A program made the position numbers and the translations under genes. Source: Nosocomiicoccus ampullae (GTDB lineage: Bacteria; Bacillota; Bacilli; Staphylococcales; Salinicoccaceae). Taken from it: a stretch of DNA of 64,000 nt. The stretch is taken from assembly GCF_019357495.1 (NCBI RefSeq), contig NZ_CP079110.1, positions 310,001 to 374,000 of the forward strand. The letters run 5' to 3'. Each line of letters opens with the position of its first letter. Within the stretch, counting starts at the first letter, position 1. Shown here in pieces: positions 1 through 64,000 of this stretch. A model generated the notes under the pieces. The model was not told the origin of the DNA. It saw only the letters and a list, made by a program, of their open reading frames with translations, and did no database searches.

Positions 1-484
1 TTGGAGTACCACCAAATGATAAAATTAACTCAATCACTTCTTCATTACTGTTTAATTCGGATTTAAATCGGTCTAAAAATAGTAATGATAGTACCATACA
101 ATTACCAATAATCATTCCTGAAATTGGGATGACATACTGTGCGTCAAATGGAATAATGTTAAATAATACGAGTGTTCCCATAGAAAAAGCTTCTATGACG
201 ATTAGTGTCGCAATAATAATTACTGTTATATACGGGATTCCTTTTCCCTTTTTAACAATATTTTGACTCGCTGCACCGATAATTAACACAATCATTAATA
301 ACATGAAAAGTGTGCTTTCACTATCGAATACAAATTGTAGTATGTAACCGATAATGATTAATTGAATCGTTGCGCGAATAGAAGCAATAACGATATCTTT
401 TTCAAGTCCAAGCTTTAAAAAGAATGAGAGAACAATTGGGATAACTACAAATACCAATGCAAGTGCTAAGCTTAGAAATGACAT
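1..484 (-). CDS. fetB: FetB-like (UPF0014) membrane permease of an ABC exporter, partial
   Basis: Reading leftward from ATG at 484, the frame stays open to the window edge, so about 161 N-terminal residues are seen and the C-terminus is missing. The protein is strongly hydrophobic, beginning MSFLSLALALVFVV and followed by several membrane segments, with the charged loop and later SGMIIGN and FLDRFKSEL stretches typical of the UPF0014/YbbM/FetB family. FetB is the permease partner of the FetA ATPase; in E. coli the pair exports iron. Its start directly follows the stop codon of the ATPase gene (TAA then ATG), so the two are translationally coupled. The iron substrate is inferred from family knowledge; nothing here proves it. 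Confidence 0.8.
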   Translation of the reverse strand, partial: MSFLSLALALVFVVIPIVLSFFLKLGLEKDIVIASIRATIQLIIIGYILQFVFDSESTLFMLLMIVLIIGAASQNIVKKGKGIPYITVIIIATLIVIEAFSMGTLVLFNIIPFDAQYVIPISGMIIGNCMVLSLLFLDRFKSELNSNEEVIELILSFGGTP

Positions 485-1186
485 TTAATTTTCCCCCTCT
501 AAAAATTTTCTTAACTCTTTACTTTTAGGGTTGTTAAGCCCATCGATATTTCCAAATTCGATTAACTCTCCATTTTGTAAATACCAAAAGTCATCTGACA
601 CGCGTTTTGCTTGAGATAAGTCGTGCGTCACCCAGACGACAGTTAAATTAAATTCTTTTTGATTTTTTAAGATGAGTTGCTCAATTTCTCTTGCAATCTT
701 AACATCAACGCTTGCAGTAATTTCATCAAGTAGTAAAATGTCAGGGTTATTAACAAGTGTTCTTGCGAGTGCAACACGACTTTTTTCACCACCAGATAAT
801 TTTCTAACGGGACGGTCGATAAATTCACTCGAAATATTAACTTTTTCTAAAAAAGAAATCGCCTCATCTTTTGTAAAAGTTTCATTAAACAAATCTTTTG
901 GGAATTTTAAATTGTCGTACACTGTACCCTCAAGCATCGGTGAAGATTGAAACGCAAACCCAATACTTCTACGAAGTTTAATGATATCGATATCTTTAAT
1001 GTCTGTTTTATCGATATAAATATCACCAGAACTCGGTGATAGTAGCCCGTTAATATGTTTTAATGTTGTTGATTTTCCGGCGCCACTTGGTCCAATTAAA
1101 GCAGTAATGTGATTACTTTTAAATTGTCCTGAAATATTTTTCAAAATATTATTATGCGATACATTTTTAAATTCAATAGTAGACAT
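485..1186 (-). CDS. fetA: FetA-like ABC transporter ATP-binding protein
   Basis: This is a 233-residue single-domain ABC ATPase. Walker A GPSGAGKS lies at residues 32-39, the Q-loop Gln at 80, the signature LSGGE at 130-134, Walker B DILLLDE at 149-155 and the switch His at 188. It lies immediately upstream of a FetB-type permease, which identifies the pair as a YbbL/YbbM (FetA/FetB) exporter, linked in E. coli to iron efflux and oxidative stress. The ATG at 1186 is preceded by AAAGGAGT. The 72-bp gap to the divergent DUF72 gene must hold both promoters. General ABC function is certain; the specific substrate is inferred. Confidence 0.85.
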   Translation of the reverse strand: MSTIEFKNVSHNNILKNISGQFKSNHITALIGPSGAGKSTTLKHINGLLSPSSGDIYIDKTDIKDIDIIKLRRSIGFAFQSSPMLEGTVYDNLKFPKDLFNETFTKDEAISFLEKVNISSEFIDRPVRKLSGGEKSRVALARTLVNNPDILLLDEITASVDVKIAREIEQLILKNQKEFNLTVVWVTHDLSQAKRVSDDFWYLQNGELIEFGNIDGLNNPKSKELRKFLEGEN

Positions 1187-1258
1187 TTGAATACTCCTTT
1201 ACATTCCTTCTTACTACTATACCTCAATTTGTATGGTAAAATATCTCTAGGTGATATT

Positions 1259-2107
1259 ATGATTTATGTCGGTTTAACAGGTTGGGGGGATCAATATTCT
1301 TTATACACAGATATAACGAATAGTAATCAAAAACTTGAAACATATGCTGGTTTTTTCCCGCTTGTTGAAGTAGATTCTACATATTATGCGGTATTACAAC
1401 AATCGACGATTGAAAAATGGTGTAACGAGACACCAGATAATTTTAAATTTATCGTCAAAACACATCAGTTTATGACAGGTCATGGTGATTTTAGAACGTC
1501 TTTTAATAATATTCAAGAACTTTTTGAGGCGTATAAGCATATGTTAGAACCGATGGTTAAAAGAGGCAAGTTAGCATATATATTAATGCAGTTTCCACCT
1601 TGGTATGATTGTAATGAGAAAAATATTAATTATATTAGACTCGCTAAACAAATGCTTTCCCCTTTAAAGGTGGCGATAGAATTTCGCCACGAATCTTGGT
1701 ACAAAGGTGAAAATAAAGAACGTACACTCCAATTTTTACATGATCAAAATCTAATTCATACAATTGTTGACGAGCCTCAAGTTGGTGAAGGTACAGTACC
1801 TTTTGTCAACCGTGTAACAGATGATAATGGGTTCATAAGACTTCATGGTAGAAATAACCATGGTTGGTTACAAATGAACCGAACAAGAGAAGAGTGGCGT
1901 AACGTTCGTTATTTATATGACTATAATCAACAAGAACTTGAAGCGTTAAGGAAAAGTATAGAGATTTTATCATTTAAAACAAATGATATTTATATTATTT
2001 TTAATAATAACTCAGGCGGGCACGCTGCAGGTAACGCATTAAAGTTAATAGATATGCTCGGCATTGAATATAAAAACCTTGCGCCAAAGCAGTTAAAACT
2101 TTTTTAA
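1259..2107 (+). CDS. DUF72 (YecE-like) family protein
   Basis: The 282-residue protein starts MIYVGLTGWGDQYSLY, the usual N-terminus of DUF72 proteins. It contains the family blocks FPLVEVDSTYYA, FKFIVKTHQFMTGH, VAIEFRHESWY and FIRLHGRN. DUF72 adopts a TIM-barrel-like fold, and its biochemical role is unknown. The frame is open further upstream, but ATG 1259 fits the family start and has an AGGTGAT ribosome site (1249-1255), so the longer form is rejected. A TauE/SafE permease follows 19 bp downstream, probably in the same transcript. Confidence 0.85.
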   Translation: MIYVGLTGWGDQYSLYTDITNSNQKLETYAGFFPLVEVDSTYYAVLQQSTIEKWCNETPDNFKFIVKTHQFMTGHGDFRTSFNNIQELFEAYKHMLEPMVKRGKLAYILMQFPPWYDCNEKNINYIRLAKQMLSPLKVAIEFRHESWYKGENKERTLQFLHDQNLIHTIVDEPQVGEGTVPFVNRVTDDNGFIRLHGRNNHGWLQMNRTREEWRNVRYLYDYNQQELEALRKSIEILSFKTNDIYIIFNNNSGGHAAGNALKLIDMLGIEYKNLAPKQLKLF

Positions 2108-2126
2108 AATTTAAAGGAGGATAATC

Positions 2127-2954
2127 ATGATTTTAACAATAATAATACTCATTTGTATTGGATTATTCTCCTCAATTTTAGGTGCTTTAGTCGGAATTGG
2201 TGGCGGAGTCATTATCGTTCCAGCACTTGTATTTTTTGGTATTAAGCTCGGAATGATTGAAGGGATGACACCGCAACTCGCGATAGGTACATCAAGTATG
2301 ATATTAGTCGTTACCGGCTTATCTGCGATGATTCAATATAACAAAAGTAACCAGGTCGACAGATATAACGGCTCGATATTTTTAATTGGGCTAATTCCAG
2401 GTGCATTCGTAGGGTCGTATGCGAGTGCAATGTTAACGATGGATTCATTTAACTTATATTTCGGGATATTTTTAATATTTATTAGTATCTTACTCATGGT
2501 AAGAGATAAAATACCACCATTAAAAATATTTCAAAACCCAAAATATTTAAGACCACACATTGATGCAGACGGGGTCGTTCATCAATACGGATTTCCAATA
2601 TGGATCGCTGTTCTTATAACGTTCGTTGTTGGATTTATTACAGGCTTATTTGGAATTGGTGGTGGTGCGTTAATGACACCACTGATGATTATTGTATTTA
2701 GAATTCCACCATCAATAGCGATCGGTACGTCGATGATGCTTATCTTCTTCTCAAGTCTATCGAGTGCAATTGGTCACGCACTTCAAGCACATGTTCAATA
2801 TTTTGCGCTCGTAATTTTAGCAGTAAGTTCGTATTTTGGTGCGAGATTCGGTGCAAAGCTTGCGAGCAATTTTTCAAGTGACACATTAGTCAAATTATTA
2901 AGAACTGTACTTTTACTCATCGGTGTGTACTTAATTTTTGAAGCGATATTTTAG
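2127..2954 (+). CDS. TauE/SafE (UPF0721) family sulfite/anion exporter
   Basis: This is a 275-residue polytopic membrane protein with about eight hydrophobic segments. It shows the duplicated TauE/SafE signature: GALVGIGGGVIIVP near residue 20 and GLFGIGGGALMTP near residue 175. The two halves are separated by a hydrophilic stretch around residues 125-155. Family members export sulfite, sulfoacetate or related C1/C2 anions, but the substrate here is unknown. ATG 2127 has a strong AAAGGAGG site. A phosphoesterase gene follows after 12 bp with its own AGGAGG, so the genes are likely co-transcribed. This neighbour pair resembles Bacillus yunE-yunD. Confidence 0.85.
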   Translation: MILTIIILICIGLFSSILGALVGIGGGVIIVPALVFFGIKLGMIEGMTPQLAIGTSSMILVVTGLSAMIQYNKSNQVDRYNGSIFLIGLIPGAFVGSYASAMLTMDSFNLYFGIFLIFISILLMVRDKIPPLKIFQNPKYLRPHIDADGVVHQYGFPIWIAVLITFVVGFITGLFGIGGGALMTPLMIIVFRIPPSIAIGTSMMLIFFSSLSSAIGHALQAHVQYFALVILAVSSYFGARFGAKLASNFSSDTLVKLLRTVLLLIGVYLIFEAIF

Positions 2955-2966
2955 GAGGATTGTTTT

Positions 2967-4292
2967 ATGAAAACAGCAATACGTATCTTCCATACTAATG
3001 ATATACACAGTCATTTAGATAACTATAATGCAATTAGTCATTACATAAATGAACATAAAAATGATACATCGATATACGTTGATATCGGAGATCATGTGGA
3101 TCGTAGTCATCCATATACTGAAGCAACGCTTGGCTTAGGAAATGTAAAGTTATTAAACGATGCACATTGTGACGTTGCGACTATTGGAAATAACGAAGGC
3201 ATCACCTTAAGTAAAGAAGATTTAGAACATCTATATGACGATGCAAATTTTGAAGTAATTTGTGCGAATTTAAGAGATGATAATGGTTTATTATTCAAAC
3301 CATACACGATAAAACGTATCGGCGATTTAAAAATTGGCTTTATAGCAGCGACTGTAGAGTTTACACCGTTTTATAGAGCGCTTGACTTAGATGTTGAAGG
3401 GGCATTTTTATTTATTGAAGAGTATTTAAAAGAAATGAGACATCAGTGTGACGCAATTGTTATGTTGTCTCACCTCGGTAAATATGACGATGAAAGACTT
3501 GCAGCAGAGTTTAAAGAAATAGACATTATCATTGGCGGACATACACATCATACATTTCCAGATGACTACTTTGTAAATGACACACTAATTACTTCAGCGG
3601 GTCGTTTTGGTGAGTATTTTGGTTATGTAGATTTAGAGTTTGAAGACTATAAACTTGTCCAATCATCATCTAGAATTATCGACACAAATCTTTTAACAAA
3701 TAATTACGATGCATATTATGACGTTGGTAAAGACATGTTAAAAAAAGAAGTGAAGCGAGATGTGTTAAAAATAGAGCGCACACTTTATACAATTAACTGG
3801 TTTACGTATACAATGCTCAAAATGATCCAGTCTTATACGAATACTGACGTCTCAATGATTCATGCAGGGTTAATTGCTGCAGAGTTTAGAGGCGGTACGC
3901 TAACTGAGTATAACTTACACAAAGTTTTACCACATGCTATCAACTTAATTAAAATTGAAATGTCTGGCAGAGATTTAAAAGATATGTATTACACGGCGAA
4001 CATGCAAGAAACTAAAGATGAAATTATTAAAGGGCTAGGTTTTAGAGGCGACGTCATGGGTGTGTTTTTAATTGATGGATTGTCTGTAATTGAAAGTAAA
4101 CGCGAGTTTTACATTAACGGAAAAATGATTGATGATGATAAAATATATACAGTCGGAACACTTGATATGTATTCATTCGGTCGATTTTTCCCACATTTTA
4201 ATTCTCTTAAAAAGACTTATTATATGCCAGAGTTTTTAAGAGATATCGTAAATTATTATAGTGAATCATTACTCACTTCTAACGATTTTTGA
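2967..4292 (+). CDS. yunD: YunD-type metallophosphoesterase (5'-nucleotidase family)
   Basis: This is a 441-residue cytoplasmic protein with an N-terminal calcineurin-like phosphoesterase domain: DIH at 12-14, GD at 41-42, GNNE at 74-77, SHLG at 168-171 and GGHTHH at 190-195. It is followed by a 5'-nucleotidase C-terminal domain (VSMIHAGLIAAEFRGG, YTVGTLDMYSFG). No signal peptide is present, unlike secreted UshA. The canonical GNH(D/E) catalytic His is Asn here (GNNE), which I believe is usual in the YunD branch but cannot check. The start has AGGAGG nine bases upstream. Its TGA stop overlaps the -35 box of the next transcription unit. The exact nucleotide substrate is unknown. Confidence 0.85.
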   Translation: MKTAIRIFHTNDIHSHLDNYNAISHYINEHKNDTSIYVDIGDHVDRSHPYTEATLGLGNVKLLNDAHCDVATIGNNEGITLSKEDLEHLYDDANFEVICANLRDDNGLLFKPYTIKRIGDLKIGFIAATVEFTPFYRALDLDVEGAFLFIEEYLKEMRHQCDAIVMLSHLGKYDDERLAAEFKEIDIIIGGHTHHTFPDDYFVNDTLITSAGRFGEYFGYVDLEFEDYKLVQSSSRIIDTNLLTNNYDAYYDVGKDMLKKEVKRDVLKIERTLYTINWFTYTMLKMIQSYTNTDVSMIHAGLIAAEFRGGTLTEYNLHKVLPHAINLIKIEMSGRDLKDMYYTANMQETKDEIIKGLGFRGDVMGVFLIDGLSVIESKREFYINGKMIDDDKIYTVGTLDMYSFGRFFPHFNSLKKTYYMPEFLRDIVNYYSESLLTSNDF

Positions 4293-4317
4293 CTTTTATT
4301 GAATAAGACTTTATAAT
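4289..4317 (+). promoter_or_regulatory. Sigma-A promoter for the lysine-riboswitch transcript
   Basis: TTGACT (4289-4294), a 17-base spacer and TATAAT (4312-4317) form a near-consensus vegetative promoter. Transcription would start near 4324, about 25 bases before the aptamer. The -35 box overlaps the stop codon of the upstream phosphoesterase gene. Confidence 0.8.
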
Positions 4318-4346
4318 TAATACAATCGAAAAACGGAAAACTAAAT

Positions 4347-4539
4347 ATAAGTAGAGGCGCACATGACACTGGTAAAAGTTGGAGCAGCCATGCAGTGAAG
4401 ACTTTGAAGAGGGATTGTGCCGAAATTATAGAGTTGGACACTCTATTTTTGGGACTTGGCTTAATAGGTTAAGTACTGTCATGAAGTTCATGATGCGCTA
4501 CATTTGTGAAACACAAGTGCGGTGCGCTTGTGTTTTTTT
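4347..4539 (+). promoter_or_regulatory. Lysine riboswitch (L-box) with intrinsic terminator
   Basis: The leader carries the L-box conserved segments in order: GTAGAGGCGC (4351-4360), GAAGACTTTGAAGAGGG, then TGTGCCGAA, TTTGGGACTTGGCT, TACTGTCAT and the closing GATGCGCTAC near 4500. The first and last segments pair as P1. A terminator hairpin follows, ACACAAGTGC (4511-4520) against GCGCTTGTGT (4523-4532), with T7. By family knowledge, lysine binding stabilises the aptamer and favours termination, so expression should rise when lysine is scarce. The next gene is an NhaC-family transporter. The two-aspect match (aptamer core plus terminator) makes this secure. Confidence 0.92.
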
Positions 4540-4565
4540 ATTACAAATTTTTAGGAGAGATATTG

Positions 4566-6137
4566 ATGGATGCAGTTTTAAATTGGACGTATATTTCGCT
4601 TATTCCACCACTAATCACACTTATTCTCGTCTTACTGACGAGACGTGTCGATCTCAGTTTAGGAATTGGAATTTTAACATCAGCAATTGTTATTACGAAT
4701 GGAAATATAGGAGAAACGCTGAGTAAAATTTGGCACACGTTCATAGATTTGATTATCGAAGATGGATGGCTAAACACATGGAGTGCGTATATATTAATCT
4801 TTTTAGCACTTTTAGGAATTATGAGTGCATTTATGAGTATGTCAGGTGGGGCACGTGCATTTACGAGTTACGCGATGACAAAAGTTAAAACGCGAACAGG
4901 TGCATTATTATTAAGTGGTGTACTCGGTATTATTATTTTCATTGACGACTATTTTAGTGCGATTATTACACCACAAGTATCAAAACCATTAACAGATAAA
5001 TATCGAGTATCTCGCGCGAAACTCGCATATTTAGTAGATACAACAGCGTCACCAATCGCAGTAATTATGCCAGTATCGAGCTGGGGTGCAACAATTATGG
5101 GGCTTACTGCACCACTTCTTGTTGCAGCAGGACTCACGCATATTACACCGTTTGAATCATTTTTATACATTATTCCGCTAAACTTCTATAGTTTAAGTGC
5201 ATTATTACTTATGTTCGTCGTTATTTTTACGAACTTTGATATATTTGGTATGAAAAAAGAAGAAACACGCGCAATTAAAGATGGTATTTTATATGATAAT
5301 GAATTAGAAGAAGATGAATTACCTGTTGCTTATCATTCATCTAAAAATGCCTTAATCGTTCCGCTTGTTGGACTCGTCGTTGGTGTATTAGCTGGAATGA
5401 TATATACAGGTATTAAAGAAAGTGGATCACTTAATCCACTAATTATATTAGAAAACAACTCGATTACACATGCGTTAATCTTTGGTGGAATTATCGGTGT
5501 CGTGTTAGCAGTTATGTATTACTACAGATTTACAAAGCAAGACGACAATTTTTCAAGTCATGAAACGTGGTTAGGATTTAAAAATGGTATAGAAGCGATG
5601 ATTGGTCCAATTATCGTACTAATTTTAGCTTGGATGACTGGAGAATTAATTGGGGAATTAGGTACGGGTGAATTACTCGGAGAAATGGTGAAAAATTCAA
5701 ATATTGAAGCGGCATTTTTACCAGCGATTGTGTTCATTGTTGCGTGTATTATGGCGTTAACAACAGGAACTTCTTGGGGATCATTTGGTATTTTAGTACC
5801 GATTGCAGGAAATATAATTATTACGCTTGAAGCGCCTGAATTATTACTTGTGACAATTGCAGCAGTGCTTGCTGGAGGAGTATTTGGGGACCATTGTTCA
5901 CCGATTTCAGACTCGACAATTCTTTCAAGTACAGGATCAGGATCAGATCATATCGTTCACGTTATTACACAAATTCCGTATGCAATGATTGCAGCAACAA
6001 TTTCACTCGTTTCGTTTTTAGTCGTTGGTTTTACAACGTCAACAGCACTCGGATTACTCGTCATGGCAGGGTTATTTATCATCTTAATTCTTTTAATTAA
6101 AGTCTTATACAGACCGATTGAAACTACTGAAAAATAG
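4566..6137 (+). CDS. NhaC-family transporter, probable lysine carrier (LysW-like)
   Basis: This is a 523-residue membrane protein with about 12 hydrophobic segments of the NhaC/ion-transporter superfamily. Signature blocks are IIFIDDYFSAIITPQ, TTGTSWGSFGILVPIA and GDHCSPISDSTILSSTGSGSD. Such proteins are usually called Na+/H+ antiporters, but the lysine riboswitch immediately upstream makes lysine transport the better inference; NhaC homologues under L-boxes have been proposed as lysine transporters (LysW). ATG 4566 is preceded by AGGAGAG. An upstream in-frame ATG at 4506 lies inside the riboswitch terminator and has no ribosome site, so it is rejected. Cation antiport cannot be excluded. Confidence 0.85.
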   Translation: MDAVLNWTYISLIPPLITLILVLLTRRVDLSLGIGILTSAIVITNGNIGETLSKIWHTFIDLIIEDGWLNTWSAYILIFLALLGIMSAFMSMSGGARAFTSYAMTKVKTRTGALLLSGVLGIIIFIDDYFSAIITPQVSKPLTDKYRVSRAKLAYLVDTTASPIAVIMPVSSWGATIMGLTAPLLVAAGLTHITPFESFLYIIPLNFYSLSALLLMFVVIFTNFDIFGMKKEETRAIKDGILYDNELEEDELPVAYHSSKNALIVPLVGLVVGVLAGMIYTGIKESGSLNPLIILENNSITHALIFGGIIGVVLAVMYYYRFTKQDDNFSSHETWLGFKNGIEAMIGPIIVLILAWMTGELIGELGTGELLGEMVKNSNIEAAFLPAIVFIVACIMALTTGTSWGSFGILVPIAGNIIITLEAPELLLVTIAAVLAGGVFGDHCSPISDSTILSSTGSGSDHIVHVITQIPYAMIAATISLVSFLVVGFTTSTALGLLVMAGLFIILILLIKVLYRPIETTEK

Positions 6138-6225
6138 TGAATATATTCACTTTCATGATAAGTATACGGTTTCGTAAAAGTTATGTTATTATGAAATTAA
6201 TTACATAATAAAGGTAGGGGTTTTA

Positions 6226-7146
6226 GTGGCTAAAAAGAATGAAGAAATTCTTAGAAAACCAGAGTGGCTTAAAATTAAGCTAAACACTAACGAGAACTAT
6301 ATCGGGCTAAAAAAGATGATGCGTGCAGAGAATTTACATACTGTATGTGAAGAAGCGCGTTGTCCAAATATACATGAGTGCTGGGCAGATAGACGCACAG
6401 CAACATTTATGATTTTAGGGTCTGTATGTACGAGAGCATGTCGTTTCTGTGCAATTAAAACAGGTCTTCCAAGTGAAGTAGACTGGGACGAGCCAAGACG
6501 TGTTGCTGAATCTGTACAAAAAATGGACTTAAAACACGCAGTAATTACAACAGTTGCACGTGATGATTTACGCGATGGTGGCGCAGCTGTTTACGCTGAG
6601 ACAATTCGTAAAATTCGTGAATTAAATCCATATACCACTGTAGAAGTGCTACCTTTTGATTTTAACGGAAACAAAGAAAATATAAAAACGCTTATGGATG
6701 CACGCCCAGACATTTTAAACCATAACATTGAAACAGTTGAACGTTTAACTAAACGTGTGCGTGCAAAAGCAAAATATAGAAGATCATTAGAAATGTTACG
6801 TTACTGTAAAGAACTTCAACCAGATATTCCAACAAAATCTTCAATTATGATTGGTCTTGGTGAAACACACGAGGAAATTTTACAAACGATGGATGACTTA
6901 CTCGAGCACGGCGTTGATATTTTAACGATTGGTCAATACTTACAGCCAACGCGTAAACACTTAACTGTTAAAAAATATTACACACCATTAGAGTTTGGTA
7001 AATTACGTAAAATCGCTATGGAAAAAGGATTCAAACACTGTCAAGCAGGACCAATGGTTCGTTCAAGCTACCATGCAGACGAACAAGTCAACGCTGCAGC
7101 ACGTCGCCGTCAAGAAGAAGGAGACAAAATTCGTCAAGGTGAATAA
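6226..7146 (+). CDS. lipA: Lipoyl synthase
   Basis: This is a 306-residue radical-SAM enzyme that inserts sulfur into octanoyl groups to make lipoyl cofactors. The auxiliary 4Fe-4S cluster motif CX4CX5C is at C41, C46 and C52, the radical-SAM CX3CX2C motif at C68, C72 and C75, and the C-terminal RSSY that ligates the auxiliary cluster is present ([13 protein letters not shown]). The start is GTG 6226 with AAGGTAGGGG upstream. The coding end overlaps the yutD start by 8 bp, implying coupling. The lipA-yutD order is conserved in Bacilli. Confidence 0.97.
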
Positions 7147-7471
7147 TATTATTACAATCGGACATATGCATTTTGAACTCATTGAAGAGTACAGAAATGG
7201 ATTTGACGAAGAACAATTTAAAGAGAAGTATAACGAAGTACTCAATAAATATGATTATATCGTCGGTGATATTGGTTACGAAAAATTAAGGCTTGCGGGC
7301 TTTTATCGAGATGATAAAAAGAAAAGTGAATTCGACAAACGATTCAGTACGATTCAAGATTATTTACTCGAGTACTGTAACTTTGGATGTGCATATTTTA
7401 TCTTAAGAAAAATCTCTAAAGATGAGCAAAAAGCACTCGGTTTAAAACCAGAAGAAAAGCCTTCAGAATAA
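7139..7471 (+). CDS. yutD: YutD family protein
   Basis: This is a 110-residue protein with the YutD core ([58 protein letters not shown]). Function is unknown. The frame is open upstream inside lipA, but GTG 7139 gives the family-length protein, with a rather distant AAGGAG (7118-7123); an alternative ATG at 7166 would remove the first conserved strand. It is cotranscribed with lipA and followed by a strong bidirectional terminator. Confidence 0.8.
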
Positions 7472-7489
7472 TATCTGAAGGCTTTTTTT
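7457..7489. terminator. Bidirectional intrinsic terminator
   Basis: AAGCCTTCAGA (7457-7467) pairs perfectly with TCTGAAGGCTT (7474-7484). It is followed by a T run on the plus strand and TTTTC on the minus strand. It separates the convergent yutD and DUF3055 genes. Confidence 0.9.
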
Positions 7490-7775
7490 AGTAATCAGTA
7501 AACCAACCGGGTGAGATTACCTCTTCTAAAAATTCTTTCACTTCATCTGCTTGGTCATTAGAAAATCCAAGGGCACTTTCTATATAGTTTACTTCTTCTA
7601 AATCATCTGTTCCGACAATTGCGAAAGTATTATTTTGCATATTTAAAACTAAGCTTTTACCGAAAAATTTAGATGTTTGAATAATCGCAAGATCATATCG
7701 GCCGTAATCTCCAGCAAACCCGATGTATCTTGCATTTGGTGTTTCACTGTCATCGTATAAGTAATGTTTTATCAT
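7488..7775 (-). CDS. DUF3055 family protein
   Basis: This is a 95-residue acidic protein, MIKHYLYDDSETPNARYIGF..., ending EVISPGWFTDY. It matches the small conserved DUF3055 family found beside lipA/yutD in Staphylococcaceae. There are no cysteines, signal peptide or membrane segment, and function is unknown. A longer reading from 7787 (MEEI...) is rejected because its first codons contain the ribosome site: GGAGG sits five bases before ATG 7775. It is divergent from the DUF86 gene. Confidence 0.8.
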   Translation of the reverse strand: MIKHYLYDDSETPNARYIGFAGDYGRYDLAIIQTSKFFGKSLVLNMQNNTFAIVGTDDLEEVNYIESALGFSNDQADEVKEFLEEVISPGWFTDY

Positions 7776-7849
7776 AATTTCCTCCATAAAAAGGTCTGTC
7801 TTTTTATGATATTATAGAAATGATATTAATTAAACTAAAGGAGTTTACT

Positions 7850-8278
7850 ATGTTATTTGTAGACAAAAATTTAATATTAACAAGACTCGATTATATTAAA
7901 GATTTAACAAAAGAAATCGATACAGACAACACACTCGCCTTAGAACGTGTATGTGAAATGTTAATTGAAGCTTCTGTAGACGTTGGAAATATGATTATTG
8001 ATGCATTCGTATTAAGAGATCCAGGGAATTATTTAGATGTCATGGATATTATGAAAACTGAAGGGGTCGTTTCTGAAGACGATTTTAAAAAGTTTGAAGA
8101 GACATTTAAATTTAGAAATAATCTCGTACGTGAATACGAAGATATCGATCACGAAAAAATGCGTAAAGTGTTCAAAGAGAATTTATCTGCATATCAAGAT
8201 TTTAAAGAGAGTGTTTTACACTTCTTTGAAACAGATCCTCAAGCAGTGACTGCATTTATAGGTGATCAACATGTATAA
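7850..8278 (+). CDS. DUF86/HepT-like HEPN protein (YutE family)
   Basis: This is a 142-residue alpha-helical protein of the DUF86 (HepT-like) family, with conserved blocks MLIEASVDVGNMIIDAF, RDPGNYLDVMDIM and FRNNLVREYEDID. In active HEPN ribonucleases of this family the motif is RX4HXY. Here R89 and Y96 are kept but the His position (94) is Arg, so RNase activity is doubtful. No MNT nucleotidyltransferase antitoxin gene is adjacent. ATG 7850 has AAAGGAG; the upstream in-frame ATG 7820 lacks a site. The 3' end overlaps the HAD phosphatase start by 8 bp, so the two are coupled. In Staphylococcaceae this is a housekeeping-locus gene, not a typical TA pair. Confidence 0.85.
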   Translation: MLFVDKNLILTRLDYIKDLTKEIDTDNTLALERVCEMLIEASVDVGNMIIDAFVLRDPGNYLDVMDIMKTEGVVSEDDFKKFEETFKFRNNLVREYEDIDHEKMRKVFKENLSAYQDFKESVLHFFETDPQAVTAFIGDQHV

Positions 8279-9026
8279 AGGATATTTAATCGATTTAGAC
8301 GGTACGATGTTTAACGGTGATGAACGTATTGATGGGGCTGCGGATTTTATTCATCGTTTAAATAAGTCAAATACACCGTATATGTTTGTAACGAATAGTG
8401 GTGCGAGAACACCAGAAGAAACGTTAGAAAAATTTAATTCGCACGGTATTAAAACGTATGTTGAAAATATATATACTGCAGCACTTGCAGCGGTAGATTA
8501 TGTAAAAGAAAATACAAATGGTAAAGTGTTCGCGATTGGTTCGGAGTCATTTATCGAAACGTTAAAAGAAAATGATATTCTTGTACAAGAAGACGATGTC
8601 GATGCTGTACTATTTTCTTACGACACAAATATTAACTACGATAAATACGTGACAGCAGTGCGCAACGTGAATAATGGAGCTGAACTTATTTTAACCAACC
8701 CGGATAAAGTCATACGTCATAAAAATGATTTCATTCCAGGAAACGGATCACTTGCAGCAGTCATTGTGAATGCGACAGATGTGACACCAAAAGTTGTTGG
8801 GAAACCGAATAGTTATATTTTACAAAAAGCATTAGAGAAAATGGGTGTCAGTAAAGAAAATGTTGCAATGGTTGGAGATAATTATGACACAGATATTATG
8901 ACGGGTATTCAAGGTGGTATCGATACGATTCACGTGAATACAGGTGTGCATCGTACAGAAGATGTAAAAGAAAAAGAGATACCACCGACACATACAGTTG
9001 AAAATTTATCGGAGTGGGAAATTTAA
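8271..9026 (+). CDS. NagD/YutF-type HAD-IIA phosphatase
   Basis: This is a 251-residue HAD-superfamily hydrolase. Motif I DLDGT is near residue 8, the SNAG-like TNSG near residue 44 is motif II, the C2 cap fits subclass IIA, and GDNYDTDIMTG near residue 203 is motif IV. Relatives dephosphorylate nucleotides or small phosphate metabolites; the substrate here is unknown. ATG 8271 with AGGTGAT five bases upstream is preferred to the GTG at 8262, which is inside that site. It overlaps DUF86 by 8 bp and is followed closely by bioY. Confidence 0.88.
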   Translation: MYKGYLIDLDGTMFNGDERIDGAADFIHRLNKSNTPYMFVTNSGARTPEETLEKFNSHGIKTYVENIYTAALAAVDYVKENTNGKVFAIGSESFIETLKENDILVQEDDVDAVLFSYDTNINYDKYVTAVRNVNNGAELILTNPDKVIRHKNDFIPGNGSLAAVIVNATDVTPKVVGKPNSYILQKALEKMGVSKENVAMVGDNYDTDIMTGIQGGIDTIHVNTGVHRTEDVKEKEIPPTHTVENLSEWEI

Positions 9027-9051
9027 ACTTAATGAGGGGAAAGAGAAATTA

Positions 9052-9594
9052 ATGAAAACAAAAGAACTTGTATTTTGTGCGGTATTTGTCGCACTCGTTG
9101 CGATTAGTTCAATGATTACAATACCGATTGGACCTGTGCCAATCACACTTCAAACACCGATGGTCATTTTAACAGGCGCACTTTTAGGACGTCGACTTGG
9201 CGTTATTACGATGGTCGTTTATTTAGTCGCTGGACTCATCGGTGCACCAGTATTTGCAGGTGGTAGTGGCGGTATAGGATCACTGACGTCACCAAGTTTT
9301 GGATTTATATTAGGTTTTATACCACTTGCATATTTCTCAGGGCTTGGTAATAGTGGAGGAAAAAATACATTTACTGCGATACTAATAACGTTATTTGGAA
9401 TGGTGGTTCTATTTACAATTGGATTCTTATACTTCTATTTCATTATGAATGTTGTATTAGAGTCACCAACAGGACTTGCTGAATCGATTATGGTTACAGT
9501 CGCGCCATTCATTATAAAAGATTTAATTGTGACAGTCGTTGTAGTGCTTTTTTCACATACACTCGTTAGACGCGGCATCACACCACAAACTTAA
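9052..9594 (+). CDS. bioY: BioY family biotin transporter substrate-binding protein
   Basis: This is a 180-residue membrane protein with six hydrophobic segments and BioY signatures (GPVPITLQTPMVILTGALLG, PVFAGGSGGIGSLTSPSFGFILGF). BioY is the S-component that captures biotin, working alone or with the EcfAAT module; no ECF ATPase genes are in the window. ATG 9052 is preceded by GAGGGGA. It lies 25 bp after the HAD phosphatase gene, likely in the same operon, and ends at a strong terminator. I see no BirA operator in front of it, so biotin control is not evident. Confidence 0.93.
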   Translation: MKTKELVFCAVFVALVAISSMITIPIGPVPITLQTPMVILTGALLGRRLGVITMVVYLVAGLIGAPVFAGGSGGIGSLTSPSFGFILGFIPLAYFSGLGNSGGKNTFTAILITLFGMVVLFTIGFLYFYFIMNVVLESPTGLAESIMVTVAPFIIKDLIVTVVVVLFSHTLVRRGITPQT

Positions 9595-9600
9595 AAGTAA

Positions 9601-9634
9601 AACACTTCCTCACTTGAGTGAGGAAGTGTTTTTT
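9601..9634. terminator. Bidirectional intrinsic terminator
   Basis: Arms of 14 bp, AACACTTCCTCACT (9601-9614) and AGTGAGGAAGTGTT (9617-9630), enclose a two-base gap and are followed by T6. It serves bioY and the convergent yuzD. Confidence 0.9.
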
Positions 9635-9638
9635 AGTA

Positions 9639-9953
9639 TTATTGAACACCGTTTTTCTCAAACCATTTTGTAAGTGGCTTAAGTTGAACATATCCGTCTT
9701 GAATGACTTCGTCATTTATTGTGACGAGTGGGTAGAATAACTCGTTGTTGTTAATTTGTTCGATGAGTTCTTCGTCATAGTCTGAGAAGTTTTCATCGTG
9801 ATCGATGTCTATATAGTTTACGGAAATATCCGCTTCTGGATATTTTTTCTTAAACAATACTTTTAGCCAATCGTAAGTTTCTTCAGAACTTGGTGCGTTT
9901 ACACAACTTGCACAGATTACTTCACGGCCGTAGACATTTACAGTGTAACTCAT
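9639..9953 (-). CDS. yuzD: YuzD family (DUF1462) thioredoxin-fold protein
   Basis: This is a 104-residue protein starting MSYTVNVYGREVICASCV, with a CxxC at C14 and C17 in a thioredoxin-like layout, and the conserved C-terminal block YPLVTINDEVIQDGYVQLKPL. YuzD proteins are small putative redox or metal-handling proteins of unknown role, kept next to the NifU-type gene in Bacilli. ATG 9953 has AGGAGG. It is divergent from the Nfu gene with a gap of about 95 bp that includes TATAAT at 10000. Confidence 0.85.
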   Translation of the reverse strand: MSYTVNVYGREVICASCVNAPSSEETYDWLKVLFKKKYPEADISVNYIDIDHDENFSDYDEELIEQINNNELFYPLVTINDEVIQDGYVQLKPLTKWFEKNGVQ

Positions 9954-10049
9954 TTATATATCCTCCTATGTACCGATAGATTTCTATTCTGTTTTCTATT
10001 ATAATATATTTACAGGGTTATTTCTCTATAAATGTTTGGAGTGATATAT

Positions 10050-10292
10050 ATGACAACAACAAAAGATACAATGTACGAACAAGTCGATGCAGTTTTAGAT
10101 AAATTACGTCCTTTCCTATTAAGAGACGGAGGAGACGTGGAGTTAGTAGACGTTGAAGATGGTGTAGTTATGCTACGTTTACTTGGTGCATGCGGTAGTT
10201 GCCCAAGTTCAACGATTACACTTAAAGCAGGTATCGAACGTGCATTACTTGAAGAAGTACCAGGATTTGTTGAAATCGAACAAGTATTCTAA
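10050..10292 (+). CDS. NifU C-terminal-domain Fe-S scaffold protein (Nfu/YutI type)
   Basis: This is an 80-residue protein with the Nfu domain: [20 protein letters not shown], then GACGSCPSS with the cluster-binding CxxC at C48 and C51. Nfu proteins carry and transfer 4Fe-4S clusters. ATG 10050 with GGAGTGAT just upstream is chosen over ATG 10032, which precedes the ribosome site. Neighbours (YuzB, SufA-like, type II NADH dehydrogenase) fit Fe-S and redox biology. Confidence 0.92.
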
Positions 10293-10322
10293 AACTAGGG
10301 ATTAAATTCTCTAGTTTTTATT
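10291..10322 (+). terminator. Probable intrinsic terminator after the Nfu gene
   Basis: AAAACTAGGGA (10291-10301) pairs with TCTCTAGTTTT (10308-10318) with one G-T wobble, followed by a T-rich run. The stop codon lies inside the first arm. It is weaker than the other terminators in the window. Confidence 0.6.
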
Positions 10323-10337
10323 TTTATGGTGATGATT

Positions 10338-10601
10338 ATGAAGCTAGTAGAATTTTGTCAATCAAATATAGAAAAAACGTCTAAAGGTACGTTTAATCAT
10401 TTAATGGATAATTCTGACGTTGATGTTATGGATTATGAGTGTACAAATGATTGCGGTGTATGCAGTCGTACGGCGTTTTGTATTGTAGAAGGAAAACGTA
10501 TTGCTGCAAAAACGGACGAACAATTACTCGCTCGGGTCTTAGAAGAACTACAAAAAGATGATGAACCAGATATTTTCGATTATATTAAAGATTCGTTATA
10601 A
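10338..10601 (+). CDS. yuzB: YuzB family (DUF1450) protein
   Basis: This is an 87-residue Cys-rich protein: MKLVEFCQSN at the start, then CTNDCGVCSRTAFC with cysteines at 35, 39, 42 and 48, matching the YuzB/DUF1450 pattern. Function is unknown; the clustered cysteines suggest metal or Fe-S binding (inference). Three in-frame ATGs occur at 10326-10338. The third is used because the family starts there and GGTGATGA lies just upstream. It sits between Nfu and SufA-like genes. Confidence 0.8.
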   Translation: MKLVEFCQSNIEKTSKGTFNHLMDNSDVDVMDYECTNDCGVCSRTAFCIVEGKRIAAKTDEQLLARVLEELQKDDEPDIFDYIKDSL

Positions 10602-10634
10602 TATAGATATTAGAATTAAATGAGGTGACATTTT

Positions 10635-10994
10635 ATGAGTCAAGTGGTGTTAACAAAAGCTGCAGCTGATCAAGTCGCAACAATGCTAGAAGAAAACGAC
10701 ATGGCTGACGGATATTTACGTTTTAAAGTAGAAGGTGGCGGTTGTACTGGTTTAACGTACGGTATGGCTGCTGAAGAAGAGAAACAAGAAAATGATCTCG
10801 TCTTTACGCATCACGGTGTCAATGTACTAGTCGATAAATACGACATCGGTGTGATAGACGGTACAACGATTGACTTTAAGGAGTCATTACTCGGTGGAGG
10901 ATTTACAATTGATAACCCACTCGCAAGTGTTGCATGTGGATGTGGTGCATCGTTTAGAACAAAAACAAATAAAGGCACACCAGAACAATGTTAA
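10635..10994 (+). CDS. A-type Fe-S cluster carrier (HesB/IscA/SufA family)
   Basis: This 119-residue protein has the three conserved A-type cysteines: C37 in VEGGGCTGL, and C101 and C103 in SVACGCGASF. An extra Cys is the last residue (C119). A-type proteins accept and deliver Fe-S clusters. The start has GAGGTGA. The nearby Nfu and YuzB genes support the role. A hairpin terminator follows. Confidence 0.92.
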   Translation: MSQVVLTKAAADQVATMLEENDMADGYLRFKVEGGGCTGLTYGMAAEEEKQENDLVFTHHGVNVLVDKYDIGVIDGTTIDFKESLLGGGFTIDNPLASVACGCGASFRTKTNKGTPEQC

Positions 10995-11009
10995 ATTAAC
11001 TGTAAACGC

Positions 11010-11038
11010 TTGAAATATATGTCTGAAAACGCTAATAT
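11010..11038 (+). promoter_or_regulatory. Possible ndh promoter with a cre-like box
   Basis: TTGAAA (11010-11015), 17 bases and TAATAT (11033-11038) make a candidate promoter. TGTAAACGCTTGAA (11001-11014) overlaps the -35 box and resembles a CcpA cre site with two deviations from the 15-base consensus. The -10 box lies in the 5' arm of the hairpin at 11027-11060, so the two readings compete. Tentative. Confidence 0.3.
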
Positions 11039-11063
11039 TATGTTATATATATTAGCGTTTTTT
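11027..11063 (+). terminator. Intrinsic terminator after the A-type Fe-S carrier gene
   Basis: AAACGCTAATAT (11027-11038) pairs with ATATTAGCGTTT (11049-11060), loop of 10, followed by T5. It ends about 27 bases before the start of ndh. Confidence 0.8.
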
Positions 11064-11089
11064 ACTATTAAATTTTAGGAGTTGTAGTA

Positions 11090-12301
11090 ATGAGTTTCGA
11101 AAGAAAGAAAATCGTTATCCTCGGTGGAGGATATGCTGGACTTAGCACATTAGTAGGTCTTCAAAAAGAGTTAGGTTTATCAGAAGCAGATATTACATTA
11201 ATCAACAAGAATGAGTATCACTATGAGTCAACGTGGTTACATGAAACTGCAGCAGGTACAATTAACTGGGAAGACGGTGTATACCCAATTCAAAAAGTTG
11301 TTGACAACATGAAAACAAATTTTGTCGTTGCTGAAGTTACAAACGTCGATAAAGACAAACAAGTTGTAGAAACGACAAAAGGTAATGTGGAATACGATAT
11401 TTTAGTAGTAGCATTAGGATTTGAATCAGAAACATTTGGTATTGACGGAATGGCTGATTATGCTGAATCTATTACTAACCCACAAACAGCACTTAAAGCA
11501 CGTGCACTTGTTGAAAAGAACTTTAACAACTACTTAGAATCTGGAGACAAAAATGACCTTGCAATCGTTGTTGGGGGTGCAGGTTTCACAGGTATCGAGT
11601 ACCTTGGTGAGCTTGTAGAATCAGTTCCAGTTCTATGTGAAAACTTAGGAATTGACTATAACGATGTAAGTATTACATGTGTTGAAGCAATGCCTTCTAT
11701 GTTACCAATGTTCAGTGAAGAACTTAGTGGATATGCTAAAAAGTTCTTAGAAGATCGTGGCGTTAAATTCTTACTCGGCACACCAATCATTGCTGCAAAC
11801 GAGGAAGGATTCGTTGTTAAAGTAGACGATAAAGAAGAAACAATTAAAGCAAACAATAGAATTTGGACAGCTGGTGTACGTGGAAGCAGCTTAATGGAAG
11901 AAAACTTTGATGGTGTTAAACGTGGTAGAATTATTGTAAACGACGACTTAACAATTGAAGGTTATGACAACATCTACGCAATTGGTGACGTTTCAGCTGT
12001 AATGAACGGTACAGGTTCAGATGCGCGTCCTTACCCAACTACAGCTCAAATTGCAATGCAACTTGGTGAACATACAGCAGACACTATCGCTTCAAAATTA
12101 CGTGGTAATAAAGTTGAACCATTCGTATATGACGACAAAGGAACTGTTTGTTCATTAGGTTCTAACGATGGTATTGGTGTTGTATATGGCAAAGAAATCA
12201 AAGGTAAATCAGCTGCATTTATGAAGAAAGTTATTGATACACGTGCAGTAGCTAAAATTGGTGGACCAGTTCTTGGATTCACTAAAGGTAAATTCCTGTA
12301 A
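11090..12301 (+). CDS. ndh: Type II NADH:quinone oxidoreductase
   Basis: This is a 403-residue FAD-dependent dehydrogenase. The N-terminal FAD-binding GxGxxG is [11 protein letters not shown] (about residues 10-20), the second NADH-binding Rossmann motif is [16 protein letters not shown] (about 160), and the FAD-contacting [10 protein letters not shown] is near 290. It passes electrons from NADH to menaquinone without pumping protons, at the inner face of the membrane. ATG 11090 has TTAGGAG upstream. It ends at a strong terminator before yuiB. Confidence 0.93.
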
Positions 12302-12312
12302 GAAAATTTTAC

Positions 12313-12345
12313 GCATGAGTATAGATACTATACTCATGCTTTTTT
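12313..12345 (+). terminator. Intrinsic terminator after ndh
   Basis: GCATGAGTATAG (12313-12324) and CTATACTCATGC (12328-12339) are perfect 12-bp arms with a 3-base loop, then T6. Confidence 0.88.
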
Positions 12346-12360
12346 AATAGAGGTGTCACT

Positions 12361-12678
12361 TTGAATATTATTCAAGTATTTATATCTATCATTTTATACT
12401 TCGTATTATTCTTTGGAATTAGTTTTATTTTAAATATGATTTTAAAAATGACATGGATTATGGCATTTGTTTATCCAGTCATTGTCATTTTAATTATCGA
12501 TAGAATTGATACGATTGATTACATAAGATCACCAGGTACAGCGTTTAGTGAAGCGATAGACAATATAGTTCATGTTCAATTTTTTGACGTCGTTATATTA
12601 GCGAGTGGTTTTATCGGTATTATTTTAGCAGGTCTAACGATACGTTATTTACGTAAATTAGGTTATCAAATGTTTTAG
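12361..12678 (+). CDS. yuiB: YuiB family membrane protein
   Basis: This is a 105-residue protein with three hydrophobic segments (about 5-30, 35-50 and 75-95) and the hydrophilic block DRIDTIDYIRSPGTAF. It resembles YuiB, which lies beside NADH dehydrogenase in Bacilli. Function is unknown. It starts with TTG 12361 and has AGAGGTG upstream. The stop is 11 bp before pepA, whose ribosome site overlaps the end of this gene. Confidence 0.75.
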   Translation: MNIIQVFISIILYFVLFFGISFILNMILKMTWIMAFVYPVIVILIIDRIDTIDYIRSPGTAFSEAIDNIVHVQFFDVVILASGFIGIILAGLTIRYLRKLGYQMF

Positions 12679-12689
12679 GAGTGGATTGT

Positions 12690-14156
12690 GTGATTTTTGA
12701 TTTCAAAAGTAATTTAAATGACAGCAACAGTGCAATTGTTATAGGCGTTACTGAAGACTTTAAAGAAAATAAAAACTTTGAAGAACTTGATGCATTATTT
12801 AACGGTAAACTTGAAGCGGCAGTAGAAGCTGGTATTATTCAAACAAAATTAAATAAAGTCGAATCTTCAAGTGCAGTACTTCAAACGAGTTTAAGAAAAG
12901 TGTATGCTGTTGGACTTGGAAACTCTAAAGATTTAACAGAACTAAAACTTCAAGAAGCACTCGGTACAGTATTTCAAACACTTAAAAAAGATAAAGTTGA
13001 AGATGCATGCATTCATATTGATTCTTTTAGTACAGAAGAGTCATTTTTAAAAGCCATTGGTTTAATGGGAGAAATTAGTTTATATAATCAAGTGAACTAT
13101 AAAAAAGACGTCGAGCCATATGAACTCACAATTCTTTTCAATAAAGAAGTAGATGAATCCAAAGTATTAGAAGGTAAACTTGCGGGTGAAGCAATTAACT
13201 TTAGTCGTGATTTAAGCGAAACACCACCAAACTTACTTTATCCTGAAACGTTTGTTGAGTTAATTGAAAAAGAATTTTCTAATAAAGAAAATGTTAAGAT
13301 TTCAGTAAAAGATGATAAAACACTAAAAGAAGAAGGGTATGGACTCATTCATTCAGTCGGTGACGGTTCAGAAAGAAAACCAAGACTTGTTACGATTGAA
13401 TATAAAAATAGTAACAAAGCACCAGTAGCTTTAGTCGGTAAAGGTATAACGTATGACTCAGGTGGATATTCATTAAAACCACGTACGGGTATGGTATCTA
13501 TGAAGTACGACATGAGTGGTGCAGCAAATGTACTCGGTATGCTAAAGACGCTTGTTGATCAAAAGAAAGAAGTCAACGTTGTCGCAGTATTAGCGCTTGC
13601 TGAAAATATGGTGAAAGGTAATGCCAACCGACCAGATGACGTTGTCATTGCGAAAAATGGACTCAGTGTGGAAATCTCTAACACAGATGCTGAAGGACGC
13701 CTCGTATTAGGTGATGCAGTTACTGAAGCAGTGACGCACGAACCAGCAATTATTATGGATTTTGCAACATTAACAGGTGCAGTAATTGGTGCTTTAGGTG
13801 AATCACGTACAGGTATATTTACAAACCAAAGCGAAGAGTATTTAAAAGATGTTTTAAAATCATCAAAAAAAGTTGGAGAAAAGCTATGGCACTTACCAAT
13901 GGATGAGTCAGATGAAGCAGCAGTAAAAGATACACCAATTGCTGATATTTTAAATAGTAACTTACGTCCATTTGGTGGTGCATCGTTTGCGGCAGCATTC
14001 ATCAACCAGTTTACAGAAGGATATCCTTGGTTACACTTTGACATTGCTGGAACGTCACAATTTACAAAAAATAATCCATACGGTCCAAAGGCAGCAAGTG
14101 GTGTTATGATTCGCACAGTCGTCGATTATATTTTAGAAGGTTCAATGTATGACTAA
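12690..14156 (+). CDS. pepA: Leucyl aminopeptidase (M17, PepA family)
   Basis: This is a 488-residue cytosolic aminopeptidase that releases N-terminal residues using two metal ions. The C-terminal catalytic domain shows GKGITYDSGGYSLKP with its catalytic Lys and Asp, the M17 signature NTDAEGRLVLGDA, and FGGASFAAAF near the end. The N-terminal macro-like domain is less conserved. GTG 12690 is preferred: AGGAG at 12677-12681 is eight bases upstream, whereas the GTG at 12681 overlaps it. The 3' end overlaps the thioesterase gene by 8 bp. Confidence 0.92.
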   Translation: MIFDFKSNLNDSNSAIVIGVTEDFKENKNFEELDALFNGKLEAAVEAGIIQTKLNKVESSSAVLQTSLRKVYAVGLGNSKDLTELKLQEALGTVFQTLKKDKVEDACIHIDSFSTEESFLKAIGLMGEISLYNQVNYKKDVEPYELTILFNKEVDESKVLEGKLAGEAINFSRDLSETPPNLLYPETFVELIEKEFSNKENVKISVKDDKTLKEEGYGLIHSVGDGSERKPRLVTIEYKNSNKAPVALVGKGITYDSGGYSLKPRTGMVSMKYDMSGAANVLGMLKTLVDQKKEVNVVAVLALAENMVKGNANRPDDVVIAKNGLSVEISNTDAEGRLVLGDAVTEAVTHEPAIIMDFATLTGAVIGALGESRTGIFTNQSEEYLKDVLKSSKKVGEKLWHLPMDESDEAAVKDTPIADILNSNLRPFGGASFAAAFINQFTEGYPWLHFDIAGTSQFTKNNPYGPKAASGVMIRTVVDYILEGSMYD

Positions 14157-14514
14157 TTTACTCGAAACTTTTAATATCGAGATTGTACAATTAAATAAAG
14201 AACAAGTAGTCATAGCAGTTGATGTCACAGAAGATATGAAGCAACCATTTGGTGTGATACATGGTGGGATGAACGCGGTACTCATTGAGACAGCGATATC
14301 ACTTGGCGGTATTGAAAATATTGAAGACGGTCACGCAACAGGCGTTGAAATCAACGTCAATCACATTCGTCCAGTATCAACAGGTCGACTTATAACAACT
14401 GCGACACCTGTTCATATTGGGATGAACACACAAATATGGACCGCAGAGATAGAAAATAATGATGGCAAAACAACTGCAGTCGGTAGAATGACGTTAATGA
14501 ACGTTAAAAATTAA
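14149..14514 (+). CDS. Hotdog-fold acyl-CoA thioesterase (PaaI/YuxO-like)
   Basis: This 121-residue hotdog protein has the PaaI-type motif PFGVIHGGMNAVLIETAIS, with H38-G39-G40 and the probable catalytic Glu47. Its layout resembles YuxO/MenI proteins, which hydrolyse 1,4-dihydroxy-2-naphthoyl-CoA in menaquinone synthesis. That role would suit the type II NADH dehydrogenase upstream, but other acyl-CoA substrates are possible. ATG 14149 overlaps the pepA end, so translation is probably coupled. Confidence 0.82.
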   Translation: MTNLLETFNIEIVQLNKEQVVIAVDVTEDMKQPFGVIHGGMNAVLIETAISLGGIENIEDGHATGVEINVNHIRPVSTGRLITTATPVHIGMNTQIWTAEIENNDGKTTAVGRMTLMNVKN

Positions 14515-14524
14515 AGATACGAAA

Positions 14525-14561
14525 AAACCTGCTTTAGAATTTTCTAAAGCAGGTCTTTTTT
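14525..14561. terminator. Bidirectional intrinsic terminator
   Basis: ACCTGCTTTAGAA (14527-14539) and TTCTAAAGCAGGT (14542-14554) form a perfect stem with T runs on both strands. It separates the pepA operon from the convergent mnh operon. Confidence 0.9.
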
Positions 14562-14976
14562 ACTCATCGAGCTCTTGTTCTTTTTTACGTGCTTCGATTT
14601 TACGTTTGTCTTCTTCTGTAAGTTCTTCATATCCAAGCTCATCTCGTCGTAATTCGTTCAATATCGTTAATCGATACGGTTCAACGTCTGAGTGGAATGC
14701 ACTTCTAGCAAGCATATGCGCGCCTGTTGGTGCAATGATATAAATAAAGACAAGTGCAAGTATTAATGTAATTTCAAATTGGTTTTCAAAGTACCAAAAG
14801 TAAATGAAAACTGCGAGTAAGACAAGTGATACCCCAAGAGTTGAACTTTTACTCGCTGCATGTAGACGTGAGTACATGTCTGGAAGTCTTAATATACCGA
14901 TACCTGCAACGATAGAAAAGAACACTCCAAATAGTACGAGTATAGTTACAATACTAGTCATCAGGATCGCGATCAT
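14560..14976 (-). CDS. mnhG: Mnh/Mrp Na+/H+ antiporter subunit G
   Basis: This 138-residue subunit has three membrane segments and the MnhG core GIGILRLPDMYSRLHAASKSSTLG, IAPTGAHMLARSA, followed by a charged C-terminal tail. It is the last gene of the mnhABCDEFG operon, whose products form one multisubunit Na+/H+ antiporter for pH and salt tolerance. ATG 14976 overlaps mnhF by 23 bp and has GGGTGAT upstream; an internal ATG at 14961 lacks a ribosome site. The operon ends at the bidirectional terminator just downstream. Confidence 0.93.
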   Translation of the reverse strand: MIAILMTSIVTILVLFGVFFSIVAGIGILRLPDMYSRLHAASKSSTLGVSLVLLAVFIYFWYFENQFEITLILALVFIYIIAPTGAHMLARSAFHSDVEPYRLTILNELRRDELGYEELTEEDKRKIEARKKEQELDE

Positions 14977-15253
14977 GATCTATCACCCATCCTTTTTCTA
15001 AGAACTTCGCCATAGCGACAGTACCGACAGCACCAAGCATACCGATAATCATAATCACTACAATTAAGTATGGTGTGTCGAGTAATACTGAGAAAATACC
15101 AATCGTTCCCATTAACATTACACCAAACGCGTCTAATGCGACGATTTTATCGTGTAACGTTGGACCTTTAATAATTCGGTACGAAGCGATACCAAGCGCG
15201 ACTGCCATTCCGATAATTGCGATTATAAATATGATTTGTAAAAATGATGTCAT
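14954..15253 (-). CDS. mnhF: Mnh/Mrp Na+/H+ antiporter subunit F
   Basis: This is a 99-residue protein with three membrane segments and the MrpF pattern YRIIKGPTLHDKIVALDAFGVMLMGTIG. ATG 15253 overlaps the mnhE stop by 4 bp (ATGA), indicating translational coupling. It ends in an acidic tail, DHDRDPDD. Structural studies of Mrp complexes place F in the small-subunit bundle with B, C and G. Confidence 0.93.
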   Translation of the reverse strand: MTSFLQIIFIIAIIGMAVALGIASYRIIKGPTLHDKIVALDAFGVMLMGTIGIFSVLLDTPYLIVVIMIIGMLGAVGTVAMAKFLEKGWVIDHDRDPDD

Positions 15254-15729
15254 GGTCTACCAACCTCTTTTATGAGACGTTCAAAAGAGTTTTTAATCGA
15301 TGCAATTTCATCATCAGCATCGACTAAGTTTACTCCGTGAATGTATAACGTTCTAAAGTCATCACTAATCGCAACTACAACTGTTCCAGGTGTTAACGTA
15401 ATTAAAGATGAAAGCAATACGACTTCCCATTCTTTTTGTAAATCACAAGGATACGCATAGAACCCTGGGTGAACATCAATTTTAGGTTGTAAAACAATTT
15501 TTACAACTTCGATGTTCGCGACGAGTAATTCATAAATAAATACGAAGAATAATTTAATAACTCTCCATACACGAATGAGGTAAAAAGTACCAGGTAAGAA
15601 GTTTCTTAATATCGAAATAGCAATTAGCCCCATTAAATATCCCATGATGAGAGTACTTAATGTAAAGCTATTGTTCATAAATGCCCATAGGAATGCGAGT
15701 AAAAAATTCAATAAGACTTGTACTGCCAA
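15250..15729 (-). CDS. mnhE: Mnh/Mrp Na+/H+ antiporter subunit E
   Basis: This is a 159-residue protein with two N-terminal membrane helices followed by a cytoplasmic domain containing LLSSLITLTPGTVVVAISDD and LYIHGVN, typical of MrpE. It abuts mnhD without a gap (mnhD stop at 15730) and overlaps mnhF by 4 bp. It is needed for assembly of the antiporter complex by family knowledge. Confidence 0.92.
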   Translation of the reverse strand: MAVQVLLNFLLAFLWAFMNNSFTLSTLIMGYLMGLIAISILRNFLPGTFYLIRVWRVIKLFFVFIYELLVANIEVVKIVLQPKIDVHPGFYAYPCDLQKEWEVVLLSSLITLTPGTVVVAISDDFRTLYIHGVNLVDADDEIASIKNSFERLIKEVGRP

Positions 15730-17223
15730 TTACTCCACCCCCATAATATATTCTGAATAAATTGACGGATCAGTTAATGTCTGTGCTGCGAACTCAAAGT
15801 ATGGATATAATAAGTCTGCACCGAGACCAAATATTATCGATACTACAACAAGTCCAATTGCGCTAAATAGTAATTTATCATATTTAATTGGTTTTAAATC
15901 CTCAAGGTCTGCAGGTGCTCCGAAGAACACTTGTATAAATAATCTCATAATACTATATAGAATAACTAAACTTGAGAATAGAATAACAATACCTGAAATG
16001 TAATATTCATTTAAAAATAATGATTTAACTATATACACTTTCCCGAAAAACCCAGGGAAAGGTGGTACACCAGCGAGTGATAGTCCTGCTAAGAAGAAGA
16101 ACCATCCAGCTACTGGGTGTACGGACATGAGTCCGTGTATTTCTTTTGCGTTTACTTTACCAGTTCTATAAATAATAAATCCAACAAGCAAGAATAGCGC
16201 TGTTTTAATGATCATATCGTGGATGAGGTAGTAAATACTACCGAGCATTCCGTCTAAATCTAACATCGCTACTGCGATTACAATGAAACCAATCGCGATA
16301 ATGATGTTGTAGATGACGACCATTTTTAAATCATATGATGCAAGTGCACCAATTGAACCAATTATAATAGTTAAAATAGATAATACGACTAAGAACGTAC
16401 TAATATAGTTAAAGTCTAAGCTAAAGAATAAGCTATATGTGCGCATTAAAGCGTAAACTCCAACTTTTGTAAGTAACGCACCAAAAGCGGCAAGTATTGG
16501 AATCGGTGGAGCATTATATGAATCTGGTAACCAGAAGTATAACGGGAATATTGCTGCCTTCGTTAAGAAGACGAACATTATAACTGCTCCGATTAATGTA
16601 ATGACTGATAAGTTACCATCGTAATTTGCTAGTTTAACTTGAATGTCAGCCATATTTACACTACCTACAACAGAGTATAAGTAACCAATACCAAGCACTA
16701 AAATGTTTGATGAAATAACGTTAACAATTAAGTATTTAAAACCTTCTCTAAGTTGTATACGACTACTTCCAATCGTGAGTAACACATATGATGCAATTAG
16801 GAACACTTCGAAGAATACGAACATGTTAAAGATATCTCCAGTCGTAAATGCACCATTAATTCCCATAATCATAAATAACATCATTGGGTGATAAAAGTAG
16901 CGTTCACGTTCTAAACCAATCGATTGAAATGAGTAAATCGTTACGAAAAAGAGAATGATTGAAGTCGTTAAGACAAGCATTGCACTCAGCATGTCATAAA
17001 CAACTGAAATTCCAAACGGCGCAGGCCAGTCACCAATGTTAGTCACAAGGACGCCGTTATTGTAGACACGTCTGACAATAATTATTGAAACGATTACCAT
17101 CATTAAACTCGCGATAGTTGTTGTTACTCTATGAAAAACCGGTCGTTTATTCGCAAATAGCATAATAACTGCTGCGAGACCTGGAATAATGAGTGGTAAT
17201 ATAAGCAACACATTAGTGACCAT
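15730..17223 (-). CDS. mnhD: Mnh/Mrp Na+/H+ antiporter subunit D
   Basis: This is a 497-residue, about 14-helix subunit related to NuoM/NuoN of complex I. Recognisable blocks are GDIFNMFVFFEVFLIASYVLL, FLTKAAIFPLYFWLPDSYNAPP (with the key proton-path Lys) and YYLIHDMIIKTALFLLVG. MnhD and MnhA are the two ion-translocating, antiporter-like subunits. The start at 17223 lies 11 bp inside mnhC. Confidence 0.95.
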   Translation of the reverse strand: MVTNVLLILPLIIPGLAAVIMLFANKRPVFHRVTTTIASLMMVIVSIIIVRRVYNNGVLVTNIGDWPAPFGISVVYDMLSAMLVLTTSIILFFVTIYSFQSIGLERERYFYHPMMLFMIMGINGAFTTGDIFNMFVFFEVFLIASYVLLTIGSSRIQLREGFKYLIVNVISSNILVLGIGYLYSVVGSVNMADIQVKLANYDGNLSVITLIGAVIMFVFLTKAAIFPLYFWLPDSYNAPPIPILAAFGALLTKVGVYALMRTYSLFFSLDFNYISTFLVVLSILTIIIGSIGALASYDLKMVVIYNIIIAIGFIVIAVAMLDLDGMLGSIYYLIHDMIIKTALFLLVGFIIYRTGKVNAKEIHGLMSVHPVAGWFFFLAGLSLAGVPPFPGFFGKVYIVKSLFLNEYYISGIVILFSSLVILYSIMRLFIQVFFGAPADLEDLKPIKYDKLLFSAIGLVVVSIIFGLGADLLYPYFEFAAQTLTDPSIYSEYIMGVE

Positions 17224-17554
17224 TTTCTCTTCCTTTCATATCTTCAGTATCATCAGTTCCAAGCACTTTATAGTTATTCAGTGCAAGAACTAAACTATAA
17301 GCAGTAAGAGCAAACGAGATAACGATTGCTGTTAAAATCATCGCTTGCGGTAACGGATCGGTATACACTTCAACACGCTCATCTAAAATTGGAACGTTAC
17401 CTCTTTTTAATTGTCCCATCGTAAGGAGCATTAAGTGAATACCGTGTGATAACACGGATGTACCAATAATAATTCTTAAAACACTTTTAGATAAAATTAA
17501 ATATGTCGCACATCCGATTAAAACACCTGAAAGAATAATCATTATAAATTCCAT
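17213..17554 (-). CDS. mnhC: Mnh/Mrp Na+/H+ antiporter subunit C
   Basis: This is a 113-residue NuoK-like protein with three membrane helices and the MrpC block SVLRIIIGTSVLSHGIHLMLLTMGQLKRG and DPLPQAMILTAIVISFA. It touches mnhB by one base and overlaps mnhD by 11 bp, in keeping with a tightly packed operon. Confidence 0.93.
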   Translation of the reverse strand: MEFIMIILSGVLIGCATYLILSKSVLRIIIGTSVLSHGIHLMLLTMGQLKRGNVPILDERVEVYTDPLPQAMILTAIVISFALTAYSLVLALNNYKVLGTDDTEDMKGRENGH

Positions 17555-18021
17555 TAATCTTTCACCCCACCAACAGACACTAAAATAAGTATTGTTGCTC
17601 CGAATACGACTAAAAATACGCCGAGGTCAAAAAACACTGCAGAGTGAATGTGGATATCACCTAAAATCGGAACAGCAATATCTGTAAATGCGTGAGTGAA
17701 TAATGGCTTACCAAATATCATTAAAAATAGCGGTACACCAAGTGCAAATAACAATCCGAGTGAAATAAGAAATTTTAACGGAATAGGTAACATCTTTCTT
17801 AAAGTTTTAATGTCGTAAGCGATAAGCAGTAGTAGTACTGCAGAACTCATCAGTAAACCACCAACGAATCCTCCACCAGGCGTATAGTGCCCAGCGAAAA
17901 ATAAGTTGAAACTAAACATCGTGATGATGAAAAATGCGACTTTAGCAATGAATTGTAAATGCACATCATTCATCTGTCTTTGGAGTGCTTTATAGCCCGC
18001 TCTTTTAAGAGTGCTCTTCAT
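17554..18021 (-). CDS. mnhB: Mnh/Mrp Na+/H+ antiporter subunit B
   Basis: This is a 155-residue protein with four membrane helices and the MnhB core GHYTPGGGFVGGLLMSSAVLLLLIAYD. ATG 18021 is chosen because AAAGG lies nine bases upstream; the upstream ATGs at 18030 and 18027 overlap that site. It overlaps the end of mnhA by 17 bp. Confidence 0.92.
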   Translation of the reverse strand: MKSTLKRAGYKALQRQMNDVHLQFIAKVAFFIITMFSFNLFFAGHYTPGGGFVGGLLMSSAVLLLLIAYDIKTLRKMLPIPLKFLISLGLLFALGVPLFLMIFGKPLFTHAFTDIAVPILGDIHIHSAVFFDLGVFLVVFGATILILVSVGGVKD

Positions 18022-20398
18022 TTCCATCATCCTTTCTGCGGTTCGTCATTCTCATTAAAATGTAAATTCCAATACCCGCAATTGCGAATACGACAGTTTC
18101 GAATACTGTATCGTAACCACGGAAGTCAACGAGAATTACGTTTACCATGTTTTTACCAGCTGCAAGATCATAAACATGCTCGATATGATACTCAGAAATC
18201 GAATCAAAAATTCTATGACTATATGCAGATAAACCAATTAAGATTGATACTAATCCAACCAATACAGCAACAACAAAGTTTGTTAACTTAAATTGACACG
18301 TTTCAGGTAACTTACTTACTTTTGGTAAGTGATAGAAACAAACTAAGAATAGTGTCGTCGTCACTGTTTCAATCGCTAGTTGAGTAAGTGCTAAGTCTGG
18401 TGCTCTAAAGAACACGAAGAATAATGCCATACTAAATCCAACGGCACCGAGCATGATAATACTTACCATACGTGATTTTGTCATCATAATAATTCCAAGA
18501 GAGATTAAAATAACGAACACTAAAATCACTTCTTGAATTCCAATCGGTGCAAGGTCACTTAAATCTAAATTTAAACCTGTTCTAAACATCGTCATAAAGT
18601 TAAATAAGACGAAGAATCCAAATATATATAATAGGTAAGTTCTTAAGAAACCTGTCGATAACGATTGTGTTGCTTTATTTGAATAATACGTACTTTGTTT
18701 AAGTAATTGGTCATATAAATTGTTAAGTGTATATGCTTCTTTAATGTAGTTGTAAACAAATGACCAACTATCTCTAAAGTAATATAGCACTGTTCCGACT
18801 AATACGATTAATATAGTAGAAAGTAGTGCAGGTGTTACACCGTGCCAAAAACTAATTGAAACGTCGACAAAGTTTTGACGATCTAAAATCGCACTCGCAG
18901 CTGGACTAATAATCGTATTTGATAAGATATTTGGGAATAGACCAAATATCACGACGAGTGACGCTAAAATTGCTGGCGAAATTAACATAAGTACAGGTGC
19001 TTCACTTGGCTCTTTTGGCGTATCAAAGCTTTCACCTGTAAATACACCGAATATTAATTTCATTGAGTAAACAAATGTAAATATACTACCAACAATCGCA
19101 AGCAGCGGGAATAACACACTAATTGCACTTAAGAAACTCACGTTTGACTGCGAGATTTCAAACATCGCTTCTAAAAATAGCTCTTTTGATAAAAATCCGT
19201 TAAACGGCGGCAAACCTGCCATTGAGAACGCGGTAATTAACGTAATCGTAAAGCTAATCGGCATAATCGTTAGTAACGCACCGAGACGTTTAATGCTTCT
19301 CGTACCTGTTTGGTGATCGATAATTCCAGTCACCATGAATAACGAACCTTTAAATGTTGCGTGGTTAATAATATGAAACACCGCAGCAATTACAGCAACT
19401 GTAAAGATTTCTTCATTAAAACCTGCAGTGACTGCAAGAGCTCCGACTCCAAGTAATGACATTATTAAACCAAGTTGAGACACTGTTGAGAATGCGAGTA
19501 CTGCTTTCATATCGTCTTTTATTACAGCGTTAAATGATGCCCACGTAAGTGTAATTAAACCGACGATAAGAATTGTGTTCACCCATGTTGTACTCCACAT
19601 AAATACAGGTGTAAAGCGAGCAACTAAATATAGACCTGCTTTAACCATCGTTGCAGAGTGTAAGTACGCACTTACTGGTGTTGGTGCTTCCATCGCATCT
19701 GGTAGCCAGATGTAAAAAGGAAACTGTGCAGATTTAGTAAATGCACCGAATAAAACAAGAATTACTGCAAGTGTACCGACACCACTTGATGCAATTAAGT
19801 CTGAGGATTGAATCATTTCTCTAATACTATAAGACTCTGTAATCGAGCCGAGTAAGATGAACCCACCGAGCATCATAAATCCACCAAACATTGTAATTAA
19901 CATCGATTTTTGTGCACCGTATGTGGACTTTTCTTTTGTTGTCCAAAACGCAATTAATAAGAAACTTGATATAGATGTCAGTTCCCAGAACATATACATC
20001 ATTAAAACGTTATCAATCATTACGACACCAAGCATCGCTGCCATGAACATTAATAAGTAGATGTAAAAGTTTCCAAGTTTTTCATCTTGTGAGAGATATC
20101 CAATTGAATAGAGTACGACTAGTGTACCGATTCCAGATATCAAAATTGCAAAAAGTAAACCAAGACCATCTATGTATACATCAAAGTTCATACCAATTCT
20201 AGGCATAAAATTTAATGGTTTGTAAATGTTTGATCCACTCTGTATGTTAGGTATTAACGTAAATAAATAAGACACAATAACGAATGGCACTGGTAATACA
20301 AACCATCCGAGGTGAATATTTTTTTGAAATTTATATATTATTCCAATAGCTACTGCAGCTAATAATGGTAATAATATGAAAAAATGTAATAACGTCAC
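18005..20398 (-). CDS. mnhA: Mnh/Mrp Na+/H+ antiporter subunit A
   Basis: This is a 797-residue NuoL-like subunit. It holds the antiporter core (MYMFWELTSISSFLLI, TKSAQFPFYIWLPDAMEAPTPVSAYLHSATMVKAGLYL, HATFKGSLFMVTGIIDH) followed by the C-terminal MrpA extension (AVGFSMALFFVFFRAPDLALTQLAIETVTT, VVFAIAGIGIYIL). It starts with GTG 20398 behind AAGGAGG. It is the first gene of a complete seven-gene mnh set (A to G), so the antiporter should be functional. Confidence 0.95.
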   Translation of the reverse strand: MTLLHFFILLPLLAAVAIGIIYKFQKNIHLGWFVLPVPFVIVSYLFTLIPNIQSGSNIYKPLNFMPRIGMNFDVYIDGLGLLFAILISGIGTLVVLYSIGYLSQDEKLGNFYIYLLMFMAAMLGVVMIDNVLMMYMFWELTSISSFLLIAFWTTKEKSTYGAQKSMLITMFGGFMMLGGFILLGSITESYSIREMIQSSDLIASSGVGTLAVILVLFGAFTKSAQFPFYIWLPDAMEAPTPVSAYLHSATMVKAGLYLVARFTPVFMWSTTWVNTILIVGLITLTWASFNAVIKDDMKAVLAFSTVSQLGLIMSLLGVGALAVTAGFNEEIFTVAVIAAVFHIINHATFKGSLFMVTGIIDHQTGTRSIKRLGALLTIMPISFTITLITAFSMAGLPPFNGFLSKELFLEAMFEISQSNVSFLSAISVLFPLLAIVGSIFTFVYSMKLIFGVFTGESFDTPKEPSEAPVLMLISPAILASLVVIFGLFPNILSNTIISPAASAILDRQNFVDVSISFWHGVTPALLSTILIVLVGTVLYYFRDSWSFVYNYIKEAYTLNNLYDQLLKQSTYYSNKATQSLSTGFLRTYLLYIFGFFVLFNFMTMFRTGLNLDLSDLAPIGIQEVILVFVILISLGIIMMTKSRMVSIIMLGAVGFSMALFFVFFRAPDLALTQLAIETVTTTLFLVCFYHLPKVSKLPETCQFKLTNFVVAVLVGLVSILIGLSAYSHRIFDSISEYHIEHVYDLAAGKNMVNVILVDFRGYDTVFETVVFAIAGIGIYILMRMTNRRKDDGNEEHS

Positions 20399-20431
20399 AC
20401 CTTAACCTCCTTCGCACAATTATATGACTTT

Positions 20432-20482
20432 ATTATACATGAATTAATATGTGTTTTAAATGTAGACAATATGTTCTATAAT
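20432..20482. promoter_or_regulatory. Divergent promoters between mnhA and ppiB
   Basis: On the minus strand TATAAT (20432-20437) with TTTAAA 17 bases upstream (20455-20460) could drive mnh. On the plus strand TATAAT (20477-20482), with a weak TTTTAA 17 bases upstream, could drive the cyclophilin gene. The -10 boxes are good; the -35 boxes are poor. Confidence 0.45.
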
Positions 20483-20557
20483 TACTGTTGAAACAAAGTA
20501 GTTTTCTACCATACACTATTATGATTGAAATTAGAAATAATATTGGAGGAACAATAA

Positions 20558-21145
20558 ATGACTTTTTCACAAGTTGATACAAATGTATTAGATGCTGAAA
20601 ATAGTGTCTTAATTAAAACAAATCATGGAGATATTAAAGTACGTCTGTTTACAGATAAAGCACCTAAAACTGTAGAGAACTTTGTCACACACGCTAAGAA
20701 TGGTTACTATGACGGACAAATTTTCCACAGAATTATTAAAGACTTTATGATTCAAGGTGGAGATCCAACTGGTACTGGTATGGGTGGAGAAAGTATTTGG
20801 GACAAAGACTTTGAAGATGAGTTCCACGAAGAGTTATTTAACTTCCGCGGAGCACTATCAATGGCAAATCGTGGCCCGAATACGAATGGTTCACAGTTTT
20901 TCATCGTTGAAGCGAGCCGTGTACCAAGTACAATGCTCGGTCAATTAGAAGGAGCGGGTTATCCTGAGGAAATTATTGAAAAGTATGCAGAACTCGGGGG
21001 TACACCTTGGCTAGATAATCGTCACACAGTGTTTGGTCAAGTAATTGAAGGAATGGACGTTGTAGATAAAATTGCAAGCGTTGAGACTGGTGCAATGGAT
21101 AAGCCAGTTGAAGACGTAACAATCGAAACAATTGAAGTTCAATAA
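20558..21145 (+). CDS. ppiB: Cyclophilin-type peptidyl-prolyl cis-trans isomerase
   Basis: This is a 195-residue cytoplasmic cyclophilin without a signal peptide. It carries the family motifs [22 protein letters not shown] (catalytic Arg), [21 protein letters not shown] and [18 protein letters not shown]. It catalyses proline isomerisation during protein folding. The start has GGAGG. It is monocistronic, with a terminator immediately after. Confidence 0.95.
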
Positions 21146-21147
21146 TT

Positions 21148-21173
21148 AAAAGAGGCATATGCCTCTTTTTTTG
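21148..21173 (+). terminator. Intrinsic terminator after ppiB
   Basis: AAAAGAGGCAT (21148-21158) and ATGCCTCTTTT (21159-21169) are perfectly complementary and run into a T tract. Confidence 0.85.
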
Positions 21174-21247
21174 ACATAAATTCGTCAGATTTTCTTACAT
21201 TAAATAGACGCACGATTTGTTATACTATTAGTTGTAAAGGTGTGTGA

Positions 21248-21457
21248 ATGACTATGATGGAATTTCTTTATTTTCCAGAAGATAAAACAGAGTATATACC
21301 AGGACTCATTACTCTTGTTGTTTGTATAATACTCGCATATGTAGTGTTTGTTTTAATTAGAAAATATTCTAAAAACGAAGCACAACGTGCGAAAGAGTTT
21401 GAAGAAGAAGTCATGAAGAAAATAGATCAAGACGACCACGATAAAACATATAAGTAA
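21248..21457 (+). CDS. Small single-span membrane protein, unknown function
   Basis: This 69-residue protein has one hydrophobic helix (about residues 18-38, GLITLVVCIILAYVVFVLI) followed by a positively charged RKYSK and a highly charged C-terminal tail (EFEEEVMKKIDQDDHDK). The tail should face the cytoplasm by the positive-inside rule. ATG 21248 has AAAGG at a good distance. I do not recognise a family. It stands alone between ppiB and the S1-domain gene. Confidence 0.65.
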   Translation: MTMMEFLYFPEDKTEYIPGLITLVVCIILAYVVFVLIRKYSKNEAQRAKEFEEEVMKKIDQDDHDKTYK

Positions 21458-21527
21458 ATACAATAAATGGAAGCCCTGCTTGAAATATGCTATTATTATG
21501 AAGTGTTAAATGAAGTGGGGTTTTTTT

Positions 21528-21911
21528 GTGACAAAACAATACCGAGCAGGTCAATTTGTTAAAGTGAAAGTAACAAACGTACGACCATACGGTGCTTTTG
21601 TCAAAACTGTAGATGGTGTAGATGGGTTAATTCACATTTCACAAGTGATGGATGATTTTGTACAAAACATTCATCATTATCTTTCTAAAGGGCAGATTGT
21701 TAAGTGTAAAATAATCAGTGTAAACGATAGGGATGGAAAATTAAATCTGACTTTAAAAGAAAATGAATACTTTAAAAGAAAAAGTAAGAAAAAGAAAGAG
21801 CGATCGATCTTAGATATTATAGAAGAAACTGAAGAATACGGTTTTGAATCCCTACGAGAACGACTGCCTATTTGGATTAAAGAGGCAAAAGTACAGATGT
21901 ATGATTGTTAA
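21528..21911 (+). CDS. S1-domain RNA-binding protein (YugI/CvfD-like)
   Basis: This is a 127-residue protein with an N-terminal S1 domain at about residues 5-75 (GQFVKVKVTNVRPYGAFVKT, GLIHISQV, DGKLNLTLKE), a basic linker KRKSKKKKE and a C-terminal helical tail. It resembles the YugI/general stress protein 13 type, associated with ribosomes or post-transcriptional control. GTG 21528 gives the family start and has AAGTGGGG upstream; the ATG at 21510 overlaps that region. Confidence 0.8.
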   Translation: MTKQYRAGQFVKVKVTNVRPYGAFVKTVDGVDGLIHISQVMDDFVQNIHHYLSKGQIVKCKIISVNDRDGKLNLTLKENEYFKRKSKKKKERSILDIIEETEEYGFESLRERLPIWIKEAKVQMYDC

Positions 21912-21940
21912 AAGACTTAGTGAAAACTAAGTCTTTTTTT
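21911..21940 (+). terminator. Intrinsic terminator after the S1-domain gene
   Basis: AAAGACTTAGT (21911-21921), loop GAAA, and ACTAAGTCTTT (21926-21936), followed by a T run. Confidence 0.88.
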
Positions 21941-22052
21941 ATTAAAATTTGCTAATTTATCTAATAAATAGTTACAAAAATAATTAATAATAGATAATGT
22001 AAGTGTAATTATTTAAAATTAATAATTCATAAAGTTGTAAGTTTATTCATTA

Positions 22053-22081
22053 TTGGCAAATAGCTTGAATATTTATATAGT
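22053..22081 (+). promoter_or_regulatory. Probable rocA promoter
   Basis: TTGGCA (22053-22058), 17 bases and TATAGT (22076-22081) make a good vegetative promoter, about 40 bases before the ribosome site of rocA. The preceding 110 bases are AT-rich, and I see no other clear element in them. Confidence 0.55.
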
Positions 22082-22128
22082 AGTGTGCGAATATATATTT
22101 ATAATCAAATTTAGGAGGCTACTTTTTT

Positions 22129-23682
22129 ATGGAATACTCTATGGATCACTATAGACACGAACCTTTCGTTGACTATACTAAAGAAGAAAACAAGCAATGG
22201 GTGAAAGCGGGCATTAAAGAAGCTCAGAAGATTTTCGGTCAAGAATTCCCATTAATCATTAATGGTGAAAGAATTTACACTGACGATAAAAACGAAGTCT
22301 ACAACCCAGCAAACAAATCAGAAATCATTGGTTACGTTTCTCAAGCAACACAAAAAGAAGCAGACCAAGCGATGGAAACAGCGAAAGAAAAGTTCGAAGC
22401 ATGGAGAAAAACATCATTTTCATTACGTTCAGACATTCTTTTCAAAGCAGCACAAATTATTCGTGACAGAAAAGCTGAATTTACTGGTCATTTAGTAAAA
22501 GAAGCAGGTAAGCCATGGAAAGAAGCAGACGGAGAAGTAGCAGAAGCAATCGACTTCTTAAACTATTATGGCCGTCAAAACTTAGAGCTTGCTAATGGCA
22601 AAAAGGTACAATCTCGTGCCGGAGAATTTAACCGTTTTCATTATATCCCGTTAGGTGTTGGCTATGTTATTTCACCATGGAACTTCTCATTTGCAATCAT
22701 GGCAGGTACTGCAGCAGCAGCACTTGTAACAGGTAACACTGTATTACTTAAACCTTCATCTAACACACCAATAATTGCGTACAAATTTATTGAAGTACTT
22801 GAAGAAGCTGGACTACCTAAAGGTACGATTAACTTTATTCCAGGTTCATCAAGAGAAATTGGTGACTACTTAGTCGATCATAAAGATACTGCATTTGTAT
22901 CATTTACTGGTTCACGCGACGTTGGTGTTCGTATTTATGAACGTGCAGGCGTTGTTCATGAAGGACAAGTAAACTTAAAACGTGTCATTGCTGAAATGGG
23001 TGGTAAAGACACAATTGTTGTAGACAATGGTGTGGATCTTGACGAAGCAGCAGATGCAATTGTAAACTCTGCATTCGGCTTCTCTGGTCAAAAATGTTCA
23101 GCATGTTCACGCGTAATCGCTCTTGAAGAAGTTCACGATGAATTACTTGAAAAAGTAGTTGAAAAAACAAAAGAATTAACAGTCGGTGACCCATCTGAAG
23201 ATATCTTTATGGGTCCAGTAATTGACCAAGCATCATTAGATAAAATTGAGAAGTATATTGAGATTGGTAAAGAAGAAGGTAAACTCGAAATCGGTGGTAA
23301 AATCGAAAACGATACAGGTCACTTCGTTCACCCAACAGTATTCTCTGGTCTTAAACATGATGACCAAGTAATGCAAGAAGAAATCTTTGGACCTGTTGTT
23401 GGATTCACAACAGCTAAAGACTTTACTGAAGCAATTAAATTTGCAAACAATACAGATTACGGCTTAACAGGAGCAGTATTTACAAACGACCGTGAACATT
23501 TAGAAGAAGCACGTCGTGACTTCCACGTAGGTAACTTATACTTCAACCGTGGTTGTACTGCAGCAATCGTTGGGTACCAACCATTTGGTGGTTTCAAAAT
23601 GTCAGGTACAGACTCTAAAGCAGGTGGACCAGATTACTTATTACTCCACATGCAAGGTAAAATGACTTCAGAAATGTTTTAA
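22129..23682 (+). CDS. rocA: 1-pyrroline-5-carboxylate dehydrogenase
   Basis: This 517-residue aldehyde dehydrogenase oxidises pyrroline-5-carboxylate (glutamate semialdehyde) to glutamate in proline and arginine catabolism. The catalytic Cys323 is in [13 protein letters not shown] and the general-base Glu289 in IAEMGGKD; cofactor-binding blocks [13 protein letters not shown] and FTGSRDVG are present. Length matches RocA/PutA2 proteins. The start has AGGAGG. It lies 33 bp before rocD, so the two form an operon that converts ornithine to glutamate. Confidence 0.96.
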
Positions 23683-23715
23683 TTTAAATTACAAACTACT
23701 GTAGGGGGTGTCTGT

Positions 23716-24909
23716 ATGACACAATCAAAAGATATTATTCATCTTGCTGATAAAGTTGCAGCACCAACATACAAACCTCTGCCAATCGTCGTTGACGAGG
23801 CAGAGGGTGTATGGGTAAAAGATCCTGAAGGTAATAAGTATTTAGATATGCTCTCAGCATATTCAGCGGTGAATCAAGGACATCGTCATCCTAAGATAAT
23901 TAAAGCGCTTAAAGAACAAGCTGACAAAGTAACACTTGGTTCTCGTGCGTTTTATTCAAGTAATTTAGGTGAATGGTTAGATAAGCTTAACGAAATTTCT
24001 GGTAAAGAAATGGGTATCCCAATGAATACAGGCGCTGAGGCAGTAGAATCTGCAATTAAAGCAGCACGTCGCTGGGGTAAAGAAGTTAAAGGTATCGAGG
24101 ATGGAAAACAAGAAATTATCGGTATGAACGGTAACTTCCATGGTCGTACGTTAGGTGCGATTTCACTCTCAAGTGAAGCGGCATATAAAGAAGGGTTTCA
24201 CCCGTTAGTTCCAGGCTTCCCACTCGTGCCATATGGAGATATTGATGCTTTAAAATCTGCGATTAACGAAAACACTGTCGCAATTATTCTGGAACCAATT
24301 CAAGGTGAATCTGGAATTAACATTCCACGTGACGGCTTTTTAAAAGAAATACGTGAGTTATGTGACGAAAATAATGTTTTAATGATTGCAGACGAAATTC
24401 AATGTGGACTTGGACGAAGTGGTAAATTATTTGCATGTGACTGGGAAGACGTTGAGCCAGATATGTACATTTTAGGTAAAGCACTTGGCGGTGGTGTGTT
24501 ACCAGTATCTGTTGTACTCGGTGATAAGGAAGTACTCGAGTTAATGACTCCTGGCTCTCACGGGTCAACATTTGGTGGTAACCCACTTTCAGCTGCAGTA
24601 TCTATTGCAGCAATCGACGTTTTACTCGATGAGAAACTTGCAGATCGTTCAAATGAACTTGGTGAGTATATGAAATCTGAACTTCAAACAATCGACAATC
24701 CGGTAATTAAAGAAGTTCGTGGACGTGGATTATTCATTGGTATGGAATTAACAGAAGATGCAAGACCATATTGTGAAGCGTTAAAAGAACGTGGACTATT
24801 ATGTAAAGAAACGCATGATACAGTCATTCGTTTTGCGCCACCGTTAATTATTGGAAAAGAAGATTTAGACTGGGCAATTGGACAAATTAAAGAAGTACTT
24901 TCTAAATAA
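23716..24909 (+). CDS. rocD: Ornithine aminotransferase
   Basis: This 397-residue class III PLP aminotransferase transfers the delta-amino group of ornithine to 2-oxoglutarate. The PLP Lys255 is in [12 protein letters not shown], and [33 protein letters not shown] and [12 protein letters not shown] are typical of ornithine aminotransferase. Its product is the substrate of the upstream RocA. GTAGGGGGTG lies upstream of ATG 23716. The operon ends at a strong terminator; no glutamate dehydrogenase gene follows. Confidence 0.95.
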
Positions 24910-24921
24910 TAAATACTTTTT

Positions 24922-24955
24922 AAAACTCTCATACGAAACGTATGAGAGTTTTTTT
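24922..24955 (+). terminator. Intrinsic terminator after rocD
   Basis: AAAACTCTCATACG (24922-24935) and CGTATGAGAGTTTT (24939-24952) with loop AAA, followed by further T residues. Confidence 0.92.
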
Positions 24956-24983
24956 GATTGGAAAACTTAAAAATTTAAAAAGG

Positions 24984-24992
24984 TGTTATAAT
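24984..24992 (+). promoter_or_regulatory. Extended -10 promoter for the VTT-domain/spsB/addBA unit
   Basis: TGTTATAAT (24984-24992) is an extended -10 element with a perfect TATAAT. No good -35 is seen at 17 bases. It would start a transcript through spsB, addB and addA. Confidence 0.5.
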
Positions 24993-25015
24993 ATAACAAA
25001 CTGATAGGGGTGAAA

Positions 25016-25627
25016 ATGATGTCAAAATACATTGAACTTTTTACGACAGAAGAAGGTCTTGAACAAATTTTTGAAGCTTTTGATGGTCTAGGGATATTTG
25101 TTGGACTTTTGCTTGTGTTTATTGAGTCATTTTTACCATTCTTACCTCTCATTGCTATCGTTATTTTAAATACGAACGCTTACGGGTTTTTAATCGGCTT
25201 TTTAATGAGTTATTTAGGTAGTGTTGTAGGAAGTTATTCAGTATTTCTAATCGTTAGAAATTTTTTAAAGCGTCCGACAACAGCATATATTAATAGACAT
25301 CCTACACTCGTTAAAATGAGGCAGTTTGTCGATACGAGAGGGTTTAGTTTTTTATTTATCTTATTATCATTGCCATTTACCCCGTCCTCAGTGGTCAATT
25401 TAATTGCAGGAATTTCTAACATTAGTAAAAGAGTATATTTGTACATATTAATTGGTTCAAAGTTTATAATGATACTATCGATTTCTGTCGTTGGATATGA
25501 TGTGACAGCATTTTTCACGTCACCAGCAAGACTATTAATATCGGTCATATTTTTAATTGTTTTATATGTATTATCTAAGTTATATGAAAAGTATTTAGAA
25601 AGAAAAATGAATAATCATTTGGAGTGA
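25016..25627 (+). CDS. TVP38/TMEM64 (VTT-domain) family membrane protein
   Basis: This protein of about 203 residues has five to six hydrophobic segments and VTT/DedA-like blocks: FIESFLPFLPLIAIVILN, YLGSVVGSYSVFLIVRNF, and RGFSFLFILLSLPFTPSSVVNLIAGIS. Related proteins are thought to move lipid carriers across the membrane. GGGGTGA precedes two adjacent ATGs, 25016 and 25019; either could be the start. It occupies the position next to spsB where S. aureus has the inactive SpsA, but it is not related to signal peptidase. Confidence 0.82.
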   Translation: MMSKYIELFTTEEGLEQIFEAFDGLGIFVGLLLVFIESFLPFLPLIAIVILNTNAYGFLIGFLMSYLGSVVGSYSVFLIVRNFLKRPTTAYINRHPTLVKMRQFVDTRGFSFLFILLSLPFTPSSVVNLIAGISNISKRVYLYILIGSKFIMILSISVVGYDVTAFFTSPARLLISVIFLIVLYVLSKLYEKYLERKMNNHLE

Positions 25628-25631
25628 AAGT

Positions 25632-26165
25632 ATGTTAAAGGAAATAAAAGAATGGGTTATTACAATCGTAATTGCTCTCATAGTAGTTTTTGTCGTAAGA
25701 ACATTTTTACTTACACAATTCGTTGTTGAAGGTGCGAGTATGGCACCAACATTTATAGATGGAGATCGTGTATTTGTAAGTAAAATCTCTTATAACTTAC
25801 ATGATGTCGATCACGGTGACGTTATTGTATTTGATAGTAATGAAGGTGACGCTTATATAAAAAGAGTTGTAGGTGTGCCAGGAGATTATGTAGAGATGAA
25901 AGACAAAGAGGTCTATGTCAATGGAGAACATGTCGATGAAACATATGTCTCTTATAAAGAAGATTCGTACTCTGATAATTTTACGTTAGAAGATCTCGGA
26001 GTTGATGGTGAGATTCCTGAAGGGGAGTATTTAGTCCTTGGGGATAATCGTCCAGTGAGTAAAGATTCTAGACAATTTGGCTTAATTGAAGACGAGCAAA
26101 TTATTGGTAAAGTATTTATTAGATTTTGGCCATTTTCTGAAATAACAATGAACTTTTCAGATTAG
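25632..26165 (+). CDS. spsB: Type I signal peptidase
   Basis: This 177-residue protein has an N-terminal membrane anchor (about residues 8-28) and an extracellular S26 domain. Catalytic Ser36 is in VVEGASMAPT and Lys77 in AYIKRVVGVPGD, the same positions as in S. aureus SpsB. LGDNRPVSKDSRQFG is the conserved box E. It removes signal peptides from exported proteins and is normally essential. GGAGTG precedes the start. It lies 4 bp after the VTT gene and 10 bp before addB. Confidence 0.96.
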   Translation: MLKEIKEWVITIVIALIVVFVVRTFLLTQFVVEGASMAPTFIDGDRVFVSKISYNLHDVDHGDVIVFDSNEGDAYIKRVVGVPGDYVEMKDKEVYVNGEHVDETYVSYKEDSYSDNFTLEDLGVDGEIPEGEYLVLGDNRPVSKDSRQFGLIEDEQIIGKVFIRFWPFSEITMNFSD

Positions 26166-26175
26166 GAGGTAAACG

Positions 26176-29100
26176 ATGATTAAAGTTTGGACAGGTGTCA
26201 GTGGAACAGGTAAATCTGAAAAAATGTTTGCAGACATCGATGAAAAAACAAACAATGACCCGCTTGGTAATCGTATTTATATAATTACACCAACACAAAA
26301 TACGTTAACATATGAACAGATTTTAACGAATGATAATAATAAGACCTATAGAGGAAGTTTAAGAACGAATGTCTTAAGCTTCTCTCGTTTTATGTGGCAT
26401 GTTTTTAATGAGATTGGACATCGTGAAAAGAACCGTTTATCAGATGTCGGTCACATAATGCTTATACATAAAATACTACAGCAATTTAATAATGATGAAT
26501 TGACATATTATAGAGATTCTAGAGAATATGTAAAATTTTCCGGGAAACTTTTAGAAACTATTGAAGAATTTATTAATTATGATATATCTGTCGAGGATAT
26601 TAAAGGTTTATCTTTTGACAATAATCGAACGAAAGAAAAGTATGATGATTTAGTCAAAGTGTATGAAAAATGGCTAGAGATGATTGACGAATATTCAATT
26701 GAAAGTATTAATTTAATGCCACACTTTTTAAAAATTTTAAATGAAGTTGACGTCAATGAAATTGAAAGCCTAAATAATGCGACGATTTATATTGATGGTT
26801 TCCATAACTTTAGTGAGTTAGAACTTCAATTATTAAAAACACTGACGCGTTTCACGGATGATATTACACTTTTACTCATGCATAGTTCAGACAATAAAGA
26901 TTTATTTAGAAAAACAGAAAATGTAATTCAAGAGTTAAAAAGAGTAGATTTATTTGGTGAAAATGGTGTCGATATTATAGAGTTTCCACATGAAAACTAC
27001 CGCGCAAAAAGTGAAGGATTATACCAAGTTGAAAATTATTTAAGAAAAGGAACACCGATAAATAACATTGACGGTGTGAGTTTGATTGAAGCACCGAATA
27101 TGCGCGCTGAAATTGAAGAAGTGATGCGTCAAATTGAAACACTCATCCGAACGAAAAACGTGAAATATAAAGACATCGGTATATTATATAGAGATCAAAG
27201 TTATATCGAAGTTTTAAGATATTATTTTGAAAAGTTTGAGATTAAATATTCAATCGACCAAAAATATAAAATGATTCAACATCCATTTATTCAATTTGTT
27301 ATGAGTATATTTGAAGCTTACCGTCAAAACTTTAAACGTGAATCGATTATTAATATTATGAAGAGTGGTTATTTAAACGATGATGACGACTTTAATATGT
27401 ATGTATTTGAAAACGTCGTATTAGAATCTGGCATTGATTTTCAAGCTGGGTTATTAAATGACGAATTATTTAAAAAGTTTTTAGAAACACGGGACGACGG
27501 TCAAAAACAAACACTTTCAGAAGTGGAAATTCAAGACATTGAAGAAATGCTTGCATATAAAAACAAAGTACTTGCCGCGTTAAATCAACTATATAAGTCG
27601 ATAGAATCTGGCACTAAAGCCATCGATTATATACAGTCTATTTATCAGTTTTTAGAGAAAAATAGAGTATTAGAAAGACTAGAACAAGATATAGACAATT
27701 GTGAAGACGAAACGCGTAAAAATGAAACAGAAGATGCGTATAATCATTTTATTAACTTACTTGATAACGCACATATCGTTTACGGTGAAGACGAAGTGAC
27801 GTTTGAGTTATTTGTCGATAATTTAATAGAAGGTTTAATGGAAGCAGAGTTTAACTTATTGCCCGCTACGTTAGATGAAGTAACGGTCGGGGTGTTAGAT
27901 CTTGCGAAGGTTGAAAATAAAAAGTATATTTTCATGGTTGGTATGAATCACGCGAATATGCCGATGGAAATTGGTGGAAATGATATTATTTCTGATGAAG
28001 AAAAACGTAAATTTGAGGCACATGAACTTCAAATATCTCCGACAAATGAAGTATTACGCCGAGATGAGAGATTTGTTTTTTACCACGGAGTCACGAGACC
28101 AACAGATGGGTTATTTATGAGTTACTCTTTAAGTAATTTAAAAAATGAACCGACTAAAATTAGTCCGTTTGTAAAAGAAATCGTCGCACAAAGTAAAGAT
28201 ATAGAGATTATTCGTCCGTCATTATTTGGTACGACAAATGTTGAAGGAAATATTTCTAGTATTAATAGTATGGAAGATTTACTACTCGAACGTTTAAGAG
28301 ATATTTTAAATACGCCAAAAAAATATGAAGATACGATTATTGAAGGCGTTAGAGATCGCGTATTTCTTGAAGCAATGTACGTCTTACAAAAAGACGCGAA
28401 ATATAAAGACTTATACGATAGAGTGGTTCGTAATTTAGCGTACAAAAACGAAAGTGAAAAAGTTGACGAAGCAATTGCTGAAACCTTATATGGTGAAGCG
28501 CTAAGTGGATCAGTGTCAAGATTCCATAGTTTCTATAACTGTCAGTTCCAACATTTTATGAGATACGGGCTAAAACTTCATCCACGTGAAGAATTTAAAC
28601 TAGAAGCAGTCGACATTGGTAATTTATACCACACAGTTTTAGAAGATGTTATGAAGTATCATTTTAATTATGATTTAAAAAATCAATCCATCGCAGACAT
28701 TAATAGTGCTGTGTCAAAATCTGTCAAAAAAGCAGTTAAAAATATCTCTTACGGAATTTTCGAGCATTCAGGATATTATCAAGCACTGATGGTTAAAGCG
28801 ATTGAAACGATAACAGAAGTTGTTATTAACTTACAACGATACTCTAAAGCATCTGACTTCAATATTAAATTTATAGAAGAACGGTTTGGTAGAGATGAAG
28901 ATACGTTTGGAGCATATCAACTTAATACGACGAACGATCATACGGTTCATTTACGAGGAGTCATCGATAGAGTCGACGTTAACGAACGTGAAGACGGGAC
29001 GTTTATCTCACTCATTGACTATAAGTCGAGTGACCGTAAGTTAGATTTAACTGATGTTTACTTAGGAACTGAACTTCAGCAATTTATGTATATGAATGTG

Positions 29101-29700
29101 ATTGAAGAGAATAGTAAACAAATGTTTGAAAATATTTTACCGTTAACGATGATGTTCTATACAGTGAAATCAACGAAGACATCACTCAACCAAAAAGATG
29201 AAGAAAAGCTATTAAAGGCAAAAACAAAAGAAGAATATCAAGACATGCTACAAAAAATGAAAGAAGATAAGCTAAAACCAAGTGGATTATTCGTCGTCAA
29301 TGAAGATGATGAGTCATATTTAGACGCAACGACAGACGATACGTTGTCGATGCTTCTTCATAACGATGAAAATGTGGGAGACTTTTATAAAGGTTTTACA
29401 GCAAAAGGTAAAATTAATAAGCGTTCTAAAAATAATTTTATCTCAATAGATATGTATAACCGTTTTAAAGATCATGCGGTTGAAAAGATTAAAGAAGCGG
29501 CAGATGATATTTATGATGGTGACGTCCGTATTAACCCTATTTCTGAAAACGATGATCTCATACCGTGCAGATTCTGTGAATTTAAATCCGCATGTAACAT
29601 CGATTATATTATGAACAAAAAAGATTTTGTCGATAAAAAAGACCCATTACTCGTACAAATGGTCGAATCTTTAAAAGAAGGCGGTGAGTCTGTTGAGTAA
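26176..29700 (+). CDS. addB: AddB (RexB) subunit of the ATP-dependent helicase/nuclease
   Basis: The 1174-residue AddB starts MIKVWTGVSGTGKSEK, with Walker A at about residues 7-14. The C-terminal RecB-type nuclease domain has LIDYKSSDRK. Four cysteines, one in YNCQFQHFMRYGL and three in CRFCEFKSAC, are the expected 4Fe-4S ligands that brace the nuclease. With AddA it processes double-strand breaks and recognises Chi. AGGAGG precedes ATG 26176. The 3' end overlaps addA by 8 bp. Confidence 0.95.
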   Translation: MIKVWTGVSGTGKSEKMFADIDEKTNNDPLGNRIYIITPTQNTLTYEQILTNDNNKTYRGSLRTNVLSFSRFMWHVFNEIGHREKNRLSDVGHIMLIHKILQQFNNDELTYYRDSREYVKFSGKLLETIEEFINYDISVEDIKGLSFDNNRTKEKYDDLVKVYEKWLEMIDEYSIESINLMPHFLKILNEVDVNEIESLNNATIYIDGFHNFSELELQLLKTLTRFTDDITLLLMHSSDNKDLFRKTENVIQELKRVDLFGENGVDIIEFPHENYRAKSEGLYQVENYLRKGTPINNIDGVSLIEAPNMRAEIEEVMRQIETLIRTKNVKYKDIGILYRDQSYIEVLRYYFEKFEIKYSIDQKYKMIQHPFIQFVMSIFEAYRQNFKRESIINIMKSGYLNDDDDFNMYVFENVVLESGIDFQAGLLNDELFKKFLETRDDGQKQTLSEVEIQDIEEMLAYKNKVLAALNQLYKSIESGTKAIDYIQSIYQFLEKNRVLERLEQDIDNCEDETRKNETEDAYNHFINLLDNAHIVYGEDEVTFELFVDNLIEGLMEAEFNLLPATLDEVTVGVLDLAKVENKKYIFMVGMNHANMPMEIGGNDIISDEEKRKFEAHELQISPTNEVLRRDERFVFYHGVTRPTDGLFMSYSLSNLKNEPTKISPFVKEIVAQSKDIEIIRPSLFGTTNVEGNISSINSMEDLLLERLRDILNTPKKYEDTIIEGVRDRVFLEAMYVLQKDAKYKDLYDRVVRNLAYKNESEKVDEAIAETLYGEALSGSVSRFHSFYNCQFQHFMRYGLKLHPREEFKLEAVDIGNLYHTVLEDVMKYHFNYDLKNQSIADINSAVSKSVKKAVKNISYGIFEHSGYYQALMVKAIETITEVVINLQRYSKASDFNIKFIEERFGRDEDTFGAYQLNTTNDHTVHLRGVIDRVDVNEREDGTFISLIDYKSSDRKLDLTDVYLGTELQQFMYMNVIEENSKQMFENILPLTMMFYTVKSTKTSLNQKDEEKLLKAKTKEEYQDMLQKMKEDKLKPSGLFVVNEDDESYLDATTDDTLSMLLHNDENVGDFYKGFTAKGKINKRSKNNFISIDMYNRFKDHAVEKIKEAADDIYDGDVRINPISENDDLIPCRFCEFKSACNIDYIMNKKDFVDKKDPLLVQMVESLKEGGESVE

Positions 29701-32700
29701 ACAATTTACTGAGGATCAGTTACGCGCAATTAACGCTAAAGGTAGCGATATTTTAGTTTCTGCGGCAGCAGGAAGCGGTAAAACAGCAGTACTCGTCGAG
29801 CGTATTATTTCTAATATTTTAAATAATACGTATGATCTCGATGAAATTTTCGTTTCAACGTTTACAAACGCAAGTGCAAAAGATATGAAAACTAAACTCG
29901 AAGAAGCGTTAAATGAAAGACTTCATAGAACGACAGATGACGAAGAGAAACAGCGTCTGTCTGACCAGTTATTAAAAGTAAATGATGCACATATTAGTAC
30001 GCTTCATAGTTTTTGTCAGTTTTTAATTCAAAACCATTATAACGTCATCGGTATCTCACCAGATATGCGCACACTTTCAAACGAAGAGACCGATACGTTA
30101 AAAGGTGACGTATTAGATCAAATATTAGAAACCTACTATCAATCGACAAACGATGATTTCTTTAAGCTTGAAGAATTTTTATCTTCAGATAAACAAAACG
30201 ATTCGTTAAAACAATCGATTTTGAACTTATATAACGAAGCAATCGCAACAGAAAATCCTATCGTTTTTTTAGAAAGTTTAATCGATGAATGGGTAAATGA
30301 AGATAGTCTTAAAGAATTACATGATTTTAATAAGAAAAAGAACTTAGAAGAAATTGACCGAGTCATCGACTCGATTCAATCATTTTCAGAATATCTCTTT
30401 ATGGTCGTACCGGATTTAGATTACGAACATAAAGACGTTAAAAAAATACTGGCAGTCAGTGATGAGTTAAAAGGACTTGCACTTAAAATTAAAAATAATA
30501 CACCAGCGACACCGGTTCTAACAGAGAAGTTTATAACAAAACGTGCAGGTGTATTTAAGCTAATTGAAGACGAACTAGAAAATAGTGAAGCGAAAGCATT
30601 ACAAGATAAAACTAACGAAGACATTAAAGTAATTGCGACATTAAATACTTCAACACTTGAAGAGTTTTTAGAAGAAATGGCGATGATGAACGAAGTCAGA
30701 AACGTCTTCTTACGAATTACGTTAGAGTTAATCGACGCGTATAGTAAACGTAAACTTGCAAATAACACGATGGACTTTAATGATTACGAACATTTTGCGA
30801 TTCAAATACTATCAGCAAATGACGGGGAAATCGGAGATCTATATAAAGAAAAGTTTGAAGAAGTGATGATTGACGAGTATCAAGATACAAACCGTGTACA
30901 AGAGTCTATTATTTCTTATATTAAACGTGGAGATGCGCATGACGGTAATCTATTTATGGTTGGTGACGTAAAGCAGTCAATTTATAGATTCCGCCAAGCA
31001 GAACCTAAACTATTTTTAGAGAAAATGGACGCGTTTCAAAATGAAAACTCCGGAGAATTAATTACGTTAAACAAAAATTTCCGTTCAAATAGTGGTGTGT
31101 TAGAAACGACGAACTATATTTTTAGACATATTATGGATAGAGCAGTTGGTGAAATTGAATATACGGATAGTGAAGCCCTTCACGTCGGTTTAGAGAAAAA
31201 CAAAACTCCAATTCAAACAGAAATTAAAGGGATTGTATACGATGAGTCTAAACTCACGCGTGTCGACGCAGAACTCAATTATATTATTAAAAAGATTTTA
31301 GAGTTACGTTCTAAAAACGTGCCATATAAAGATATCGTTATTCTTACACCAACGCGTTATTCAATCGACGAGTACCACTCAAAATTTAAAGAGTTTAACA
31401 TTCCTTTAGTGTATGAAAATAATGCTGGATACTTTGAAACGTTAGAAATTCGTACGATGATTAACTTTATTTCTATTATAGATAACCCGCTTCAAGATGA
31501 TCATTTAGTTGGGTTATGTCGCTTACCGTTCTTTAACTTTTCGAATACTGACATCGCAAAAATTCGCGTGAACGATGAAAGAAAAAACGTCTACTTCTAT
31601 GACTCAATTAAAAATTATAATGAAGTAGACGAAACAAAAATAAAAATTGATTATTTACTATCAGAATTAGATATCCTACGTGAAGAAGCGAAATACCGCT
31701 CAGTCACGTCACTATTAAAATTTATCTATGAAAGATATAACGTCATCGAATTTTTCGCAGGACTTCCAAGTGGAGATACACGTAAAGCAAATTTAAACGG
31801 ATTACTCGTTTATAGTATGGAGTTTATGAAGAGAAATCATCATTCTCTTTATGAATTTATTAGTTATATTCATTACTTATCAAATAGAAATATCGACTTC
31901 GGAGAAGAACAAGTTGTGAGTGAGGAAGAGGATGTTGTTCGAGTGATGACGATTCACTCGTCTAAGGGACTTGAGTTTAAACATGTTTTCTTAGTTCATA
32001 ATAACCGCGAGTTAAAAAGTCGAGATCTTAATAGAAGCACTCTCGTTCACCCGTTATACGGAGTCTCTATGAAGACATATGACGCGACGAACTCAGTCGT
32101 AAAGCCAAATATTCACTATGAGTATATAAAAGAAATTCTTCATAAAGAAGATATTTCCGAGCGGTTTAGATTGTTATATGTCGCATTAACTCGTGCAGAA
32201 GAATGTTTATACATTCCATTTTTAAAAAATGTTGAAGAGAAAAAGTTTAACGAATATATAGAAGAAGAACCGTCGTTTTTAGAACTTATTCTGGACGAAT
32301 CACTTGACGCTGAAGATATCACCGAAAACGAACCACTACCAAAAGAATTTAGACTACAAGTAGCAAATCATAGAAATTTACTCGTACCGGTATTATTTAG
32401 AAAAGAGAGTGACTATTTTAAGACATCTATAGACTTTTATGGAGATAATGAAATCGCAGAAAAAATTGAAAGAATTACGCTAAATGATTTATTAGAAAAG
32501 GTAGATGAAGTTCATCCGTCACCAGAAGTTGTGGAGCGGTTAAATTATAAATATGATGGTAGTAAAGAATATTTAGAAAGCGTAAAAGATTCTGTCACTG
32601 AAATTAAAAGACGTAACGAGACGGTCGATGAGGATGCTTATCCTCGTAAAGATATTTATAAAAAAGAGGTTAAGCTTAGAAAGCCAGCCTTTTTAGATGA

Positions 32701-33238
32701 TAGTAAGGACGCGCCGCTATTTGGAACAGTAATGCATGAGGTGATGGTTCAAATTGTTCACCGAATTGACTCGGTAATCACTTCAAACAATAAGGAGTCG
32801 CTTATAAAGGCAATCGTCAATAACTATACAAAAGACTTAGAATACGTTGAAGAAAATGACCGAGAGCGTATGGTAGAGTATGGTCTAAAATTCGTAAATG
32901 ATGAAACAATTATAGAAATTTTTAATCACTCTATACAAAACTATACAGAGCTTCCGTTCATTATGAGTCAAAAAACAATCGATATTAGTGATGTCAACGG
33001 AAAAATGGTTCAAGGAATTATCGACTGCTTAGTAAAGCATGAAGATAAATACATCATTATCGACTATAAGACAGACAATGTCACAACTGAAAGTGAAAAA
33101 GATTTAATTGAACGTTATGAAGTTCAAATGAAGATTTACAGACGCTCAATTGAAGAAGCGTTAAACACGCGTGTCGATGTTTATTTATACTATTTCAACT
33201 ATGGAGTGTTAAACGTTTATGACTGTGAAAAAAGATAA
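29693..33238 (+). CDS. addA: AddA (RexA) helicase/nuclease subunit
   Basis: This 1181-residue UvrD-like helicase has Walker A SAAAGSGKTAVL near residue 25, motif II MIDEYQDTN, GDVKQSIYRFRQAEP, and late motifs VMTIHSSKGLEF and LLYVALTRAEE. A C-terminal RecB-family nuclease follows (GTVMHEVM, IIDYKTDN). The start is taken as TTG 29693 because AAGGCGGTGAG (29678-29688) is a nearly full-length Shine-Dalgarno at correct distance; GTG 29684 lies within it. It is co-translated with addB. Confidence 0.94.
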   Translation: MSKQFTEDQLRAINAKGSDILVSAAAGSGKTAVLVERIISNILNNTYDLDEIFVSTFTNASAKDMKTKLEEALNERLHRTTDDEEKQRLSDQLLKVNDAHISTLHSFCQFLIQNHYNVIGISPDMRTLSNEETDTLKGDVLDQILETYYQSTNDDFFKLEEFLSSDKQNDSLKQSILNLYNEAIATENPIVFLESLIDEWVNEDSLKELHDFNKKKNLEEIDRVIDSIQSFSEYLFMVVPDLDYEHKDVKKILAVSDELKGLALKIKNNTPATPVLTEKFITKRAGVFKLIEDELENSEAKALQDKTNEDIKVIATLNTSTLEEFLEEMAMMNEVRNVFLRITLELIDAYSKRKLANNTMDFNDYEHFAIQILSANDGEIGDLYKEKFEEVMIDEYQDTNRVQESIISYIKRGDAHDGNLFMVGDVKQSIYRFRQAEPKLFLEKMDAFQNENSGELITLNKNFRSNSGVLETTNYIFRHIMDRAVGEIEYTDSEALHVGLEKNKTPIQTEIKGIVYDESKLTRVDAELNYIIKKILELRSKNVPYKDIVILTPTRYSIDEYHSKFKEFNIPLVYENNAGYFETLEIRTMINFISIIDNPLQDDHLVGLCRLPFFNFSNTDIAKIRVNDERKNVYFYDSIKNYNEVDETKIKIDYLLSELDILREEAKYRSVTSLLKFIYERYNVIEFFAGLPSGDTRKANLNGLLVYSMEFMKRNHHSLYEFISYIHYLSNRNIDFGEEQVVSEEEDVVRVMTIHSSKGLEFKHVFLVHNNRELKSRDLNRSTLVHPLYGVSMKTYDATNSVVKPNIHYEYIKEILHKEDISERFRLLYVALTRAEECLYIPFLKNVEEKKFNEYIEEEPSFLELILDESLDAEDITENEPLPKEFRLQVANHRNLLVPVLFRKESDYFKTSIDFYGDNEIAEKIERITLNDLLEKVDEVHPSPEVVERLNYKYDGSKEYLESVKDSVTEIKRRNETVDEDAYPRKDIYKKEVKLRKPAFLDDSKDAPLFGTVMHEVMVQIVHRIDSVITSNNKESLIKAIVNNYTKDLEYVEENDRERMVEYGLKFVNDETIIEIFNHSIQNYTELPFIMSQKTIDISDVNGKMVQGIIDCLVKHEDKYIIIDYKTDNVTTESEKDLIERYEVQMKIYRRSIEEALNTRVDVYLYYFNYGVLNVYDCEKR

Positions 33239-34286
33239 TCAACTGATCGGATTTATGTTCGTCATTTCAATGTTTTCAGTTGGAATATATTATTTACTTC
33301 CAATGATTTACGTGAATCCGTATGAATATTTTTATGGTGGAGAGCTGAAAAGTTATCAGCTCTACCATCTATTTTTTAGTGGTGTAATGATCCCAGTCAC
33401 GTCACTAATTACAGGGTTTATTATTTCAAGACAAGATTATGATAGGTTAACTGTACTTAAAAAGTTATTAATGATATTTATCGTATTATTTTTTATTAGT
33501 TTATTATTTAACGGATTTATTGGTTTATTTATCGTCCCAATTAGTGGGATGGTCGTCTTATTCTTTAGAGATAAGCCGCTAATTATTAGTATCATTACGT
33601 CCTTAATATTACTCAGTCTATATTTTATTGTTTGGACGATCTTACCTGCACTTGTGGCAGCAAATTCAAATAATATTGTTTACTCAAGTATTCAGCAGTT
33701 AAATAATTATCTCGGTGTATACCGAGAGAGTGACATAATCTCGATGATAGAATTCAACGTACAAAGTATATTTACTATTAATTTCTTTGATAAATTTTTA
33801 TTTTTATCGTTACCACTCACATTTGTCGGCTCGATATTTAATCGATTAAATATCGAAGATTACTTTAAACAAAAAGGGACTATTTTAATGATCATAACAA
33901 TAATTAGTGGTCTCATTATTAAAATGATGGAGATTCTTAGTTTAGGATCTAAAAGCGGCCGCTTAATTGGTGACAATATTGGTGGAGTAATCATGAGTTT
34001 AGGGTTATTTTTACTACTCATATTACTTGTCCAACGACTGCCAAAAGTGTCGGAATTTCTCTTTGAAAATATTGGGGTCTTTTCGCTAACAATGTTTATG
34101 ATTTTTAATTTAATTATGGCAACGATATTTTATGGATTTGGATTAAATTATTATGGTGAAGTTAAAGTTGGTTATTTAGTGATCATTATTTTAATCATTA
34201 CTATAGTCATTTTTGTCTTAAGTATGTTGTTAAAAAAGACGAAAATTAGACCACTTATAATAATTTCTAATGAAAATCATTATTAA
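33219..34286 (+). CDS. DUF418/YeiB-like polytopic membrane protein
   Basis: This is a 355-residue protein with about ten hydrophobic segments. The C-terminal part (NIGVFSLTMFMIFNLIMATIFYGFGLNYYG) loosely follows the DUF418 pattern, and VYRESDIISMIEFN near residue 170 may correspond to its central loop. The usual GRMSLTNY motif is degenerate, so the family call is tentative. ATG 33219 lies inside the end of addA (20-bp overlap), so it is probably translated with that operon. Function is unknown. Confidence 0.55.
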   Translation: MTVKKDNQLIGFMFVISMFSVGIYYLLPMIYVNPYEYFYGGELKSYQLYHLFFSGVMIPVTSLITGFIISRQDYDRLTVLKKLLMIFIVLFFISLLFNGFIGLFIVPISGMVVLFFRDKPLIISIITSLILLSLYFIVWTILPALVAANSNNIVYSSIQQLNNYLGVYRESDIISMIEFNVQSIFTINFFDKFLFLSLPLTFVGSIFNRLNIEDYFKQKGTILMIITIISGLIIKMMEILSLGSKSGRLIGDNIGGVIMSLGLFLLLILLVQRLPKVSEFLFENIGVFSLTMFMIFNLIMATIFYGFGLNYYGEVKVGYLVIIILIITIVIFVLSMLLKKTKIRPLIIISNENHY

Positions 34287-34298
34287 TTTAATTATAAT
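34266..34298 (+). promoter_or_regulatory. Fur-like operator over a possible promoter
   Basis: TGAAAATCATTATTA (34271-34285) matches the 7-1-7 Fur box with two deviations, and the surrounding 19 bases match the classical Fur consensus at 15 positions. It overlaps a candidate -35 (ATGAAA, 34270-34275) placed 17 bases from TATAAT (34293-34298). A second, extended -10 (TGTTATACT, 34325-34333) lies closer to the FAH-family gene. Direct match by eye only. Confidence 0.4.
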
Positions 34299-34360
34299 GA
34301 ATTAAAGAAATTCTAACCGTGTTTTGTTATACTTATAAAAAGGGATAAAGGAGTAGTCTT

Positions 34361-35251
34361 ATGAAATTTCTATCATTTAGCTACAAAGACACGCCGACTT
34401 ACGGTGTTAAAGTAAAAAGAGAAGACAGCGCATGGATTTTACCAAAATTATTCGAAGAATTTGGAGAAGACAAAGACTATCCAAAAACTTTACTTGAAGG
34501 AATTACGAAGTATAATACGTTAGATTTCCAAGAAATTGTACGTACATTAGTTGAAAAAGCAGAAGCGGATGACAACAATCATTTATTTAAAGCGCCGTTT
34601 ACTGAAATTGAATTTCTAGCTCCAGTTGCACCTCCAAATAACTTAATTTGTTTTGGTCGTAACTATAAAAAACACGCTGAAGAAATGAATAATGAAGTAT
34701 CACTCACTGTATTTACAAAAGCAAACTCTAGTTTAGTTGGTGACGAAGAGTCAATCGACGCATTTACTGACTTAACGAGCGAGTTAGATTATGAAGGTGA
34801 ACTCGGTGTTGTAATTGGTAAAGAAGCACATAACGTACAACCGCATTTAGCATTAGATTATGTTTACGGTTACACGATTGTAAACGACATTACAGCACGT
34901 GACTTACAAAAATCATTAAAACAATTTTTCTTAGCAAAAAGTTTAGCAGCACCAATTGGACCATATATTGTCACTAAAGATGAGGTGCCATCGTTAAATG
35001 ACGTATCGATCGTCACTAAAGTGAACGATGAAATTCGTCAAGATGGTAGTACACGTGATATGATTTTACCTGTTGAAGAAATTATTTCAGAAGTATCTAA
35101 ATATGTGAAACTAATGCCTGGAGATATTATCGCAACAGGTTCACCAGAAGGTGTCGCTGCAGGGATGGAACACCCTGATTTCTTAGAATCAGGTGACGTT
35201 GTCCGTGTATCAATTAATGGCATCGGTACACTCACAACTTATATTAAATAA
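34361..35251 (+). CDS. Fumarylacetoacetate hydrolase (FAH) family protein
   Basis: This 296-residue protein has the FAH C-terminal domain: [33 protein letters not shown] with metal-binding Glu residues, [13 protein letters not shown], and [15 protein letters not shown]. Relatives (YisK, HpcE-like, oxaloacetate decarboxylase/tautomerase) act on 2-oxo acids; the substrate here is undefined. AAAGGAG precedes ATG 34361. It is followed 12 bp later by yisL, an arrangement seen in other Bacilli. Confidence 0.87.
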
Positions 35252-35263
35252 AGGAGATTAAGT

Positions 35264-35644
35264 ATGTTTCATTTGCACTTAACAGCTATTGTTATTACGT
35301 TTATATTATTTTTAGTGACGTATTTCTCATATAAAAAAGATCCGTCACGAGACAACCGTCGAGCGTTCATTTTACACATGACGCTAAGACTCTTCTATAT
35401 CATCGTGTTATTCAGTGGTGTGATGATTTTCATCCAAAACTTAAGCATCATTGGTAATATTGATAAAGGTCATATGATGTACGGTATTAAAGCGTTACTC
35501 GGACTCCTTACAATCGGGTTAATGGAGATGACATTAGTACGCGAGAAAAAACAAACGAAAGTACAAACGTTCCTAATTATTGCGATTGTATTAGTCATCG
35601 TAACAGTATTACTTGGATCTTACTTACCACTTGGAACATTATAA
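35264..35644 (+). CDS. yisL: YisL family (DUF1516) membrane protein
   Basis: This 126-residue protein has four hydrophobic helices and the YisL features FHLHLTAIVITFILFLVTYFSY, ILHMTLRLFYIIVLFSGV and LTIGLMEMTLVREKK. Function is unknown. AAAGGAGA precedes the ATG, and a strong terminator follows, closing the FAH-yisL unit. Confidence 0.85.
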   Translation: MFHLHLTAIVITFILFLVTYFSYKKDPSRDNRRAFILHMTLRLFYIIVLFSGVMIFIQNLSIIGNIDKGHMMYGIKALLGLLTIGLMEMTLVREKKQTKVQTFLIIAIVLVIVTVLLGSYLPLGTL

Positions 35645-35650
35645 TATTAA

Positions 35651-35679
35651 AACTGCAGAAAATATTCTGCAGTTTTTTT
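35651..35679 (+). terminator. Intrinsic terminator after yisL
   Basis: AACTGCAGAA (35651-35660) and TTCTGCAGTT (35665-35674), followed by T residues. Confidence 0.88.
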
Positions 35680-35769
35680 ATGTATAATTTATGAACTTTC
35701 TAGATTTGTATACATAATTTTTTAAATCCAGTATAATTAAATTTGACAGTTAAGAAAGGTGGACGTAGG

Positions 35770-37173
35770 TTGAAAAAGTTTTTATATGTCACGATATTTA
35801 TTTTTATGTTTTCATTTATACATACAAGTGACGTTTATGCTGAAACTGATGACACGTCACGTGTTTATACAATTACCATCGATCGTTTTTTAAATAAAAA
35901 CGAAGATAATGATTCCGTTGATAACGTAGACGGAGATTACAACTTACCGTTTGGTGGGGACTTAGAAGGTATTGAAAGTCAATTTGACTATATTAAAGAT
36001 ATGGGATTTGACACATTATTATTAAGCCCAGTCTTTGAAATGGACGATAAGGACTTTTTAGGGTATAGCGTTACAGACTATACTAAAATTGCTGAGCGTT
36101 TCGGCGGGGAAGAGGAGTTTAAAGACTTTTTAGATAAAGCACATGACCACGACTTTAAAGTTGTGATTGATCTTCCAACAACTAAAACTGATGAATTTAC
36201 AGCATTAGACAATCCGAAAACGACAGATATTATGAATGAATATTACGATTTAATTGACCGTGAATTTATCGATTTTAATAACGAAGACAACCAAGAAAAA
36301 TATAAAGATTTAATGACAAATTTCCTAAATGAGTATGATATTGACGGTGTAAGCATGTTTGTCGTACAAAATGTAGATAGACATGATATTTTACCTGAAG
36401 ATATTCCTGCATATGCAGTTGTACTCGATGACGATATCGATGCTTCAAATTTTGATTATACTGCATATGATTCAAAGCGTGAAAAAATCGCAAATGCATT
36501 CGGTGGAATCGATATCGATATTCCAGAATATCCTAAAGATGATGAAATTTTAATGGCAGACCACTTCTTTAGTGAACGTTTTACGTCCTATTCAGTTGAA
36601 AATAATCTATTTCCAGGTACGAGAGTCAAAATGTTGTACCCGTATTTACTTGCTCATAGTGGTCCTGTTTTTGTAACAAATGGAACAGAAATTGCACAAA
36701 ATGGTGATACGTTAAATACGATTCATCCGCAGATGGACTTATGGACAGATAAAGAAGTTCATGACTTTATGAAAACGACATATAGTGTATTTGATCAACA
36801 TAAAGAATTATTAAATCGTGAAATTGAAACGATTGAAAAAGATAGTGGTTTATATGCTGTTTTATTTAAAACAGATGATGTAGACTTTATTCTTGAAATT
36901 AATAATACGAGTGAAACACAAAAGTTAGAAATTACTGAAGAATATGTTGAAGATGGAAAAGAATTAAGTGGCTTATTACTAGGTGAACGTGTTCAACCAC
37001 ATGATAATGCGTTATATCCTGTAATTGATAGAGAGTTAACAGAACTCTACGCAGTCATTACACCACCAGGCTTAAACCATTGGTATTTAATTTCAAGCTT
37101 ACTTATTTTCGGTGGATTTGCAGTGTTTATATTTGTCGTTGCTAAACGTAGTAAACGAAAAGAGCATAAATAA
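35770..37173 (+). CDS. Secreted, membrane-anchored GH13 (alpha-amylase-like) protein lacking catalytic residues
   Basis: This is a 467-residue protein with a signal peptide (MKKFLYVTIFIFMFSF..., likely cut after VYA at 24), a GH13-type barrel, a small beta domain and a C-terminal membrane helix (about 437-455) followed by KRSKRKEHK. Barrel landmarks are YTITIDRF, GGDLEGIESQFDYIKDMGFDTLLLSPVFE and YSVTDYTKIAERFGGEEEF. Conserved GH13 sites are lost: region I NH is replaced in VVIDLPTTK, the region II Arg and nucleophile Asp are replaced in DIDGVSMFVV, and region IV HD reads DHFF. Enzymatic activity is therefore unlikely. It starts at TTG 35770 with AAAGGTGG seven bases upstream; the TTG at 35743 lies before that site. 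Confidence 0.78.
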   Translation: MKKFLYVTIFIFMFSFIHTSDVYAETDDTSRVYTITIDRFLNKNEDNDSVDNVDGDYNLPFGGDLEGIESQFDYIKDMGFDTLLLSPVFEMDDKDFLGYSVTDYTKIAERFGGEEEFKDFLDKAHDHDFKVVIDLPTTKTDEFTALDNPKTTDIMNEYYDLIDREFIDFNNEDNQEKYKDLMTNFLNEYDIDGVSMFVVQNVDRHDILPEDIPAYAVVLDDDIDASNFDYTAYDSKREKIANAFGGIDIDIPEYPKDDEILMADHFFSERFTSYSVENNLFPGTRVKMLYPYLLAHSGPVFVTNGTEIAQNGDTLNTIHPQMDLWTDKEVHDFMKTTYSVFDQHKELLNREIETIEKDSGLYAVLFKTDDVDFILEINNTSETQKLEITEEYVEDGKELSGLLLGERVQPHDNALYPVIDRELTELYAVITPPGLNHWYLISSLLIFGGFAVFIFVVAKRSKRKEHK

Positions 37174-37174
37174 G

Positions 37175-37214
37175 AACAATCGGGAGGCTTTATTTAAGCT
37201 TCCCGATTGTTTTG
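37175..37214. terminator. Bidirectional intrinsic terminator
   Basis: AACAATCGGGAGGCTT (37175-37190) and AAGCTTCCCGATTGTT (37196-37211) pair with one mismatch. It separates the GH13-like gene from convergent cdr, whose stop codon lies in the loop side of the first arm. Confidence 0.85.
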
Positions 37215-38518
37215 TATCCGAGCATATTAATAATATCTTTAGGGCTACTAAAAGGTGGTGCGTATGAGACTTCAACGTCAATTAAATCGTCTACTGTTCC
37301 ACCGAGTCGAGTCAGTGTTGATAGTATATCTAGACGCTTATCGAGTCCATTTTTGCCAACTCCAGATGCTCTTAAAATTTTACGTGTATGTGTATCTACG
37401 TAAATCCTCATTGAAAGTGGAGTTGCGTCTGGCATGTAACCAGCCTTATTATTTTGAGTTTGTTCAACGATAATATAATCTTCGCCTTCTAAATCTTCTA
37501 ATGATAATCCCATTGAACCAACAGTGATGTCAAAGAATCTCAAAATAGACACTGATAATAATCCGTCATGCTTATGATTATTTTTTTCAGCGAGATGATT
37601 CGCGATGACATATGCTAAACGGTGTGCTGGCCAAGCGAGTGCGACGGATACTTTTTTGTTTGGTACGTGCTGATAATTTGTTTCAACCGCATCGCCGATT
37701 GCGTATACATTATCGATATTTGTTAAACCGTATTCGTCAATTGGTATAAATCCGTTATCTAAAACGATGTTTGATGACTCTAAAAACTGTGTACGTGGTA
37801 AAATACCAATTGCTTGAACGATTAACTCAGCATCGATTGTTTCGTCGTTATCTAACGTCAGAGTTGTACCGTCTAATGATTTTGGAGTTGTATTTAACAT
37901 TAAATGAATATCTTGTTCGTCAAATGTTTGTTTAATGTGTTCTGTAAAATGTTGTTCTAAAGTGCTGTAAACTTTGTCATTATGCTGAATTACAGTTACA
38001 TTCAGACCACGCTTTTTTAACTGCTCTGTAACTTCTAATCCGATAAACCCTGTGCCGATAACGACCGCATGTTTCACGTCATTTTCAGAAATGTAAGCAT
38101 CCATTTGATCTAAATGATGGAGATGTTGAAAAATAAATGACTGCTTAGCATCTTTCACAGTATCGAGTGTTCGAGCTTCTCCACCAGGAGATACAACTAA
38201 TTTATCGTAATAATCGTTAAACGTTTCACCTGTTTGTAAGTTTTTAACTGTGACGTAGTTTTCCTGATCGTTTACGCTGATGACTTCATGCTCTGTATGA
38301 ACGGTAATTCCTTGGTCATTTAATTGATTGGGCGTACGTGCAATCAGATCTTCTCTTTTAGCAACTTCGCGAGATAAATAATACGGTAAACCACAGTTTG
38401 CGAAGCTAACATAAGGATTTTTATCATAAACAATGATTTCACTTTCCTTATCGAGTCTTCTAAACTGACTCGCAACAGTCATCCCACCGGATAATCCACC
38501 AATAATAACGAGCTTCAT
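37190..38518 (-). CDS. cdr: Coenzyme A disulfide reductase
   Basis: This 442-residue pyridine nucleotide-disulfide oxidoreductase has the single active-site Cys42 in SFANCGLPYYL, as in staphylococcal CoA-disulfide reductase (Cys43). The FAD motif is IIGGLSGGMTVASQ, the NADPH motif VVIGTGFIGLEVTEQL, and the C-terminal AYAPPFSSPKDIINMLGY is characteristic. It keeps CoA reduced, the main low-molecular-weight thiol system beside bacillithiol. The gene starts 3 bp after the degV stop, so they share a transcript with the HAD gene. Confidence 0.93.
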   Translation of the reverse strand: MKLVIIGGLSGGMTVASQFRRLDKESEIIVYDKNPYVSFANCGLPYYLSREVAKREDLIARTPNQLNDQGITVHTEHEVISVNDQENYVTVKNLQTGETFNDYYDKLVVSPGGEARTLDTVKDAKQSFIFQHLHHLDQMDAYISENDVKHAVVIGTGFIGLEVTEQLKKRGLNVTVIQHNDKVYSTLEQHFTEHIKQTFDEQDIHLMLNTTPKSLDGTTLTLDNDETIDAELIVQAIGILPRTQFLESSNIVLDNGFIPIDEYGLTNIDNVYAIGDAVETNYQHVPNKKVSVALAWPAHRLAYVIANHLAEKNNHKHDGLLSVSILRFFDITVGSMGLSLEDLEGEDYIIVEQTQNNKAGYMPDATPLSMRIYVDTHTRKILRASGVGKNGLDKRLDILSTLTRLGGTVDDLIDVEVSYAPPFSSPKDIINMLGYKTIGKLK

Positions 38519-38521
38519 ATA

Positions 38522-39364
38522 TTACACTCCTTCAGTAAAGTAGAATAGGGCAATCGTTCCGTTTCCAGTATGAGAAATAATAGTAGGGCCGATACTAGAA
38601 ATTTTAATATCTGTTAAATCAGTTTCTTTTAATATTAAATTTTTTAACGCTTCAGCATCTTTAAGGTTATCTGAATGTGTTATATGCACTTCAGTTTTTG
38701 CGCCTTCTTCTTTCATCATTTCAACCATACGTTTTAATACACGTTTCGTTCCACGATATTTCTCAATCGGAACGAGTTTACCATCTTCAACGTGAAGTAG
38801 TGGATGAATGTTTAAAAGACTACCTAAAAATGCTTGTCCTTTTGAAAGTCGGCCACCTTTAGCGAGGTAATCTAGGTCTGACACTGTAAATAGGTGTCTA
38901 ATGTGTGATTTATCATGTTCGATTTTTTGTAATACTTCATCTTTAGATAATCCGTCTTTCACATATTTTGCCGCGCGTTCAACAAGTAACCCGTAACCGT
39001 AACTTGCACTTAACGAGTCGATGACAGTAATATCAACGTCATCCCTTTCTTCTAAAATCATGTCACGTGCGATATTTGCACTTTGTATTGTTCCAGATAA
39101 TTGGCTTGAAAAACCTAAGTAAATGATTGTTTTATCTTCTTCTAGTGCTTTTGTAAAGTGTTGGTAGATTTCTTCAGGATTCGCTTGACTTGTTAGTGGA
39201 CGGATACCATCATCAACAGCTTTTGAAACGTCTTCACTCGTGATTTCGTATCGATCTAAATATACTTTACCATCGACGTTAACATTTAACGGGATAAAAT
39301 AAAGGTTATGTGATTTTGCAAAATCTAAACTAATGTCTGAACAACTATCTACGATAAGTTTCAT
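38522..39364 (-). CDS. DegV family fatty-acid-binding protein
   Basis: The 280-residue DegV protein starts MKLIVDSCSDISLDFAKSHN, with TSQANPEEIYQHF, YLGFSSQLSGTIQSANIA and AKGGRLSKGQAFLGSLLNIHPLL. DegV/FakB-type proteins bind fatty acids and present them to the FakA kinase; which chain this one prefers is not visible. It lies between cdr and the HAD phosphatase in a tight minus-strand operon. Confidence 0.9.
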   Translation of the reverse strand: MKLIVDSCSDISLDFAKSHNLYFIPLNVNVDGKVYLDRYEITSEDVSKAVDDGIRPLTSQANPEEIYQHFTKALEEDKTIIYLGFSSQLSGTIQSANIARDMILEERDDVDITVIDSLSASYGYGLLVERAAKYVKDGLSKDEVLQKIEHDKSHIRHLFTVSDLDYLAKGGRLSKGQAFLGSLLNIHPLLHVEDGKLVPIEKYRGTKRVLKRMVEMMKEEGAKTEVHITHSDNLKDAEALKNLILKETDLTDIKISSIGPTIISHTGNGTIALFYFTEGV

Positions 39365-39368
39365 ATTT

Positions 39369-40190
39369 TTACTCCTCTACATTTAATTTAAAATATTCGT
39401 TTAAGTATTTTCCGACACCGTCGTTATTATTGTCGTATTTTGTCACGTCGTCAGCGACACTCTTTAAGTCATCGATTGCGTTATTTAACGCAACACCGTG
39501 TGTGACGTATTGTAACATTTGTAGGTCGTTATCTTCATCTCCAAAGGCGATTGTGTACTCTTTGTCTAAACCTAAACTATCAAGTACGTATTCGATACCT
39601 GTTGCTTTTGAAATTCCTTTTTTAATAATTTCAATAATTGCAACGTTTGGCCCCCAGCGTCTATGTGTGACTGTTTCAGCATAGACATCATCGAATGCTT
39701 GTCGAATATAATCAATGCGTGCTTCAGTCGTGTTAATTAACACAGTCGTTGCTTCTTCTGACATATTTTTACGGAGGTCTCCAGTGACAATTTTAGGATC
39801 TCCCATATAAAATTCACTCATCAAGACGCTATCGTGATATTGAAAATAAATATCATCACGTACTTCAGCGACGATATTTTTAATGTCATATTTATCGATA
39901 TGTTCAACAATATCTTTAATCACTTCTTGAGGTAATGTTTTATGCAACACCTTAAAATCGAAATCTAACGGATGATGCACAAAAGCGCCGTTAAAGTTTA
40001 CGACCGGTGTATTTAATTTTAGTTCTTTATAGTAAGGTACAGTCGCACGGTACGGTCGTCCTGTACTGATCATTACATAATGACCGTCTTCTTTTAATTT
40101 TTGAATGACACGTTTTGTATAGTTGCTGATTGTTTTATCGTCAGTGAGTAACGTGCCGTCTAAATCTAAACATATAAGATGTGGTTTCAT
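39369..40190 (-). CDS. Cof-type HAD-IIB phosphatase
   Basis: This 273-residue HAD hydrolase has motif I CLDLDGTLL, motif II MISTGRPY, a C2B cap and motif III/IV AFGDEDNDLQMLQYV with GVALNNA. Cof-type enzymes act on sugar phosphates, FMN or other small phosphates; the substrate is unknown. ATG 40190 is chosen because AAAGGA lies eight bases upstream; a longer frame from 40235 has no such site. It is the first gene of the HAD-degV-cdr operon. Confidence 0.88.
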   Translation of the reverse strand: MKPHLICLDLDGTLLTDDKTISNYTKRVIQKLKEDGHYVMISTGRPYRATVPYYKELKLNTPVVNFNGAFVHHPLDFDFKVLHKTLPQEVIKDIVEHIDKYDIKNIVAEVRDDIYFQYHDSVLMSEFYMGDPKIVTGDLRKNMSEEATTVLINTTEARIDYIRQAFDDVYAETVTHRRWGPNVAIIEIIKKGISKATGIEYVLDSLGLDKEYTIAFGDEDNDLQMLQYVTHGVALNNAIDDLKSVADDVTKYDNNNDGVGKYLNEYFKLNVEE

Positions 40191-40292
40191 GAACTCAATC
40201 CTTTCGATTACTTTAATAATATCATTATTATTCACTAGTTGTAGAATTTTTGGTATATTGAATACTAGATATATAAACGTGAGGTGACATAT

Positions 40293-40601
40293 ATGGATAA
40301 GGCAATGGAAGAAAGCATGCTCGGTGCGTTAGAGAACGTTATCGACCCAGAGCTTGGTATAGATATTGTAAACTTAGGTTTAGTTTATGGTGTGTTCTTA
40401 GATGAGGACGGTAATGCAGGTGTTGAAATGACACTCACATCAATGGGATGCCCGATGGGCCCTGAAATTGTTCAAATGGTCGAAGAGTCATTACTTGAGT
40501 TACCAGAAGTTAAAACTGTTAACGTACAAATCGTATGGAATCCACCATGGTCAAAAGAAAACATGTCACGCTATGCTAAAATCGCTTTAGGTGTAACATG
40601 A
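40293..40601 (+). CDS. MIP18 family (DUF59, SufT/PaaD-like) Fe-S maturation protein
   Basis: This 102-residue DUF59 protein has the motifs VIDPELGIDIVNLGLVYG, MTLTSMGCPMGPEI (with the conserved Cys) and VWNPPWSKENMSRYAKIALG. Related SufT proteins help mature Fe-S enzymes, and MIP18 proteins act in cytosolic Fe-S delivery. GAGGTGA is just upstream of ATG 40293; a GTG at 40284 is inside that site. It is monocistronic with its own terminator. Confidence 0.9.
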   Translation: MDKAMEESMLGALENVIDPELGIDIVNLGLVYGVFLDEDGNAGVEMTLTSMGCPMGPEIVQMVEESLLELPEVKTVNVQIVWNPPWSKENMSRYAKIALGVT

Positions 40602-40607
40602 TAAATC

Positions 40608-40637
40608 ACACCCTACTTAAAGTAGGGTGTTTTTTTA
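40608..40637 (+). terminator. Intrinsic terminator after the MIP18-family gene
   Basis: ACACCCTACTT (40608-40618) and AAGTAGGGTGT (40620-40630), then T7. Confidence 0.9.
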
Positions 40638-40642
40638 TGATG

Positions 40643-40671
40643 TTGCTTGGTACATAGATTTAAACTATACT
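40643..40671 (+). promoter_or_regulatory. Promoter of the TPP-riboswitch/thiT unit
   Basis: TTGCTT (40643-40648), 17 bases and TATACT (40666-40671). The transcript would start around 40678, just before the aptamer. Confidence 0.7.
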
Positions 40672-40680
40672 ATTAATTGC

Positions 40681-40775
40681 TATGAATCATAAGGGGTGCG
40701 TATGCTGAGATAATACCCTTGAACCTGTTGAGATAATGCTCGCGTAGGAATATGATCAACGTTTGATTCATAAGT
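40681..40775 (+). promoter_or_regulatory. TPP riboswitch (THI box)
   Basis: The core AGGGGTGCG, GCTGAGATAATACCC, TTGAACCTGTTGAGATAATGC and GCGTAGGAA occurs in the THI-box order (40691-40750). P1 is ATCATA (40686-40691) with TATGAT (40751-40756). An alternative stem pairs TATGAATCA (40681-40689) with TGATTCATA (40764-40772) and would break P1, a plausible switch. There is no T-tailed terminator before thiT, so control of translation initiation is more likely than attenuation (inference). Confidence 0.93.
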
Positions 40776-40796
40776 AAACTTTTAGGAAGTGTATTT

Positions 40797-41345
40797 ATGA
40801 AAAGTACAAATACGAAGCTCATCGTAATGATGGAGATTGCGATTTTAGCAGCTTTAAGTATGGGGCTCGACTGGTTAGATACACCATTTAAAATCGGTCC
40901 ATACAGTTTTAGTTTTTCAATGGTGCCAATTATTATTCTAGCGGTGCGCCGCGGGGTAGGCCCAGGAATGATCGGTGGTTTAATTTGGTCGATTCTACAA
41001 ATTATCACTGGTAACGCTGCAGGATGGATTGTACACCCAGTACAATTAATTTTAGATTACCCACTTGCGTTTATGTTAATTGGAGTCGCAGGTGTTGCAG
41101 CAAAAAATAGAACGTTATTAAACGTATTATTTTGGACGCTTATTGGAATTTTTTTACGTTATACATCACACTTTTTCGCAGGATGGTTCTTCTTTGGAAG
41201 CTACGCGCCAGAAGGTCAACCTGCATGGCTATACAGTTTAATCGTTAACGGATCTACATTCTTAGCAAACGCAGCGATCTGTTTAATATTTGTTGGATTA
41301 TTATTCTTTGCTGGTCGACGCTTATTTACACCAGCTGAAAGATAA
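40797..41345 (+). CDS. thiT: Thiamine ECF transporter S-component
   Basis: This 182-residue protein has six hydrophobic segments. It shows ThiT hallmarks: ALSMGLDWLDTPFKIGPYSFSFSMVPI, RRGVGPGMIGGLIWSILQIITGNAAGWIVHPVQ and FLRYTSHFFAGWFFFGSYAPEG, including the aromatic thiamine-binding residues. It captures thiamine for the shared ECF module, which is not in this window. The TPP riboswitch directly upstream confirms the vitamin. AGGAAG precedes ATG 40797. Confidence 0.96.
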   Translation: MKSTNTKLIVMMEIAILAALSMGLDWLDTPFKIGPYSFSFSMVPIIILAVRRGVGPGMIGGLIWSILQIITGNAAGWIVHPVQLILDYPLAFMLIGVAGVAAKNRTLLNVLFWTLIGIFLRYTSHFFAGWFFFGSYAPEGQPAWLYSLIVNGSTFLANAAICLIFVGLLFFAGRRLFTPAER

Positions 41346-41388
41346 AAAATACCAGCCGAACTTTTAAAGCTCGGCTGGTATTTTTATT
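41346..41388 (+). terminator. Intrinsic terminator after thiT
   Basis: AAAATACCAGCCGA (41346-41359) and TCGGCTGGTATTTT (41371-41384), with a T-rich tail. The T-rich flank on the other strand makes it potentially bidirectional. Confidence 0.9.
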
Positions 41389-41640
41389 TTTACGTAAATT
41401 AGGTTTGCGTGAACGACTGTAAAATTTCGTTCACGTTTAGACGATTTATGTTCACGAAATGATTAAGAGGTTTACGTAAAAGCATTTTGCATTTACGGAA
41501 TAATTAATCGTTTACGCAAAATCATTTTGCGTAAACAAGTACTTCATCTTGTTAACGAATAGATAAAATGCATGAACGAAATAGAGTTCTCGTTAACGAA
41601 AAAACAAATTGCGTTAAATTAAACAGTCATTCGTTTACGA
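41387..41640. repeat. Cluster of short GTTnACG-type inverted repeats
   Basis: This noncoding, roughly 250-bp stretch between convergent thiT and uppP is built of related half-sites. Examples are CGTGAACGA (41408-41416) against TCGTTCACG (41427-41435), TGTTCACGAAAT (41449), GTTTACGTAAAA (41470), GTTTACGCAAAAT (41510-41522) against ATTTTGCGTAAAC (41524-41536), GTTAACGAA (41551 and 41592) and CGTTTACGA (41632). The 41510-41536 element is a palindrome with perfect 13-base arms around one central base. Spacing is irregular. No open reading frame or promoter is evident. Confidence 0.7.
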
Positions 41641-42462
41641 TAACACGATGAATTGATACATAATCGCAAATATTCCTGCAGCGAAGCAGTAATAACTGAA
41701 ATATTTGAGACGCCCGCTTGTTAAAGCTCCTTCTAGTAATTTAAATCCGATGTATGTTGCAATAATCGTTACAATAAACGATGCGATGTACGGAACGAGT
41801 AGTGTGTCGAGCATTGGATCTGACGCGATATCTGAAATTGATAAGATTGCAGTTCCGAGCGATACAGGTATATATAGTAGGAATACAAATCTTAATGCAT
41901 TTTTCTTCTCTAGTCCGACTGCCATAGAACCAACGAGTGTCGCACCGCTTCGGCTTATTCCAGGAATTAATGCCACGCATTGTGAGAGACCAACGATAAT
42001 TGAGTCTTTAACTGTTAACTCTCCGTCACGTTTAACACCTGATTTATTTTTTATAAACCATAACGCACTCCCTGTAACAAGAAGCATTAATCCGACAAAC
42101 CCCATAGAGACATTGTCACCAATAATATCTTTTAATAAGAATCCAAGTACTCCAACAGGAATCGTCGCAATAATTAAGTAAATGACGTATTTAAAATCTA
42201 CTATTGCTTGTTCATCTCTATTGCCCTTAAATATGTAGCGTAAAAAGTTTTTTGCAATTTCAAATATATCTCTCCAGTAGATATAGAGGACTGCGATTAG
42301 TGAAGCGGTATTTAAAAATATTTCAAAAGATAGACCATTCGCTTCGACTCCAAATAATTCTCTTGCCATGACTAAATGACCACTTGAAGAGACAGGAATT
42401 GGTTCAGTTAACCCTTGTAAAATTCCAAGAAAAACATATTTAATTATTTCTATAATATCCAT
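41635..42462 (-). CDS. uppP: Undecaprenyl-diphosphate phosphatase (BacA/UppP)
   Basis: This 275-residue polytopic membrane enzyme recycles undecaprenyl pyrophosphate for cell-wall synthesis and gives bacitracin tolerance. Motifs are LQGLTEPIPVSSSGHLVMAREL (catalytic Glu-rich first motif) and LIPGISRSGATLVGSMAVGL. AGGAGG precedes ATG 42462. The coding end runs into the last unit of the repeat cluster. It is monocistronic and divergent from clpB. Confidence 0.96.
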   Translation of the reverse strand: MDIIEIIKYVFLGILQGLTEPIPVSSSGHLVMARELFGVEANGLSFEIFLNTASLIAVLYIYWRDIFEIAKNFLRYIFKGNRDEQAIVDFKYVIYLIIATIPVGVLGFLLKDIIGDNVSMGFVGLMLLVTGSALWFIKNKSGVKRDGELTVKDSIIVGLSQCVALIPGISRSGATLVGSMAVGLEKKNALRFVFLLYIPVSLGTAILSISDIASDPMLDTLLVPYIASFIVTIIATYIGFKLLEGALTSGRLKYFSYYCFAAGIFAIMYQFIVLS

Positions 42463-42532
42463 TGTTTAAATCCTCCTAGTCAATATTACAACTATAGTAC
42501 AAACGAGAGTGTAAGGAAAGTAAAAATAAAAA

Positions 42533-42618
42533 GGTCAAAAATAGTCAAAAATTTAGTCGAAACACTTGAAATTCAATATTAACGGTGTATAATATAAGTA
42601 TAGTCAAAATTGGTCAAA
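42533..42618 (+). promoter_or_regulatory. clpB promoter flanked by two CtsR operators
   Basis: CtsR boxes GGTCAAAAATAGTCAAA (42533-42549) and AGTCAAAATTGGTCAAA (42602-42618) both fit the direct heptad repeat RGTCAAA-N3-RGTCAAA. Between them lie TTGAAA (42566-42571) and TATAAT (42588-42593), a 16-base spacer. One operator is upstream of the promoter and one covers the transcription start. By known biology CtsR represses here at low temperature. No CIRCE element is seen. Confidence 0.92.
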
Positions 42619-42634
42619 CACTTGAGGTGAGAAA

Positions 42635-45223
42635 ATGGATATCAATAAAATGACTTATACAGTGCAGTCTATTATAGAGCGTGCACAACAAATTTCAGTA
42701 GAACATAAAGTTCAAACGATTGAACTCGCTGCTGTATTAAAAGCATTATTTACAGTAAGTGATTCAATGGCAAAAGATATTTTACAACGCGCAAATATTA
42801 ATGTAGATGACTTAATTAAGAAATATGATGAAAAACTAAAAAACTTTAACACAGTTGAAGGTGACAATGTCCAGTATGGACAATATATGTCACAAGACTT
42901 TAGTCGCTTAATACAAGAAGCAGAAAAAGTAATGGGAGATATGAAAGATGAATATATTTCTCAAGAACATATGTTACTTGCTGCTTTAAATGTAGATGAC
43001 ATTTTAAAAGAACATGTCGGAAATAAAGACGAAATCGTAAAAGAAATCATTAAAAAGATTAGAGGAGGAAAACACGTGACGACTCAAAATCCAGAAGTAC
43101 AATATGAAGTATTAGAAAAATACGGTCGTGACTTAGTCGAAGAAGTTCGTAAAGGTAATATGGACCCAGTCATCGGTAGAGATGAGGAAATCCGTAACAC
43201 GATTCGTATATTAAGTAGAAAACGTAAAAATAACCCAGTGTTAATCGGTGAACCTGGTGTTGGTAAAACAGCAATCGTCGAAGGACTCGCACAGCGTATC
43301 GTTCGTGGAGATGTACCGGATTCACTAAAGAATAAAACAATTTTCGAATTAGATTTAGCAGCACTCGTTGCTGGTGCAAAATTCCGTGGTGAATTCGAAG
43401 AACGTTTAAAAGCAGTATTAGAAGAAATTAAAGAAGCGGACGGTCGAATTTTACTATTCATCGACGAAGTGCATATGCTCGTTGGTGCAGGTAAAACGGA
43501 TGGTGCAATGGACGCTGGTAACATGCTTAAACCGATGTTATCACGTGGAGAACTTCATATGATCGGTGCGACAACGTTAAATGAGTACCGTGAATATATT
43601 GAAAAAGACTCTGCACTCGAACGTCGTTTCCAAAGAGTACTTGTTAGTGAACCAACAGTCGACGACACAATCTCAATATTACGTGGACTAAAAGAACGTT
43701 ACGAAGTGCACCATGGTGTAAGAATCACAGACCGTGCACTCGTTGCAGCAGCTGAATTATCAGACCGCTATATTACTGAACGATTTTTACCAGATAAAGC
43801 GATCGACTTAGTTGACCAAGCAAGTGCAACGATTCGTACAGAAATGGGATCTAACCCAACAGAACTCGACCAAATTAATCGTCGAGTGATGCAGATGGAA
43901 ATCGAAGAACAAGCACTTTTAAAAGAAGATGACCAAGTCTCAAAATCACGTTTAGAAGAGCTTCAAAAAGAACTTGCTGAAGCTAGAGAAGAACAGCAAT
44001 CTCTAACAGCACGCGTAGAACGTGAACGTGAACAAATTAGTGGAGTATCACGTAAACGTGAAGAAATCGACAAAGCACGTCAAGAATTAGAAGAGGCAGA
44101 AAGTAATTATCAGTTAGAACGTGCCGCTGAACTTCAGCATGGTATCATTCCTAAATTACAAGCTGAGTTAAATGAATTAGAACAAGCACTCCATGAAGAA
44201 ACAGACGGTCAAGATAGAATCATTCGTGAAGTTGTTACAGATGAAGAAATCGGTATGATTGTATCACAATGGACAGGTATACCAGTGACGAAACTTGTTG
44301 AAACTGAAAAAGAAAAATTACTCAACTTACCACAGTTACTTCATCAGCGTGTCATTGGACAAGACGAAGCAGTCGAACTTGTATCAAACGCAGTAATTCG
44401 TGCGAGAGCTGGTATTAAAGATCCAAACCGTCCAATTGGTAGCTTCTTATTCTTAGGACCAACGGGTGTTGGTAAGACAGAACTCGCGAAGGCACTTGCT
44501 GAAACGATGTTCGATAGTGAAGATAATATGATTCGTATCGACATGAGTGAGTATATGGAAAAACACGCAGTATCTAGACTGATCGGAGCGCCTCCAGGTT
44601 ACGTTGGATACGAAGAAGGTGGACAACTCACTGAACAAGTGAGAAGACACCCATACTCAGTAATATTACTGGATGAAGTAGAAAAAGCACATACTGATGT
44701 GTTTAACATTTTACTTCAAATTATGGATGACGGCAGACTAACAGATTCTCAAGGTCGTACAATTGATTTTAAAAACACAATTTTAATTATGACGTCTAAC
44801 TTAGGGTCACACTACCTACTTGATACGATGATTCAAGGTGGAGAGATTAACGATAAAACACGCGAAGTCGTTATGAATGAAGTACTGACACACTTTAAAC
44901 CAGAAATCGTCAACCGTATGGATGACATCGTTATGTTTAGTCCATTAACTGAAGCGGATATGACAGGTATCGTTGATAAGTTAGTGAGCGAACTAAACGA
45001 GCGATTAAACGATCAACATATGAGTGTTGATATTTCAAATGAAGCGAAAAAATATATCGCAAAAGAAGCATATGAACCAGAATTTGGTGCAAGACCATTA
45101 AAACGTTTCATTCAACGTGAAATTGAAACACCACTTGCACATAAAATGATTGAATCAAACCTTGAAGAAGGATTGCATGTAAATATTGATGTTAAAGACG
45201 GTGCATTTGTATTTAATATGTAA
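42635..45223 (+). CDS. clpB: ClpB disaggregase
   Basis: This 862-residue AAA+ chaperone has a Clp N-domain (1-145), AAA1 with [13 protein letters not shown], a coiled-coil M-domain (about 410-520; [17 protein letters not shown]), and AAA2 with [14 protein letters not shown] and the arginine-finger regions. It lacks the ClpP-binding loop, so it rescues rather than degrades aggregated proteins with DnaK. GAGGTGAG precedes ATG 42635. Heat induction is expected from the CtsR sites. Confidence 0.97.
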
Positions 45224-45225
45224 GT

Positions 45226-45259
45226 AAAAAGCTCTACTGAGTATTCAGTAGAGCTTTTT

Positions 45260-45261
<2 letters not shown>
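45226..45261. terminator. Bidirectional intrinsic terminator
   Basis: AAAAAGCTCTACTGA (45226-45240) and TCAGTAGAGCTTTTT (45245-45259). It separates convergent clpB and glpK. Confidence 0.92.
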
Positions 45262-46759
<1,498 letters not shown>

Positions 46760-46771
46760 TCATATGTAATA

Positions 46772-46800
46772 TAAAAAAGACTCTATAAATGATAGAGTCT
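46772..46800 (-). terminator. Intrinsic terminator after yjzD
   Basis: AGACTCTA (46778-46785) and TAGAGTCT (46793-46800) form a stem with a T6 run on the minus strand (46773-46778). Confidence 0.8.
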
Positions 46801-46814
46801 ATAAATTAAAAATA

Positions 46815-47009
46815 TTAATTTTCGTCCTTAACATAATTAGGGTCTGGCTTCATAACCATATCTAAGAAGAATACAACTGCTGTAATTAACACTGCAAATA
46901 GTACTCCAATCATCGGATAAAGTGGACCGCCACCGCTTAAACTGTTTAGGATGAAGTTAATCATTTGAGTAAGTAAAAATGCCCAAACGAAAGTTACTAT
47001 AAATCTCAA
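46815..47009 (-). CDS. yjzD: YjzD-like (DUF2929) small membrane protein
   Basis: This 64-residue protein has two hydrophobic helices separated by GGGP (MRFIVTFVWAFLLTQMINFI and LYPMIGVLFAVLITAVVFFLDMVM), matching DUF2929/YjzD, which in Bacilli lies near fabH. TTG 47009 is preferred to GTG 47018: AGGAG lies eight bases from the TTG but directly abuts the GTG. Function is unknown. Confidence 0.75.
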   Translation of the reverse strand: MRFIVTFVWAFLLTQMINFILNSLSGGGPLYPMIGVLFAVLITAVVFFLDMVMKPDPNYVKDEN

Positions 47010-47095
47010 ATCAGACACTCCTAAAAATATTTATCTTTTCTAAGTTTATTTTACATTAAATTGTTCAAAAAGTATACAACTTAGAGTATAATAAA

Positions 47096-47109
47096 TGTTA
47101 GCGTTTTCA
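47096..47109 (+). promoter_or_regulatory. Possible CcpA (cre) site upstream of oppDFBC
   Basis: TGTTAGCGTTTTCA differs from the cre consensus TGNAANCGNWNNCW at one position. It lies just after TATAAT (47087-47092), so it could cover the start site of an opp promoter. A CodY-like AATTTTGAGATAATA (12 of 15) follows at 47145-47159. Both are by-eye matches. Confidence 0.4.
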
Positions 47110-47232
47110 ATTTATTTTATTTTATAATCTATCAGAATTGATTAAATTTTGAGATAATATTGATTTTTGTTTCAATTGTCTATACAATTAAAACAACTTA
47201 TTTACAATCCTTTAAAAAAGAAAGGAAGTTTG

Positions 47233-48294
47233 GTGAACAAAATGAATGAACAAGAACATTTATTATCAGTAAATCACTTAACGACATCATTTAAAATTAA
47301 TGGAGAATATTATCCAGCTGTAGATGATGTATCGTTTAATATTAATAAAAACGAAGTGCTTGCACTCGTTGGAGAATCTGGATCAGGTAAAAGTGCGACA
47401 GCATTCTCTTTAATGAAATTACATAGACATGCGCGTGTACAGGGCGAAGTACTATTTGAAGGGAAAGATATTTTAAAGTCTTCTGAAAAAGACATGAATA
47501 ACATTCGTGGTGGAGATTTTTCAATGGTGTTCCAGGACCCGATGACAGCGCTAAATCCTTTAATGAGAATTAAAGATCAAATTATTGAAACGTTAACGAT
47601 TCATAATACGAAAGAGAAAAATGAAAGAGAACCTTATGCAATTGAATTACTCAAGCGAGTTGGTATCGCTCGAGCAGAACAAGTCGGAGAAGCATATCCA
47701 CATGAACTCTCTGGTGGTATGAGACAGCGTGTTGTTATTGCGATTGCGATTGCGAATAAACCAAAGTTACTTATTGCAGACGAACCAACAACGGCTTTAG
47801 ACGTAACAATTCAAGCACAAATTTTAGATTTGATTCGTGAGTTAAAAGATGATTTAGGTTCAGGTGTTCTTTTAATTACACACGATTTAGGTGTCGTTGC
47901 AGAAATGGCTGATAAAGTTGCAGTGATGTATGCAGGACAAATCGTTGAAATGGCACCAGTTCAAAAGTTGTTTAAAAATCCGCTTCATCCATATACAAGA
48001 AGCTTATTAAACTCATTACCATCTGAAGACATGCTTGGTGGACAACTACACGTAATTCAAGGTGTTGTACCAGCGTTAGATAAGATGGACCGAACAGGTT
48101 GTAGATTCGCACCACGTATTCCGTGGATCGATGAGGACGCGCATGAACATAACCCTCAGTTACGTGAAGTTGAAGATGGGCATTATGTACGATGCACATG
48201 CTATAAAAACTTCTATTTAGATTCATCGAATGAGACAACTCAAGAAGTAGAAGCTAAGCAGTTTGGAGCGTTGCACCAAGGAGGTAATGAATAG
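47233..48294 (+). CDS. oppD: Oligopeptide ABC transporter ATP-binding protein OppD
   Basis: This 353-residue ATPase of the Dpp/Opp class has Walker A GESGSGKSAT, signature LSGGMRQR, Walker B LLIADEPTTALDV and the C-terminal oligopeptide-transporter region with CRFAPR and cysteines (RCTCYKN). It energises peptide uptake with OppF. GTG 47233 has AAAGGA six bases upstream; ATG 47242 is an alternative. The frame is open to 47167, but that part has no ribosome site. It touches oppF by one base. Confidence 0.93.
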   Translation: MNKMNEQEHLLSVNHLTTSFKINGEYYPAVDDVSFNINKNEVLALVGESGSGKSATAFSLMKLHRHARVQGEVLFEGKDILKSSEKDMNNIRGGDFSMVFQDPMTALNPLMRIKDQIIETLTIHNTKEKNEREPYAIELLKRVGIARAEQVGEAYPHELSGGMRQRVVIAIAIANKPKLLIADEPTTALDVTIQAQILDLIRELKDDLGSGVLLITHDLGVVAEMADKVAVMYAGQIVEMAPVQKLFKNPLHPYTRSLLNSLPSEDMLGGQLHVIQGVVPALDKMDRTGCRFAPRIPWIDEDAHEHNPQLREVEDGHYVRCTCYKNFYLDSSNETTQEVEAKQFGALHQGGNE

Positions 48295-49238
48295 TGACAG
48301 AATATCTATTAGAAATTAATGATTTAAAAGTCTACTATCCAATTAAAGGTGGATTTTTTAACACGACTAAAGACTACGTCCGTGCAGTAGACGGAGTAAC
48401 AATAAATATTCCTAAAGGTAAAACGTATGGATTAGTTGGAGAGTCTGGTTCTGGTAAGACGACAACTGGTAAAGCCGTAATGGGACTAAATAAAGTAACT
48501 GGCGGAGATATTTACTTTGACGGGAAACACTTAAACAGTGGTAAAAAAGTAGATGTGAGTCGTGAAGTTCAGATGATTTTCCAAGACCCGTATTCATCTT
48601 TAAATCCGCGTAAACGTGTATTTGATATCGTCGCAGAACCACTTAAAAATTACGAAAAACTATCAAAAGATGAATTAATAAAAGAAGTCATTCGACTTAT
48701 TTCTAGAGTAGGATTACCACCAGGATCTTTGTATAAGTATCCACACGAATTCTCTGGAGGACAACGTCAACGTATTGGTGTAGCACGTGCGATTGCATTA
48801 AATCCGAAACTTATTATTGCGGACGAACCAGTATCTGCGTTAGACGTATCTGTACAAGCACAAGTACTTAACTTCCTACAAGAAATTCAAGAAGATATGG
48901 ATTTAACGATGTTATTCATCGCCCATGACTTGGGGGTCGTTCGACATATGTGTGAGTGGATCGGTATTATGTACCACGGTCGACTTGTAGAAGAGGGACC
49001 AGCGGAAGTGATTTTCAAAGATCCTCAACATATTTATACAAAAAAATTAATTGCAGCAATTCCAGATGTAAACGTTGATAATATTGAGGCGAACTTACGT
49101 AAACGTAGAGAAGTACAAGAGGAATTTGATAATCATTTCCACGAATACTTAGATGAAGACGGCAAGCCGTTTCCTCTCGTTAAAATTTCAGAAAACCATA
49201 GTGTCGCTTTACCACCAACTGAAGGAGGTAAACAGTAA
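48294..49238 (+). CDS. oppF: Oligopeptide ABC transporter ATP-binding protein OppF
   Basis: This is a 314-residue ATPase with Walker A GESGSGKTTTGKAV, signature FSGGQRQRIGVARA, Walker B LIIADEPVSALDVSVQAQ and the C-terminal HPYT-like segment (IYTKKLIAAIP). It starts with GTG 48294, sharing a base with the oppD stop, behind AAGGAGG. It is directly followed by oppB. Confidence 0.93.
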   Translation: MTEYLLEINDLKVYYPIKGGFFNTTKDYVRAVDGVTINIPKGKTYGLVGESGSGKTTTGKAVMGLNKVTGGDIYFDGKHLNSGKKVDVSREVQMIFQDPYSSLNPRKRVFDIVAEPLKNYEKLSKDELIKEVIRLISRVGLPPGSLYKYPHEFSGGQRQRIGVARAIALNPKLIIADEPVSALDVSVQAQVLNFLQEIQEDMDLTMLFIAHDLGVVRHMCEWIGIMYHGRLVEEGPAEVIFKDPQHIYTKKLIAAIPDVNVDNIEANLRKRREVQEEFDNHFHEYLDEDGKPFPLVKISENHSVALPPTEGGKQ

Positions 49239-50201
49239 ATGATTAAATTTATAGTTAGACGTATTTTAATATCTGTTCCACAAATATTTTTACTTAGTCT
49301 ATTAATTTTCTACCTTGCGAGTTTAATGCCAGGGGATGCATTAAGTGGTGTACTTGACCCGAATATTCCAGCAGAAGCGTTAGAAAAGCAACGTGAGGCT
49401 ATGGGGTTAAATAATCCATGGTACATTCAATATAGAGACTGGGTCGTTAATATGTTACAAGGTGACTTTGGACGTTCGTATTTCCAGCAGCAACCTGTAC
49501 TTGACGTTATTGGTGACCGCTTAATGAACACGATTTGGTTATCACTATTCTCTACAATTTTAATTTATTTAATTGGTATTCCTTTAGGTATGTTATCAGG
49601 TCGTTATAACGACTCATTATTAGACAACGTAATCACTGGTTATACATACTTAGGGTTTGCAACACCGTCATTCATGTTCGGTTTACTTATGGTATTAGTA
49701 TTCGGATTTAACTTAGGATGGTTCCCAACTTCAGGGTCTGTCAATCCAAAATTAGATCCTTGGACAATCGAATATTTCTTTAGTAAGGTGTATCACTTAG
49801 TTTTACCGTCATTATCGATTGCTTTAATTGGACTCGTTGGTACTGTGCAGTACTTACGCGGGGGTATTATTGAAACGAAACAAAAAGATTACGTAACTTT
49901 AGCACGTGCGAAAGGTTTATCTGAAGGGAAAGTGTATAGTAGACACATTTTCAGAAACGCAATTATCCCAATCGCAGCATTCTTTGGTTATGAAATCGCA
50001 GGATTACTTGGTGGTTCTATTTTCATCGAAATGATTTACGCGTATCCGGGAATGGGTCGTTTATTCTTAGAATCTATTTCTACACGTGACTTCAGTGTTG
50101 CGAACGTATTAATGTTATTCTACGGATTCTTAACGATTGTCGGTACGTTATTATCAGACATTATCTTAAGTATTATTGATCCAAGGATTCGTATTAAATA
50201 A
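49239..50201 (+). CDS. oppB: Oligopeptide ABC transporter permease OppB
   Basis: This is a 320-residue permease with six membrane helices, the N-terminal FIVRRILISVPQIFLLSLLIF typical of OppB/DppB, and the EAA-like loop YLRGGIIETKQKDYVTLARAKGLSEGKVYSRHIFRNA. It starts immediately after the oppF stop with AAGGAGG upstream. Confidence 0.94.
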   Translation: MIKFIVRRILISVPQIFLLSLLIFYLASLMPGDALSGVLDPNIPAEALEKQREAMGLNNPWYIQYRDWVVNMLQGDFGRSYFQQQPVLDVIGDRLMNTIWLSLFSTILIYLIGIPLGMLSGRYNDSLLDNVITGYTYLGFATPSFMFGLLMVLVFGFNLGWFPTSGSVNPKLDPWTIEYFFSKVYHLVLPSLSIALIGLVGTVQYLRGGIIETKQKDYVTLARAKGLSEGKVYSRHIFRNAIIPIAAFFGYEIAGLLGGSIFIEMIYAYPGMGRLFLESISTRDFSVANVLMLFYGFLTIVGTLLSDIILSIIDPRIRIK

Positions 50202-50213
50202 GGAGGGTGTCAC

Positions 50214-51254
50214 ATGACAAAAGATAATAAAAATTTAAATGATGAAAACCGTGAACTAAACGATGTCAATCCAGAGAACACAGGTTTTAGAAAAGATAGA
50301 AATGAAGCACACCCAACAGACATTGATACGCATAACCAGTCAGGTACTAAAGGCATTGAATCACACGATTCAATTGACGTTGAAAACTTGCCGCGCTCAA
50401 CGCCTGGTTGGAAAGTCATCTTAGGAGAAGTCTTTGCTGATAAAATTGCATTATTTAGTTTAATTATTATGATTGCCATCACATCATATGTATTTGGTTT
50501 AACGATGTTTTTAAAGCAATCTGAAATTGTAGCAGTTGATTTATTTTCAATTAATCAAGCACCAAACGAAGAATTTAGACTTGGAACAGACTATGGTGGA
50601 CGTGACATTTTCGGACAATTAATTATCGGTACGAGAAACTCGTTATTAATCGGTGTACTCGTTACTGCGATTTCTGTATCATTTGGTACAGCATACGGGG
50701 TAATTTCAGGATACTTCGGTGGTCAAATTGATAACTTAATGATGCGTATCGTTGATTTTATGATGGTTTTACCATTCATAATGATTATCGTAGTTTACGT
50801 AACGATTTCACCAGACTACAGTATCGTTAGTTTCTCACTTATTATGAGTGCATTTTTATGGACAGGTACTGCGAGATTAATTCGATCACTTGCAATTCAA
50901 GAAAAAGAACAAGACTATATTAACGCGTCCAGAACGTTAGGTAGTTCACATATCAAAATTATATTTACACAGTTATTACCAAACTTAATTGGAATTATTA
51001 TCGTTAACTCGACATTATCACTTGCAGCAAACATCGGTATCGAGTCAGGGTTATCATTCATTGGCTTCGGTTTCCCAGAAGATACGCCGTCACTTGGTAC
51101 ATTATTATCTTATGCAACACAAACACAAACACTACGTCTACGCCCTTGGATCTGGGCACCGGCAGCGATTTTAATATTAATCTTAATGCTTTGTGTACGT
51201 AACGTTGGTGAAGCGATGCGCCGTGCGGGTGACGCGAGACAACGTAATGCTTAA
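50214..51254 (+). CDS. oppC: Oligopeptide ABC transporter permease OppC with long polar N-terminus
   Basis: This is a 346-residue permease. Residues 1 to about 65 are highly polar and Asn/Asp/Glu-rich before the first membrane helix (about 77-95). The rest is standard OppC: LGTDYGGRDIFGQLIIGTRNSL, and the EAA loop LIRSLAIQEKEQDYINASRTLGSSHIKIIFTQLLPN. The polar leader is longer than in OppC proteins I know. AGGAGG precedes ATG 50214. It is the last gene before a terminator; oppA has its own promoter. Confidence 0.92.
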   Translation: MTKDNKNLNDENRELNDVNPENTGFRKDRNEAHPTDIDTHNQSGTKGIESHDSIDVENLPRSTPGWKVILGEVFADKIALFSLIIMIAITSYVFGLTMFLKQSEIVAVDLFSINQAPNEEFRLGTDYGGRDIFGQLIIGTRNSLLIGVLVTAISVSFGTAYGVISGYFGGQIDNLMMRIVDFMMVLPFIMIIVVYVTISPDYSIVSFSLIMSAFLWTGTARLIRSLAIQEKEQDYINASRTLGSSHIKIIFTQLLPNLIGIIIVNSTLSLAANIGIESGLSFIGFGFPEDTPSLGTLLSYATQTQTLRLRPWIWAPAAILILILMLCVRNVGEAMRRAGDARQRNA

Positions 51255-51257
51255 TAG

Positions 51258-51290
51258 AAAAGTTCAAGCAGTCCGCTTGAACTTTTTTAT
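51258..51290 (+). terminator. Intrinsic terminator between oppC and oppA
   Basis: AAAAGTTCAAGC (51258-51269) and GCTTGAACTTTT (51275-51286), then T residues. Confidence 0.88.
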
Positions 51291-51307
51291 TTAATTTAAA
51301 AAAATAT

Positions 51308-51386
51308 AAGAAAACGATTACATAATTATTTAAAATGAGGTATAATGTTTATAACAAATTAAAACGGTTTCAATTTTTTGAAAATA
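51308..51386 (+). promoter_or_regulatory. oppA promoter with probable CcpA and CodY sites
   Basis: TTACAT (51318-51323), 17 bases and TATAAT (51341-51346) form the promoter. A cre-like AGAAAACGATTACA (51309-51322), one mismatch to TGNAANCGNWNNCW, overlaps the -35. AATTTTTTGAAAATA (51372-51386) matches the CodY box AATTTTCWGAAAATT at 13 of 15 bases and lies about 20 bases after the start site, where it could block elongation. A weaker CodY-like box is at 51414-51428. The leader to oppA is about 140 bases; TAGATAAC (51435-51442) and GTTATCTA (51467-51474) can pair just before the ribosome site. Confidence 0.6.
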
Positions 51387-51496
51387 TTTTTAATTTTGTT
51401 ATTGATTTATCAGAATTTTATGATAATATCAAAATAGATAACAAAACTTGTATATTTCTACGAATCGTTATCTACAAACTTAAAGGAGGACACAAG

Positions 51497-53317
51497 ATGA
51501 ACAAAAAATATTGGTCTCGCTTACTATTCGGGATGGGGTCATCTCTAGTGCTCGTTTTAGCTGCTTGTGGTGGCGGTGAAGACGCTGGTGACGAATCTAA
51601 AGACGAAGACGGTGGCGATTCTGCCAAAGTTGAACCAGATGAAGAAGGGATTTACAACTACGAAGACTTCTCTAAGTCTGTATCAAACACAGGTGAACCT
51701 TCAGGTACAGGTACTTTAAAAGTCGGTTATACGTCAGATACACCATTTGAAGGTACTTTAAACTGGGCGTTTTACCAAGGTGCACCAGATGCTAAAATGA
51801 TTGAACACTTTGATGAAGCAGTATTCTCAATGAATGAGGACTTCCAATACACTCAAGATGGCCTTTTAGGTTATGAGTTAAATGAAGATGATAATACTGT
51901 AACATTTACATTACAAGAAGATGCGAAATGGCATGACGGTGAGCCAGTTACTATTGAAGACTACGTTGCTTCATACGAAGTGATTGGTCACCCTGACTAT
52001 GACGGTGTTCGTGGTTCAAATGAGGGATTCACTTTAATCGAAGGTTATGAAGAGTATCAGTCAGGAGATGCTGACGAAATTTCAGGTATCGAAGTTAAAG
52101 ACGATAAAACAGCAGTTTTCCATTATAAAGAATTAGCACCATCATTAACAGCTGGTGGATTCTGGGCATACTTATTCCCTGAACATCACTACGAAGGTGT
52201 AGAAGTTAAAGACATGAGTGCTTCAGATCAAACGCGTAAAAACCCAATTGGTATTGGACCTTACAAAGTGAAGTCTATTACTTCTGGGGAAGCAATCGTT
52301 CTTGAGAAATTCGAAGACTACTGGAGAGGCGAGCCAGGAATGGACGGAATAGAAATTAAAGTTATTCCTCCATCATCAGTAGCTGATGCAGTAGAAAAAG
52401 GCGACATTGACGTTGCACTATCATTCCCTACAGATCAATTCCCTGACGTTTCAGAAATTGATGGTGTAGAATGGTTAGGTCAAATCGACGGAGCATATAC
52501 TTATATCGGATTTAAACTTGGTGAGTGGGATGAAGACAAAAACGAAGTGAACTACAAACCAGACGAAATGAAAATGGGAGACAAAGAGTTACGCCGTGCA
52601 ATGTGGCATGCGGTTGATAACGATGCTGTAGGTAAGAAATTCTACAAAGGTCTTCGCTGGGAAGGTACATCATTAATTACGCCTTACCACAAAGACTGGC
52701 ACAAAGATGACTTAGAAACTCCTAAATTCGACCCAGAAAAAGCGAAACAAATCTTAGCAGACGCTGGCTATGAAGATAAAGATGGTGACGGATTCGTAGA
52801 AACACCAGACGGTGAAGAACTAGTGATTAAGTTTGCTTCTATGTCAGGTGGAGACACAGCTGAACCATTAGCAAACTACTACATTCAATCATGGAAAGAC
52901 GTTGGACTTAACGTTGAGAAAACTAACGGTCGTTTAATTGAGTTTAACTCATTCTATGACATGCTTAAAAACGACGACAAAGAAGTAGATGTTTACATGG
53001 GTGCTTGGGGCGTAGGATCTGACGTAGACCCTTCAGGATTCTATGGCAGAAAAGCACTATTCAACTATCCACGTTACGCTTCTGAAGAAAATGATGACTT
53101 ACTGAAAAAAGGTAACTCACAAGAAGCACTTGACACTGAATATAGAAAATCAGTATACGATGAGTGGCAAGAATTAATGGTTGAAGAAATTCCAGTATTC
53201 CCAACAATGTACCGTGCGTATGTTACACCAGTTAACGAACGTGTTAAAAACTGGAGTGAAGAATACGGATATAACGAAGATACACTTCTATACAAAATCG
53301 GTGTAGATGAAGAGTAA
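51497..53317 (+). CDS. oppA: Oligopeptide-binding lipoprotein OppA
   Basis: This 606-residue solute-binding protein of the SBP_bac_5 family has a lipoprotein signal peptide with lipobox LAAC (lipidated Cys24), then an acidic linker EDAGDESKDEDGGD. The family region includes FTLQEDAKWHDGEPVTIEDYVASYE and ADAGYEDKDGDGFVETPDG. It binds extracellular peptides for OppBCDF. ATG 51497 has AAAGGAGG; the frame open from 51335 is leader sequence. Separate expression from the permease genes would give the excess of binding protein commonly needed. Confidence 0.95.
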   Translation: MNKKYWSRLLFGMGSSLVLVLAACGGGEDAGDESKDEDGGDSAKVEPDEEGIYNYEDFSKSVSNTGEPSGTGTLKVGYTSDTPFEGTLNWAFYQGAPDAKMIEHFDEAVFSMNEDFQYTQDGLLGYELNEDDNTVTFTLQEDAKWHDGEPVTIEDYVASYEVIGHPDYDGVRGSNEGFTLIEGYEEYQSGDADEISGIEVKDDKTAVFHYKELAPSLTAGGFWAYLFPEHHYEGVEVKDMSASDQTRKNPIGIGPYKVKSITSGEAIVLEKFEDYWRGEPGMDGIEIKVIPPSSVADAVEKGDIDVALSFPTDQFPDVSEIDGVEWLGQIDGAYTYIGFKLGEWDEDKNEVNYKPDEMKMGDKELRRAMWHAVDNDAVGKKFYKGLRWEGTSLITPYHKDWHKDDLETPKFDPEKAKQILADAGYEDKDGDGFVETPDGEELVIKFASMSGGDTAEPLANYYIQSWKDVGLNVEKTNGRLIEFNSFYDMLKNDDKEVDVYMGAWGVGSDVDPSGFYGRKALFNYPRYASEENDDLLKKGNSQEALDTEYRKSVYDEWQELMVEEIPVFPTMYRAYVTPVNERVKNWSEEYGYNEDTLLYKIGVDEE

Positions 53318-53328
53318 TTATTCAAAAT

Positions 53329-53365
53329 AAAAAGCTTGAGTATATATGTACTCAAGCTTTTTTTA
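53329..53365 (+). terminator. Intrinsic terminator after oppA
   Basis: AAAAAGCTTGAGTA (53329-53342) and TACTCAAGCTTTTT (53349-53362), then T residues. Confidence 0.9.
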
Positions 53366-53366
53366 A

Positions 53367-53410
53367 TTGAAAAAAATAATACATTGTGCTAAATTAGTAC
53401 CTAGTAATAA
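53367..53410 (+). promoter_or_regulatory. fabHF promoter with FapR operator
   Basis: TTGAAA (53367-53372), 17 bases and TAAATT (53390-53395) form a promoter. TTAGTACCTAGTAATAA (53394-53410) is a close match to the FapR operator, an inverted repeat around TTAGTACC. It overlaps the -10 end and start site, as in known FapR-repressed promoters, which malonyl-CoA relieves. Confidence 0.88.
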
Positions 53411-53431
53411 AAATGAATAAGGTGTGGTGAG

Positions 53432-54376
53432 ATGGCGAATGTAGGGGTTGTTGGTATTGGTAGTTATATTCCAGAAACAGTTGTAACGAATCATAAATTT
53501 GAAAGCTATTTAGATACATCTGACGAATGGATTACCGAAATGACAGGTATTAAAGAACGACGATTTGCTGGAGATAATATCGAGACAAGTGATATGGCCG
53601 TACTTGCTGCTAAAAAAGCGATTGAAAATGCCAATATTAATAAAAAAGATATCGACATGATTATAGTTGCTACGACAACTCCTGATTATCATTTTCCATC
53701 CGTTGCAAATATCGTACAAAGTAAACTTAACCTAAATCATATTCCGTCATTAGATCAATCAGCCGCTTGTACAGGGTTTATATATGCATTAGTGACTGCG
53801 TATCATTTTGTTGAGGCAGGTACATATAAAAATGTTCTCGTTATTGGTGCAGACAAGATGTCTAAAATAGTCGATTTTAATGACCGTTCAACCGCAATTT
53901 TATTTGGAGATGGTGCGAGTGCTGTTGTTTTAAGCGAAGTCAGTGATGGGTATGGTATTAAGTCGTTTGAACTTGGAAGTGACGGAGACGGTGGAGAATC
54001 ATTATATGTCGACAAAGATACTCACCACATTAAAATGAACGGCCGAGAAGTATTTAAATTTGCTGTACGAGCGATTAAAGAATCGAGTTTATCTGTAGTA
54101 AAAAAGGCAGGACTAAGAAGTGAAAACATTGATATGTTAATCCCGCATCAAGCGAATATTCGTATTATGGATTACGCAAGACAGAAGATGAACCTACCAA
54201 ACGATAAATTAAGTCAAACACTGAAGTATTATGGTAATACTTCAGCAGCCTCAATACCGATAAGTATCGACTATGAATTGAGTAATAAAAGAATTAAAGA
54301 AGGAGATCATATTGTCCTTGTTGGATATGGTGGTGGCCTAACATGGGGCGCTGTATGTATGACATGGGGAAAATAA
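53432..54376 (+). CDS. fabH: Beta-ketoacyl-ACP synthase III
   Basis: This 314-residue enzyme starts fatty-acid synthesis by condensing acyl-CoA with malonyl-ACP. The catalytic triad is Cys113 (SAACTGF), His239 (IPHQAN) and Asn269 (NTSAAS). The ending [15 protein letters not shown] is typical. AAGGTG lies upstream of ATG 53432. It is followed after 16 bp by fabF, and both are under the FapR site. Confidence 0.97.
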
Positions 54377-54392
54377 TAGGAGGAATATAAAT

Positions 54393-55634
54393 ATGGCAGA
54401 AAAAAGAGTAGTAATTACTGGAATGGGTGCATTAACACCAATTGGTAACTCGGTAGATGAATTATGGGAGAATGCATTAAATGGAGTTAACGGAATCAAT
54501 GAAATTACTCGAATTGATACGAGCGATTATAACGTTCACATCGCAGGAGAATTAAAAGATTTTGACGGAGAAGAATACTTCGGACGTAAAGAAGCGCGCC
54601 GTATGGACCGCTTCACGCAGTACGCAGTCGCAGCATCAGATGAAGCGGTCAAAGACTCAGGTCTTGATATTAATGATGATATTAGCGAACGCGTCGGAGT
54701 ATGGATTGGTTCTGGTATTGGTGGCATTCAGTCGTTAGAAGACGGTTTAAGAGTACTATTTGACCGTGGACCAAGAAGAGTAAGTCCATTATTTGTGCCG
54801 ATGATGATTCCAGACATGGCAGCAGGACAAGTATCGATTCGTCATAACGCTAAAGGACCAAATGGTGCGACAGTAACTGCATGTGCAACAGGTACAAATT
54901 CTATCGGTGATGCATTTAGAATTATCGCAAGAGGAGACGCTGACGCGATGATTGCAGGAGGAACTGAAGCACCGCTTACACATATGGGAGTAGCGGGATT
55001 CCAAGCAAACCGTGCGTTAAGTAAATCAAATGATCCAGATTATGCATCAGTACCATTTTCTAAAGACCGTTCAGGATTTGTAATGGGTGAGGGTTCAGGA
55101 ATTGTTGTACTAGAAGAATTAGAGCATGCGAAAGCACGTGGTGCTAAGATTTATGCTGAGATTGTTGGATACGGTAGTACAGGAGATGCGCACCATATTA
55201 CAGCACCTGCACCGAATGGTGAAGGTGGCGCACGTGCAATACAAGCAGCACTTAATGACGCAGGAATTCAGCCAGAAAATATTCAGTACGTAAATGCACA
55301 TGGTACATCTACACCATATAATGATGAGTATGAAACACTTGCAATTAAAACAGTATTTGGCGATCACGCGTATAATTTAAAAATTAACTCAACGAAGTCT
55401 ATGACAGGTCACTTACTCGGCGGTACAGGTGCTATGGAAGCAATCATTACAGCGAAAAGTATACAAGATGGTAAAGTCCACCCGACAATTAACTTAACAA
55501 ATCAAGACCCTAAACTAGATCTTGATTACTTAAAAGATGGACAAGAAGAATTAGATATTGAATATGCAATTTCTAATAGTTTAGGCTTCGGTGGTCATAA
55601 CGCAACAATTGTTTTAAAAAAATATACTGAGTAA
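54393..55634 (+). CDS. fabF: Beta-ketoacyl-ACP synthase II
   Basis: This 413-residue elongation condensing enzyme has the triad Cys164 (VTACATGTN), His303 (VNAHGTSTP) and His340 ([11 protein letters not shown]). [14 protein letters not shown] closes the protein. TAGGAGG precedes ATG 54393. It shares the fabH transcript; a terminator follows. Confidence 0.97.
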
Positions 55635-55640
55635 CTTTAA

Positions 55641-55679
55641 ATAGGCGCTATATTTAAAAAAATATGGCGTCTATTTTTA
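55641..55679 (+). terminator. Intrinsic terminator after fabF
   Basis: ATAGGCGCTATATTT (55641-55655) pairs with AAATATGGCGTCTAT (55660-55674) through two G-U wobbles, followed by T5. Confidence 0.8.
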
Positions 55680-55798
55680 TTTTTTAAGTATTAAGTTTAT
55701 TTAATTTTACAATTATTAATAATGATAAAAAATTACTATGTAAAACGCTTTTATGATTTTGTATACTAAAATTATCATTAAAAAAGGGGGAGCTATAA

Positions 55799-57352
55799 GT
55801 GCTTTTATTAGGAGCAACACGTGTTCGCGATGCAGTAACTTTAGATTGGCAGACTTATGTCATGATTGTACTGTACTTTTTAATTTTACTATTCATCGGT
55901 TGGTATAGTTATAAAAAGTCAACAGATGACTTAAACGAGTACATGTTAGGAGGACGTAATATTGGGCCTTATGTAACCGCTCTATCGGCTGGAGCAGCAG
56001 ACATGAGTGGTTGGATGATCATGGGGTTACCAGGAGAGGTATATTCGGTTGGGCTTTCGGCAGCTTGGCTTGCGATTGGTTTAACTGTTGGTGCTTACAT
56101 AAACTATTTCGTCGTCGCACCGAGATTACGTGTGTACACAGAAGTTGCGAATGACTCAATTACGATTCCTGAGTTCTTCAACAATCGTTTAAGTGACAAC
56201 ACGAACTTAATTAAGATTATTTCTGGACTTATTATCGTTGTGTTCTTTACGCTATATGTAAACTCTGGACTTGTAGCAGGAGGACGTTTATTTGAAAGCG
56301 CATTCGGTACTTCGTATCACTTCGGTTTAATCTTAATTGGAATTATTATTATTGTTTATACGTTCTTTGGTGGATATTTAGCGGTATCACTGACAGACTT
56401 CTTCCAAGGGGTAATCATGTTAATTGCGATGGTTATGGTACCGATCGTTGCAATGCTTCAATTATCAGGTTTAGATACGCTGAGTCAAGCAGCAGAATTA
56501 AAACCAACAAACTTAGACTGGTTTAAAGGTACGACAGTCATTGGTATTATCTCATTCATTGCATGGGGACTTGGTTACTTTGGTCAACCGCATATTATCG
56601 TTAGATTTATGTCTGTTCAAAACGTTAAAAAACTTAGAACTGCACGTCGTTTTGGTATTAGTTGGATGGCAGTGAGTTTAGTTGGAGCAGTATTAGTCGG
56701 TTTAACAGGTATTACATTCGTGAACAGTAACGACTTAGTACTTGAAGACCCAGAAACGATTTTCATTTTAATGGGACAATTATTATTCCATCCGTTAGTT
56801 GGAGGATTTTTACTCGCTGCAATTTTAGCAGCAATTATGAGTACAATCGCGTCACAGTTAATCGTAACGTCAAGTGCATTAACTGAGGATTTTTACAAAC
56901 TAATTCGCGGTAGAGATAAAGCAGATACAAACAAAAAAGAATTTGTTATGGTCGGGCGTTTCTCAGTGTTACTCGTTGCAGCAGTCGCAATGGTAATTGC
57001 ATGGAACCCAAACTCTACGATTTTAGATTTAGTTGGTAACGCATGGGCAGGATTCGGTGCGGCATTTGGTCCAATCGTTATTCTCTCATTATATTGGAAA
57101 GGTTTAACGAGAACAGGCGCTATTTCAGGAATGGTCGCAGCATCAATTACAGTTATTCTTTGGATCGTAGTTATTTCACCGATGGGTGAAACAGGATCAG
57201 ATTTTTGGAACTTATATGAAATCTTACCAGGATTTATCGTGAACTTAGTTGTTACAGTTATTGTAAGTTTATTTACAAAGAAACCAGAACAAAACGTAGA
57301 AGAAGAATTAAATATAGTAAAAGAAAAAATCAGACAAGATTTAGCGCAATAA
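55799..57352 (+). CDS. putP: Sodium/proline symporter
   Basis: This 517-residue sodium:solute symporter (SSS family) has 12-13 helices. It contains [38 protein letters not shown] (Na+ and proline site), [17 protein letters not shown] and [28 protein letters not shown], all diagnostic of PutP. It starts with GTG 55799 behind AAGGGGGAG. Proline imported here would feed RocA elsewhere in the window or serve osmoprotection. The AT-rich upstream 120 bases contain TATACT (55765-55770) as a possible -10. Confidence 0.96.
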
Positions 57353-57375
57353 AAAAACGGGTTCAACCCGTTTTT

Positions 57376-57377
<2 letters not shown>
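57351..57377. terminator. Bidirectional intrinsic terminator
   Basis: AAAAAAACGGG and CCCGTTTTTTT (57351-57377) form a short GC stem with A and T flanks, shared by convergent putP and trpS. Confidence 0.85.
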
Positions 57378-58606
<1,229 letters not shown>

Positions 58607-59002
58607 ATGGTAACATTATTTACATCACCGAGCTGCACGTCTTGTCGTAAAGCAAAAGCATGGTTAGAGGAAAACAACATTCCATATACTGAAAGAAATA
58701 TTTTTTCAGAAGCATTAACGCTTGATGAAGTTAAAGAAATTTTAAGAATGACTGAAGATGGTACAGATGAAATCATTTCTACACGTTCTAAAGCATTCCA
58801 AAAATTAAATGTTGATATTGACAGTTTACCAATGAATGAACTTTATGAGTTAATTATGGAAAACCCAGGCATGTTAAGAAGACCGATTATTATTGACCAT
58901 AAGAGATTACAAGTTGGCTATAACGAAGATGAAATTAGACGTTTCTTACCAAGAAAAGTTCGTACGTTACACCTAAACGAAGCAAAACGTCTTGCTGAGT
59001 AA
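58607..59002 (+). CDS. spxA: Spx transcriptional regulator
   Basis: This 131-residue ArsC-like regulator binds the RNA polymerase alpha C-terminal domain and controls the disulfide-stress response. The redox switch Cys10-Thr-Ser-Cys13 is intact, and the start [19 protein letters not shown] is nearly invariant in the family. ATG 58607 gives the standard length; GTG 58598 overlaps the GGAGTG ribosome site. The substrate adaptor yjbH and the Clp adaptor mecA are nearby. Confidence 0.97.
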
Positions 59003-59015
59003 ATGAATTTAAATT

Positions 59016-59044
59016 GCCTGTAACTGCAAAGTTACAGGCTTTTT
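59016..59044 (+). terminator. Intrinsic terminator after spxA
   Basis: GCCTGTAACT (59016-59025), loop GCAA, and AGTTACAGGC (59030-59039), then T5. Confidence 0.9.
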
Positions 59045-59125
59045 GTTATTGTAGTTTATTCATTGGCATTTCTGTTTAAAAACTCGTATAATGAACGTTA
59101 CCATTAAATGTGAGGGAGTGAGTGC

Positions 59126-59875
59126 ATGAGATTTGAAAGGATAGATGATGAGACCTTAAAGTTCTACATTTCATATGATGATATTGAAAACCGCGGGTTT
59201 ACTCGTGAAGAGTTATGGATGGATCGTAAACGTGGTGAAGAGTTTTTCTGGAAACTCATGAGCGAAGTAAACGATGAACATACAAAAGAATTTATGAAAG
59301 ATGGCCCGTTATGGATTCAAGTTCATGCATTTGACAAAGGACTCGAGGTAGTCGTGTCTAAGTCCCAAGCTGATAATCGATATGGTTTAAATCGTCCGGA
59401 AAATATGAAAGATACTGAACTCGAAGAATTAATTGAAGAAACATTTAAAGATGATGACTTAGACTTAAATGATAAGGACGAAGAAGAACAGCTCCTTGAA
59501 GACCTTTACGGTGAAGAAGATAGTAAGGAATTAGATAGAATTAAAGAAATGATACAAGAAGAAAACAAACGTGATTATACAAAACCATTTATCGCTAAGT
59601 TTGACGATATTGATTCATTAATAGAATATAGTTACGGTAAAGAGGAAGATGAATCTCTTTATGATGATCTTCTACTTTCTTATAATGATAGTTTTTATTA
59701 TTTAGTGTTCTTTACAAGACAAGGTAAATCTCAATCTGAAAGAATTAAATTAAATCTTTTAGAATACGGTGAAAGAACAGATAAGACTGAAGCGGTCTTA
59801 ATGGAGTATGGTAATACGATTATGGCTTATAATGTAAGACGACAACTAAGACGAAATTTTGAAGCGTCTAAATAA
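59126..59875 (+). CDS. mecA: MecA adaptor protein for ClpC
   Basis: This 249-residue adaptor has an N-terminal substrate-binding domain (MRFERIDDETLKFYISYDDIENRGF), a long acidic linker (about 90-135) and a C-terminal ClpC-binding domain (FIAKFDDIDSLIEYS to the end). It delivers substrates to ClpCP; in B. subtilis ComK is the best-known target. GAGGGAGTG precedes ATG 59126. It ends at a hairpin that also holds the coiA ribosome site. Confidence 0.94.
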   Translation: MRFERIDDETLKFYISYDDIENRGFTREELWMDRKRGEEFFWKLMSEVNDEHTKEFMKDGPLWIQVHAFDKGLEVVVSKSQADNRYGLNRPENMKDTELEELIEETFKDDDLDLNDKDEEEQLLEDLYGEEDSKELDRIKEMIQEENKRDYTKPFIAKFDDIDSLIEYSYGKEEDESLYDDLLLSYNDSFYYLVFFTRQGKSQSERIKLNLLEYGERTDKTEAVLMEYGNTIMAYNVRRQLRRNFEASK

Positions 59876-59883
59876 AAAAAGAT

Positions 59884-59925
59884 AATTCCCCTTTTTCTAG
59901 CATATATAGAAAAAGGGGAATTTTT
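59884..59925 (+). terminator. mecA terminator whose 3' arm contains the coiA ribosome-binding site
   Basis: AATTCCCCTTTTTCTA (59884-59899) pairs perfectly with TAGAAAAAGGGGAATT (59907-59922), loop of seven, then TTTTT ending one base before ATG 59926. The only Shine-Dalgarno of coiA, AGGGGAA (59914-59920), is inside the 3' arm, so transcripts passing this point would mask coiA translation. Confidence 0.88.
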
Positions 59926-60879
59926 ATGTTAATCGCGATTGATAGAAATGGAAATGAAGTCGATGCTAAAGATGCAAAACGTAATGAGAAATATTTCTGT
60001 CCAGTATGTAATAGTGAAGTTCAGCTAAAACGTGGAGATATAAAAAAAGAACACTTTTCACATGTGAGTATTCATATGTGTGAAAGACATTTATACCGTA
60101 AAGAATCTGAAACGCATTTAATGCTAAAACACGAATTATATTTTAAGTTTGGAGAAGCATTTAATGTAAAAATGGAATGTTACTTAGAAAATATTCAACA
60201 GATTCCAGATTTACTTGTGGACGATAATCATGCAGTTGAAATTCAGTTATCAAAAGTTTCACCATCTATTATTTTAAATCGTACAAGAGGATATGAAAAA
60301 GAAGGTATTGACGTCACGTGGCTATTAAAAGAAGAAGATTTAAATATTAAAGCACATACTATTCAATTAACGCAGTTTCATTATGCGGTTATGAAGGATT
60401 TTATTATATATACAGTAAATAATGACTTAGAAATATCACGGTATGTTTTAACTGATAATTTAAGAAATAATCAGTGGTTATTTAAAATTGAGAGAATCCA
60501 TTATACTGATATTTTTAATCATTACTGTCCATTGTTTTTTACAAAACTTCGGAGTAGAAACGATATTTTAAAAGAGATTAAAAGTGAACGTGAAAAACGA
60601 AGTTATTTAAATAAAACAATCGGATATCTATATCAATTATCGCTTAGTGAAGATAACTTACCAAAAATTTTATATTATAGTACTCCGTCAGAACGGTTTA
60701 TTAATAATAATTCATTAGAATGGAAGTTATATTTATATTACGCAGTTAAAACAAATAGTTATAACTATCATGAATTTTTAAAACTTTTAAGTTTTAGAAA
60801 AATGAATCACATGACAAATCATTATGTCGCTAAAGGATTACTTAAAGATTTTAAACAATTATTTCGATTTACGAACTAA
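59926..60879 (+). CDS. coiA: CoiA-like competence protein
   Basis: This is a 317-residue protein. The N-terminal zinc-binding part has CPVC (about residues 25-28) with later H and C residues (HFSHVSIHMCERH). A PD-(D/E)xK nuclease-like core follows in IPDLLVDDNHAVEIQLSKVS, matching the CoiA family required for transformation in streptococci. The C-terminal half is divergent. Expression looks translationally restrained by the preceding hairpin. The next gene is pepF, as in other Bacilli. Confidence 0.88.
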   Translation: MLIAIDRNGNEVDAKDAKRNEKYFCPVCNSEVQLKRGDIKKEHFSHVSIHMCERHLYRKESETHLMLKHELYFKFGEAFNVKMECYLENIQQIPDLLVDDNHAVEIQLSKVSPSIILNRTRGYEKEGIDVTWLLKEEDLNIKAHTIQLTQFHYAVMKDFIIYTVNNDLEISRYVLTDNLRNNQWLFKIERIHYTDIFNHYCPLFFTKLRSRNDILKEIKSEREKRSYLNKTIGYLYQLSLSEDNLPKILYYSTPSERFINNNSLEWKLYLYYAVKTNSYNYHEFLKLLSFRKMNHMTNHYVAKGLLKDFKQLFRFTN

Positions 60880-60944
60880 AATAGTTGCAAGATAATCTAA
60901 ATATTGAGAAAATTAAAGAGATTACAAAACTCGGAGGTTACAAT

Positions 60945-62744
60945 ATGACAGAACTTTTAAAACGTGAAGATCAACGTGTCGAAGACACTTGGGATTTATC
61001 TTCAATATTTGAATCAGATGAAGCGTGGGAAGAGGCGTTTAAAACGCTTGAAAAAGAAATTGAAAAAGCAAATAACTATAAAGAAAAAGGAATCAATAGC
61101 GCTGAAGACTTATTAGAAGTACTCGAAGCTGAAAGAGAGCTTAGTGTTGAGTTCGGTAAACTATACGTATACTCACATTTAAAACATGACCAAGACACTT
61201 CAAACGGTAAATATCAAAGCATGAATAACCGTGCAAGTCAGTTAGCAACAAAACTTTCAGCGGCGTGGAGTTTCTTAATGCCAATGCTTATGCACATCGA
61301 CGAAGAGACGCTAAACACATATGCTGAAGATGAAAAATTAAAAGAATTTAAATTTGATCTTGAAAAAATCAATAAAAAACGTAAACACGTACTAAGCGAT
61401 AAAGAAGAAAAGCTCATCGCGCAAGCAGGACTTGTATTAGACAATCCATCTTCAACGTATATGATTTTTAATAACGCTGATTTAGAGTTTAAAAATGCAG
61501 TTGATAAAGATGGTAATGAGCGTGCAGTGACTCAAGGCACATATATCGATTTATTAAAATCAAATGACCGTGTACTTAGAAAGTCAGCGTATGAAAGTCT
61601 ATATAACAAGTACGGTGAATTTGAAAACACACTCGCTCAAACGTTATCTGGAGAAGTGGATAGTCATATCTTTACAGCACTTGCTAGAGGATATGAGTCG
61701 AGTCGTGACCAAGCATTATCAAATAACCATATCCCTGAAGAAGTGTACGATCAGTTAGTAGATGTTGTGAATGACAACTTACATTTACTTCATAGATACA
61801 CTGAATTAAGAAAAGAGATTTTAGGTTTAGATAAGCTAACAATGTACGATATTTACACACCACTCGTTGACGAGGACTTTAAAGTGACTTATGAAGAAGC
61901 AAAAGAACATGTAATTGATGCACTCGAACCACTCGGTGAAGAATATCAAGATATATTAAAAGAAGGTTTTGAAAATCGCTGGGTAGATGTTTATGAAAAC
62001 AAAGGGAAACGTTCAGGTGCTTATTCTTCAGGAACATATGGTACAAATCCATATATTTTAATGAATTGGCAAGATAACGTTGATAATATGTTCACATTAG
62101 CACATGAATTTGGTCATTCAGTACACAGCTACTACAGCCGTAAAAATCAAACTGCAAACCAATCTGGTTATTCAATTTTCGTAGCAGAAGTTGCATCGAC
62201 ATTTAACGAGGCACTACTTGCACATTATTTATATAATCAGTTAGACGATGATAAGAAAAAATTATACCTTCTAAACGAACAACTCGAAGGATTTAGAGGC
62301 ACAGTATTCCGTCAAACAATGTTTGCAGAATTTGAACATAAAATTCACACGTTAAAAGAAAATGGTGAACCGTTAACTGCTGAAAAATTAAATGAAGTAT
62401 ACGGCGAGCTAAATAAAAAATATTTCGGTGATGCAGTAGAGTATGATGAATTAATCGAAAAAGAGTGGGCGAGAATTCCGCACTTTTATATGAACTATTA
62501 CGTTTATCAGTATGCGACAGGCTATTCTGCAGCAGCAACATTATCTGAAATCGTCCTTAACGGTACTGAAGAAGATAGAGATCGTTATATTAACGAATTT
62601 CTGAAAAAAGGATCATCAAACTACCCAATTGAAATTCTCAAAAATGCAGGCGTTGATATGACAACTCGTGAACCAATTGAGAAAGCGATGAGATTCTTTG
62701 AAGAAAAATTAGATCAATTTGAGTCGCTATTAAAGAAACAATAA
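60945..62744 (+). CDS. pepF: Oligoendopeptidase F (M3 family)
   Basis: This 599-residue zinc metallopeptidase has HEFGH (His387, Glu388, His391) in FTLAHEFGHSVHSYYS, followed by a downstream Glu ligand region SIFVAEVASTFNEALL. It cleaves peptides of roughly 7-17 residues in the cytoplasm and would work with Opp-imported peptides. ATG 60945 has CGGAGG; the frame open from 60885 lacks one. The RsaE small RNA starts about 70 bp downstream. Confidence 0.96.
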   Translation: MTELLKREDQRVEDTWDLSSIFESDEAWEEAFKTLEKEIEKANNYKEKGINSAEDLLEVLEAERELSVEFGKLYVYSHLKHDQDTSNGKYQSMNNRASQLATKLSAAWSFLMPMLMHIDEETLNTYAEDEKLKEFKFDLEKINKKRKHVLSDKEEKLIAQAGLVLDNPSSTYMIFNNADLEFKNAVDKDGNERAVTQGTYIDLLKSNDRVLRKSAYESLYNKYGEFENTLAQTLSGEVDSHIFTALARGYESSRDQALSNNHIPEEVYDQLVDVVNDNLHLLHRYTELRKEILGLDKLTMYDIYTPLVDEDFKVTYEEAKEHVIDALEPLGEEYQDILKEGFENRWVDVYENKGKRSGAYSSGTYGTNPYILMNWQDNVDNMFTLAHEFGHSVHSYYSRKNQTANQSGYSIFVAEVASTFNEALLAHYLYNQLDDDKKKLYLLNEQLEGFRGTVFRQTMFAEFEHKIHTLKENGEPLTAEKLNEVYGELNKKYFGDAVEYDELIEKEWARIPHFYMNYYVYQYATGYSAAATLSEIVLNGTEEDRDRYINEFLKKGSSNYPIEILKNAGVDMTTREPIEKAMRFFEEKLDQFESLLKKQ

Positions 62745-62777
62745 TGTAAAAACTTTGTGAAAAAGTTATCTAAACAC

Positions 62778-62806
62778 TTGTGTAACTATTGATGCTGTGA
62801 TATATT
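62778..62806 (+). promoter_or_regulatory. Promoter of the RsaE/RoxS small RNA
   Basis: TTGTGT (62778-62783), 17 bases and TATATT (62801-62806). TTTGTGAAA at 62753-62761 upstream resembles a ResD/SrrA recognition sequence, which would fit the known nitric-oxide/respiratory control of RsaE/RoxS (inference). Confidence 0.65.
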
Positions 62807-62812
62807 TAATAT

Positions 62813-62908
62813 ATAGAAAATCACTGAACATACCCCTTTGTAACAGTGAAAATTTCTCTCATCCCCTTTTTATTGGCGAGCATTTTAGAAGATGCTCGTC
62901 ATTTTTTT
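62813..62908 (+). ncRNA. rsaE: RsaE/RoxS family trans-acting small RNA
   Basis: About 96 nt lie between pepF and yjbH, the position I recall for S. aureus rsaE. It contains the two family C-rich binding regions, ACATACCCCTTTG (62828-62840) and TTTCTCTCATCCCCTTTT (62853-62870), and the AGTGAAAATTTCTC linker. A 5' stem is TCACTG (62821-62826) with CAGTGA. The terminator is GGCGAGCAT (62875-62883) with ATGCTCGTC, then T7. By family knowledge it blocks ribosome sites of central-metabolism mRNAs with its UCCCC motifs. The start is inferred from the promoter. Confidence 0.85.
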
Positions 62909-62912
62909 ATAT

Positions 62913-62940
62913 AAAAAAAGCAACCATTACACATGGTTGC
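62913..62940 (-). terminator. Intrinsic terminator after yjbH
   Basis: GCAACCAT (62920-62927) and ATGGTTGC (62933-62940), with a T7 run on the minus strand at 62919-62913. The yjbH stop codon lies in the hairpin. It faces the rsaE terminator. Confidence 0.85.
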
Positions 62941-63706
62941 CGATTGCTTCAAAGTATATATTGTTTCCGTGAGTCACAGAATGGATATACTGAGTGAGTT
63001 GTAATTTATTTAATTCGTGATTTAAGTCCTTTTCATTCCAGTCGTAAATCATTTTCAACTCTTCGATGCTGACGAGTTCGTTATTTTTAATATAGTCATA
63101 TATATTAGGTAGAGCTTTCTTTTGAACATCGATTTCTAAAAGTTCATGAATAATATAAGAATAAATAAAGTAATCATTTACCCCTTCTATTTTAAGACCT
63201 TCTTCTTCAATGTCACCGCTAAAAAAGACAAGTGTCGGTAAATCTTCAATGTCCATTTCACGATATAAGGCGAGGTCTCTTTTAAGTAGAGTGTGAAGAC
63301 TTTCAGATTGCATTTCATCTATAAATGCATCGATATCTAGATTTGCAAGCTTTGCGCTATCAATGATGTTTTCCTTCGTGCAAACAGAATGTGTCGGTGT
63401 GATTCTGTTGTGTAAAAATCTCATGAATTTACGTGCACGGTTTCTACCTTGAATCTCAGATGCCTTGTATGCGAGTGCAATGTTGTCAACGTTAGAAGTA
63501 GACTGTGCTTGGCACTTCGTTAAAACTTTTAAAGAAGGCGCTAGTATTTTATTGATTCGAATATAGTCTCCATATTCTAATAAAAGTTTATTAATAATTG
63601 CTTCCATTTTTAAAATATCTTTTGAAAATGGATCAAAAAAATAATAGATTTCTATTTTGTAATCAGCAGGTTCAAGAAAAAGTGAAATTACATTCGATTC
63701 TTTCAC
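62927..63706 (-). CDS. yjbH: YjbH-like Spx adaptor lacking the thioredoxin cysteines
   Basis: This 259-residue DsbA-fold protein has the order and length of YjbH, which presents Spx to ClpXP. The N-terminal strand KIEIYYFFDPFSKDILKMEAI aligns with the family DPLCPECWALEP, but the CPEC is SKDI, so the active-site cysteines are absent. Other family blocks are ITPTHSVCTKENIIDSAK and DLPTLVFFSGD. It starts with GTG 63706 behind AGAGGTGA. The globin gene lies 27 bp upstream on the same strand, so the two probably form an operon. An Spx-binding role remains likely by synteny with spxA. Confidence 0.88.
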   Translation of the reverse strand: MKESNVISLFLEPADYKIEIYYFFDPFSKDILKMEAIINKLLLEYGDYIRINKILAPSLKVLTKCQAQSTSNVDNIALAYKASEIQGRNRARKFMRFLHNRITPTHSVCTKENIIDSAKLANLDIDAFIDEMQSESLHTLLKRDLALYREMDIEDLPTLVFFSGDIEEEGLKIEGVNDYFIYSYIIHELLEIDVQKKALPNIYDYIKNNELVSIEELKMIYDWNEKDLNHELNKLQLTQYIHSVTHGNNIYFEAIGNHV

Positions 63707-63733
63707 AGCAGGTCACCTCTAAATAAAAGTAAA

Positions 63734-64000
63734 TCAACGACTATTTACCATCGCATTTGCGGTAATCTCATAACGTTTATATATATGTTCTTTAATTTCA
63801 CTTGGAAGTTTAACATCATCCATTGCTTTAGACATATTGTCTAACCAAGCATCACGTGCTTCTTCAGTCACTTTAAATGGCATATGCCTCATCTTTAACA
63901 TAGGGTGTCCAAAACGTTCATTATATAGGTTAGGACCACCTAAAAATTGTATTTGAAATAATTTTTGCTTAAGCCTTGTTTCTGTTAAATCTTCGGGAAA
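63734..64000 (-). CDS. Truncated haemoglobin (YjbI, group II), partial
   Basis: The C-terminal 88 residues are present; the N-terminus lies beyond the window. The readable part includes KLFQIQFLGGPNLYNERFGHPMLKMRHMPF and ARDAWLDNMSKAM, the group II truncated globin signature with the proximal His in MRHMPF. It ends ITANAMVNSR. Such globins handle oxygen, nitric oxide or peroxide. Pairing with yjbH is conserved in Bacillales. Confidence 0.9.
   Translation of the reverse strand, partial: FPEDLTETRLKQKLFQIQFLGGPNLYNERFGHPMLKMRHMPFKVTEEARDAWLDNMSKAMDDVKLPSEIKEHIYKRYEITANAMVNSR

Follow-up and report, generated by a model that had tools for sequence, protein, structure and literature searches.

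The window analysed here is a stretch of 64,000 nucleotides from the source genome (G000 C1:310001-374000), within which two genes converge on a short intergenic gap. On the left lies a thiT-like thiamine transporter gene (40797..41345, + strand), an open reading frame named by inspection, and on the right uppP, encoding undecaprenyl-diphosphatase (41635..42462, - strand), identified from its open reading frame and its relatives. The array region between them begins right past a bidirectional thiT terminator hairpin (41345..41385), a neighbour outside the element that is retained in Nosocomiicoccus massiliensis, where the array is absent. The patch itself represents a DNA element, apparently undescribed until now, that stands at many gene ends in this bacterial family; a search of the open-licence literature turned up no account of such repeats, and an earlier report elsewhere is possible.

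A preliminary description of this DNA had reported a dense cluster of inverted repeats between convergent genes. The cluster is real and more ordered than was claimed, since it consists of six dyads on a strict lattice that had been missed. The dyads start at 41388, 41429, 41470, 41510, 41551 and 41592, giving spacings of 41, 41, 40, 41 and 41 bp, and match a 27-bp consensus, GTTNACGNAAA-N5-TTTNCGTNAAC, with 0 to 4 mismatches. Dyad 1 (TTTTACGTAAATTAGGTTTGCGTGAAC, 41388..41414) carries one mismatch; dyads 3 (GTTTACGTAAAAGCATTTTGCATTTAC, 41470..41496) and 6 (GTTAACGAAAAAACAAATTGCGTTAAA, 41592..41618) carry two each; and dyads 2 (GTTCACGTTTAGACGATTTATGTTCAC, 41429..41455) and 5 (GTTAACGAATAGATAAAATGCATGAAC, 41551..41577), with four each, also fall on the lattice. 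The previously noted 27-bp palindrome with perfect 13-base arms is present as dyad 4 (GTTTACGCAAAATCATTTTGCGTAAAC, 41510-41536), which matches the consensus exactly. With at most one mismatch, there are 13 matches to GTTNACGNAAA within 41388-41644, compared with 35 expected by chance across the whole 64 kb. Autocorrelation of the lattice, at about 40.7 bp, peaks at lags 41, 122 and 82, and an unbiased lag scan of the region returned 40.7 bp as the best period (z = 8.8). Tandem Repeats Finder (TRF) gives no array in this region, where the repeats are degenerate. Half-sites had also been said to extend into the end of uppP. One match on the + strand does overlap the stop codon (41633..41643), but it is probably coincidental and a reflection of coding sequence, because the uppP stop of N. 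massiliensis has GTAAAC with no array behind it.

Taken as a whole, the region comprises two overlapping and opposite copies of a four-dyad element of about 149 bp, which have two dyads in common. Copy a (41388..41536, + strand) has spacings of 41, 41 and 40 bp, and copy b (41470..41618, - strand) of 40, 41 and 41 bp. Against a sequence-only profile, R1, built from an ungapped alignment of 31 copies, they score E = 2.1e-24 and, on the minus strand, E = 3.0e-17, each copy being itself part of the model.

We compared three Nosocomiicoccus genomes: the source (G000, 1.55 Mb), Candidatus N. stercorigallinarum (G001) and N. massiliensis NP2 (G002). The preliminary description held that its claim would be refuted by a motif that stands at chance frequency genome-wide and lacks conservation in related strains. 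The outcome is split: the half-site alone is at chance frequency, with 55 matches as against 71 for a reversed-pattern control, but the dyad and its lattice are both enriched and conserved. Half-site matches cluster at separations of 41 or 82 bp, and counts of the 27-bp dyad, at three mismatches or fewer, are 29, 25 and 33 in these genomes versus 6, 4 and 5 for controls, an excess with no comparable counterpart among 57 further genomes from the order. The proposed intergenic repeat family was borne out: the source genome has about 12 copies, the two sister species carry more, and arrays of equal period occur in other genera. In all three genomes the recurring element is four dyads at 41, 41 and 40 bp (40, 41 and 41 when read the other way), from which a few copies deviate by a single base. 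Its second dyad usually has a variant half-site, GACGATTA, in one arm only, a signature that is degenerate in the window copies; the arms of this dyad are anti-complementary at three inner positions, which pair in only 1, 1 and 2 of the 31 copies. The best profile E-values in Nosocomiicoccus genomes are near 1e-28, by construction for copies within the model, and there is a weak match in one other genus (G004, E = 2e-5). The window array is present in G001 and absent from N. massiliensis, so this copy is not essential; the empty site in N. massiliensis is too diverged to define a target-site duplication of the kind by which MITEs and insertion elements are recognised. Elsewhere, four-dyad elements have been tandemly duplicated whole at 244-245 bp (L165:8511-8903 and G002:C130:6512-7233), a distance that is six times about 40.7, so that the duplication preserves the lattice. 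Copies face both ways on both replication arms (ori at position 1, dif at 872087), and an orientation skew relative to replication was rejected.

The half-site cores change about three times less between species than do linkers and flanks. Between G000 and G001 orthologues, core positions differ at 5.4%, as against 24% for variable and loop positions, 16% for linkers and 14% for flanks; in the comparison with N. massiliensis the corresponding values are 9.0%, 33%, 24% and 28% (core versus linker plus flank, Fisher p about 3e-10 in each of the two species pairs). As copies were initially located by the core pattern, this bias could account for some of the conservation; an orthologue was recovered, however, for nearly all G000 elements, and many weak dyads were included only through their lattice position. 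Indels are likewise avoided, with 3 inside nine elements versus 22 in flanks (p = 8e-6). Across Nosocomiicoccus copies the arms do not covary, pairing at 75.4% compared with 76.5% after shuffling, and RNAalifold finds no consensus RNA fold of the element, which makes recognition of double-stranded DNA, and not of an RNA hairpin, the probable source of the constraint. Rfam likewise gives only sub-threshold matches, none reaching a family's gathering score, and an RNA element was rejected.

Distinct array regions lie between convergent genes in 22 of 38 cases, versus 23 of 195 other intergenic regions (gene calls for these counts being simple open reading frames), and 97 of the 130 flanking gene ends are 3' ends. 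Some copies stand upstream of transporter genes, for example an OpuCA-like ABC gene. The flanking genes are ordinary and unrelated, with no shared theme, and a conserved neighbour encoding the binder was accordingly rejected. The 3' end of a NERD-like gene hosts arrays in three genera, and that of rarA has a 51-bp-class array in G004 (L369:4899-5221) and a 41-bp-class element in N. massiliensis (L242:1634-1782); this re-use of addresses across genera is suggestive, with too few cases to beat chance by a rough estimate.

To look beyond Nosocomiicoccus, we took samples of 200-460 kb per genus in six genera of the family (five besides Nosocomiicoccus, the G000 stretches having been picked around half-site matches). 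Noncoding tandem arrays occur in all six and, with few exceptions, have a period of exactly 41 or 51/52 bp, and one genome in a second, sister family has two arrays at 51 bp. Neither two further families (300 kb, three genomes) nor roughly 490 kb of loci from named outgroups yielded any such array. When every array is counted, a period of 41 or 51/52 bp is seen in 39 of 49 from carrier families, versus none of 17 elsewhere (p = 3e-9). The periods recur across 22 clusters of unrelated unit sequence: eight at 41 bp, eleven at 51 bp and three at 52 bp. The profile matches in G004 are themselves tandem arrays of 41-bp period whose dyad is similar to that of Nosocomiicoccus. Half-site distances are 16/25 bp in many 41-bp arrays, in three genera, and about 24/27 bp in most 51-bp arrays, whose 9-base arms are mostly complementary at 8-9 of 9 positions; in the 52-bp arrays no arms stand out clearly. 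Arms diverge, within arrays, some 2.5-4 times less than the rest (3.7% versus 15.8% in the 51-bp class; 5.2% versus 13.0% in the 41-bp class), and compensatory double changes preserving a Watson-Crick pair were not seen. Copy number ranges from about 2 to 16, and arrays are locally homogenised, their sequence differing between loci and genera. That spacing is conserved despite completely different sequence suggests that a protein lines up on the arrays.

The reading that we favour, tentatively and at a little short of an even chance, is that the element is a multi-site DNA target for a putative sequence-specific dimeric DNA-binding protein that would form arrays at gene ends. The analysis shows the architecture, the copy number, the conserved cores and spacing, the quantised period and the genomic position; that there is such a protein, that it binds as a dimer and what it does are inferred. 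One putative dimer would occupy each 27-bp dyad through the half-site TTNACGCAAA, set in inverted pairs whose starts are 16 bp apart. Adjacent dimers would lie about four helical turns from one another (41, 41 and 40 bp at 10.2 bp per turn) and could touch on one face of the DNA, building a nucleoprotein array to which the variant half-site GACGATTA in one arm of the second dyad might lend direction. Placed at intergenic 3' ends, often convergent ones, the elements may serve to structure or insulate the chromosome and not to control promoters. Their counterparts in related genera would be the arrays of unrelated sequence at 41 bp, together with the second class at 51/52 bp. A nucleoid-protein binding array or a multi-site operator had already been proposed; of the earlier suggestions this fits best, with the protein putative. 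The window array has no promoter-like site near it. Several points count against a protein array. Gene ends are also simply the most repeat-tolerant place, the flanking genes are ordinary and unrelated, and the window locus is empty in N. massiliensis. A serious difficulty is that arm sequences differ among the arrays of a single genome, so that no protein of a single specificity could bind every array, and either several proteins are needed or the constraint is on geometry alone. A broader version, which we consider rather doubtful, is that the family has a system akin to chromatin, with dozens of arrays of inverted half-sites between genes. Their period would be fixed at four (41 bp) or five (51/52 bp) helical turns, with geometry and not sequence conserved across genera, and they would be bound by a family of co-evolving array-forming proteins that shape the chromosome at gene ends.

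The main rival to a protein-bound array is that these are selfish or neutral satellite DNA: minisatellites made by slippage or recombination, dispersed by an unspecified route and tolerated between convergent genes, with a common period that comes from the duplication mechanism or from descent from one ancestral array. Local homogenisation, differences between loci and genera, variable copy number and some loci that are empty in a sister species are all as this account would have them, and we regard it as possible if somewhat unlikely. It sits poorly with the exactness of 41 and 51/52 bp in 22 unrelated clusters with hardly any other noncoding periods, with the conservation of cores in particular and the scarcity of indels in the Nosocomiicoccus copies, degenerate as these are, and with arms that are better conserved than spacers within arrays. 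Bacterial repeat arrays are usually taken as noise or as typing markers; here an exact period and half-site geometry common to unrelated sequences in several genera are difficult to account for unless something physical constrains them, for instance a protein spaced along the helix. If true, a nucleoid protein that forms such arrays would be new, as would a mechanism making duplications of fixed helical length, and the order offers a natural comparison, with families that have and lack arrays side by side.

The remaining alternatives appear less probable. That the dyads are operators of a transcription factor controlling neighbouring genes is unlikely: inverted half-sites with conserved cores would suit it, as would the copies upstream of transporter genes, but the predominance of 3' ends, the unthemed neighbours and the lack of a promoter-like site at the window region do not. 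Very unlikely, in our view, is a role as stem-loops acting as RNA or single-stranded DNA, for instance as 3'-end stabilisers or replication hairpins. Here the near-complete complementarity of 51-bp-class arms of differing sequence in one genome is set against the missing consensus fold and Rfam family, Nosocomiicoccus arms that pair slightly below the shuffled level, and the anti-complementary arms of dyad 2. The preliminary description had also raised REP-like elements, and the alternating, regularly spaced extragenic palindromes do recall BIMEs (PMC2817692). Mobilisation by a REP-associated Y1 transposase is nonetheless extremely improbable, as the sequence is A+T-rich, without a GTAG head or stem covariation, and the REP-type transposase that was to be sought was found in no carrier genome: Y1_Tnp (PF01797) had no match above cut-off in the 12 genomes tested and none whatever in array carriers, while the same search matched in E. 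coli and four other controls. The overall interpretation in the preliminary description is partly supported.

Among known systems, BIME/REP sequences have the nearest architecture, being likewise extragenic, palindromic, regularly spaced and alternating in orientation. REPs are defined by features that include a stem-loop palindrome with a GTAG-type head, and BIME-2 binds gyrase (PMC2817692); the element has neither that head nor a G+C-rich stem or RAYT, and its spacing is fixed at 41/41/40 bp, with one period held across unrelated sequences. ParB-parS and Noc sites are also chromosomal palindromes, theirs bound by a multimerising protein, but they measure 14-16 bp, compared with a 27-bp dyad in phased groups. 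The parS consensus TGTTNCACGTGAAACA has no match in the array, and canonical parS-like sites occur elsewhere in G000; with these sites and the ParB and Noc genes intact, the element is not a substitute centromere, and a replacement for parS or Noc was rejected. Like bacterial minisatellites and VNTRs, the arrays are tandem, noncoding and locally homogenised, with head-to-tail unit copies that are clear in other genera and degenerate in the window; unlike them, they keep to quantised periods of 41 and 51/52 bp and contain inverted half-sites that are conserved. CRISPR arrays combine identical repeats with unique spacers of about 30 bp, whereas the element has 14-bp linkers, degenerate repeats and a 41-bp period. 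To our knowledge, the BOX and RUP repeats of Streptococcus pneumoniae are built of different modules and have no lattice of identical dyads. They too are a short modular intergenic family in a Gram-positive genome (PMC3049150). As an instance of bacterial minisatellites, the Salinicoccus halodurans genome report counts 58 'tandem repeats' (PMC4667468). A mobile-element origin was also discarded: there was no plasmid match, a single 36-bp phage match was judged to be chance, and the exact dyad occurs in no viral contig.

Several further features were observed. In the source genome, a 52-bp-period array lies between convergent genes (L252:13557-13898; G000:C1:875557-875898), about 3.5 kb from dif (872087, ACTTCCTATAATATATGTTATGTAAACT), and a further 52-bp array is found at L167:9380-9555. 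In genome G011, TTCCCGGGAA recurs in two 41-bp arrays (L323:12419-12844 and L328:4539-4670) and resembles the Noc binding site, ATTTCCCGGGAAAT. The sister-family genome has dense repeated AAGTTCCTTTAACGTA and CGGAGATGTAGCAA motifs that lie off any 41-bp lattice (L259; G019:C6:30255-30355). Finally, the array half-sites of genome G016 (ACGAATGACAATTAG, L344-L346) resemble the variant CGTTGACAATTAG arm of Nosocomiicoccus dyad 2, a likeness that hints at shared recognition or ancestry.
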